From: Terriglobia bacterium
Lineage (GTDB): Bacteria > Acidobacteriota > Terriglobia > UBA7540
Assembly (NCBI GenBank): GCA_020072925.1
Contig: JAIQGA010000090.1
Location: 1 to 38,036 of the forward strand
Length of the DNA: 38,036 nt
Direction of reading: 5' to 3'
The notes under the pieces are model-generated. The model was not told where the DNA came from, searched no databases, and was given only the letters and a program-made list of their open reading frames with translations. The position numbers were made by a program, and so were the translations under genes. Each line of letters begins with the position of its first letter. Position 1 is the stretch's first letter. Positions 1 through 38,036 of this stretch are shown one piece after another.

Positions 1-211
1 GATCCGCTACCACTCATTCTATCCTGAGCATAAGGAAGGCGAATATCAGTTCCTTATGAACGACCACGACAAAGAAATGTTCAAGTGGGTGCGGGAGTTC
101 AATCCCTACGACCTCTATCCCAAGAGCCACGAGAGACCCAACATCGCCCGCCTTCGCCCGTATTACGAACAACTCATTGCCGAGTACTTCCCGGCGCAGA
201 TTTGCTGGTAG
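1..211 (+). CDS. miox: myo-inositol oxygenase, C-terminal end (5' truncated by window edge)
   Basis: Reading from base 2, an open frame of 69 codons ends at TAG 209-211. It opens with IRYHSFYP, contains [11 protein letters not shown] and ends [18 protein letters not shown]. This matches the conserved C-terminus of myo-inositol oxygenase (animal forms end in RPYYQGLIDKY...LSW). The enzyme is a cytosolic di-iron oxygenase that cleaves myo-inositol with O2 to D-glucuronate. His4 and Asp37 of the fragment are 33 residues apart, exactly the spacing of the iron ligands His220 and Asp253 in the human enzyme, so the visible active-site part is intact. The other iron ligands lie outside the window. 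It converges on the next gene, with 247 bases between the stops in which I see nothing clear. The family call is confident; completeness cannot be judged. Confidence 0.9.
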
Positions 212-458
212 GGAAGAGCAAGCCGGCGCGGGCCCCCGGACAGTCTGTGACTGCAAGCGGGCCTCGCTCCCTTCTTCGGAGGAGACAGTTACCATCGGCA
301 CTTAATGCGGGCAGGGTGCAATCTGAGTGGGGAAGATCGCGCCTCCTGTCGCCGTTTCATAAGTGACTGCGCTTGCCGCTTGCGGGATGCCAGCGTGGGT
401 TGGTCGATAAAGACGAAGCTCAACTGGGACCTGATCGGACCCCAATCCGCTCGAACGC

Positions 459-1697
459 TCATACCGTCACGGGTTCTTTGTCCTCCAACCCGTGGATATC
501 TTCGCTATCGTACAAGGTGCTTTCAGCCTTAAGTGCGTCTACGAGCGCTTTCCGCGGAACTTCGAATTGGTCGTTGTAAACGCCCTTCATCGTCGAAAGT
601 ATGGTGCGGAGACGGGTGGCGGAGGCGGTCTTCGCCCTTTTTTGGAGTGAAAGCCACAGCTTCTTCGGCGTGGCATTGCGACTGCCGTGATGCCCAACCT
701 TGTAGAGGTCTACCGCCTTAAGCTGTGCTGAGACACCGGACTTCTTCAGTGCGCAACTCCAGTTTTCAAGTTGTGCATCTCCCGGAAAGAGCAGCCTCTT
801 GCCTGCGGCCTCGAAAAGCAGAATTACGCTCGTGTTGTTCAGGTAGCTGTCAAGAATACGTACCAGCCCCAATGTTTCTTCCTGGCTCGCCCGCTCGGCA
901 GCCGCAACAAACCAGCGTGCCTCGGCGGGGATGTCCATACCGGACGGGGCCTCGCGCTTTGGACTGGAATTCAGGTAGGCCCATGCGTTCTTGACTGAAA
1001 GCCAATACTCCGGCGAACTGGCCGCATAGGCCAAGGTCCCTGCTTCCGAAAGTGTAGGCGGCCCGAGCATCGTGACCTTCACGCCAGGCAACTCTTTTGA
1101 CAGATCCACCTTATCGCCACTCTTGACATAGGCTGGCTTGCGCTTGCCCATCTGCATCAAGTTCTCAACAGCCGACAGGTTCTTTAATCCGTTCGATCCC
1201 TTGAATTTCAACTCACGCAATTGCGCTGAACCCAAGCTTCCGTAATGGGGAAGCATCGAGTCGACGGAGGCGGCGAAAGCCTGCATCTCCTTCAAGGCGC
1301 TGCGCAGGTGAGCGTGCGCGGCGAGGTCCGGTTGAACCGCATCCGTATCCAAATCGGGGTCTTCGGTCCACGGCTGGATGACGATCTCAGGCTCGCAAGA
1401 GGCAATAATGTCGCCCGAAGCTGTCCCGGCCTTGTTCGTTGCGAATCCGCTAATGTGGTCTTTGTGCCGGTGAGTGGCTACGACCGCCTGTAACTTGCCG
1501 CCACAATCCTTCTTGATCTGCTCGGCAATAAGTTTCATGTGACCTTTAGCGGCGTCCTTCGGCAGCCGGTTGCTGCCAAAGTCGATAAGAACGTGCCGCA
1601 CGTCGCTCGCGGCATAGTGAAAACTCAGGAGGAAGCAGTCCCCAAATCCGACTTTGTACGTGCGCACGGTGATTTTCGTTGGTTTAGAAGAGGGCAT
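459..1697 (-). CDS. ComEC-like metallo-beta-lactamase-fold hydrolase
   Basis: This 412-residue soluble protein has the metal site of the metallo-beta-lactamase fold: HRHKDH at residues 76-81, a Gly-Asp pair in FPGDAQLENW near residue 306, and GHHGSR near residue 336. The HHGS motif is typical of the hydrolase domain of the DNA-uptake protein ComEC and its free-standing relatives. There is no signal peptide and no membrane segment, so it is not a ComEC channel; a cytosolic phosphodiesterase or nuclease role is an inference. The start follows a strong AGGAGG site 6 bases upstream. Its first 14 bases overlap the end of the preceding gene, so it is the last gene of the eight-gene run. The family call is firm; the substrate is unknown. 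Confidence 0.85.
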   Translation of the reverse strand: MPSSKPTKITVRTYKVGFGDCFLLSFHYAASDVRHVLIDFGSNRLPKDAAKGHMKLIAEQIKKDCGGKLQAVVATHRHKDHISGFATNKAGTASGDIIASCEPEIVIQPWTEDPDLDTDAVQPDLAAHAHLRSALKEMQAFAASVDSMLPHYGSLGSAQLRELKFKGSNGLKNLSAVENLMQMGKRKPAYVKSGDKVDLSKELPGVKVTMLGPPTLSEAGTLAYAASSPEYWLSVKNAWAYLNSSPKREAPSGMDIPAEARWFVAAAERASQEETLGLVRILDSYLNNTSVILLFEAAGKRLLFPGDAQLENWSCALKKSGVSAQLKAVDLYKVGHHGSRNATPKKLWLSLQKRAKTASATRLRTILSTMKGVYNDQFEVPRKALVDALKAESTLYDSEDIHGLEDKEPVTV

Positions 1698-2583
1698 CTT
1701 GATCCTCCTGGAGGACCGACCCGCCCATCAAGCGGGCGCGGTGAATTTGCGCAAAGCGTCGAAGACCTGGTCCTCTTTGGCCATACTGGCCGCTCTTCCA
1801 CATGTACGAGAGAAAACGCTCCTGGCGTTCCGCATTCAGGACTTTCTGTTTGACGTGATACTTTGTAGCGCCGTACTCGTCGAACACCAGCACGCCGCCA
1901 CCAAACAGAGTTACGGAAAGATCATCAGGCATCTCTTTTGGTTTCTTGATTCCCAGTGCCTGGAGCTCGCCGGCTGTCACGGTCAATATCTCAACGTATT
2001 CCGAAATGGTCTCGTGGACGACGAACCCGTCCCAGGAGACGCGAACGCACGGGCGGACTGAACGCACCTGCGTGTAAGCCTTTTCGCATAGGTCAAGTGT
2101 CTGGCGGTTCTGCCAGATAAAATGGAAAACTGCATCGGGGTTACTGCGTATCGCCTCGAAGTGCGTGTTGCGATAATCAAGAGGCCCGCTCGGAGGCTCC
2201 CAGAGATTCGGTTCGGCGCCTCTAGTCTTCACGGGTTCGATTCCGTAGGAACTGAATGCCTCCCGCAAAGTGGTTCGATAGTCGAATTTCGAGTCGTCGG
2301 TCTGGACTTCGTAGTCGGCGGTCAGGAATGCGCTGAGGTAATCGGAAAACTCAATTCCCGCGCACGGCGAATAGTCGATGGCGCGGATCGCCATGGTGAG
2401 CAGATGCTCGGCGGCGAGTGCCCCCTGCTCAGCGACGGTCTCGAGATCCACTTCCGGAGTCGTGCCGCCTCCGAGCCTGGCAATCCGCTTCAACCAGATG
2501 CTGAGGAATGCGTTCATAACTGCGGCGACCAGCAATTCTCCACGATCGTGCGGTTCAACCGATTCTTTATCCTTGGCAATCAT
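1684..2583 (-). CDS. C-terminal half of a split gluzincin-type metallopeptidase
   Basis: A protein of about 299 residues that begins MIAKDKESVEPHDRGELLVA. From memory of the family, the region around EPHDRG, the helix LTMAIRAIDYSP and FSDYLSAFLTADYEV resembles the C-terminal part of large bacterial HExxH proteins whose N-terminal half is the gene just upstream. No catalytic motif is visible here. The ATG at 2583 shares its A with the TGA stop of the upstream frame (TGATG), an arrangement typical of translational coupling, and I see no good ribosome-binding site of its own. GTG at 2586 is an alternative start. It overlaps the following MBL gene by 14 bases. It may be a separately made subunit or the product of a frameshifted, partly deleted gene. 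Confidence 0.7.
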   Translation of the reverse strand: MIAKDKESVEPHDRGELLVAAVMNAFLSIWLKRIARLGGGTTPEVDLETVAEQGALAAEHLLTMAIRAIDYSPCAGIEFSDYLSAFLTADYEVQTDDSKFDYRTTLREAFSSYGIEPVKTRGAEPNLWEPPSGPLDYRNTHFEAIRSNPDAVFHFIWQNRQTLDLCEKAYTQVRSVRPCVRVSWDGFVVHETISEYVEILTVTAGELQALGIKKPKEMPDDLSVTLFGGGVLVFDEYGATKYHVKQKVLNAERQERFLSYMWKSGQYGQRGPGLRRFAQIHRARLMGGSVLQEDQDALF

Positions 2584-3260
2584 CACTGACCCGGAAGCAG
2601 ATGACCATTGTCGCGGCCGGTGGTTGAGCCGGAAAGTGAGTGCAGGGCCTTCTTCAAAACTTCGGGCAACGAGAACATCGAAAGCAGCGCAACAATGTCC
2701 CCAAGAGCTTCATGAAAGGCGGCCTGGTCCGGCAATGACGCGTAGAGGTATCCCTCGCGGAGACCGTCAAGCAATGCATGGCTGGTTTCGTGCGCAACGA
2801 CGTCGTGGGAAAGACAGGTATACACGTCGCGTCCGTCCTCAGCTTTGAAATAACCAAAGAATAGCCCCCGGTCACGGCGTGAGTAGAAGGCGTTGGCGCC
2901 CGAAAAAGCATGCGGCGCCACGTAAATCTGGTGGCCCCCTCCAAAGCTCCAGCCCACATTGCGTCCCAGGGCGAGCTCAAACCGCGACAACGTCCGCATC
3001 ACGATGGCGTAGACATTCTGCGCATGAAGGGCGGGATCCCCAATGTCAGCGCTGTTGACCGGCAGTGTGACAGGTGGGTTGAACTTCTTCGTCGAGGTGT
3101 TGTAGTCAACCACGTGGACGCGATAGCCTCGCGGGCCCGGCGCCACGCTCTCGCGGGGAATCTCAACAGTCGCCCAAACGGGTTGACCCGCGATCCACTC
3201 GGCCACAATCCTCAGTTCTTGTGTCGGGTTGATTTTTGCTCTCGCCAATCCTACCTTCAT
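2583..3260 (-). CDS. gluzincin (HExxH) metallopeptidase, catalytic half
   Basis: A 225-residue protein with HETSHALLDGLREG: HExxH at residues 157-161, followed 23 residues later by HEALGD with Glu184 and Asp188. This is the HExxH...ExxxD signature of thermolysin-like gluzincins, in which two His and the downstream Glu bind zinc. There is no signal peptide, so it probably acts in the cytosol. The start has an excellent AAGGAGG site 6 bases upstream. The chain stops soon after the second motif (FSLPEVLKKALHSLSG...), where related proteins as I recall them continue into a helical region found here in the next frame. The usual middle segment appears to be missing. Function is otherwise unknown; the zinc site looks complete, so activity is possible. 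Confidence 0.8.
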   Translation of the reverse strand: MKVGLARAKINPTQELRIVAEWIAGQPVWATVEIPRESVAPGPRGYRVHVVDYNTSTKKFNPPVTLPVNSADIGDPALHAQNVYAIVMRTLSRFELALGRNVGWSFGGGHQIYVAPHAFSGANAFYSRRDRGLFFGYFKAEDGRDVYTCLSHDVVAHETSHALLDGLREGYLYASLPDQAAFHEALGDIVALLSMFSLPEVLKKALHSLSGSTTGRDNGHLLPGQ

Positions 3261-3330
3261 ACAGGACCTCCTTTTACGATCGCGCGCTCTGCTTCATTGG
3301 CGGTTCGTCGTTCGCGCGCGGTTACTTTGA

Positions 3331-4380
3331 CTACAGTCCCTTCTCCTTGACCACTCCCTTGGAATCCACCTCGAAGAGCTTTATCGGCCCTCCTTTCTCA
3401 GGGCTGTCGTCGGTCGCGACAAACGTGCCTGCGAGGCGTTTGGACCGGGAATAAAGGAAGCTGCCATCGTTCCACACTTCGATATCCTTCGGTATGAGTC
3501 GCTTCCCTTTGTCCGACCCAAGGACCGCCGTAGTTGCGTGGCCCGCTTCGTGAGTATGGCCGAAGACAAACACATCAGGCTGCTTATTTCGAAAGTAGCA
3601 AAGGTACATCTCGATAGCTTTCAGCATTTTCACATCGATGGGTTTGTTCCGGAGCTTGCCGATCGCATCGAAAATCGAGCTGATGCTCTTGTAAGCCTTC
3701 TCTACGAACTCGCGAGTGTCCTTCAGGTAGGAGACGGCATTTGCCACCGCCTGGTCCTGGGCCGTGCCGACGAAAAACTTCCGAACCGCCTTCTTCTTGT
3801 TGCCGTTTTCCTTTCGAATGAGCTCGTCAAGGTTCTTGAAGAGTGTCTGCTGCTCGTCCAGGTAGTGTCCGTGCGTGACCAGCACGGCGCGACCTGCCAG
3901 GTCGAACTCATGATCCGGATACACGGCGCAAAATCGGTCTCGGATATTCTCCGGAGCCACTCCCCGAAGGAAGGGCTGGAGAAAGGTTCCCTCGGTGAGC
4001 GGAAGGTTTGTTGGGACTTTTCCCTGGGAGATAGGGTCCACGAAGACCTCATTGGTGGATAGGATGTTCCAGATAATGTAGTCATGATTTCCCGGAATGT
4101 AGACAATGCGCTTGACGTCAAATTTGTTGTCTTCGAAAAGGTGAGCCAGCCAGAACCGGAACCCAATCTGCTTGGGCCATGGGCCCGAACTCTTCTTGCC
4201 CTCAATCGCCCGCGTCAACGACGATATGTTGGCGTCCAGGATGTCGCCGGCCAGAATAAGTTCCTCCACTGGTCCCAGGCCCCACAAAAACGACCGCAGC
4301 CCCATCGCTACGGATTGGTTGCTCAGAGAGCACTGTGGGTCGCCGAAATGCAGGTCAGAAAAGATGACTCGCTTTGCCAT
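3331..4380 (-). CDS. calcineurin-like metallophosphoesterase
   Basis: A 349-residue protein carrying the full set of calcineurin-like phosphoesterase motifs in order: SDLHFGD (residues 8-14), GDILD near 45, GNHDY near 97, THGH near 170 and GHTHEAG near 275. These residues bind two metal ions and hydrolyse phosphomono- or diesters. The region between THGH and GHTH is long and helical (KNLDELIRKENGNKKKAVRKF onward) and probably forms a family-specific cap. No signal peptide is seen. The start follows AAGGGGGG. It lies 51 bases after the glycyl-radical activase gene and 70 bases before the peptidase gene, so co-transcription is likely. The substrate could be a nucleotide, a nucleic acid or UDP-sugar-like; this cannot be told from sequence. 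Confidence 0.88.
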   Translation of the reverse strand: MAKRVIFSDLHFGDPQCSLSNQSVAMGLRSFLWGLGPVEELILAGDILDANISSLTRAIEGKKSSGPWPKQIGFRFWLAHLFEDNKFDVKRIVYIPGNHDYIIWNILSTNEVFVDPISQGKVPTNLPLTEGTFLQPFLRGVAPENIRDRFCAVYPDHEFDLAGRAVLVTHGHYLDEQQTLFKNLDELIRKENGNKKKAVRKFFVGTAQDQAVANAVSYLKDTREFVEKAYKSISSIFDAIGKLRNKPIDVKMLKAIEMYLCYFRNKQPDVFVFGHTHEAGHATTAVLGSDKGKRLIPKDIEVWNDGSFLYSRSKRLAGTFVATDDSPEKGGPIKLFEVDSKGVVKEKGL

Positions 4381-4431
4381 TGTCCCCCCTTGTTCGGATG
4401 CGCAGGCTATTTCTTCGCAGAGGCTACTTCG

Positions 4432-5448
4432 TCACAGCTCCCGCTCTTCAGTCAGACACTTCCTAGAGCATGTTGTGGCTTGCTGCTGTGCGGCGAAGGG
4501 CGGTTGTCGGATGGTGCCGGCTGTTCTGATCAACTCATCGGTGTGCTTTGTCGGCTCTGCGATGATGCCCCGGAATATCTTGAAGAGTTCCTGTTCGCGC
4601 TCAGGCGCCGTAAAGCTTGAGGGTAAGTCAGGGACATGCCTGCCCAGGCGACGGTACATGGCGAGACCAAGCGGGTTGTACGGCAGCAACGAGACGTCGT
4701 GGGCTCCCGCCGCGCGGAGAAAGTCGACGATGGCCGCCAGGTTGCCGTAACTGTCGGTGATTCCCGGGATTAATGGAATTCGCACTCGCACCTCGACAGT
4801 ATCCTGTGCCAGTAGCCGCCGAAGGTTATGCAGAATCGACTCGTTCGATTGACTTAAGTAGCGAATACTCTCCGCTCTGTCGGCGAGTTTGAGGTCGATG
4901 AGGACCAAATCCAGATGAGGAAGGATCTTGCGGGAAAATGCTTTCCACTCGAAATGGCCTGACGTCTCGACAGCGACATGAATGTTGTGTGCTTTGAGCC
5001 GCCGCAAAACATCCTGCACGTAAGCCGGGAACATCGTGCATTCACCGCCCGAAAGCGTCACGCCACCGCCGGAATGGCGATAAAAAGCAGCATCTCGCAA
5101 CAATGCCTCGGCAAGTTTTTCTACGGGCCAGTACGCTCCGATCACGCGCAACGCTCCACCTCGGCAGACGGCGGCGCATTGCCCACAGCCGTCGCACCTG
5201 CTCCTATCGATGCGGTCGAAGTTCTCGAGCGCAATGGCGGCGCGTGGACAGGCCTTCACGCACTCGCCGCACTGGATGCAGCGCTCCTCGGCAAAAGCGA
5301 TTTCGGGGCCGGTCTCCTGGGCCTCGGGATTATGGCAGAACGCGCACCGGAGTGGGCATCCCTTGAAAAACGCCACGGTTCGAATTCCCGGGCCGTCCTC
5401 CCTGCTGTCCCGTTTGATGTCGACGATCAGCGGCCGTCGAGTTTCCAT
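4432..5448 (-). CDS. glycyl-radical enzyme activating enzyme (radical SAM)
   Basis: This 338-residue protein begins with DSREDGPGIRTVAFFKGCPLR, and its CPLRCAFC motif (Cys31, Cys35, Cys38) is the CxxxCxxC site for the radical-SAM 4Fe-4S cluster. Two ferredoxin-like clusters follow (Cys57/60/63/67 and Cys85/88/91/95), as in activases of the glycerol-dehydratase and choline-lyase type rather than the short pyruvate formate-lyase activase. SGGECTMFP is the SAM-binding glycine motif. It abstracts a hydrogen from the C-terminal glycine of its partner enzyme to make the stable radical, under anoxic conditions. The start ATG directly follows the TAA of the SCP2-like gene (TAAATG), so translation is probably coupled. 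The partner is the glycyl-radical enzyme two genes upstream. Confidence 0.93.
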   Translation of the reverse strand: METRRPLIVDIKRDSREDGPGIRTVAFFKGCPLRCAFCHNPEAQETGPEIAFAEERCIQCGECVKACPRAAIALENFDRIDRSRCDGCGQCAAVCRGGALRVIGAYWPVEKLAEALLRDAAFYRHSGGGVTLSGGECTMFPAYVQDVLRRLKAHNIHVAVETSGHFEWKAFSRKILPHLDLVLIDLKLADRAESIRYLSQSNESILHNLRRLLAQDTVEVRVRIPLIPGITDSYGNLAAIVDFLRAAGAHDVSLLPYNPLGLAMYRRLGRHVPDLPSSFTAPEREQELFKIFRGIIAEPTKHTDELIRTAGTIRQPPFAAQQQATTCSRKCLTEEREL

Positions 5449-5937
5449 TTAAGCCACGCCCAGACGATGCTGTAAGTCCCTGGCAAGAAAACCGAACTTG
5501 TAGATGTAATTCAAATTTCCATCTACATCGACATCATTGGCGAGGATGGAATCCAAGATGTCCTGGTTCTCAGCGAGGAGAAACCGCCACAGAGCCGGGG
5601 CGTCCTTGAAAGAGACGCGCACCTCGTAGGGTGCCCTGGGTTTGGGATCGACGTCCATGCTGCCATCAGAAAATACAGCCGAACAGCCGACCCGTCCGTC
5701 GTCAGTCCTGAAGACGTACGTTCCGCTAAAACCCTCGATGTTTTCGCGGTAGCCCTTCAAGAGACAGAAGGACGCCTCCATACCTCGGAGCAGCACCTCC
5801 AGGAACTCATCAGTAACTTTTCCGCAGAACTGCTCCGCCAGGGGTTTGCACAGGCGCCGGTGCAGGGAATTGCGAGTCCCTTCCGGAAACACCCTCGAGA
5901 ACGTGCGCAGAGCAAATTTCTTAAGCGTTGTGGCCAT
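5449..5937 (-). CDS. small SCP2-like (sterol-carrier fold) protein
   Basis: A 162-residue protein. The central part (FSGTYVFRTDDGRVGCSAVF, then RVSFKDAPALWRFLLAENQD and GNLNYIYKFGFLARDLQHR) has the pattern of SCP2/alkyl-sulfatase C-terminal domains: alternating strands, a phrase like SFKD...LWRFL, and the closing GNL...K...L helix. Such domains bind hydrophobic ligands or serve as partner domains. The start at 5937 is fixed by AGGAGG 6 bases upstream; longer in-frame starts lie inside the glycyl-radical gene. It overlaps the end of that gene by 17 bases and abuts the activase gene, so all three are probably made together. A role as substrate carrier or chaperone for the radical enzyme is inference. 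The fold assignment is moderate. Confidence 0.75.
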   Translation of the reverse strand: MATTLKKFALRTFSRVFPEGTRNSLHRRLCKPLAEQFCGKVTDEFLEVLLRGMEASFCLLKGYRENIEGFSGTYVFRTDDGRVGCSAVFSDGSMDVDPKPRAPYEVRVSFKDAPALWRFLLAENQDILDSILANDVDVDGNLNYIYKFGFLARDLQHRLGVA

Positions 5938-8482
5938 CGTCGCCTCCTTGGGGCAGCGGGAATGGCTCGTAAAGAACCGCTCGGCCGGTGGAGAGACAAT
6001 ACTCCGTCCGATCGATGATTTCCTTCTGCATCCGGGGATTGAGGTCTTTGAAATACGCCGTGTAGCCGGAGACCCGCACCAGCAACTTGTCATACTGGCT
6101 GGGATCCTTGACGGCCTCAATAAAGTCCTGGTGGGATGTCACATTGAACTGAATTTCCATCCCTCCGCTCGGCTGATCCTGCCTCGCGTCGAAGTATCCT
6201 TTCACGTACGCAACGAACCTGCTGAGCGTTGTCTCCGCGTCGCCGTCGTCAGGCGTGAACTTGAGGTTCACGGCCATACCGTTGTCCACGAATGGTGCGG
6301 GCAACTTGGCGATGGATTGCAGCGCGGCGGTCAGGGACGGTGTGACCCCGGAGTTGGGAGTCAAACCGCTCGAGAAGTTTTCTCCGGCTTTGCGGCCGTT
6401 CGGGGTGGCGCCGATCAACCGGCCAAAGCCGGCATGGTTCGTCATGGTCCAATAGCCGACTCGATAGTTTCCCCCTCGATAGTTTCGCTTGTCCTTAACC
6501 GCCTCGTGGAGCGTCTTCGCGACCCAGAGGGCGTTCCCGTCGGATTGCGGACTGTCGTTGCCGAAGCGTGGCGTCTGTTGCGGATCCTGAATGCGGTCAA
6601 GCAGCCAATCGTAACCCTCGTAGTTCTTCCGGAGGGCGTCGAGGAATTGCGCCAAGGTGAATTGTCCACTGCCAAAGGCGAGCGTTTCGATGGCATTCAG
6701 GGAATCCGCCACATCGGCCAAACCGATGATCGCGATCCCGGAGGCATTCAGGGTCGCTCCGCCCGCAATCAGGTCCTTCCCGCTTTCCATGGGCCCCTCG
6801 AAAAGGGCGGATAGAATCGGTGTTGGGTAGAAGCACTGGTGAATCCTGCCCAGAAGTTCGTTAAGGGCAATGGCCTGCTCAAGGAGCCAAAGCATCTGAC
6901 CTTTGAGCGATTCTCGAAATTGTTCGAAGGTACTGAACGTCGCCGGGTCGCCGGTTTCCAGGCTGATAAGCTTCTCCATCCCAAAGTGCCGATGGCGACC
7001 ATTGAAGAGCGCAAGTTCCAGCGCCGAGGGTAGGTTCACGAGCAAGGCGCCGGAATGGCCATAGAAGCGGCCATTGCTGCCGGGTTCGACGCATCCGATG
7101 ACCCCGTAATCACGCGCCTGTGCCAGGGTGTGCCCGCTGGCGGTCAGCGCCTCAATGACTGCGCGGTCGTTGTGGAGCGCGGGGGTGGCTCGAGTATTCA
7201 GGTTCGCTTCGCATAACCTCCGGAGGTAGGCGTCGTCATGGACCTCGGGATGAAATCGGGCGTTGAGATTGGGGTCGCGCAACATCATCAGCTCGATGGC
7301 CCTGAGCATCACGTAAGTCAGGTCGTTTACGGCGTCGCGTCCTTCCGCGTCGACACCCCCAATCGTGATGGCCTGATTCGAGCCGCTGCCCCCAAAGAGT
7401 TGCTCACCGGCGCTCGGAATCATGGGGACGTGGTCGCCGATCTTCAGCCAGAGATAGCCCAGAAGCTCGACAGCCTGATCCACCGTCAGGCGCTTCGCTT
7501 GGACGTCCCGCGCATACAAGTTGTAAAGAACCTGATCCAGTCGCCCCAGGCTCAACCCCACATTCGCGTTTTCAAGATGGATCGCCGTCCAACAGACCCA
7601 GATTGTCGTGAGCCCTTCGCGAAACGATTCGGCGGGATATTCCGGGACACGGCGATAGATACGCGCAATCTCAGTTAGTTGTGCCTTTTTGATGGGATCG
7701 GCCGCGCTTTCGGCCATCGCAGCGCCAGCATCGGCAATCCTGCGAGCATAGGCGATTATCCCTTCCATCACCTCGCTGATGGCCTGATAGAACTCTTTCT
7801 GGGCTTCGGTCGCAGCCTGGGTTTTTCGCCCATGAGCATCGTCGATGACCGCCCGCAGGCCTTCATTCACGGCGCGAGAGAAGTCGGGGATTGTGTGGGA
7901 GATGCAGTTGGGTTTGCTGGCGAGAAACAAGACGAACTTTTGAAGGAGCTGAATCCTGTTCCGGTCCGCATTATCGCCGCGGGCACGAGCAAGTTCAACG
8001 ATGTTATCCTTGAGCCAATACGGGAAAACGTCTTGGTTCAGTGTTCTGACCTCTTCATCGCTGATGTAATAGGGATTGCTGCCGCGGCGAGTCATCGTCC
8101 ATAGTTCCGGCCACAGTGAGAGGGCCATGAACTCGGGGTACAGGGGCACGCCCTTGAACTTGCTCGTCGTTGAACCCGCGAAGGGCGAACTGCCGTCGAA
8201 GACAAACTCCTCCAAGCCGCTGGGAGTCCGCTGGTGAGCCTTCGTGTGCTCGATGACCGGAAACCGATTTTCCAGGATTTTTCGGTACAAACGGCCTTTG
8301 TCGAGCACACTGATCCTGTCGCGCCCAAAGAGCCCTGCTTCCCGGCTGAACTTCGTGATCAGCAGGGGCCGCTCGGTGCAGATCTCAGGCACAGCCCGGA
8401 AATAGGCCTCGCGCAGCGCCGCGAGTTGCGGCCCGAGTTTGATGTCCCGAAGCGAAAGATCGCGCACCGTAATGCTACTCAT
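5921..8482 (-). CDS. glycyl-radical enzyme, dehydratase/lyase-type (CxE), substrate unknown
   Basis: An 853-residue protein with both halves of the glycyl-radical enzyme family: a PFL-like domain and a C-terminal glycine-radical loop RVSGYTAYF with the radical Gly at about residue 806, 47 residues from the end. The active-site Cys is about residue 464 in GCVEPGSNGRF. The Cys-x-Glu arrangement is that of glycerol/propanediol dehydratases and choline TMA-lyase, where Glu acts as base. Pyruvate formate-lyase has two adjacent Cys instead. The reaction is therefore probably elimination of water or another leaving group. It is cytosolic, and there are no microcompartment genes nearby. The start follows AAGGGAGGG. 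The neighbours SCP2-like and activase overlap or abut it. The family is certain; the substrate is not deducible. Confidence 0.93.
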   Translation of the reverse strand: MSSITVRDLSLRDIKLGPQLAALREAYFRAVPEICTERPLLITKFSREAGLFGRDRISVLDKGRLYRKILENRFPVIEHTKAHQRTPSGLEEFVFDGSSPFAGSTTSKFKGVPLYPEFMALSLWPELWTMTRRGSNPYYISDEEVRTLNQDVFPYWLKDNIVELARARGDNADRNRIQLLQKFVLFLASKPNCISHTIPDFSRAVNEGLRAVIDDAHGRKTQAATEAQKEFYQAISEVMEGIIAYARRIADAGAAMAESAADPIKKAQLTEIARIYRRVPEYPAESFREGLTTIWVCWTAIHLENANVGLSLGRLDQVLYNLYARDVQAKRLTVDQAVELLGYLWLKIGDHVPMIPSAGEQLFGGSGSNQAITIGGVDAEGRDAVNDLTYVMLRAIELMMLRDPNLNARFHPEVHDDAYLRRLCEANLNTRATPALHNDRAVIEALTASGHTLAQARDYGVIGCVEPGSNGRFYGHSGALLVNLPSALELALFNGRHRHFGMEKLISLETGDPATFSTFEQFRESLKGQMLWLLEQAIALNELLGRIHQCFYPTPILSALFEGPMESGKDLIAGGATLNASGIAIIGLADVADSLNAIETLAFGSGQFTLAQFLDALRKNYEGYDWLLDRIQDPQQTPRFGNDSPQSDGNALWVAKTLHEAVKDKRNYRGGNYRVGYWTMTNHAGFGRLIGATPNGRKAGENFSSGLTPNSGVTPSLTAALQSIAKLPAPFVDNGMAVNLKFTPDDGDAETTLSRFVAYVKGYFDARQDQPSGGMEIQFNVTSHQDFIEAVKDPSQYDKLLVRVSGYTAYFKDLNPRMQKEIIDRTEYCLSTGRAVLYEPFPLPQGGDDGHNA

Positions 8483-8569
8483 GGCCAGCCCTCCCTTGCG
8501 AAATGCGGCGCCCTTCGATCGACATGGCCTTTCGCGGTCGATGGGAAAAGGGCGGTGTTCCTCGGGCCT

Positions 8570-9262
8570 TCAATAGCCCGTGCAGAATTGGAAATGCATG
8601 GGGTCTTTGCTTCGTCCCGCCCAGTCTCCTCCCCATTTGAAGCCGAACTCCTGGAAGACGTCCACCACTGCGGGATCCATATCCCCGGAACTCCCCAAAG
8701 GATTTGAGTCCGGATTTAAGTCGATGGCTATCCCCCAACTGTGGGTGGAGAGTTTTCCGCTGGTCCGCTTGCTGCGAAAACTGAAACATCCTCCGTAGGT
8801 CCGGATGCTATTCTTCAGACCCTTTTCATCGATGGCTTTGAAAACGCCGGCAAGGGTATCAATCAATTTGACATGACACTGCACCCCCTTGACCGATTGC
8901 GAAAGGTCCCACGACAAGGCGATAGGGAAGGGAAGAGGAACCCGTCCCAGTTGGCTTTCTTCCCAGCGCGGGTCAAGGTTTCCGTCCTCACGTATAAACT
9001 CAAAGATATTTCCAAACGTGGCGAGGATAGCCGGCAGGCCGTTAGGAGGGGCGAGCCCCGCGGGAGGGACGACCGGCGGTTGCGTCGCTCCCTCCAGTTC
9101 ACGTCGTGAGGGAATCTCGAGGATCTGGCCTACCCGGATCAAGTCCGCATTCCGAATCCCGTTGTACTCTGCCAGCTTCACGTAGAGCTCGCTTTCCCCA
9201 TAGAACTTTCGCGCGATCTCTGCGAGCGTATCTCCCGCGCGAAGAGCATAACGGCTTACCAC
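8570..9262 (-). CDS. LysM domain plus M15-type (VanY-like) peptidase
   Basis: A 230-residue protein. A LysM module (residues 5-51, YALRAGDTLAEIARKFYGES to QILEIP) is followed by a proline-rich linker and an M15 peptidase domain. Its zinc ligands are visible as STHSWGIAIDLNP (His174, Asp181) and DPMHFQF (His223). LysM binds peptidoglycan or chitin; M15 enzymes cleave D-Ala-containing peptides of the wall. The start is chosen as GTG 9262, 5 bases after AGGAGG; the longer GTG at 9268 sits on the Shine-Dalgarno itself. No signal peptide is present, so export would need another route or lysis. It leads the - strand run, 87 bases before the glycyl-radical gene. It resembles endolysin-like enzymes, but no phage genes are near. 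Confidence 0.87.
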   Translation of the reverse strand: MVSRYALRAGDTLAEIARKFYGESELYVKLAEYNGIRNADLIRVGQILEIPSRRELEGATQPPVVPPAGLAPPNGLPAILATFGNIFEFIREDGNLDPRWEESQLGRVPLPFPIALSWDLSQSVKGVQCHVKLIDTLAGVFKAIDEKGLKNSIRTYGGCFSFRSKRTSGKLSTHSWGIAIDLNPDSNPLGSSGDMDPAVVDVFQEFGFKWGGDWAGRSKDPMHFQFCTGY

Positions 9263-10193
9263 AGACACCTCCTGGCGTCACACGATTCTTCCGACCCTCC
9301 CTCGCCTCTGTGATTTAGTACATGGGGGATTCGGCCGGGTGAGGGACTGTCATGCTGGGTGATTTCCATCCTCCTTGGGCGCCCACCCCGGCGCATCCTA
9401 AGCACCGGCGAACTTCGGTCGGCCCTGCGGTACGATTTTTCCCGAGCGTCGCGAGTGCTCAGCGGCTAGGCCAAGCCAGGCGGTAATGGGTCGGTTTTCA
9501 GTCGTTGGGTCATTAGCTGGCCTTTGTACGCCCTCGCTTCCAAGCCCTGAGGCTTCGGGTCCAGCGTCCGGAAGGGTTATTGTTCGTACATACTAAACTG
9601 GTAAAGGTATACGCTGGGCTTTGGAAGTTGTCAAGGCAAAAAGTGGGAATGCCGGCGACCCACAAGCGCCGATTCCCGCCCCGTATGGTCATAGACGGAC
9701 CCTGGTGTGGTCGAATATTGACAACCATCAAAGGCCGAGGCTGCGCAATTGCGGCTCGTGGTGAGCGTTTTGGCGTCGTATCGGATTCCTGCGAACTCCC
9801 GGCTAACAATCGGTGGACAAGATTGCCCTTGACAACCTGCTTGAGTCTCTGTCATAAGGCATAATAACATCTCGATATACGCTGCCCCTCGCCGCACGAA
9901 CTGCCAGAAAGGATCCTGCAATGATCCTTTGCGTCCGTGTCCCCGGTTTCTCCATTCCGCTTGAGTTCCGACTCAAAATGACAGCCAGTGGGGCGGGTCC
10001 GACACTTCACGATTTGCCCTTTGCCCAGCGCGGAGGCGCCCAAGCAGGGACGCGGCCCGGCGCGCCGGAGGCACGCAGCGGAGACCTCTGCCCGGCCTAC
10101 GCGCGCGCCTGCCTGGTGTGCGCGGCGTGGCCACCGCGGGGATGATTTGACCACCTGTTAAGCTCGCGAAACTGATACCACGGAGGTGTGAGA
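9263..10193. other. 0.93-kb divergent intergenic region
   Basis: The start regions of the - strand run and of the 600-residue protein gene face each other across this stretch. No reading frame in it has both a ribosome-binding site and protein-like composition. A promoter for each direction is expected here, but I could not fix one. There is a TTGACA at 9829-9834 and a CATAAT at 9860-9865, but the 25-base spacing is too long for a standard sigma-70 promoter. An exact inverted repeat lies at 9908-9930 and a 12-base palindrome, CCGGCGCGCCGG, at 10057-10068. The segment from about 10020 to 10140 is very GC-rich. Confidence 0.6.
9908..9930. repeat. inverted repeat, possible operator or hairpin
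   Basis: AAAGGATC, a 7-base spacer, then GATCCTTT: a perfect 8-base inverted repeat. It is 264 bases upstream of the start of the duplicated-domain gene, in the divergent intergenic region. It could be a regulator-binding site or an RNA hairpin. No T-run follows, so it is not a clear terminator. No regulator gene is nearby. Confidence 0.5.
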
Positions 10194-11996
10194 ATGCCGG
10201 CTTCCAACTTCAAAACCCTTACCTGCCTGGAGGGGAAAAAGGGGCAGGACCCCTTGCTGGACGAGATTCGCCACGACGTTGAGTCCAGCTCAGTCCTTGA
10301 GGCGATGAAGGCCTACATCATCCAACTCAGCGGTAAGTTGGATAACGATGCCCGCCCGTACCGAAAGATCGCTCGGCTCTTTGAAGTTGGGTTCACGCCG
10401 ACTGTTATCGAGGGGCACCACGATGGCATAACGCTCGGCCTTCGGACAGGCGATGAGCGAGGGTTGCTCGCCTCGTACGGAAACTTCCTCGGGTTTCTCT
10501 GGGGCACCGTCGTGGGCCCCGTTTCGCCATGGGTGGGAAAGTCCTTTCATCCGGTGAGTCCGGGCGTCCTCGCAAACTATACCGATGGCTTCGAGCGCGG
10601 CCAAACCCCCACTTATCTGGGGATAAATCATTTCGAGAAGGTGGAGGACTCTGCTGTCAACGCGCTGAGCCTTTCCATCCTCACCTTCTGGATGCACTTG
10701 AAGGATGCCCCTCAGGAGGAGACAGACCGCTACGGGCATAACAAGGACGGTGCATTCTTCATCGCGCGGCGAGCGCAATCGGTTTATCGGGAAAGCAAGC
10801 GAGAGGTTTTCCAGCTCAACTATCGCTGGCACAATTTGGGGAACCTTCCTCCCAACAGTTACCTCATCGATGAGTTGGTTCAAATCACGGACGGAGTTTA
10901 TCTGGGACAACTCCTGTACGCCACCAAGCACCTGCTGGGCCGATTCGATCCGAATTACCCGAGTGAGGAATACGATTACCAGCATTTTGGCTACTTCCTC
11001 CTTATGGACGACACCTGGGCGAGCGAAACGCGAAGGGTTTTCCCCAACATCAAGCCGGGTCGCATAACGAGTCCAACCAGGATGGCTATCGTCGCCGGCC
11101 AGCCACGTTCCACTCGGCAAGCCGTCGCCATATCGCCCCCGAAGTTCACGACTTTTACATTTGCCGACCCGGCCGATGGAAACTGCAGCGACGGCACCCT
11201 GGCGGAGATCCGGGAGGACATGAAGCAACACGAAACGATCCTCGACCTGCTCAAAACCTACTCAGACCAACTCATGAAGGATTTCGACAATCGTTCTGAT
11301 TCCTTCTTGAAGCTGCATGAGCTGTTCAATCGGGGCGTGGGCCCGGAGGAAGTGAGTGGATTCTTCCGTGGCGCCGTCATCTCCTTTCATGCCGAAGGCT
11401 TTTACCGCTTCTTTAACGTCAACACGTTGAATGTGGGTTGGCAACTGGGCAGGTACTTCTCACCCTGGACTGGCAAAACGTTCGAGCCCATCAGCCCCGA
11501 GCGCTTGCAGGACTTCACCGACGGAGGGGAACAAGGAGCGGCGCCCACCTTTTGGGGGACCAACACGCAATCCTTCAAAACTACCAAGCAGAAGCTGGTC
11601 AGAGCGATGATGAAAGCCGCGGGCATCTGGATGGAAGATGTCCCTGCGGAGGAAGCGCAGCAATTCGGCTATGACGTCAAGTGCTTCTTCTTCATCGCGC
11701 GTCAGGGCGCCTCCGTCAATCCCGAGAATCGAGGCAAGAAGGTTTTTCTTTTCAACTACCGATGGCCAAAGCTCCGAACGCTTCCGCCCGATAATTACTG
11801 TATCGACGAACTGGTGAAAATTGCGGACGGCCTGTATCTGGGCCAACTGAATTACGCGACGGAACTCCTGAAGAAATACGATCCCAAAGAAGATCCTTCC
11901 ATTTATAAGTATCGCCTGTTCGGGTATTTCCTTCTTATGGATGAGGCGTGGCATCGTCGCAGGCTGGCCATTGGGCTTGATCCGTATGAGGACTAG
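10194..11996 (+). CDS. 600-residue protein of two tandem copies of an unrecognised domain
   Basis: The protein consists of two diverged copies of one domain, about 313 residues apart (roughly 24-276 and 338-587). Matching blocks are EIRHDVESSSVLEAMKAYII / EIREDMKQHETILDLLKTYS, SPWVGKSFHPVSP / SPWTGKTFEPISP, FQLNYRWHNLGNLPPNSYLI / FLFNYRWPKLRTLPPDNYCI, DGVYLGQLLYAT / DGLYLGQLNYAT and FGYFLLMDDTW / FGYFLLMDEAW. No signal peptide, membrane segment or catalytic motif is apparent. The conserved aromatic, Gly-rich blocks suggest a beta-rich ligand-binding fold, but this is a guess. ATG 10194 is preferred because GGAGG lies 7 bases before it; GTG 10188 overlaps that site. It is first of four + strand genes. 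I do not recognise the family. Confidence 0.85.
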   Translation: MPASNFKTLTCLEGKKGQDPLLDEIRHDVESSSVLEAMKAYIIQLSGKLDNDARPYRKIARLFEVGFTPTVIEGHHDGITLGLRTGDERGLLASYGNFLGFLWGTVVGPVSPWVGKSFHPVSPGVLANYTDGFERGQTPTYLGINHFEKVEDSAVNALSLSILTFWMHLKDAPQEETDRYGHNKDGAFFIARRAQSVYRESKREVFQLNYRWHNLGNLPPNSYLIDELVQITDGVYLGQLLYATKHLLGRFDPNYPSEEYDYQHFGYFLLMDDTWASETRRVFPNIKPGRITSPTRMAIVAGQPRSTRQAVAISPPKFTTFTFADPADGNCSDGTLAEIREDMKQHETILDLLKTYSDQLMKDFDNRSDSFLKLHELFNRGVGPEEVSGFFRGAVISFHAEGFYRFFNVNTLNVGWQLGRYFSPWTGKTFEPISPERLQDFTDGGEQGAAPTFWGTNTQSFKTTKQKLVRAMMKAAGIWMEDVPAEEAQQFGYDVKCFFFIARQGASVNPENRGKKVFLFNYRWPKLRTLPPDNYCIDELVKIADGLYLGQLNYATELLKKYDPKEDPSIYKYRLFGYFLLMDEAWHRRRLAIGLDPYED

Positions 11997-12076
11997 GGAA
12001 TGCCTCTTGCGGCGTGCGCCCCTGGGACGCAGGCCGGAGGGGTCACGCCAGAGCTGCTCGGTGCGGGGGTGACGTG

Positions 12077-12526
12077 ATGGGGGCCACAGCGACGAAAGAG
12101 GAAAAGCAGTTGGGGTATTGGATGGCAATGTCCGCGTTCCTCTATTTCTCCGGGGGACTCGTCTTCCTTCTGTTCCCGCGGCCGCTTCTACTGGTTCTCG
12201 ACTCGCTGGGGAAGATCGTCCATTTGGCGCCTGTCCTTCCTGGAGCGATGCTCGCGGAGCGCTTCTGGAATCTGCTGGCTTTCTCAATGGCCATGACGAT
12301 TACCACCGCCAGCGTCGTGGTCGTCCGCAATCCCGCCGCCAACAAAGATTTCTGCATTCCGGTTATCTTTTCCAAGGTTGCCTCGTGGCTCTCGGCGCTC
12401 GTCTACTTTCTCGTGGTCAGCCGGGCCTTTGCCCACCTGGTGATTTTTCTGGTGGACTTTCCGCTTTTTGCACTGACCGTGTTCTTTTATCGACGCGCCC
12501 GAACGGCTGCCGATTCCAGCGGATAA
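12077..12526 (+). CDS. small four-helix membrane protein, function unknown
   Basis: A 149-residue hydrophobic protein with about four membrane segments: YWMAMSAFLYFSGGLVFLLF, the WNLLAFSMAMTITTASVVVV stretch, VASWLSALVYFLVVSRAF and HLVIFLVDFPLFALTVFFY. The short basic C-terminus (YRRARTA) is probably cytosolic. There is no enzyme motif. A run of G (GGGGGTGACGTG) precedes the ATG. It lies 80 bases after the duplicated-domain gene and 18 bases before the PASTA gene, so it is likely part of the same transcript. I do not recognise a family with confidence. Confidence 0.75.
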   Translation: MGATATKEEKQLGYWMAMSAFLYFSGGLVFLLFPRPLLLVLDSLGKIVHLAPVLPGAMLAERFWNLLAFSMAMTITTASVVVVRNPAANKDFCIPVIFSKVASWLSALVYFLVVSRAFAHLVIFLVDFPLFALTVFFYRRARTAADSSG

Positions 12527-12544
12527 CTCAAGGCGGAGGGGAGC

Positions 12545-14491
12545 ATGCATACCCGCTTCACCTACCAGATCAATTGGGCCACGAGTTTTGGGCTTGGCTT
12601 CCTCGTGGCCTTCAGCGTGCTTCTTCTTCCGCGACTGACTCAGGCGCAAGCTCCTACTCTCGATTTTGAGACTGGGGACATGCGGGGTTGGGTCGTGGCG
12701 GGCCCTGCCTTCGATTGCCAACCGGCCCGAGGCGACAACCCCGTTGTCCGGCAGCGCGGAGCGCCTTCCGGCTATCAGGGCAACTACTGGGTCACGAGCC
12801 TTGGGTGCTACCCGATCCTGTCGCGTGCAGACAGGCTGCAAGGCACCGCAACCTATGGTCCGTTCCAGATCCGTCCCGGCAAATTAAGCTTCTTAATCAG
12901 TGGAAGCAGCAGCTTCCAAACGAGGGCGGAGCTTCTCATTCACGATGAAATCGAGCAACAAGACACTCCGGTTCTTCGCGCCCCCGGGCAGGGCACTGAA
13001 ATTATGCAGCGCGTCAGTTGGGACGTGACGCCCTATGCGCACAGGACGGGGCGAATCCGCATCGTAGACGAATCGAGCGCCCCAGGGGGTCACATTAATG
13101 TAGACGATTTCCAGTTCATCTCCCGCGAAGAGCCGCCTCCTCCCGAGCTTGTCACGGTTCCGCAACTGTTGGGTCACATACTGCGCGATGCGCGCGCGAT
13201 TCTGGAAATGTCGAGGTTGCACTTGGCCACTGTCCAGCCTCTGAACTCTGACCAGCCGCCTGACACCATCATTGACCAGAAGCCGGCTGCGGGAAGAAAA
13301 GTGCCCCCCTTCACCGGGGTAAGCGTAGTGGTAGCGGCGACGCGCATGGTGGTGGTCCCGCCCCTGGTGGGTCGCATCTTCAGCGAAGCGCAACAGATCA
13401 TCGCTGCCACGCCTGGTCTGCAATTGCGGGTAGAACGACAAGAGCCCTCCGACCGCGAACCCGGCACGGTGCTCGCACAGAATCCGTCGGCAGGGATGAA
13501 AGTGCACACAGACAGTGTGGTAAATGTGGTCGTGGCCATGGAGCGAAAGGTGGAGGTTCCTGATCTGATTGGCCATAGCGCCCAGGAAGCAGAACAGATG
13601 ATTGCCGCGAGGCCCGGCCTGACGCTTGAAGTTCGAGGCGAACGATTCTCCCCCCAGGCGCCTGGCACGGTCCTTGAGCAGTATCCCGCACCCCAAACGA
13701 TGGTGTCTGCGGGCGCCATAGTAGAAGTCATTGTCGCCAAGGTCGAGATGGTAACGGTCCCGGATCTGGTCGGGCATAGTCTGGGAGAGTCGGAGCAGAT
13801 TGTCGCCAACGCGACCGGGCTCCACCTTGAAGTCAACCACTACTCTTCTTCCAACCAAAAGCCTGGTGTCGTCCTGGAGCAAAGCCCTTCGGCCGGAGAG
13901 AGTGTGCCCGTAGGCAGCGCAGTAAGTGTAATCATCGCGCGGGGACTGCAACTGACTTCTGTGCTCCTGCGCGCCGACCCGTTGCGCGCCAAGGCTGGCG
14001 ACACCGTGCTCTTTAGGGCGGAAGCGAGACCCGAGATTCCTGGCGCCCAGTATTATTTTGACTTCGGAGACGATAGTTCTTCCCGCATGTCGGCGGTGGC
14101 GGTCGTCCAGCACACTTACCGACGCTCCGGAACGTACCGGGCAGTTGTACTCGTCGGTGTGGGGGACGGGCGACCTGTCGAAAGCAACGCAGTCACAATC
14201 CAGATTGAATGGAGCGCCGGTCCAATCACCATAGCAGGTCTTATCGTCGGGATCGCGGTGCTGATGGGAGCCGGCTATTACACGACCGAGCCTAGGCGGC
14301 GCCGTGCGCGGCTGAAGCGCGCGGGAATCGGCTTGGCGGTGGTCCCATCTGTAGGCCGTCAGCAAATGGAATCCCCGCCCTCGAATAACTTCGTGACCGA
14401 TGTTCGCCTCAGCATCACGAAGTCCGAGGGACAGCAGACAACGGAAGTTGTTGGTTCGCTGGTCACCGGAGAAGAGGTGCTTCATGAGTGA
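12545..14491 (+). CDS. exported PASTA-repeat and PKD-domain protein with membrane anchor, no kinase
   Basis: A 648-residue protein. An N-terminal signal or anchor (FGLGFLVAFSVLLLPRLTQA) is followed by a jelly-roll-like region that begins LDFETGDMRGWVV and resembles levanase-type sugar-binding modules. Four PASTA repeats follow, at about residues 200-265, 268-333, 335-400 and 401-467, each with the pattern VPxLxG...A...PGxVxxQxPxAGxxV. A PKD-like domain (468-555, YYFDFGDDSS...HTYRRSGTY) precedes a membrane helix (558-580) and a short basic cytosolic tail. PASTA repeats bind peptidoglycan fragments or beta-lactams and usually sit outside PknB-type kinases; no kinase is present here. A strong GGAGGGGAG site precedes the ATG. 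It overlaps the next gene by 8 bases. It probably senses or grips the cell wall. Confidence 0.88.
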   Translation: MHTRFTYQINWATSFGLGFLVAFSVLLLPRLTQAQAPTLDFETGDMRGWVVAGPAFDCQPARGDNPVVRQRGAPSGYQGNYWVTSLGCYPILSRADRLQGTATYGPFQIRPGKLSFLISGSSSFQTRAELLIHDEIEQQDTPVLRAPGQGTEIMQRVSWDVTPYAHRTGRIRIVDESSAPGGHINVDDFQFISREEPPPPELVTVPQLLGHILRDARAILEMSRLHLATVQPLNSDQPPDTIIDQKPAAGRKVPPFTGVSVVVAATRMVVVPPLVGRIFSEAQQIIAATPGLQLRVERQEPSDREPGTVLAQNPSAGMKVHTDSVVNVVVAMERKVEVPDLIGHSAQEAEQMIAARPGLTLEVRGERFSPQAPGTVLEQYPAPQTMVSAGAIVEVIVAKVEMVTVPDLVGHSLGESEQIVANATGLHLEVNHYSSSNQKPGVVLEQSPSAGESVPVGSAVSVIIARGLQLTSVLLRADPLRAKAGDTVLFRAEARPEIPGAQYYFDFGDDSSSRMSAVAVVQHTYRRSGTYRAVVLVGVGDGRPVESNAVTIQIEWSAGPITIAGLIVGIAVLMGAGYYTTEPRRRRARLKRAGIGLAVVPSVGRQQMESPPSNNFVTDVRLSITKSEGQQTTEVVGSLVTGEEVLHE

Positions 14492-15110
14492 ACTGGAAAT
14501 CACGCTCAAGGACGTGTTTCCCACTGCCGCGCGGGGGCTGGCGAAAAGCATGATGGCAGTCCTCGCATCATGCAGTTCAACCCGCCAATTGCAGGAGCAT
14601 CTCCTCAATCAGGTCAAGGGCGTTCAGTGGGCGTGGGTCCTCAAGGAGATTTGGTGCAAGATTCCCGAGCTCCTCGATGTTAAGTTGGTAAACGTGCTCT
14701 CCGGGGCCTTTAACAAGGCAAGAGAGTTCGAGAAGTATACCGACCCGAAAAAGTACCCTCCTGACCAGGTGATTCTTGCCGATCTGGCAGAGCATACATT
14801 GAAGTCCGAGCACCACCCTTATGTCGAAGTCCTGCTCAACGACCAGCCCGTGGGAAGACTTGTGTTCGATGTTGCAGTGGCTCTCGTGCTGAAGGGTCTG
14901 GTGCTGAAGATACAGAATGCCAGGATCAAGGCCATCTCTCCGGGGTCGTGCCAGGCGAAAGGCAGTATCGCGCTTGAAAAAGCCGTGCTGGTGGAGAGAG
15001 CCTTAACCCCGCTTACTCTCCCCGGCTTCATTGATCTTGGCGAGGGCATCAGTCTTAAGCAACAGACTCGGCAGCCATTGAGCCAATCTGCAGCGGCCCG
15101 CTCTCGTTGA
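14484..15110 (+). CDS. 208-residue protein of unknown function, coupled to the PASTA gene
   Basis: It starts at ATG 14484 inside the last codons of the PASTA gene (an 8-base overlap, CATGAGTGA), after GAAGAGG, so translation is likely coupled. The protein has no signal peptide. The N-terminal half is helical and rich in Leu and Lys (LLNQVKGVQWAWVLKEIWCK). The second half (HHPYVEVLLNDQPVGRLVFD, then AVALVLKGLVLKIQNARIKA and GSCQAKGSIALEKAVLVERA) looks like a small beta domain. It may work at the inner face of the membrane with the tail of the PASTA protein, but that is inference from overlap alone. I do not recognise the family. Confidence 0.8.
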   Translation: MSELEITLKDVFPTAARGLAKSMMAVLASCSSTRQLQEHLLNQVKGVQWAWVLKEIWCKIPELLDVKLVNVLSGAFNKAREFEKYTDPKKYPPDQVILADLAEHTLKSEHHPYVEVLLNDQPVGRLVFDVAVALVLKGLVLKIQNARIKAISPGSCQAKGSIALEKAVLVERALTPLTLPGFIDLGEGISLKQQTRQPLSQSAAARSR

Positions 15111-15493
15111 GGATCCGTCCCCTGGATCGCTTCTTCCCGGGCGCGGATTGGTTTGCTGGGCCTGCGGCTGGGAAAATCGCCCCTTTCCTGGACGCCACAA
15201 AAAACCATACTTGCCTTTTGGTGAGGGTCAGCTTTCTTAGACAGGAGTCAAACGATCAGGCAAATAGCCGCGGGACTCATCCATACCTATTGAGGATTGC
15301 AGAATATAGTGACATTTCTTTTCTGTAGCGCCGCTCTATGAGCGGGGAAAGACGCCGGTCGCAGACTGGCGCTACGGCGGCGGTTGTCACTATATTCTGC
15401 AAACCTCCGTAGGGCACACAGACGCGACGATCGAGAAAGCACTGGACAACTCGGATCAAGGTAAGTTATCGAATAGGAGGAGAGCCGGCAATT
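15111..15493. other. intergenic region before tRNA-Leu, holding a 127-bp repeat
   Basis: No gene is seen. It contains one copy of the 127-bp repeat described separately (15286-15412). A weak promoter-like TGGACA at 15443-15448 lies upstream of the tRNA, without a good -10 partner. The weak stem GATCC...GGATC just after the stop at 15110 is not a convincing terminator. Confidence 0.6.
15286..15412 (+). repeat. 127-bp palindromic repeat element, copy A
   Basis: The element has perfect 17-base inverted ends, TTGCAGAATATAGTGAC at 15297-15313 and its complement at 15386-15402. Between them lie two hairpins: CCGCTCTATGAGCGG, and a GCCGGTC/GACTGGC-like stem (one mismatch) inside a TGTAGCGCC/GGCGCTAC frame. 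A second copy lies at 23325-23451 in the opposite orientation; by eye about 115 of the 127 bases match. The structure is that of a non-coding miniature palindromic or REP-like element. No transposase or target-site duplication is evident. Confidence 0.85.
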
Positions 15494-15578
15494 GCGAAAG
15501 TGGCGGAATTGGCAGACGCGCCAGACTTAGGATCTGGTCCCGCAAGGGGTGGGGGTTCGAGTCCCCCCTTTCGCACCA
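15494..15578 (+). tRNA. trnL: tRNA-Leu (UAG anticodon)
   Basis: The acceptor stem GCGAAAG pairs with CTTTCGC, and CCA is encoded at the 3' end. The anticodon arm is CCAGA-CTTAGGA-TCTGG with anticodon TAG, reading CUA and related Leu codons. The D-arm region GGCGGAATTGGCAGACGC, the long variable arm (TCCCGCAAGGGG) and the T arm (GGGGG-TTCGAGT-CCCCC) are the class II features of tRNA-Leu. Total length is 85 bases. It stands alone between the PASTA operon and the sugar-acid block. I see no second copy of its 3' end in the window. Confidence 0.97.
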
Positions 15579-15720
15579 ATCGCAAAACGCTACGAAATCC
15601 TGAGTAACCGAGCATCTGGCCTTTCGTGACCAGAGTGCGGCGAGGCCGGTCAGAAACCCGCAACTATGATGTCCTCACCTTGGCTTGCCACTCATCACTT
15701 GTCACTCGTCACTGCTCTCA

Positions 15721-16869
15721 TCACTGGCACATTCGTTTTTCCCAGCCAAGCGAAAACATGTTGAGCTTGGCGTCAGGGTCTTCGGGATGCGCGGCGATGA
15801 CGGACTCGTCAACATTCACGCCCCACCCCGGACCCGACGGCAGCGTGTAGTATCCGTCCTTCACGCGCGGAGCGTCCGGCGTCAAATCCTTTCGCCATGC
15901 CACGTCGTAATCCTCAAACGTTTCGAGGATCAGGAAGTTGGGAATGTTCGCGCAGAGGTGCACGCTGGCCATGGTCTTCAGCGGGCCGTCGCAGTTGTGG
16001 GGAGCGACGCTGATGTAATGGGTCTCCGCCAGCGCGGCGATTTTCTTGGTCTCGAGAAAGCCGCCGCAATAGACCAGGTCCGGCTGAATGACGTGCGCAC
16101 CTTTGCGCATAAGAAGATCGAGGAACCCGAAGCGGCTGTAGATATGCTCGCCGGTGGCCACGCGCAGCGGCGAGGCCGCAACCACCTGCGCCATGGACTC
16201 GTTGTTGTGCGCGGGAACCGGCTCTTCGCACCACGTGGGATTGAGCGGCACCATCGCCCGGATCGCCTCCAGCGCCATGATCGGGCTGAAGCGTCCGTGA
16301 AACTCCAGCAGAATATCCGTACCCTCTCCAACCGCCTTGCGAACGGTCTCGACCTGCTTCACGGCCTCGCGCAATTCCTCGTGACCGATCTCGCGTCCAC
16401 CCGGACCGAAGGGATCGAACTTCAGGGCGCGATAGCCGCGGCGGATCACGTCGTGCGCGCGCTCTGTAAGTTCCTGGAGGTCGCTGCCATGATGGTACCA
16501 GCCGTTGGCATAAGCTTTGACCTGCGACCGAACCTTTCCGCCTACCAAGTTGTACACGGGTTGTCCGCACGTTTTCCCGACAATGTCCCAGAGAGCGGTT
16601 TCGATACCGGCCATGGCGGCATACATCACAGGTCCGGCGTTGTGCTCAATCTGGTAAAGCTTGAACCAGAGGTCTTCGATGTCGAAGGGATTCTGGCCCA
16701 CGACGTATCGGCGCGCATAGTCGACGATCAGCTCGCGGACCGCGGACTCCTTCCAGCCCAGCGTTCCCTCGCCCCATCCCACCAGGCCTGAGTCCGTGGT
16801 GATTTTCACGAAGAGGAAATTCCGCCAGCCGCCGGCCGTCATCAGCACTTCAACTTTGGCAACTTTCAT
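15721..16869 (-). CDS. enolase-superfamily sugar-acid dehydratase (galactonate dehydratase-like)
   Basis: A 382-residue protein of the mandelate racemase/muconate lactonizing family. Visible motifs are ALKFDPFG (Lys150 region), LLEFHGRFS (Glu189, His191), CEEPVP (Glu215), ATGEHIYSRFGF (Glu241) and APHNCDGP (His291). Glu189, Glu215 and Glu241 would bind Mg2+. The FHGR and GE..SRF phrases are those of D-galactonate dehydratase-type enzymes, which turn an aldonate into a 2-keto-3-deoxy acid. Known galactonate dehydratases carry Asp where this protein has Glu189, so the exact substrate is open. The ATG is preceded by GAGG. It lies just downstream of the Gfo/Idh gene on the same strand. The general class is confident. 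Confidence 0.9.
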   Translation of the reverse strand: MKVAKVEVLMTAGGWRNFLFVKITTDSGLVGWGEGTLGWKESAVRELIVDYARRYVVGQNPFDIEDLWFKLYQIEHNAGPVMYAAMAGIETALWDIVGKTCGQPVYNLVGGKVRSQVKAYANGWYHHGSDLQELTERAHDVIRRGYRALKFDPFGPGGREIGHEELREAVKQVETVRKAVGEGTDILLEFHGRFSPIMALEAIRAMVPLNPTWCEEPVPAHNNESMAQVVAASPLRVATGEHIYSRFGFLDLLMRKGAHVIQPDLVYCGGFLETKKIAALAETHYISVAPHNCDGPLKTMASVHLCANIPNFLILETFEDYDVAWRKDLTPDAPRVKDGYYTLPSGPGWGVNVDESVIAAHPEDPDAKLNMFSLGWEKRMCQ

Positions 16870-16891
16870 GAAACCTCGTTTCAGTTTTTCG

Positions 16892-16945
16892 TACCACGGG
16901 CGTCCCGCCCGTGAAATCCAGGCACGGTCGAGACGGCCGAGCTAC
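16892..16945. repeat. two-hairpin palindromic repeat (copy 1)
   Basis: It begins TACCACGGGCG, with a perfect stem CACGGGCG-TCC-CGCCCGTG at 16895-16913. A decayed second stem (CACGGTCGAGACGGCCGAG) runs to GCTAC. It resembles the element at 18495-18549. The TAG stop of the Gfo/Idh gene (16942-16944 on the other strand) lies inside its edge. Confidence 0.7.
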
Positions 16946-18306
16946 GTGCCAAACTTCATCGCCTCGGGATCCCAATGCACGATCTTGTCTTGCTCGTAGC
17001 TCACATTGGCAAGCAGGGCAGCGCCGGCGGCGCGATATCCGAACACCGGGTCTTCGACGACAGGCTGGCGGCTCCGCACGGCGGCGAAGAAATTCTTGAA
17101 GTGATCGTAGCTGTCGTTGTAGTCCGGCGGGGCCTCGTACACTTCCTCAGCTTGAGGCGGGTCGCCACTCGGGTGAGTGGGCGGATATTTCCTATGGAAG
17201 TCCGCCAGGAATTTCTCCTGCGTCGCCTTGGCCCAGGACTCGATGTTGTAATCGGGCGCCGGTTGGCGCGGCGCGCGCGCCACGCTGACCCTGCCCCAGC
17301 CAACCTGCATCACGCCCTCCGAGCCGGTGAACATAAACCCCTCGGTTTCCTGCGCGCCGTTCACGAAATTGACGCGCAAGTGGAGATTGAACCCCTGCGG
17401 GTAATCAAACAGGCCGAGAAGCACGTCGGGCTGGTCGCGTCCGTCCTTCCAGTACCGGATTCCGCCCGTCGCCATGGCGCGCGTCGGCCCGTGCGAGCCC
17501 GTGATGAAGTGCGTGCCGCTGAACAGGTGCACGAAGAGATCGCCCGCCACGCCGCTCCCGTAAGCCTTCCATTTCCGCCACTGGAAAAAGTGCTCGGCGT
17601 TAAAGGGAATCTTCGGCGCGGTCCCCAGGAAGCGCGGCCAGTCAATCGTCTCCGTCGAGGCATCGGGAGGAATGGAGGAATCAAACGCCAGCGTGGGGTA
17701 ATTCGGATTGCGGTCCCACCAAGCGTTGATCACCGTGATCTGCCCGATGGCGCCAGATTCGAGCAGTTGCTTCGCCTTTTTGTAGATGATGGAGCTGACG
17801 CGCTGGCTGCCGACCTGGAGAATCCGATTTGTCGCGCGCGCCGTCTCGATGATCTCTTGCCCATCGCTGTACAGGTGGATCATGGGCTTTTCGAGATACA
17901 CATCCTTCCCCGCCTTCATCGCGTCGATCCCGGCTTGCATGTGCCAGTGGTCGGGGGTGGCGATAAGCACCGCATCCACGTCCGAGCGCGCCAGGATCTC
18001 GCGATAGTCGCGGGTGGCAAGAATCCCGTCGCCCCACACTTCGCGGCAATGATCCAACCTGCCGTTATAACAGTCCGCCGCCGCGACGAGCTTTACCCCC
18101 GGAACCTGCAGCGCCACCTTCGTGTCATACTGGCCCTGGCCGCCCGCACCGATCAGTGCCAGTTGGATTTGGTCGTTGGCGGAATAGGCCGGCTCCGGAC
18201 CATCATCTGCTATCGCCAGGACGTGCGCGCCATTCACCATGTAGCCCCCAGCCGCCGCAACGCTGCCCGTCCTGAGAAAATCCCTGCGGTTGATTCTTGA
18301 GTTCAT
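16942..18306 (-). CDS. Gfo/Idh/MocA-family oxidoreductase with Tat signal
   Basis: A 454-residue protein. The N-terminus NRRDFLRTGSVAAAGG is a twin-arginine signal, so the folded, cofactor-loaded enzyme is exported to the periplasm. A Rossmann domain follows with GAGGQG at residues 53-58, then ATPDHWH (117-122) and YLEKPM (137-142), whose Lys is the conserved catalytic or cofactor residue. The C-terminal part (NAWWDRNPN, HLFSGTHFITGSHGP) is the substrate-binding beta sheet. Such NAD(P)-dependent enzymes oxidise or rearrange sugars and sugar acids; Tat-exported versions are common in acidobacteria, planctomycetes and verrucomicrobia. It lies 72 bases upstream of the dehydratase gene. The family is confident; the substrate is unknown. 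Confidence 0.92.
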   Translation of the reverse strand: MNSRINRRDFLRTGSVAAAGGYMVNGAHVLAIADDGPEPAYSANDQIQLALIGAGGQGQYDTKVALQVPGVKLVAAADCYNGRLDHCREVWGDGILATRDYREILARSDVDAVLIATPDHWHMQAGIDAMKAGKDVYLEKPMIHLYSDGQEIIETARATNRILQVGSQRVSSIIYKKAKQLLESGAIGQITVINAWWDRNPNYPTLAFDSSIPPDASTETIDWPRFLGTAPKIPFNAEHFFQWRKWKAYGSGVAGDLFVHLFSGTHFITGSHGPTRAMATGGIRYWKDGRDQPDVLLGLFDYPQGFNLHLRVNFVNGAQETEGFMFTGSEGVMQVGWGRVSVARAPRQPAPDYNIESWAKATQEKFLADFHRKYPPTHPSGDPPQAEEVYEAPPDYNDSYDHFKNFFAAVRSRQPVVEDPVFGYRAAGAALLANVSYEQDKIVHWDPEAMKFGT

Positions 18307-18893
18307 GCCTCGCGTCCTCTCTCGAAATCAGCCTGCACCAGGCCGTCACGGTGCAGTGCGAGCCGCTGAATACAGTCTTAACTTTTCAGGCATCGGAAAA
18401 CAATAGCGGTTATCTATTTCCTGCATCTAGCCTATGGATCTAGGTATTACCTCTGGCTTAGCACACTTGCCCTGCGCTGTTAAGATGGCGGGGTGTAGCA
18501 CGGGCGTCTCGCCCGTGAAGCCATCGCACGGCCAGGATGGCCGTGGTACGAAAGGCAAGAGTCTACAGCCATTCGGCAGAGGAGTAAAGTGCCGCCAACG
18601 TGCGGGAATGCATACCGACCAGCGAGTTGGATTTGGCCGGAGATTTGGTCCATCGTGGGCTGGGACACAACTTGGGAAGCGAAAGCGCCCGACCCAGTAA
18701 TGACGATGACATCGGCCTCCCAGTCGCGCCAGCGATCCCTGCTTGGAGTATGACACTTTGCCCTCAAGTTGGCGGGATCGTGTGTAATGAAAAGATGCAG
18801 TCGAAGGTTGAACGATGTGAAATCGGCGGTAGAATATCTGACAGCCAGAAAGCCAAAACGGAGGTCTGGAGCGCAGGAGCAGGGGAGGGACAC
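18307..18893. other. 587-bp divergent intergenic region
   Basis: It separates the - strand Gfo/Idh gene from the + strand coiled-coil gene and should hold promoters for both. Apart from the two-hairpin repeat at 18495-18549, nothing clear is seen. In-frame extensions of the downstream gene into this stretch start at 18600 but have no ribosome-binding site and no protein-like composition. Confidence 0.55.
18495..18549. repeat. two-hairpin palindromic repeat (copy 2)
   Basis: It runs from GTAG to GTAC, with two perfect stems: CACGGGCG-TCT-CGCCCGTG at 18499-18517 and CACGGCC-AGGAT-GGCCGTG at 18527-18545. It is the better-preserved relative of the element at 16892-16945. It is non-coding and REP-like. 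Confidence 0.75.
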
Positions 18894-19250
18894 ATGGCCA
18901 CTCAGCCGCAATTCGGACAGCCACTCACGGCCCGCAACACAGCCCTCAGGAATTTCGACGACTTTGCCGGAAGAGTGACTGAGTTGCAGCATCTCTGTGC
19001 GACGGCTGTGCAGATGAATCAAAAGCTGCTCGCCTTGCTCGCGATGCAAATGCGCACCGTCAGGACGAGCCTCAGTGCCGACCCTGCGATCGCGCAAAGG
19101 CGATTATCGGAAATGATGCAAAACTTCGACATGCAGTACCTCACACTGCAACAGCAGATACAGGATGAGTCCCGGCGGTTTTCAATGCTCAGCAACATCA
19201 TGAAAACGAAACATGACACGGCAAAGAATTCAATCAGTAATCTGCGGTGA
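18894..19250 (+). CDS. small helical, probably coiled-coil protein
   Basis: A 118-residue protein starting at ATG 18894, directly after AGGGGAGGG. The chain is almost all helix-formers with frequent Gln, Met and Leu (VTELQHLCATAVQMNQKLL, then LSEMMQNFDMQYLTLQQQIQ), which suggests a coiled coil. There is no signal peptide, membrane segment or catalytic motif. I do not recognise it. It is isolated between divergent and codirectional catabolic genes, and its role is unknown. Confidence 0.65.
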   Translation: MATQPQFGQPLTARNTALRNFDDFAGRVTELQHLCATAVQMNQKLLALLAMQMRTVRTSLSADPAIAQRRLSEMMQNFDMQYLTLQQQIQDESRRFSMLSNIMKTKHDTAKNSISNLR

Positions 19251-19386
19251 GCAGTGGCAGCGACTGTTTCGACGCCCCGACCCGTTAGCGACGGCGAGTA
19301 GGGGCATCTGTATTTTCAGGAGAAGCTTGCTGCACGTCCGGTGAACGCGGCAACCACGAGTCGAATCCTACTCGGAGATGCACACC

Positions 19387-20250
19387 ATGAGAGATATGTC
19401 AGGCCTGTCCGGAGTTTATGCTCCCACCGTCACCGCTTTCAACGCTGACGAATCCCTGAACGAAAAAGGCATTCGCGGGTTCGTGCGCTTTCTGATGAAT
19501 TCAGGCGTGCATGGTTTGGCGCCCATGGGCAGCGCCGGCGAGTTCATCGCGCTCACCCAGAAAGAGCGCATGCAGGCGATGGAGTGGATCCTGGATGAGG
19601 TCAACGGCAAGGTCCCCGTGTACGCCGGAACGGGCCACTACAGCACGCGGGCCACCATCGAACTGAGCAAACACGCGGCGCAGCACGGCGCCACGGGGCT
19701 CCTCATCATGCCGCCCTATTTGCTCCGGCCGCCCAAGCGCGCCGTCTTGGACCACTTTCGAAAAATCCGCGAGGCCGTTCCCCTGCCCATCATGGTTTAT
19801 AACGTTCCGATCCTCTCGGGCGTCGAATTGACTCCGCAGGATATTAAAACGCTTGCGGATGAGGACGTTCTGCATTCCGTAAAGTGGTCGCACGTGGAAG
19901 TCTCGCGTATTCACGACACGAAGTTTCTGTGCGGGCCGAAATTTCCGGTCTTTGTCGGGATCGACCTGATGGCGTTTGAAGCCCTTTCCGTGGGCGCCTG
20001 CGGTTACATCGGCGGCCTGCCCATGATGGTGCCGGCGCTGGCGTGCCGACTGTTCGAAACGCTCTACGTCCGGCGGGATGTCGAGGCGGCGCGCGCGCTC
20101 TGGTACCGGCTGCTGCCGCTGGTGCGCTTCGAATACCGGGCGCTCTTTACCGACGCGGGCGAGCCGCACTGGCTCGCCGTGTGCCGGGAAGTCGCGGCCC
20201 TGCGCGGCATTCCTGTAGGACCTCCTCGCCGGAGTTGCGGGAAGAATTGA
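19387..20250 (+). CDS. DapA/dihydrodipicolinate synthase-family aldolase or lyase, likely 3' frameshift
   Basis: A 287-residue (beta/alpha)8 enzyme. It has GSAGEF in place of the usual GTTGE, AGTGHYST, YNVP with Tyr138, and SVKWSH with the Schiff-base Lys166; these match Tyr133 and Lys161 of E. coli DapA in order and spacing. Members condense or cleave pyruvate-linked keto acids. In this block a 2-keto-3-deoxy sugar acid aldolase or dehydratase is more likely than lysine synthesis. ATG 19387 fits the GGAG at 19374; ATG 19378 is too close to it. The frame ends PPRRSCGKN, while the other forward frame over 20224-20312 reads SSPELREELRGLLEGIEKEV, a typical DapA-family tail, so one frameshift near 20215-20230 is likely. 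Confidence 0.88.
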   Translation: MRDMSGLSGVYAPTVTAFNADESLNEKGIRGFVRFLMNSGVHGLAPMGSAGEFIALTQKERMQAMEWILDEVNGKVPVYAGTGHYSTRATIELSKHAAQHGATGLLIMPPYLLRPPKRAVLDHFRKIREAVPLPIMVYNVPILSGVELTPQDIKTLADEDVLHSVKWSHVEVSRIHDTKFLCGPKFPVFVGIDLMAFEALSVGACGYIGGLPMMVPALACRLFETLYVRRDVEAARALWYRLLPLVRFEYRALFTDAGEPHWLAVCREVAALRGIPVGPPRRSCGKN

Positions 20251-20439
20251 GGGGTTTGCTTGAGGGGATCGAGAAGGAAGTCGGAAGGCTACAGTCGACA
20301 GTCGGCAGTTGAAGGTGGCAGGCGGAAACCATCCTTTTAGGATTCCAAGTCTTCTTGCGACGTCATTCCCGCGCCAGCGCGAATCTGCCGATTCATGGGG
20401 CGCCGGGATCCTGGCCGCAGGCGGGCGGGTCCGAATTCG

Positions 20440-20490
20440 GGACTCCGATGGAGTCCCTCGGACTCCGCAAATCGGAGACGCCCGCGCTAC
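20440..20490. repeat. palindromic repeat at the 3' end of the UroD-like gene
   Basis: A perfect stem GGACTCC-GAT-GGAGTCC lies at 20440-20456, followed by CTCCG-CAAAT-CGGAG at 20463-20477 and CGCCCGCGCTAC. On the - strand it begins GTAGCGCGGGCG, and that TAG is the stop codon of the UroD-like gene. It is REP-like and could also end transcription from both sides. Confidence 0.6.
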
Positions 20491-21554
20491 CAGGGGCGCG
20501 GTGGGAAACCAGACAGGGAACCGTCAGGGCGATAGGCACCGGCCGTGCGCGCGCAATCCATGACGGTATGGATGGACGCGGCGGGCGCGTCAAGGGGCAG
20601 CGCGCAGCCGGGTCCCATCAGAAATCCCCCGCCAGGGGCCATGATTCGCATGATGTCGAGCGTGTGCTCGCGCACTTCCGACGGATCTCCGCGCCGCAGG
20701 ACGCCGTGCGGGTCAAGCATGCCGAGCACGCTGGTTTTTCCTCGCGTCGCGTCCTTGCAGGTCTTCGGGTCGGTCAAAGGATCGAGTTCCAGGCAGTCGG
20801 CGCCGGTTCGGACCAGATGAGGAAGCAGCGCCGTCTCGTTTCCGCAGGAATGCACAAAACTCCGGCACCCGACCTGACGCATCGCCTCCACGAACGCCTT
20901 GTTGCCCGGGAATTCCAGCTCATCGTACATGCGCGGAGAAATCAGGCTACTGCCGTATGCCCCGATGGAGCTGCCATGGGCGCCGGCGCGCCGCTGGGCC
21001 TCCCCAAAGACCCTGTTCATACGCGAACAGAGATCCAATAACTGTAATACCTTGGATCTTAGTGCCGGATCGGCTGCGGCGGTGAGGAGTTTTTCGGGGC
21101 CGCAGAGGGCCGCTGCAAGGGCCATGGGACCCTGGTCCGCCCGGCCGATGATGAAAACCTCTCCCCTGGTTTCCCGGACCAGAATGCGCGTGGCTTTCAG
21201 AAGTTCGTTCAGCGGAAATGTTTTCTCGGGATCCGGCACGTTCAGCCTGGCAACGTCGTCGAGCGATTTCACCACTGGGTCGGCAACGTGCGGCGCCCCT
21301 TCCGCCGGGTAAAGGATTTCGCATCCCAGCGCCTCGGCTTCGGCGCAAACGCCGTTCTCATGCATGATGACGTCGTGGCCGAATTCGCGCCAGGCGGCGA
21401 GTTGCGCCTCCGCCAGCAACTCGCCCGAGCGCAGCGTGTCGCGAAAATCCGCGCGGACCATGCGGCACGCCATCAGGAAATTGTGCAGGGCCACAGGGAC
21501 GCGGTCCGGAATCCGGTGATCGAGCACCGCGAGCGTGCGTTCCAGTGAATTCAT
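20487..21554 (-). CDS. UroD/MtaA-family protein (methylcobamide methyltransferase-like)
   Basis: A 355-residue protein of the uroporphyrinogen decarboxylase superfamily. VHSCGNETALLPHLVRTGAD (His235, Cys237) plus GPGCALP (Cys317) forms the His-x-Cys...Cys zinc site of the MtaA/MtbA/CmuA-type methyltransferases, which is not expected in true UroD. These enzymes move a methyl group between a corrinoid protein and a thiol or other acceptor. No corrinoid protein gene is in the window, so the partner is unknown. The start at 21554 follows AAGGTGG; a longer open frame upstream (to 21977) runs antiparallel inside the symporter gene and is not used. It is 86 bases downstream of the symporter. Family confident, reaction inferred. 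Confidence 0.87.
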   Translation of the reverse strand: MNSLERTLAVLDHRIPDRVPVALHNFLMACRMVRADFRDTLRSGELLAEAQLAAWREFGHDVIMHENGVCAEAEALGCEILYPAEGAPHVADPVVKSLDDVARLNVPDPEKTFPLNELLKATRILVRETRGEVFIIGRADQGPMALAAALCGPEKLLTAAADPALRSKVLQLLDLCSRMNRVFGEAQRRAGAHGSSIGAYGSSLISPRMYDELEFPGNKAFVEAMRQVGCRSFVHSCGNETALLPHLVRTGADCLELDPLTDPKTCKDATRGKTSVLGMLDPHGVLRRGDPSEVREHTLDIMRIMAPGGGFLMGPGCALPLDAPAASIHTVMDCARTAGAYRPDGSLSGFPPRPW

Positions 21555-21592
21555 TTCAGCCACCTTGCCCAGCCAGCCTGGGGGCGCTGGTA

Positions 21593-21620
21593 GTAGGGGC
21601 ACGCCATGGCGTGCCCCTAC
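21593..21620. repeat. perfect 28-bp palindrome
   Basis: GTAGGGGCACGCCA followed immediately by its exact complement. It lies between the symporter stop and the UroD-like start, both on the - strand. No T-run follows on either strand, so it is more likely a REP-like palindrome than a simple terminator, though it could stabilise or attenuate the upstream message. Confidence 0.85.
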
Positions 21621-21640
21621 CGAGGCGCCCGTACTATGCG

Positions 21641-23203
21641 TCAGCGGAACAGCCACCACATCAAGCAAATGACGAAAAACAGCACGACGGCCCAGGTTCG
21701 ATAATCCCTGAACCCCTTCCAGGCTTCGCCGGGTTTCCCAAAGACAGTTCCTTGTGTTCTCTCTGGTGGGGGAGGAGCGGTCATCAGGCTTGTGCCCACC
21801 ACCACCAGGGCAGAGATGATCCACGCCAGGAGCGCCCGGTGCAAAAAGGAGTGAAGAATGGGCTGAGAGAGCACCGGGAGCGACCAGTTGAGGGCTTGAT
21901 CGAGAAAGAAGATGATCCCGCACACAAAGCCCACGATAAATCCCGCGATCGCGCCGATGGTGTTGGTGCGCTTCCACAACAGGCCGATGAAGATGACGGC
22001 AGCCATGGGCACCGTGAGGTAGGCGGAAATATTCTGGAGGTAATACCAGATCGACACCGAAAGTCCGACAAGCGGTGCAGCCAGCACGCCGAGGACGGCC
22101 ATGGCGATGGTCACCGCGCGTCCCCAGCGGACTTGCTGCGCCTCCGTGGTATTAGGCCGAGCGCGGAGCACGAAATCCCGTACTACCAGCGTGGCGCTGG
22201 AATTGTAGCAGGCGCTCATGGAGGACATCAGAATGGCGAGCAGGCCCGCCAAAACCAGGCCGCGTAGTCCCACAGGAAGCAAACCTTGAACCAGCGCCGG
22301 GTAAGCGTTGTCGTAACGAGCGAGTCCAGGATAGAGGATTCTCGCCATGACACCTGGCAGGACCAGAATGAAGGGGGGCAGGATCTTCAGGAAGCCCGCG
22401 AAAATCGCCCCTTTCTGCCCATGCTCGATGGTCCGCGCGCCGAGCACCCGCTGGACAATGGTCTGGTCCATGCACCAATAGAACATCCCGGAAAGCAGGT
22501 TGGCGATCAGAAAGCCGGTGATGGGGAAATCGTGGGTCAGGGGTTTGACCATTTGTAGCGCGCCGGGCGCGGCGTGCAGAACCAGTCCGTGCAATCCTCC
22601 GACGTGGGTCAGCCCGACGAGGGTCAATACCGCGCTGCTCAGAATCAACCAGGTTCCTTGCACCATGTCGGCATACACCACCGCGCGCAGCCCGCCCTTC
22701 ATGGTGTAGAGCGCCGTGAAGGCCGACATGACCCACATCACCGCGTGCTGATTCCAGCCGAACAAAGCCGAGAAAAGCAATGAGCCCGCCCAGATGTCGA
22801 TAGCGTTCTTGGTCAGGACGTTGATCACCAAAAGATTTGCGGAGAGGAAGGCGCGCAAGCTCCAGCCGAAACGGCGCTCGAGGAATTCCGGAATCGTAAA
22901 GATTTTGCTGCGCAGATACAGAGGCGCAAACAGTGACGCCAGAATGATGAGGTCATAGGCGCCGACCCATTCGAACCCACCGGCAACCATACCGACGCGG
23001 TAGCCATCCCCGGCCAGGCCGATCACATGCTCGGCGGAAATATTCGAGGCAAAGAGCGACATGCCGATGAAGGGCCATTGCAGGTCGCGCCCGGCCAAAA
23101 AATATTCGCCGCCTGTGGCCTTCTTCCCCGAGGCGCGCAAGACCGCAAAGATGACTAATCCCAGGCTGACAAAAATCGTAATGGCATCGATAAGAGAAAG
23201 CAT
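21641..23203 (-). CDS. SSS-family sodium/solute symporter (SLC5-like)
   Basis: A 520-residue membrane protein with about 14 helices. ATGGEYFLAGRDLQWPFIGM and SLFASNISAEHVIGLAGDGY near the N-terminus are hallmarks of the sodium/solute symporter family, as are the KGGLRAVVYADMVQG region and SSMSACYNSSATLVVRD. The closest general resemblance is to SGLT-like sugar carriers. It imports a solute, probably a sugar, sugar acid or inositol, with Na+. AGGCGG precedes the ATG at short spacing. Upstream lie two palindromic repeats; downstream, after a palindrome, is the UroD-like gene. The family is certain; the substrate is unknown. Confidence 0.93.
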   Translation of the reverse strand: MLSLIDAITIFVSLGLVIFAVLRASGKKATGGEYFLAGRDLQWPFIGMSLFASNISAEHVIGLAGDGYRVGMVAGGFEWVGAYDLIILASLFAPLYLRSKIFTIPEFLERRFGWSLRAFLSANLLVINVLTKNAIDIWAGSLLFSALFGWNQHAVMWVMSAFTALYTMKGGLRAVVYADMVQGTWLILSSAVLTLVGLTHVGGLHGLVLHAAPGALQMVKPLTHDFPITGFLIANLLSGMFYWCMDQTIVQRVLGARTIEHGQKGAIFAGFLKILPPFILVLPGVMARILYPGLARYDNAYPALVQGLLPVGLRGLVLAGLLAILMSSMSACYNSSATLVVRDFVLRARPNTTEAQQVRWGRAVTIAMAVLGVLAAPLVGLSVSIWYYLQNISAYLTVPMAAVIFIGLLWKRTNTIGAIAGFIVGFVCGIIFFLDQALNWSLPVLSQPILHSFLHRALLAWIISALVVVGTSLMTAPPPPERTQGTVFGKPGEAWKGFRDYRTWAVVLFFVICLMWWLFR

Positions 23204-23221
23204 GAACCGCCTTGCTCCTCA

Positions 23222-23307
23222 CTTGTCATCCTGAGCGCAGCGAAGGAACTCGGCATTTGCTTGACTATGTAACTGCCGGGATGCTTCGCTTCGCTCAGCA
23301 TGACAAG
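23222..23307. repeat. inverted repeat of the TGTCATCCTGAGCG type
   Basis: The left arm CTTGTCATCCTGAGCGCAGC and the right arm (TTCGCTCAGCATGACAAG, ending 23307) are near complements, separated by about 45 bases. This resembles a repeat type that I recall as widely scattered in many bacterial genomes. It lies in the 5' region of the symporter gene, next to the 127-bp element, and is non-coding. Confidence 0.75.
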
Positions 23308-23324
23308 GCTGAGGGATTTCTTAA

Positions 23325-23451
23325 CTACGGATGTCTGCAAATTATAGTGACCACCGCTGGTGTAGCGCCGGTCTGCGACCGGGGTCTTTCGCCGCTCATA
23401 GAGCGGCGCTACAGAAAAGAAATGTCACTATATTCTGCAATCCTTAATAGG
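23325..23451 (-). repeat. 127-bp palindromic repeat element, copy B
   Basis: This is the reverse-orientation copy of 15286-15412. It has the same length, with about a dozen differences by eye, mostly in the half nearest 23325, where its inverted end is imperfect. It ends 2 bases from the stop codon of the MFS sugar porter, between that gene and the symporter gene, so it may fold in the 3' end of the porter message. Confidence 0.85.
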
Positions 23452-23453
23452 CT

Positions 23454-24815
23454 CTACCGCCACGAAGCCTCGATTTCTTCCAACGTGCGGCTCTTGGTTT
23501 CAGGCACGAACCGCAGGCAGAAGACGAGTGCCGCGGCGCACAGCGCAGCATAAACCAAAAACGAGCCGCCCATCCCAATAGTTTCCGCGAGGGTAAGGAA
23601 CGTCATGGTCACCAGGAAATCGCCCGCCCAGATGGTGACCGTGGCCACCGACATCGCTTGGGCGCGGATGGTGGTCGGATAGATTTCAGAGATCAGCAGC
23701 CAGAAAACAGGGCCCAATCCGATGGCAAATGAGGCGATGTACGCGATCACGGCAATGGCGATAGCGAGGTGGGAAACCTGCGGCGCGCGCAGCAGGACCG
23801 CCAGCAGAATCAGGCTGAGCCCCATGGCGGCAATGCTTGCCAGCAGGAGCGGCCGTCGCCCGATTCGATCCAGCAAAAAGAGCGAGACCGTTGTCGCGAT
23901 CCAGGCCACGACGCCAATCAGCACGGTGGTGAAGATGGCGCTCGAAGCGCTCTGAAACCCGGCAATCTGAAAGATCGTGGGCGCGTAGTAGATAATGGTG
24001 TTCACTCCGGTCACCTGCTGGAATACGGCGAGCCCAATACCCACCAGGAGCGGCTTGCGGAAGCGCCGAGCAAAGAGGTCTCGGAATTTCAGCCTGTCAA
24101 TCTCGGTAATTCTGCGGAGTTCCGCCAGATTCCGCTCGGCCTCTTCCGGCGCTTCAACCCTCTGGAGAATTCGCCAGGCTTCATGGAAGCGCCCGCGCGT
24201 GGCCATCCATCGGGGCGTTTCCGGCAGGAACAACAGTCCCACGAGCAAAATGATCGAAGGCCCCACGGCGCTCATGAACATCCAGCGCCAATTCCCGGAG
24301 GCCGCCAGCAGGTAATCCACATAAAAGGCCACGACCACGCCCGTCGTAATCGCCAACTGGTTCAGCGTGACGAGCGCGCCGCGAATGTCGGCCGGCGCAA
24401 TCTCGGCGATGTAGAGCGGGGTGAGCATGGAACTCACACCCACGGCAGTGCCCACAAAGAAGCGCGCAACCACGAAGGGCAGAAGTCCGTGAGCGGCTCC
24501 CGTGACGAAGGCGAAGACGCCATAGGTGACCGCGGTCAGCGCCAGCGCGGGCCTGCGGCCGAGGAGATCGCCCAAATAGCCGCCGACCGCCGCTCCCGCG
24601 AAAGCCCCCGCGAGGACAATGCTCACCGCCAGTTCGGTTTGGACAGAGGAAAGGTGAAACTGTTCGCGGACAAACAGGATGGCGCCGGAGATGACCGCGG
24701 TGTCGTAACCAAAAAGCAGTCCACCGATGGCGACCGTGATCGAGGTCAGCACCGTGAATCCCCGCCGGCTCATTGTGGAGGCCGAGTCTTTCTTGTTTGC
24801 GATCAAGTCCGCCAT
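23454..24815 (-). CDS. MFS sugar porter (XylE/GLUT-like)
   Basis: A 453-residue protein with 12 membrane helices and the sugar-porter signatures: GGLLFGYDTAVISGA in helix 1, GDLLGRRPAL after helix 2, FLPETPRWMATRGR before the central loop, QQVTGVNTIIYYAP in helix 7, DRIGRRPLLL, and the C-terminal FVPETKSRTLEEIE. It imports a hexose, pentose or inositol, usually with H+. The start is uncertain: ATG 24815 is chosen, but no clear ribosome-binding site is visible; ATG 24773 is an alternative, and the longer frame to 24905 has no support. It is divergent from the HpcH/HpaI aldolase gene. The family is certain. Confidence 0.92.
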   Translation of the reverse strand: MADLIANKKDSASTMSRRGFTVLTSITVAIGGLLFGYDTAVISGAILFVREQFHLSSVQTELAVSIVLAGAFAGAAVGGYLGDLLGRRPALALTAVTYGVFAFVTGAAHGLLPFVVARFFVGTAVGVSSMLTPLYIAEIAPADIRGALVTLNQLAITTGVVVAFYVDYLLAASGNWRWMFMSAVGPSIILLVGLLFLPETPRWMATRGRFHEAWRILQRVEAPEEAERNLAELRRITEIDRLKFRDLFARRFRKPLLVGIGLAVFQQVTGVNTIIYYAPTIFQIAGFQSASSAIFTTVLIGVVAWIATTVSLFLLDRIGRRPLLLASIAAMGLSLILLAVLLRAPQVSHLAIAIAVIAYIASFAIGLGPVFWLLISEIYPTTIRAQAMSVATVTIWAGDFLVTMTFLTLAETIGMGGSFLVYAALCAAALVFCLRFVPETKSRTLEEIEASWR

Positions 24816-25121
24816 AACGCGAAGGCAGAACAGATTTCTGGTCAATCGGGCCGCGAGCCTTTGCCGCGACAACAAAACGCGAAAGCCTGTATCACGGTTT
24901 CGCAACCTAAATCAACCATAAAAGGCTCGCGTTGATGCGCGGCACGGACGATGGAAATGCTTGACGCTCGGAGGAACGCCGGGTATCTTGGCCGTTCGCT
25001 GGTGTGCTGGCTCCCGGAGAGCGGCAAAGGCAAGGGCTGGAACCCGTTTCAAGGATGGATGGGCAGGAGGGCACTGTGCCCCGGACGTCCTCCCGCCTGT
25101 GGAAGGGCTAGGTGGAATCAA
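24816..25121. other. divergent intergenic region between sugar porter and aldolase
   Basis: About 306 bases that should hold promoters for both directions. A 13-base palindrome GGGCACTGTGCCC sits at 25069-25081, some 40 bases before the aldolase start, and could be an operator. I see no convincing -35/-10 pair, and no regulator gene lies in the block. Confidence 0.5.
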
Positions 25122-25916
25122 ATGACGAAGAGCCGAGTTCTGAAAAAATTGCGAGCGGGGGATTTTGTGCGCGTCGCCTGCATCAATCGGGTGACCGATC
25201 CGTGGCTGGCCGAAGTCGCAGGAAAGCTGGATTTTGATGTCGTCTGGTTCGACATGGAGCATCGCCCATTCGAATATAATTCGATCAATCACCTCTCGCT
25301 GGCCTGTCGCGCCACGCAGATTGACTTGATGGTGCGCATCCGCAAGACGGGATATACGAGCGTGATGCGCGCGCTGGAGTTTGGCGGGAACGGCATCATG
25401 ATTCCACATTGCCGCAGCGTGGACGAAGCGCGGGAGTGGGTGGAGTTGACCCGCTTTCCGCCGCTGGGCCGCCGCGGGTATGACAGCGCCGGATCTGACG
25501 GTGAATACTCGCTCGGCGATCCTTTGGAGCACCTCCGGCAGGCCAATGAGGAGACTTTTTTGACGGTGCAAATTGAAGACCGCGAAGCCGTGGATTGCGT
25601 CGAGGGAATTGCCGCGATGGAAGGGGTCGACATCCTCTTTGTGGGGCCGGCCGATCTTTCCATCAGCTATGGTGTGCCGATGCAATTCGATTATCCGACG
25701 GTCCAACGCGCCATCGATCGCGTGGCGGACGCCGCGGCCAAGGCGGGGAAATGGTGGGGAACGGTTACGGATACCCCGGAGGCCGCGCAGAAGGCTCTGG
25801 ACCGGGGCGCGCGCATGGTTACGTGCTTCAATGACCATTTCGCCTTGGTCCATGGGTTGCAGAAGGCCCGGCGAGACTTTGAAGCGATCGCCATTTCTCA
25901 AGGCCCCATGAAATAG
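25122..25916 (+). CDS. HpcH/HpaI-family aldolase
   Basis: A 264-residue (beta/alpha)8 class II aldolase. DVVWFDMEHRPFEYNSI (catalytic His47 region), VRIRKTG (Arg72), the PPLGRRGY loop, VQIEDREAV (metal ligand Glu152) and FVGPADLSISYG (metal ligand Asp178) are all as expected. Members cleave 2-keto-3-deoxy sugar acids or 4-hydroxy-2-keto acids to pyruvate plus an aldehyde. That fits the dehydratase in this block, whose product would be such a keto acid. ATG 25122 follows AGGTGG; the longer open frame from 24951 lacks a site. An SDR gene follows 52 bases later on the same strand. Confidence 0.92.
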   Translation: MTKSRVLKKLRAGDFVRVACINRVTDPWLAEVAGKLDFDVVWFDMEHRPFEYNSINHLSLACRATQIDLMVRIRKTGYTSVMRALEFGGNGIMIPHCRSVDEAREWVELTRFPPLGRRGYDSAGSDGEYSLGDPLEHLRQANEETFLTVQIEDREAVDCVEGIAAMEGVDILFVGPADLSISYGVPMQFDYPTVQRAIDRVADAAAKAGKWWGTVTDTPEAAQKALDRGARMVTCFNDHFALVHGLQKARRDFEAIAISQGPMK

Positions 25917-25968
25917 ACGAAATCTTCCCGTTCGTGCGGGGGCCGAAGTTCCCAAGCGGGAGCCCATC

Positions 25969-26751
25969 ATGACCATTGAAGACGGCAGCAGATCGCTGCA
26001 AGGACGAAGAGCGATTGTGACGGGGGCCGGCAACGGTTTGGGTCTGGCCATCGCGCGCAAGTTCGTGGCTTCGGGTGCCAAGGTGTTGCTGGTGGATTGC
26101 GATCCTGTGGTCGAGACGCGCCCGAGCGAAGCAGAATTTCCGAAGGGGAGCGCTTTTGCCCTGACTAAGGATCTGGCGGACGCCGACGCTGCGCCGGTGG
26201 TCTTCCAGGCCGCCCGCATTACTCTGGGCACGGTCGATACGCTCATCAATAATGCGGCCTGGAGCCTCCACCGGCCGATGCTGGAGATGCCCGTGGCTGA
26301 GTTTGACCGCCTGGTGGCGATCAACCAGCGTGCGCCGTTTTTTCTTGCGACCGAATTCTTCCGGGCCGTTTCTCAGGCAGCGGAGAAACCCAGGGACCCG
26401 ACAATTGTTAATCTCGGGTCGATTAATGCTCTGGCAGGTAATCCTGAATTGGTGGCGTACGCCGGCACCAAGGGCGCCGTGGTGGCGATGACGCGCGCCA
26501 TGGCGGTGGAAATGGCGCCCCTGGGTATTCGCGTCAACAGCATTTCTCCGGGGTCCGTGGACACTGACTTTACGCGCAAGGTGATGGCCGAAAAGCATGT
26601 CGGTGGAGAGAATTTCTTTGGACGTAACCTCATCCAGCGTTTTGCCAGTTGCGAGGAGATCGCCGAGCTGGTGGCTTATCTGTGCAGCCCGGTCGCCACC
26701 TTTGTGACGGGAGCAAATTGGGTGATCGATGGCGGGTTTATGGCGCGATAG
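25969..26751 (+). CDS. short-chain dehydrogenase/reductase (SDR)
   Basis: A 260-residue classical SDR. It has TGAGNGLG at residues 18-25 for NAD(P) binding, VDCD near 42 (an acidic residue that favours NAD over NADP), NNAAW at 94-98, AINQ with Asn119, NLGSINA with catalytic Ser151, and YAGTK with Tyr164 and Lys168. The C-terminal TGANWVIDGGFMAR is typical. GGGAG lies 6 bases before the ATG. It is probably co-transcribed with the aldolase and oxidises a sugar, sugar acid or the released aldehyde/alcohol; the substrate is an inference from position. Confidence 0.93.
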   Translation: MTIEDGSRSLQGRRAIVTGAGNGLGLAIARKFVASGAKVLLVDCDPVVETRPSEAEFPKGSAFALTKDLADADAAPVVFQAARITLGTVDTLINNAAWSLHRPMLEMPVAEFDRLVAINQRAPFFLATEFFRAVSQAAEKPRDPTIVNLGSINALAGNPELVAYAGTKGAVVAMTRAMAVEMAPLGIRVNSISPGSVDTDFTRKVMAEKHVGGENFFGRNLIQRFASCEEIAELVAYLCSPVATFVTGANWVIDGGFMAR

Positions 26752-26918
26752 GGCCGCGACGGAGACAGTTAAGTTCCGCTGCGGCGCATCAGAAGTCGAA
26801 AGTCGAATGTCAAAGGTCGAAAGCAAATCCGGAGGAAGCCATTCGGGGTGAATTGGACAGGTCTCTAATCCAAGAGTCTCTGATTTCATTTCAGATTCCG
26901 AATTTTCAGATCCGCAAT

Positions 26919-26947
26919 CAAAAATCTAAAATCCAAAATCCAAAATC
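26919..26947. repeat. short tandem repeat of a 9-base unit
   Basis: About three units related to AAAATCCAA, A-rich and out of character with the surrounding GC-rich DNA. The last unit overlaps the stop codon of the - strand MFS gene. A second low-complexity stretch with about three imperfect copies of a GTCGAAAG-like unit is at 26793-26823. Both are common kinds of intergenic noise repeat and are not CRISPR. Confidence 0.6.
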
Positions 26948-28175
26948 ACTCGAGTGTTTTCCCCCGCGTTTCAGGCACGCCGAGCGCAAGGCCCGCGGCG
27001 ATTAGGAAGGCGATGGCGCAAATCCAGAAAGCCGAGCCTAGCCCGCCGTGCCCGGCCAGGATGCCGATGGCCCAAGGGGCCGCGGCGCTGAGCGCCCGGC
27101 CGAGGTTGTACGCGAAGCCCATGGCGGAGGCGCGGAAGGAAGTGGGGAAAAGTTCCGCGGTAATCGCGGCGAAGCCCGCGAACTGCCCCGTTGCGAAGAA
27201 CGCGAGGAGCGGCCCGACCGCCAGTAGAAGGATGGCCACGTGCGCATGCGCGTAGACGGGAACCAGCGCTGCCGCTAAGAGCAGAAATCCCACATAGGTT
27301 ATCTTCCGCCCGGCCGCATCGCTGAAAAAACCATAAAGCACCGAGCCCAAACACATTCCCGCTTGCATGACCAGGATCCACTCGGCGGAGGCGGCGATGG
27401 ACAGTCCTCTTCCTCCCTGGGACACGGGCATCGCGAGGTAGGAAGGAATCCAGGTGAATAATCCCCACCAGGCGAACAAGGCTGCGGCATTGATCAAAAC
27501 GACAAGCAGAATCAACCCACGATAGGGCTTCGCGAAGAAGGCGCTGGCAATCGGCGCGCTGCTGCTGGAAGTCTGACCGGCCTTCCACAGCGGCGACTCT
27601 TCGACCTTCCGGCTGATCCAGAGGGTCAGGAGGGCAGGGAGCACGCCCACGAAGAAAACCGCGCGCCATCCCCAGCGCGGCATTACCAGGGCTGCAACGA
27701 CGGCGGCGCACGCGTAGCCTGCCGCGTAACCGCTTTGCATCAGGCCCAGCGCTTTGCCACGGTGTTCAGGTTTCCAGGTTTCGGAGACCAGCGCGGCGCC
27801 GGTTCCCCACTCGCCGCCCATGCCCAACCCCACGATGCAGCGAAAAACTACAAGCTCCCCGAGGCCGCTCGACAGGCCGCAGGCCGCGGTGGCCAAGGAA
27901 TAGGTCGCGATGCTCACGATTAGAGCCGTCCGCCGGCCGAGCCGGTCGGCGAGGACGCCGAACAGCAGTCCCCCGACACCCGAAGCGATCAGGGTCACCG
28001 AGGCGAGCAGCCCGGCCTGGGCGGTCGAGAGATGAAGTTCCCTCAGGAGTTCGCTGATGACCATGCTGTACAACGTGACGTCCATGCCATCGAGCATCCA
28101 ACCGAGGCCGCTCGCCAGAAGCGCGCGCCGGCTGCTCGGAGAGGCGGACGTGAGGAATTCCAGGGGATTCGCCAC
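26946..28175 (-). CDS. MFS transporter, aromatic/sugar-acid symporter type
   Basis: About 409 residues and 12 membrane helices. GWMLDGMDVTLYSMVISEL in helix 1 with its Asp pair, LADRLGRRTALI between helices 2 and 3, and GLGMGGEWGTGAALVSE in helix 4 are typical of the metabolite:H+ and aromatic acid:H+ symporter branches of the MFS. It probably imports an organic or sugar acid. The start is uncertain: GTG 28175 (VANPLEFLTS) with a weak AGGT upstream is preferred, since the residues before it in the open frame to 28244 look unlike a transporter and cover a GC-rich hairpin. It is convergent with the SDR gene. Confidence 0.88.
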   Translation of the reverse strand: MANPLEFLTSASPSSRRALLASGLGWMLDGMDVTLYSMVISELLRELHLSTAQAGLLASVTLIASGVGGLLFGVLADRLGRRTALIVSIATYSLATAACGLSSGLGELVVFRCIVGLGMGGEWGTGAALVSETWKPEHRGKALGLMQSGYAAGYACAAVVAALVMPRWGWRAVFFVGVLPALLTLWISRKVEESPLWKAGQTSSSSAPIASAFFAKPYRGLILLVVLINAAALFAWWGLFTWIPSYLAMPVSQGGRGLSIAASAEWILVMQAGMCLGSVLYGFFSDAAGRKITYVGFLLLAAALVPVYAHAHVAILLLAVGPLLAFFATGQFAGFAAITAELFPTSFRASAMGFAYNLGRALSAAAPWAIGILAGHGGLGSAFWICAIAFLIAAGLALGVPETRGKTLE

Positions 28176-28443
28176 AAGAATGACCTGCGCGGAGTATAGC
28201 CTAAATGCGCTGGCGCGGGGCGTCCCGCCCTTCGAATGGGGCACAAAGGCTTGAGTATTGCCTGCGACTGAGGGCCTGACTTAGTGCTTGTATCAGACTG
28301 GAGATTGTGGTAGGAATAGCTCGCCTATCGGTAGCCAATTATCCTTGCGACAAGCTACACAGCCGAGCCGCACGGACCAAATCTAGATTGGGAACGGCCT
28401 GTAAATTAGGAGCCATCGGGCCACCGGAAAAGGAGAGCAACGC

Positions 28444-28938
28444 ATGGCAACTTGTGCGAAGTGTGGCGGGCAATTACTTGAGGGAGCAACATTCTGCGGG
28501 TCTTGCGGGACCCCAGTGACCAGTACCGCAAGTACCGCGCCGGTCGCGAGCGGTGGCGCGGCAGCGTCGGCTGCCCCAGCAACCGCCAGCAGCGGATTGG
28601 CACCCAACGTGGCAGGGGCACTGGCGTACGTCACGCTCATTCCTCCCATTCTCTTCCTGGTGATGGAACCTTATAACAAAGACAAGTTCATCAGGTTCCA
28701 TTCGTTTCAATGCCTGTTCCTCACCGGTGGCGTGATCGTGGCCTCAATCGTGGTGATGATCCTCTCGTTTATTCTCGGGCTAATTCCTGTAATCGGCTGG
28801 ATCATTGGCCTCCTCATTTGGTTAGGGTTCTCCATCGGGTTCTTCGTTCTGTGGGTCCTCTGCATCTACAAGGCCTATCAGAACCAGCGCTGGGAACTGC
28901 CGGTGATTGGCAAGCTGGCGGCCCAGCAGGCAGGCTAA
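28444..28938 (+). CDS. zinc-ribbon membrane protein (DUF4870/Tic20-like)
   Basis: A 164-residue protein. The N-terminus ATCAKCGGQLLEGATFCGSC is a zinc ribbon (Cys4, 7, 18, 21). An Ala/Ser/Thr linker leads to a membrane domain with about three helices (LAYVTLIPPILFLVMEPYNK, then VIVASIVVMILSFILGLIPV and IGLLIWLGFSIGFFVLWVLC). The EPYNKDKFIRFHSFQCL phrase is the hallmark of DUF4870-type proteins. The ribbon faces the cytosol. Function is unknown; the same zinc-ribbon plus linker design recurs in the FHA proteins downstream. AAGGAG precedes the ATG. A terminator-like hairpin follows. Confidence 0.88.
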   Translation: MATCAKCGGQLLEGATFCGSCGTPVTSTASTAPVASGGAAASAAPATASSGLAPNVAGALAYVTLIPPILFLVMEPYNKDKFIRFHSFQCLFLTGGVIVASIVVMILSFILGLIPVIGWIIGLLIWLGFSIGFFVLWVLCIYKAYQNQRWELPVIGKLAAQQAG

Positions 28939-28972
28939 CCTTCTCACCGCAAGGCAGACGGCCAAAGTACAC

Positions 28973-29004
28973 GAGCGGCGGATCGTCCGCCGCTCTTCTG
29001 CTTT
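28973..29004 (+). terminator. rho-independent terminator-like hairpin
   Basis: A perfect 10-base stem, GAGCGGCGGA-TCG-TCCGCCGCTC, is followed by TTCTGCTTT. It lies 34 bases after the stop of the zinc-ribbon membrane protein gene. The T-run is interrupted, so strength is uncertain. Confidence 0.7.
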
Positions 29005-29223
29005 CAAGGCGAGAATCGTGGTTCCCAAATCTGGTTTTTCACTTGACAATTTCATAAAGGGAGGGCAAGGTAGCACGTTTCGGTGAAACGGCATGCCGTT
29101 TGCAGGGGAAGGGGCGCCGCGGGACAGATTCCCGCAGATCGCGAAAGGAGTCCTCAGCCTCGGCCGGCATTCGGAGCCGACAAGCCGTTCTGTCAAAGGC
29201 CGATCGCTGGACGTTTGTGTTCT

Positions 29224-30186
29224 ATGGGTGTCTTGGTTTGCTTTCACGACCGGTGCTTTGACGGCGCATGCTCGGCGGCGGTATTTACGCGTCTTTACCA
29301 CCGTTGTGTCGATCCCCGGAGGGACTTCCGCTATCGCGGTTTGATGCATCGAGCCGGCCAGCTCTTTGACGAAAGCATGTTCGATGCGGAAGAAAACGCC
29401 ATTGTCGATTTCAAATACTCCAGTTCCAACCGTCTGACGTGGTGGTTTGACCATCACCAGAGCGCCTTCCTGACCGAAGCCGATGCCCGGCACTTTTACC
29501 AGGACAAGAGCGGGAAGAAGTTCTACGGCCCCGATTACCGGTCCTGCACGAAGTTCATCGCCGAGACCGGGAAGAAGCATTTTGGATTTGAAGCGCCCGA
29601 ACTCGATGAACTCGTCGAGTGGGCGGACCTGATCGATGGCGCCCGGTATCCTGACACCCGGACCGCCGTGGAGATGCACCAGCCGGCGACCCAGCTTACG
29701 CTGGTCATCGAGGGCATACGCGACCGGGATTTCTGCGTCAATTTAATTCCGGAACTCCTCTCCAAGTCGCTCAAGGAGATCATGGCGCTGCCCCATATCC
29801 GGAGCGTTTTTGACCAGCTTTACGCTCAGCATTTGAAGACCATTGAGGTCATTCGCGCCTGTGCGGAGTTGAAAGACGGTGTCGTGTTTTTCGACGTGTC
29901 GGACCAGGGCTTCGAGGGTTTCAACAAATTCATTCCTTATTACCTGTTTCCGGCAGCCGTCTACAGCGTCGCGCTCAGCCGTTCCCAGGAGCGCATCAAG
30001 ATCGGCGTGGGGAGCAACCCCTGGAGCGCGCGTCCCAAGATGGCCAATCTGGCCAGCATCTGCGAACGCTACGGCGGAGGTGGTCATGCGAAGGTCGCGG
30101 CAATTTCCTTGCCCCCCACCGATCTCACTCGCGCCCGAGAAGTCGCCCGGGAGATTGTGCAAGAACTTCGTGGCACTCTCGTATAA
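29224..30186 (+). CDS. DHH-family phosphoesterase
   Basis: A 320-residue protein with FHDRCFDGACSAAV (His8, Asp13, motif I), VDFKY with Asp62 (motif II), WWFDHHQSAF (Asp76-His77-His78, motif III) and a C-terminal GGGGHAKVAA, the substrate-binding glycine motif of DHHA1-type domains. Members hydrolyse short RNAs (nanoRNase), cyclic dinucleotides or polyphosphates with Mn2+. It is cytosolic. ATG 29224 is chosen because the homology starts there, but no ribosome-binding site is visible; the open frame to 29083 has no homology-like content. Substrate unknown. Confidence 0.87.
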   Translation: MGVLVCFHDRCFDGACSAAVFTRLYHRCVDPRRDFRYRGLMHRAGQLFDESMFDAEENAIVDFKYSSSNRLTWWFDHHQSAFLTEADARHFYQDKSGKKFYGPDYRSCTKFIAETGKKHFGFEAPELDELVEWADLIDGARYPDTRTAVEMHQPATQLTLVIEGIRDRDFCVNLIPELLSKSLKEIMALPHIRSVFDQLYAQHLKTIEVIRACAELKDGVVFFDVSDQGFEGFNKFIPYYLFPAAVYSVALSRSQERIKIGVGSNPWSARPKMANLASICERYGGGGHAKVAAISLPPTDLTRAREVAREIVQELRGTLV

Positions 30187-30478
30187 CCCGACACCCGCCG
30201 ACTAGGGGGAGCTCTCCGTGTTCTTCAACTTGACTCAGTGAGGACTCGCCGGAGGGCGATAGGGCAAGCCGCTTGCGGTGGACGGACCGGTATGGTAAGA
30301 AGGAGCAGACGCCGTAACCCTTGAAAGCCATTTTGCCGGAAAGTCTGCTGCAGGTTGCACAGCGGCCTGCAGGCATGAGGTTGAGTGCGAGTGGGCATTC
30401 CCGGGTTAGCGCGCAGACCGGTCTCGATGGAGCGACGGAACCAGGAGCAGAATAGGGCGAGCGAAGAGGAAAGGGAGA

Positions 30479-31396
30479 ATGGAGAGCGTGGCTGAGCCGG
30501 CGGGGGCAGGACCGAGCGCGATCGACATTAGCCTTTACGGCATGTCCGACGTCGGTCGCGTGCGCAAGAACAATGAAGACAACTTCGTCGTGTGCAACCT
30601 GACCACCGGCGAGGTGGGTTTAACACCCTCCCTGCGCGCGCATCACCTGGGCGAGCGCGGGTCGCTCTTTATCGTGGCGGACGGCATGGGGGGCGAAGCG
30701 AGCGGGGAAGTCGCCAGCCAGATCTGCACGGTGACCGTCCCCAAACGGCTCTACGATAATTTGAAATCCCTCGGGCAGGTCAGCGAAAGCAACTTCGTCC
30801 TGCTGTTGCGCGAAGCCATCGAATTTGCCAACCAGATCATTTTTCAAAAGGCGCAGGGCAATCCCTCCTTCCGAGGAATGGGGACCACCACCACCGCCGC
30901 GGCGCTGTTCGGTCCTTATCTGTATGTGGCACAGGTGGGCGACTCGCGCGCCTACCTCATCCGCGGCGGGAACATCCTGCAATTGACCCGCGACCAGACG
31001 CTGCTGAATTATTTGAAAGAAATAGGCGCGGAGGTGTCTCCCGAACCTGAAAAGGACAGCCGCAAAAGTATTCTGACGCAGGCCGTGGGCAGCAGCGAGA
31101 CGCTGGATGTGAAGGTGACTTACACGAAGGTACGCCAGGGCGATCGCATTCTGCTCTGCAGCGATGGACTGTACAACATGGTGCCGGGCGATAAGATACT
31201 CGCCATTATGTCGGGCTCGGACACACTGGCGGATAAATGCAAGAAACTCATCGAACACGCCAACGCACAAGGGGGTACGGATAACATCACGATGATCGTG
31301 GCCGAGTTCGGCGGCCCCGGCCTTCCTCCGCCGGATGCCACGGCGGCCATCGAACTGAAGGAATTCAGCGAGGAAGATTTCAAAGCCAACCCTTAG
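30479..31396 (+). CDS. PP2C-type serine/threonine phosphatase
   Basis: A 305-residue protein with the ordered PP2C motifs: SDVGRVRKNNEDNF, FIVADGMGGEASGE, GMGTTTTAAALF, QVGDSRAYLIRGG, ILLCSDGLYNMV and GGTDNITMIVAEF. The Asp residues in these bind the two metal ions. It removes phosphate from Ser/Thr and would reverse marks read by the FHA domains encoded just downstream. No membrane segment is present. AGAGGA precedes the ATG. Nothing notable was seen in the 292 bases before it. The FHA-ABC gene starts 126 bases later on the same strand, so shared expression is likely. Confidence 0.94.
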   Translation: MESVAEPAGAGPSAIDISLYGMSDVGRVRKNNEDNFVVCNLTTGEVGLTPSLRAHHLGERGSLFIVADGMGGEASGEVASQICTVTVPKRLYDNLKSLGQVSESNFVLLLREAIEFANQIIFQKAQGNPSFRGMGTTTTAAALFGPYLYVAQVGDSRAYLIRGGNILQLTRDQTLLNYLKEIGAEVSPEPEKDSRKSILTQAVGSSETLDVKVTYTKVRQGDRILLCSDGLYNMVPGDKILAIMSGSDTLADKCKKLIEHANAQGGTDNITMIVAEFGGPGLPPPDATAAIELKEFSEEDFKANP

Positions 31397-31522
31397 CGTC
31401 CGCGGCGGACCTTTCACGAGGCCTCCGGGGTCGCCGCAAGGGCCCGGTGATTCGTGCCGAGCGGATGGCCATCAGATCGCGGCTATGGCTGGAACGCGCG
31501 AGGGGAGCGGAGGGTCTAAGCC

Positions 31523-34500
31523 ATGAGGTGCCCTGGCTGCGGCGAAGTCAATGAGGAGGGCTACCGCTTTTGCCGCGCGTGCGGGCGGGTATTGCCCGAG
31601 GTGGATCAAGCCCCGCACGCCACGGCCAGCGTGGCCGCCACCCTTGCCGCGGAGGTGCCAGCTCCTACCACTGTCGCTCCTGCTCCCGAGCGTCCCGTCT
31701 ACAAATTAATCGCCACCTCCGGCCTGCTGCGTGGCCGGACATTCACCATCGGACCGAAAGGGCTGGCGATCGGTCGCGATCCCACGCACTGCCAGGTGCT
31801 TGTTGCCGACGACGAAGTCTCGCGCCTCCACGCCTGGGTAGGCTACAACGACGCCGGCAACGTGGTGATCCGTGACAGCCATTCGGCCAACGGCACATTT
31901 GTGAATCAGGTTCGCATTCAAGAGAAAGTCTTGAAGCCCGCCGACGAAGTTTCCGTGGGCACGGGGCGGCGCCACCTTTTCCGCATCGAGTCCGCCGAGG
32001 CCGTCGCCGGACGGGATATGGTGACGGAACTCGTGTCACCGGACAAGGCGGGTGGACTTCCCAGGGGAACCTCGGTGATCAGCCCGGTGGAAGCCGCGGT
32101 GGCCCGCGAGCGCGACCGGTCAGAGGAAGGGACCGTCGCCATCAAAGTGACCGACCGCCTCGCGCGCCCTCATCTCGACTTGATTGTGGACAAGTACGCC
32201 GTCAAGAGCGTGGACATACCCGAAAGCGGCTTGACGGTTGGGCGGGATCCCACGCAGTGCCAGTTGATCATGGATCACCCCTCCGTCTCTGCCCTCCACG
32301 CGGAGTTCAAGGTCAAGGACGGCTCGGTTTCGCTGGCTGACCGCTCCACCAACGGCACGTTTGTGAATGGCCTTCGCGCCACCACCGTCGACCTCCACGA
32401 CGGGGATTACATTACGTTTGGGCGTTATGCGGGAAAGTCCCTTATCTTCCGGACGGGTCTTGAGCCGGAGCTGAAATCGGAAAAGGTGGACCTCAGTAAA
32501 GACCGCATCACGATTGGTCGCGACGCGTCGAGTGATGTGGTTATCGATCATCCTGTCGTCTCCAAGCATCATGCCGAGATCGTCAAGCAGAACGGCAAGG
32601 TCTTTCTGGTAGACCTGGGCTCGACCAACGGAACGTTCGTTAACGGCATCAAGGTCAAGCGGCACCAGTTGCAGGAATTGGACCGGATCGTGATCGGCCC
32701 TTCGGAACTGCACTTTTCCGGCGCCAGCCTTTCCCGCGCACCGGACACGCGCGTGGTGCGGCTCGATTCGGTCGGCGTGACGTTCCAGGTTACGGACCGC
32801 AACACGGGCAGGCCCAAGTTGCTCCTTGATGAGATCTCCTTGGCGGTAAAGCCCAAGGAATTGATCGGTCTTCTGGGGCCGAGCGGGGCGGGAAAATCCA
32901 CTCTGATGAACGCCCTCAACGGTTTTGTCAAGCCGACACAGGGTCAGGTGCTCTACAACCGCGAAGAGCTTTATCAGAACCTGGACGCGCTCAAGTCCAC
33001 CATCGGCTTTGTGCCTCAAGAAGACATCATGCACCGCCAACTGACGGTGCGCCGCTGCCTTTATTACGCCGCGAAGCTGCGCCTGCCGGAAGACGTCTCG
33101 GACGAGGAAATCAACCGGCGCGTGGAGGAAATGCTGGATATCCTGAAGCTGGACCAGGCGCGCTGGGATAATCCGGTCGCCACCTTGAGCGGCGGGCAAC
33201 GAAAACGCGTGAGCCTGGGGATCGAACTGCTGCCCAAACCCGGCGTCCTGTTTTTGGATGAGCCGACGGCCGGGCTCGACCCCCGCACCGAAACTCTGAT
33301 GATGATGCTCTTCCGCCAACTGGCCAACCAGGGCTCGACGATCATCATCACCACGCACTTGATGGGTTCATTTGGCGTCCTGGACAAAGTCGTAGTGCTG
33401 GTCCAAGGCCGCCTGGCGTACTACGGCCCGGGAACGAAGTTCCTGGAATACTTCAAGGCTGAGGCACCGCCCGACGTTTACGACGATCTCACGGATAACA
33501 ACACCGAGCCGTACGCGTTGGAACTGAAAAAGCGCTTCTCGGAATCGCCCCTCTATCAGGAATTGATTGCCGAGCCGCTCAAAGTCGCGGCTGCCGAGAG
33601 GGCCTCCGCCGCGGCCGCTCCTACCCCGGCGTCGCGCGCGAGAGCCAAAGCGTTCAGCCTGCATCAACTGGCGGTGCTGGCGCACCGCAACTGGGAATTG
33701 AAGTTCGGCGACCGGACGCAAACCCTGCTTTTGTTTCTCCAGGCGCCCATTGTCGCCTTGCTGGTGGCGCTCATGGCCGGCGCGCCGAACCAAGTCCAGA
33801 CCATCTTCATGGCCATGTTTGCCGCGCTGTGGTTTGGCTGCTCAAATTCCGTGCGCGAGATTGTCGACGAGCAGACGATTTACCGCCGCGAGCGGCAAAC
33901 CGGATTGAAGATTCCCTCCTACGTTCTTTCCAAGCTCGCCATCCTGTCTCTCATCGCCCTGGCACAGTGTGTTTCGGTGATCGTCATCCTGATGGGGGTC
34001 CGACACGCTCTTGCCTTAAGCCTCCCGGAGGTGCTGGCGGCCGTCGGGATCATGTTTCTGGTAGCGGTGAATGGGACGATCGTCGGCCTCTTGATTTCCG
34101 CCCTGGTGCGGACGCCGGAGATGGCGCTCACGATCTTCCCCTTGGTGATGATTCCTGAGTTGCTCCTCTGCGGCCTGTTCCTGCCCGTGCGGCCTGTGCA
34201 GACGATCATCCCCATAACCGTCGAACAGCTCTTCGAAGGAAAGATGTTCGCGCAGCCCGAAGCCAAGGCGAAAGCGCGTGACATGCTGAACCCTCCCGGC
34301 ACCGCGGCCCAGACGCCCGCTGAGCAGGCCGCCGAGACAACCGCGAAGCAGGGCGAATTCGCACATCAAGTCGTGGGAGCCGTGGCGCCCTCGCCGGAGG
34401 TCAGGAAGATCATGCACAAGTACACGCCTGCGCCGTCGGCGGGCATGCCGATTTTCGCCCGCTGGCTTTCTGCCCTCACGGTCTCGCGCTGGGGGCTGGA

Positions 34501-34777
34501 GGCGCTGGCGGACCTGTGTCTCCACGGCTCGCACTCGACACAGGACTACGCGTACAAAATCGTGAATGCGGTGGCCATCTCGCTCCACCCTGACGATGTC
34601 TCGAAGCTCGAGCAAGGCCTTGAGGCGCCCGCCGAAGCCTTCGCCGCCTCGGGTGCGTTTCCGCTTCCCTCCCAGTTCTGGAAAGACAAAGGGCCTTATC
34701 TTGGAATCCTCGCGGGTTACGCGGTGGTGATGACCTTGATCATCCTGTTTGTCATGAAGCGCAAAGACGTTTCGTAG
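31523..34777 (+). CDS. zinc-ribbon, triple-FHA, ABCG-type transporter
   Basis: A 1084-residue single chain. An N-terminal zinc ribbon (CPGCGEVNEEGYRFCRACG) is followed by three FHA domains, with GRDP...S..H...NGTFVN cores near residues 82, 236 and 328. The ABC ATPase has Walker A GPSGAGKST near 453, signature LSGGQRKRVS near 554 and Walker B LFLDEPTAGLD near 577. An ABC-2/ABCG membrane domain begins near residue 725, with an unusual long Ala/Gln-rich insertion (about 915-1060) before the last helix. FHA domains bind phosphothreonine, so transport is probably gated by Ser/Thr phosphorylation, as proposed for Rv1747 of M. tuberculosis, which has two FHA domains. It lies between the PP2C and coiled-coil genes. 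The transported substrate is unknown. Confidence 0.94.
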   Translation: MRCPGCGEVNEEGYRFCRACGRVLPEVDQAPHATASVAATLAAEVPAPTTVAPAPERPVYKLIATSGLLRGRTFTIGPKGLAIGRDPTHCQVLVADDEVSRLHAWVGYNDAGNVVIRDSHSANGTFVNQVRIQEKVLKPADEVSVGTGRRHLFRIESAEAVAGRDMVTELVSPDKAGGLPRGTSVISPVEAAVARERDRSEEGTVAIKVTDRLARPHLDLIVDKYAVKSVDIPESGLTVGRDPTQCQLIMDHPSVSALHAEFKVKDGSVSLADRSTNGTFVNGLRATTVDLHDGDYITFGRYAGKSLIFRTGLEPELKSEKVDLSKDRITIGRDASSDVVIDHPVVSKHHAEIVKQNGKVFLVDLGSTNGTFVNGIKVKRHQLQELDRIVIGPSELHFSGASLSRAPDTRVVRLDSVGVTFQVTDRNTGRPKLLLDEISLAVKPKELIGLLGPSGAGKSTLMNALNGFVKPTQGQVLYNREELYQNLDALKSTIGFVPQEDIMHRQLTVRRCLYYAAKLRLPEDVSDEEINRRVEEMLDILKLDQARWDNPVATLSGGQRKRVSLGIELLPKPGVLFLDEPTAGLDPRTETLMMMLFRQLANQGSTIIITTHLMGSFGVLDKVVVLVQGRLAYYGPGTKFLEYFKAEAPPDVYDDLTDNNTEPYALELKKRFSESPLYQELIAEPLKVAAAERASAAAAPTPASRARAKAFSLHQLAVLAHRNWELKFGDRTQTLLLFLQAPIVALLVALMAGAPNQVQTIFMAMFAALWFGCSNSVREIVDEQTIYRRERQTGLKIPSYVLSKLAILSLIALAQCVSVIVILMGVRHALALSLPEVLAAVGIMFLVAVNGTIVGLLISALVRTPEMALTIFPLVMIPELLLCGLFLPVRPVQTIIPITVEQLFEGKMFAQPEAKAKARDMLNPPGTAAQTPAEQAAETTAKQGEFAHQVVGAVAPSPEVRKIMHKYTPAPSAGMPIFARWLSALTVSRWGLEALADLCLHGSHSTQDYAYKIVNAVAISLHPDDVSKLEQGLEAPAEAFAASGAFPLPSQFWKDKGPYLGILAGYAVVMTLIILFVMKRKDVS

Positions 34778-34807
34778 CGCCCCGATCGCGGGCGCGGAGG
34801 AGTCGGC

Positions 34808-35179
34808 ATGGACGCTGGATATTCCACGGTTCGCAACCTGCTCTACGTCGTTCTTGTGCTCGTGGTGTTATCCATCCTCTCAAATTTCTACGTGGCGAGC
34901 CAATTGGCGCATAACAGCGACGAGTTGGCCAGCCTTCGTCTGCTGCTCCAAAAGCAGATGATGGGCACGGCGTTCACCCAGGCCCAGCAATTGCAGCAGA
35001 AGATGGATGCGCTCAACCAGAGCGCCTCCGGGATCGATGCCAAGATGAAGAAAGCCCAGGACGACTTCGTGGCGCGCATGAATGTCGAGCTGCCTAAGAT
35101 GATGGATAACTACGTGAAGCAGCGCAGCGGGATGATCGAGAAACAGATAATCCAGAAGGGCTTGTCGTTGCCTCGGTAA
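34808..35179 (+). CDS. small membrane-anchored coiled-coil protein
   Basis: A 123-residue protein. One membrane helix (LLYVVLVLVVLSILSNFYV, about residues 11-29) is followed by a helical, Gln/Met/Lys-rich stretch (QLQQKMDALNQSASGIDAKM, ending in QKGLSLPR) that probably forms a coiled coil. The orientation is not clear. GGAGGAG precedes the ATG, 30 bases after the FHA-ABC stop, so it is likely an accessory part of that transporter. I do not recognise a named family. Confidence 0.8.
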   Translation: MDAGYSTVRNLLYVVLVLVVLSILSNFYVASQLAHNSDELASLRLLLQKQMMGTAFTQAQQLQQKMDALNQSASGIDAKMKKAQDDFVARMNVELPKMMDNYVKQRSGMIEKQIIQKGLSLPR

Positions 35180-35226
35180 CAGTCTGACTTTCCTGCTCGT
35201 GACCAGCTTCCCAATCTGGCCCATTC

Positions 35227-35350
35227 GCGGGCTGGCGCAGAGCGGCGCTCTGCGCCGCAGTTTATTGTCTTGACAGCGATCACGCATATAGGAAGGTGTT
35301 GGTCTCCACAGGGTCAAGCCCCCGTAGAGCTGCGCTTTGCGCCAGCCCGC
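35227..35350. repeat. palindromic element between convergent genes
   Basis: 17-base ends, GCGGGCTGGCGCAGAGC at 35227-35243 and its near complement at 35334-35350 (one mismatch), enclose a perfect 10-base hairpin, GGCGCAGAGC-GGC-GCTCTGCGCC, at 35234-35256. It lies in the 193-base gap between two convergent genes and could end transcription from both sides. The design resembles the 127-bp element, but the sequence differs. Confidence 0.75.
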
Positions 35351-35372
35351 GTCACTGCGGAAAGTTGAAGGA

Positions 35373-36572
35373 TTAGTTGAGTGGCTTAATCTCGACCCGG
35401 AAGATTCGCTCGCCCATAAAGAATTCGTCGTGATCCTGTAATTCCGTCTCCTGCCGGACGCGGCGGTAGATGCCATTGCGGCTATGCAAATCCTGGAGAA
35501 TGAAGCGGCCGGGCTGCGCCACAATCCGTGCGTGCGTCCCGGACATATACCTATCGTCCTTAAAGACCAAGTCGCCTGTCGAGCGGCCCAGGGTGGTCTC
35601 GGGCTTGTCGAGGCGGAACTCGGCCACGACCTCGCCGGTCAGCTTGATCTGTTCGAGCTTGGCGGTTAGCGGTCCACGCTGTAGTTTGGGCGCCGCGTTC
35701 CACATCATGGTTCCCTGAAGGGATGCCTGATTTTGCGTTTCGTCCAAGCTCTGCGTGGTGAAACGGAACAACCCCTGCCCCAGTAAGAAGACATCGCCGG
35801 GCGAAAGCTCCATGTCCTGGCGCTGCCGGATATAAGTCCCATTCGTGCTCCCCAAGTCTTTGAGGTAAAGCCTACCTTCCCGGATTGTCAGTGCAGCATG
35901 ACGCGGCGAAAGCAAAACATCTTCCGGAAAGTTCAGGTCGCAGCTTTCGCGGCCGATACTGGTTTCCTTTTGAAGCGGCGCCGGAGTCCCCGTGGAGCCA
36001 TCCGGCAACCTCTCAGAAATACTGGCCTCGATTTGGGGAGCACGGAGGCCGGGGAACAAGACCGTACCATCCGTTGCGGCTGCGCCCGAGGCTGGGGGAG
36101 TTGGCGGAGCAGGTCGCGGAACTGAGGGCGTTGAAGCCGGAACCGGCGTCGAGCGGGCCGCAGGCGGGAAGGAGGGCTTTGCCATGCCGGGCTCCGACGT
36201 CGTTCCAGCCGGAGGTGGGCTGGGCGGCCTCGGCGCCGCTGGCGCGACTTTGGGTGACGCAGCGGGCGGAATCACCGGCGCGGGAGCGGCAGGGCGCTGC
36301 GGGGCCTTGGGGGGGGCTTCCGGAACTGGTGCCGCCAGGGACGCACCGCAGAATCCACAGAATTTGCTCCCCGTCGGCAGAGGTTTCCGGCACTTCGGGC
36401 AAGTTACCTGCGCCACCGCGGCGGGAGGCGCCGCCGGGCGCGGAGCCTGACCGCCGCCGTGCAACGGCTTGCCGCAGCGCGAGCAGGTCAGGAGCGTCGC
36501 GGGGCTCGGCATGCCGCACGACGGGCAGCGAATATAGCGTACCGTCCCTTGTTCGTCTGTCTCAGTCGACAT
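35373..36572 (-). CDS. double zinc-ribbon, double-FHA protein
   Basis: A 399-residue protein. Two zinc ribbons at the N-terminus (CPSCGMPSPATLLTCSRCG and CPKCRKPLPTGSKFCGFCG) are joined by a long Pro/Ala-rich linker to two FHA domains. The first has SIGRESCDLNF...SPRHAAL...DLGSTNGTYI. The second has TLGRSTGDLVF...SGTHARI...DLHSRNGIYR, with the core Gly-Arg, Ser/Thr, His and Asn-Gly present. No membrane segment is visible. It probably reads the same phosphoproteins as the FHA transporter across the gap. The start at 36572 is chosen as the first ATG (MSTETDEQ); the ribosome-binding site is weak and a TTG lies at 36632. It is 35 bases downstream of the PHP gene. Confidence 0.87.
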   Translation of the reverse strand: MSTETDEQGTVRYIRCPSCGMPSPATLLTCSRCGKPLHGGGQAPRPAAPPAAVAQVTCPKCRKPLPTGSKFCGFCGASLAAPVPEAPPKAPQRPAAPAPVIPPAASPKVAPAAPRPPSPPPAGTTSEPGMAKPSFPPAARSTPVPASTPSVPRPAPPTPPASGAAATDGTVLFPGLRAPQIEASISERLPDGSTGTPAPLQKETSIGRESCDLNFPEDVLLSPRHAALTIREGRLYLKDLGSTNGTYIRQRQDMELSPGDVFLLGQGLFRFTTQSLDETQNQASLQGTMMWNAAPKLQRGPLTAKLEQIKLTGEVVAEFRLDKPETTLGRSTGDLVFKDDRYMSGTHARIVAQPGRFILQDLHSRNGIYRRVRQETELQDHDEFFMGERIFRVEIKPLN

Positions 36573-36607
36573 GGTGGACCGTTCGCCGGCGTGCGGGCTA
36601 TGGGAGC

Positions 36608-38036
36608 CTATCCAGCGTTTACCCGCACCCAAAGGGGGTTAGTATAGCAGCGAAACTCTTCGCCTGCCCTGTTTCGTGTTCTGGCTTCAAGCCGAATGTA
36701 GATCCAACCTCCCGCATTCTTTCCCAAGAAAGGTCGAACATCAACTGGAATGACGCCCCCACTGCTCAAGGCCTTCCCGGAGGGTACGGGAATCTCTTCC
36801 GGTTTCAATTCGCCGGCGGCAGTGCCCACGATCAGACGAATGGTTTCAACCGGTCCAAACTCCTCGCTGCTTATCCAGGCAATCTGCAGGGGCGGCAAAT
36901 CTCGAAGAGTCCCGCCCAATTCCCCGCCCACGATGACGTCCTCGGGATCTTCCAGCGTGCCATTGGCGTTGCGGTCGAAGCCCGCCACCAGGAGCGGGCC
37001 ATTGCTCAGGACGCTGTGGCCCTCACGCAGCGCGCGCAAGACATGCTCGCCGCGGGGCCCCATTCCCTCCGGGGCAAAGACGACGGTGGAGATTTTCCCC
37101 AGCGCGTTGTCCTCGGCGTAACCGGTCAGCGCGCGTGACGGCTTGGCGAGGAAATCTACGACGTCCATCGTGGCTTCGTAATCGAAATCGCCGTGGGCGT
37201 CGGATCCGGCCGCCAGAAAAACCTTGAACGCGGGATGGCCTGCCGAATCCCCGCTTGCCGCCAGACCTTTCTGGAGGAGAGGGCGCCAGCCGAGTTCAAT
37301 TCCTCTTTCGAGCAGGGCGTATTGATCGGCGTCCTTGTCGGGCTGGAAGCAAGCGGAGGGGTCGGCGCCGCGCCGGATGCAGAACGGGTCGCGGGGATCA
37401 TCGGCAGTCAGAAGCGTGGCCCGGTTCCAGGCTTCCAGCCCTACGAGCCCTGGTTGGAGCCGCTCGCCTCCGGGGGCAAGAAAATCCGCATCCAGGTCCC
37501 AGCTTCCGCCGCGCACTACGGGACTGATGGGATCGAAGGGGTGCGCAGCGTAGGCGAATCCTCCTGCGGCGGCAATGCGCGCCAATACATCCTTGACCGG
37601 CGGCGCAGGCGACGCCACGGACCCGTCACCGCTCTGGATCACCACGTTGGCGGCGTTGGCAGTATCCGGGAAGCCCTTATCGGGATCGTCGGGCGAAGGC
37701 AAGGCCAGCAAGTGCACGGTGGTCAAAAGCGTGTCCTTGCCGGAGGTGCTAGTCACCTCCTCCCCGCGGATAAAAACGAACCGGCCGTCGCGGTACTGTT
37801 TTACATCCCTTAATTCCTCGGCATAGCGGTCGGCGTCGAGGTCCGTGGAATGGTCCGCCAGCAGCACCCAATCGAGGCCTGCGTCGAGCGCCGCTTGCTT
37901 GGTGACGGCGAGCGGATAACCCCGTTCGGCGGGATTGTCGGTGAAGGCACAGTGATAGTGTGCGTCGCCTCGGTACCAATGTGGCAGCCGGGGCAAGGGT
38001 GCGGCGTGAAGTTGCATGCGCAGGTAGAAATCCTGA
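36608..38036 (-). CDS. PHP-domain metallo-phosphoesterase, 5' end beyond the window
   Basis: At least 469 residues. PHP metal-binding motifs are GDAHYHCAFTDN (HxH), VLLADHS, FIRGEEVTS, YAAHPFDP and AAGSDAHGDF. PHP proteins are metal-dependent phosphoesterases; free-standing ones of this kind may act on sugar phosphates or nucleic acids. A C-terminal beta-rich region (AWISSEEFGPVETIRLIVGT, then GWIYIRLEARTRN) follows. The open frame has no stop between its first visible ATG (38017) and the window edge (reading QDFYLR before the Met), so the true start is probably outside. It is co-directional with the FHA protein gene. Confidence 0.82.
   Translation of the reverse strand, partial: QDFYLRMQLHAAPLPRLPHWYRGDAHYHCAFTDNPAERGYPLAVTKQAALDAGLDWVLLADHSTDLDADRYAEELRDVKQYRDGRFVFIRGEEVTSTSGKDTLLTTVHLLALPSPDDPDKGFPDTANAANVVIQSGDGSVASPAPPVKDVLARIAAAGGFAYAAHPFDPISPVVRGGSWDLDADFLAPGGERLQPGLVGLEAWNRATLLTADDPRDPFCIRRGADPSACFQPDKDADQYALLERGIELGWRPLLQKGLAASGDSAGHPAFKVFLAAGSDAHGDFDYEATMDVVDFLAKPSRALTGYAEDNALGKISTVVFAPEGMGPRGEHVLRALREGHSVLSNGPLLVAGFDRNANGTLEDPEDVIVGGELGGTLRDLPPLQIAWISSEEFGPVETIRLIVGTAAGELKPEEIPVPSGKALSSGGVIPVDVRPFLGKNAGGWIYIRLEARTRNRAGEEFRCYTNPLWVRVNAG

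Follow-up and report, generated by a model that had tools for sequence, protein, structure and literature searches.

The window analysed here is the whole 38,036 nt stretch of contig JAIQGA010000090.1 from a Terriglobia bacterium (Acidobacteriota), in which an initial annotation had described a glycyl-radical enzyme (GRE) with an SCP2-like protein wedged between it and its activase. The genes and features concerned are as follows.

3331..4380, minus strand: calcineurin-like phosphoesterase, 349 aa; 51 bp downstream of the activase gene.
4432..5448, minus strand: radical-SAM GRE activase, 338 aa, with CxxxCxxC (Cys31/35/38) and two ferredoxin-type 4Fe-4S motifs.
5449..5937, minus strand: SCP2-like protein gene, 162 aa; assigned from a family alignment of 43, an AlphaFold model and Foldseek matches.
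5943..5949, minus strand: Shine-Dalgarno sequence AAGGAGG, 5 nt before the ATG of the small gene; read off the sequence.
5921..8482, minus strand: GRE gene, 853 aa, with its TAA stop at 5923-5921; assigned from Pfam domains and 80% identical homologues.
10188..11996, plus strand: 602 aa protein made of two similar ~280 aa halves; divergently transcribed.

The small gene starts inside the 3′ end of the GRE gene, with an overlap of 17 bp (5921-5937), and meets the activase gene at a junction of 0 bp (5449/5448), so that the ORF coordinates (5449-8482), the overlap and the abutting activase are all as initially annotated. The activase itself scores 291.6 bits against TIGR02494 (PFLE_PFLC subfamily), above the NCBIfam cut-off of 174.35.

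By its sequence, the 853 aa protein is a member of the PFL-like glycyl-radical enzyme superfamily, matching PF02901 (PFL-like) with 473 bits (E-value 1.9e-141; cut-off 24.3) and PF01228 (Gly_radical) with 66 bits (E-value 4.3e-18; cut-off 22.2). The motif GCVEP provides Cys464 (7093-7091) and Glu466 (7087-7085), and the loop RVSGY provides Gly806 (6067-6065), on which the radical is predicted to reside; the initial annotation had placed all three residues correctly. Both the C-x-E motif and the radical Gly are retained in all 45 aligned GREs that are linked to an SCP2-like domain, the loop reading RISGY in those with an N-terminal fusion (see below). The same motif had been taken to indicate a dehydratase or lyase. 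The motif stands, but arylacetate decarboxylases also carry C-x-E, so that the motif alone does not imply a dehydratase and, as far as sequence goes, leaves both eliminations and decarboxylations possible for the window GRE. Moreover, the protein lies outside any named cluster, placement in which would have spoken against the initial annotation: in NCBIfam it falls far below every equivalog cut-off, including those for the choline TMA-lyase CutC (TIGR04394; 397.7 bits against a cut-off of 1050) and the trans-4-hydroxy-L-proline dehydratase HypD (NF043068; 376.9 bits against 1100), and its identity to five solved or characterised reference GREs is at most 32%. In a plasmid collection, the best relatives, cutC included, were ~31% identical.

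With the B12-independent glycerol and 1,2-propanediol dehydratases (GD and PD; 1r8w, 9rco), the window GRE shares the barrel, C-x-E, the glycyl radical loop and a conserved histidine. A barrel model of a natural fusion from the same clade (L050; mean pLDDT 80.8) found glycerol dehydratase as its best match, with a TM-score of 0.93 at 28% identity, and alignment of the window GRE with GD pairs His164, Cys433 and Glu435 with His196, Cys464 and Glu466, all kept. At ~31% identity, the window protein differs from these dehydratases in having an added SCP2-like subunit and in carrying Val308, Gly309 and Gly478 in place of GD His281, Ser282 and Asp447. In GD, His281 and Ser282 bind the diol and Asp447 is catalytic. 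Across the SCP2-linked clade, position 478 is Gly, Ala, Ser, Asn or Thr and in no case Asp, whereas Asp is found in GD, PD, the PFL-2 of Archaeoglobus fulgidus and several of the SCP2-less GREs tested. With all three residues replaced, handling of a 1,2-diol in the manner of GD or PD appears unlikely for the window GRE on sequence grounds. CutC, which is among the top sequence matches, is alike in its C-x-E motif, its GRE fold and the position of Thr502, where the window GRE has Ser; it differs in its overall identity (30%), in Asp216, which is replaced by His196, and in the BMC and cut genes, which are absent near the window locus. The closest of the five references is A. fulgidus PFL-2 (2f3o; 31.5% identity), a GRE of unknown function, which nevertheless falls outside the SCP2-linked clade.

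As a single sequence, the small protein had no match in Pfam, NCBIfam or PDB sequence searches. Its score against PF02036 (SCP2) was 12.6 bits, below the gathering cut-off of 21.3, and weak matches to this family (E-value ≤ 1) were seen in 22 of the 43 members of its family alignment, the best being 2.1e-4 and still sub-threshold. An AlphaFold2 model (pLDDT 68.5 overall, mostly 70-85 in the core) predicts a helix, four strands, further helices, a strand and a last helix, with uncertain N-terminal helices (residues 1-40). When this model was compared with the PDB using Foldseek, 31 matches were returned at E-value ≤ 1e-3 with a probability of 1.00, every one of them to an entry with an SCP2 or SCP2-like domain, including the alkylsulfatases Pisa1, SdsA1 and YjcS, AF1534, UbiJ-SCP2 and both animal and yeast SCP2; TM-scores, normalised by query, were modest (0.40-0.54). 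It is thus well supported by modelling that the small protein adopts an SCP2 fold, whilst formal membership of the Pfam family is not reached, and the 'SCP2-like' label of the initial annotation is upheld by the fold search together with the sub-threshold family matches. Within the family, 43 alignment positions are hydrophobic in at least 95% of members, and the N-terminal region is variable in length and missing in some. Used alone as a query against ~400 genomes of the phylum, the window small protein (P0002) yielded no further match because its relatives are sparse and divergent; a search of viral contigs returned no relatives.

The pairing of the two genes recurs far beyond the window. 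Two genomes from another family of Terriglobia, one of them the MAG SRVP_39, carry the trio in the same order, with identities of 80, 76 and 67% for the GRE, the small protein and the activase, respectively. A scan of GTDB genomes, which used the GRE as its only query and hence was unbiased by the small gene, returned 44 loci with 42-80% identity to the window GRE in at least seven phyla (Acidobacteriota, Planctomycetota, Nitrospirota, Nitrospinota, Gemmatimonadota, Armatimonadota and Desulfobacterota). Together with the window and L028 these make 46 distinct loci. A separate SCP2-like gene lies immediately 3′ of the GRE gene on the same strand in 43 of them, save that one small membrane-protein gene intervenes at L055; in two more (L050, 1023 aa, and L069) the SCP2-like domain is fused to the C-terminus of the GRE; and at the last, L061, the contig stops 126 bp past the GRE gene. 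An SCP2-like gene or fused domain accompanies every close homologue with sufficient contig, whereas its absence beside all of them would have spoken against the initial annotation. An activase gene adjoins the pair in 38 of the 46 loci, and in the window and most other loci the small gene sits between the GRE and activase genes. Exactly one standalone homologue of the small protein was found per genome in all 15 genomes tested with the profile, which was built from trimmed sequences of the 43-member alignment. Run against 15 loci of SCP2-less GREs, most of them with an adjacent activase, the same profile gave no match (best E-value 6.8). Recurrence of the trio in two Terriglobia genomes and in more than 40 further loci means that the pairing is not a matter of chance, and a partnership between the GRE and the SCP2-like protein is strongly supported. 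Many of the host lineages come from groundwater, sediment and soil.

The SCP2-like profile was additionally run on 395 Desulfobacterota genomes, 41 of which gave a match. About half of these matches were standalone genes, and the others lay in ORFs of ~1000 aa. In the ORFs inspected (~980-1020 aa), the SCP2-like domain is N-terminal and the remainder is a GRE, 37-42% identical to the window GRE (P0001), with up to four copies per genome. Such N-fused GREs (L106, L107, L112 and L115-L121) occur several to a genome, where as many as 11 GRE matches were counted, and frequently have no adjoining activase gene (L106, L107). The multiplicity of copies suggests catabolic diversification rather than core biosynthesis. 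Three Desulfobacterota genomes have the small gene with no intact GRE: at L113 (3833-4520), a decayed locus, an internal deletion has brought the first part of the GRE gene up against mid-sequence of the SCP2-like gene; at L109 only the final ~70 GRE residues are left; and at L114 the small gene and activase are present with no upstream GRE. These three look like decay or assembly breaks.

In a maximum-likelihood tree of 65 GREs (quick method, SH-aLRT support), all 45 SCP2-linked sequences, comprising 32 with a separate gene, two C-fused and 11 N-fused, form one clade with a support of 100 on a long branch. Outside it lie GD, PD, CutC, HypD, A. fulgidus PFL-2 and 15 SCP2-less GREs, HypD clustering with L006, L007 and L018. 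The N-fusions make up a single sub-clade (support 99), whilst the two C-fusions are separate events. All three genes of the trio are under purifying selection (dN/dS 0.08-0.26; for the window comparison dS is near saturation), with values of 0.08-0.13 for the small gene. Furthermore, identities between GREs and between their small proteins correlate across 31 loci (r = 0.91), a relationship that shared ancestry alone could explain. The clade is best read as one in which the GRE has an obligate SCP2-like domain, supplied by a gene just downstream or by fusion at either the N- or the C-terminus. GREs and SCP2 proteins are both already known, and no GRE-SCP2 pairing is described in the open-access literature searched, in agreement with the statement in the initial annotation that no characterised GRE has such a partner; the clade and its obligate partner thus appear to be undescribed in that literature. 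Searches of the same literature on ether lipids and GREs found no link, and papers on the GREs of limonene and benzene degraders, which deal with fumarate-adding enzymes or other systems and nowhere bring up SCP2, were set aside.

The reading we favour, and consider probable, is that these GREs form an uncharacterised clade served by a dedicated SCP2-like subunit, which presents a hydrophobic substrate. The activase would install the radical at Gly806, from where it would pass to Cys464 as a thiyl radical, with Glu466 as the base. The cavity of the SCP2-like subunit would hold a hydrophobic or amphipathic substrate, solubilising it or extracting it from the membrane, and would make it available to the barrel of the GRE, where it would undergo radical elimination (a dehydration or another lyase step) or decarboxylation. 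The physical complex, the binding of a ligand, the hydrophobic nature of the substrate and the type of reaction are what we infer. A substrate that is lipid-like or aromatic, or a function of the small protein as carrier, as suggested in the initial annotation, would suit the modelled SCP2 fold and the lost diol-binding residues, and such a carrier is proposed by analogy with UbiJ and UbiT of ubiquinone synthesis (PMC6747719). The SCP2 domain of UbiJ, one of the top PDB matches, binds hydrophobic ubiquinone intermediates; UbiT serves O2-independent hydroxylases, and a fusion of ubiT and ubiU has been reported (PMC6747719). The resemblance is one of fold, with no detectable membership of a common sequence family, and the partner here is a GRE instead of UbiU or UbiV. 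The top structural match (E-value 8e-6) is the SCP2-like C-terminal domain of the alkylsulfatases SdsA1 and Pisa1, which is likewise tied to an enzyme acting on long-chain alkyl compounds; identity is only ~19%, and the partner domain there has a metallo-beta-lactamase fold. A bolder version, in which the whole clade handles lipid-like or polyprenyl/alkyl substrates, all collected and delivered by the SCP2-like carrier in trans or as a fused domain, is put forward tentatively, at somewhat less than an even chance. The genes adjoining the trio name no substrate, hydrophobic or otherwise.

SCP2 domains can also be scaffolds or membrane adaptors instead of carriers. The protein might play a structural or regulatory part without handling any ligand, stabilising the GRE or gating substrate entry, in which case the substrate need not be hydrophobic. 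Small accessory subunits are found in other GREs, 4-hydroxyphenylacetate decarboxylase and benzylsuccinate synthase among them, albeit with an unrelated fold; MasD and BSS, both multisubunit complexes, are among the PDB entries matched, and obligate linkage with occasional fusion would suit a structural subunit as well as it suits a carrier. Nevertheless, the predicted fold is that of a family that binds hydrophobic ligands, the conserved core is largely hydrophobic, and attachment through a linker at either terminus is more easily reconciled with a tethered domain for delivery than with a single fixed interface, and we regard such a structural or regulatory subunit as unlikely. Rather improbable is a membrane anchor that docks the GRE at the inner membrane, where the enzyme would directly modify a membrane-resident molecule. 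For UbiJ-UbiK2 such docking has been proposed, with modelling that indicates close interaction with the membrane (PMC9499169). The predicted helical N-terminus of the small protein and the lipoprotein-like and membrane proteins that adjoin the trio in related loci would also suit an anchor; the N-terminal region in question is, however, the part of the protein that varies in length and is missing in some members. We give very little credence to the ideas that the protein guards the radical, is a spare part or serves the activase as an adaptor, for which the position of the small gene between the GRE and activase genes might be cited. The protein has no glycyl-radical motif, so that it is not a spare part of the GrcA type, the lack of adjacent activase genes beside many N-fused GREs ties it to the GRE rather than to the activase, and nothing was found in support of the guard role considered in the initial annotation. 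Finally, functionless genomic hitch-hiking, to which the three genomes that retain a small gene with no intact GRE might be attributed, is effectively refuted by the linkage in 45 of 46 loci from at least seven phyla, by two C-fusion events and one N-fusion clade, and by the monophyly of the linked GREs. In sum, the observation made in the initial annotation is confirmed and its interpretation partly supported.

For many GRE families no substrate is known; the others act mostly on small polar molecules or hydrocarbons. The SCP2 fold of an obligate subunit is a direct pointer to the substrate class of this clade, and the natural one-chain fusions are forms that can be expressed and co-activated. 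If the bolder version above is borne out, it would make this the first GRE system in which a carrier is dedicated to a hydrophobic substrate. The clade could also bring to light an as yet unrecognised anaerobic step by which lipids, quinones, hydrocarbons or aromatics are turned over. For annotation, the clade can be marked by its SCP2-like partner, His196 and the lack of Asp following GCVE.

The initial annotation had also remarked that no microcompartment lies near the GRE, which is true for the window. An unrelated-looking BMC locus occurs on another contig of the same genome (L137, G000:C147:8000-26480), with five BMC domain matches and aldolase-, PduL- and acetate-kinase (AckA)-like genes but no GRE, and a microcompartment role for the window GRE was rejected. 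Two neighbouring proteins are probable accessories. A phosphoesterase is found in 13 of the 46 loci, in most of which its gene immediately precedes that of the GRE and shares its strand. Homologues of the 602 aa two-halves protein likewise occur near the trio in 13 of 46, as half-length tandem genes in L054 and with lipoprotein-like N-termini in several Desulfobacterota; its conserved part has no Pfam domain and a PDB search gave no match. Other recurring neighbours are small membrane proteins (nine loci), DUF6765 proteins (eight) and papain-family peptidases (three). DUF6765 (PF20551), of which no mention was found in the open-access literature searched, lies beside the trio at, for example, L049:4221-5297, L067:8705-9799 and L065:6540-7634. 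In the window, the activase gene is followed on the minus strand (459-4380) by genes for the phosphoesterase, a weakly matching M4-type metallopeptidase, a 300 aa protein of unknown type and a weakly matching beta-lactamase-fold protein, a run with short gaps and overlaps that looks like one operon. Upstream of the GRE (8570-9268, minus strand) is a gene for a LysM and M15_4 carboxypeptidase-like protein, a homologue of which lies near a Nitrospirota GRE (L038:6124-6810).
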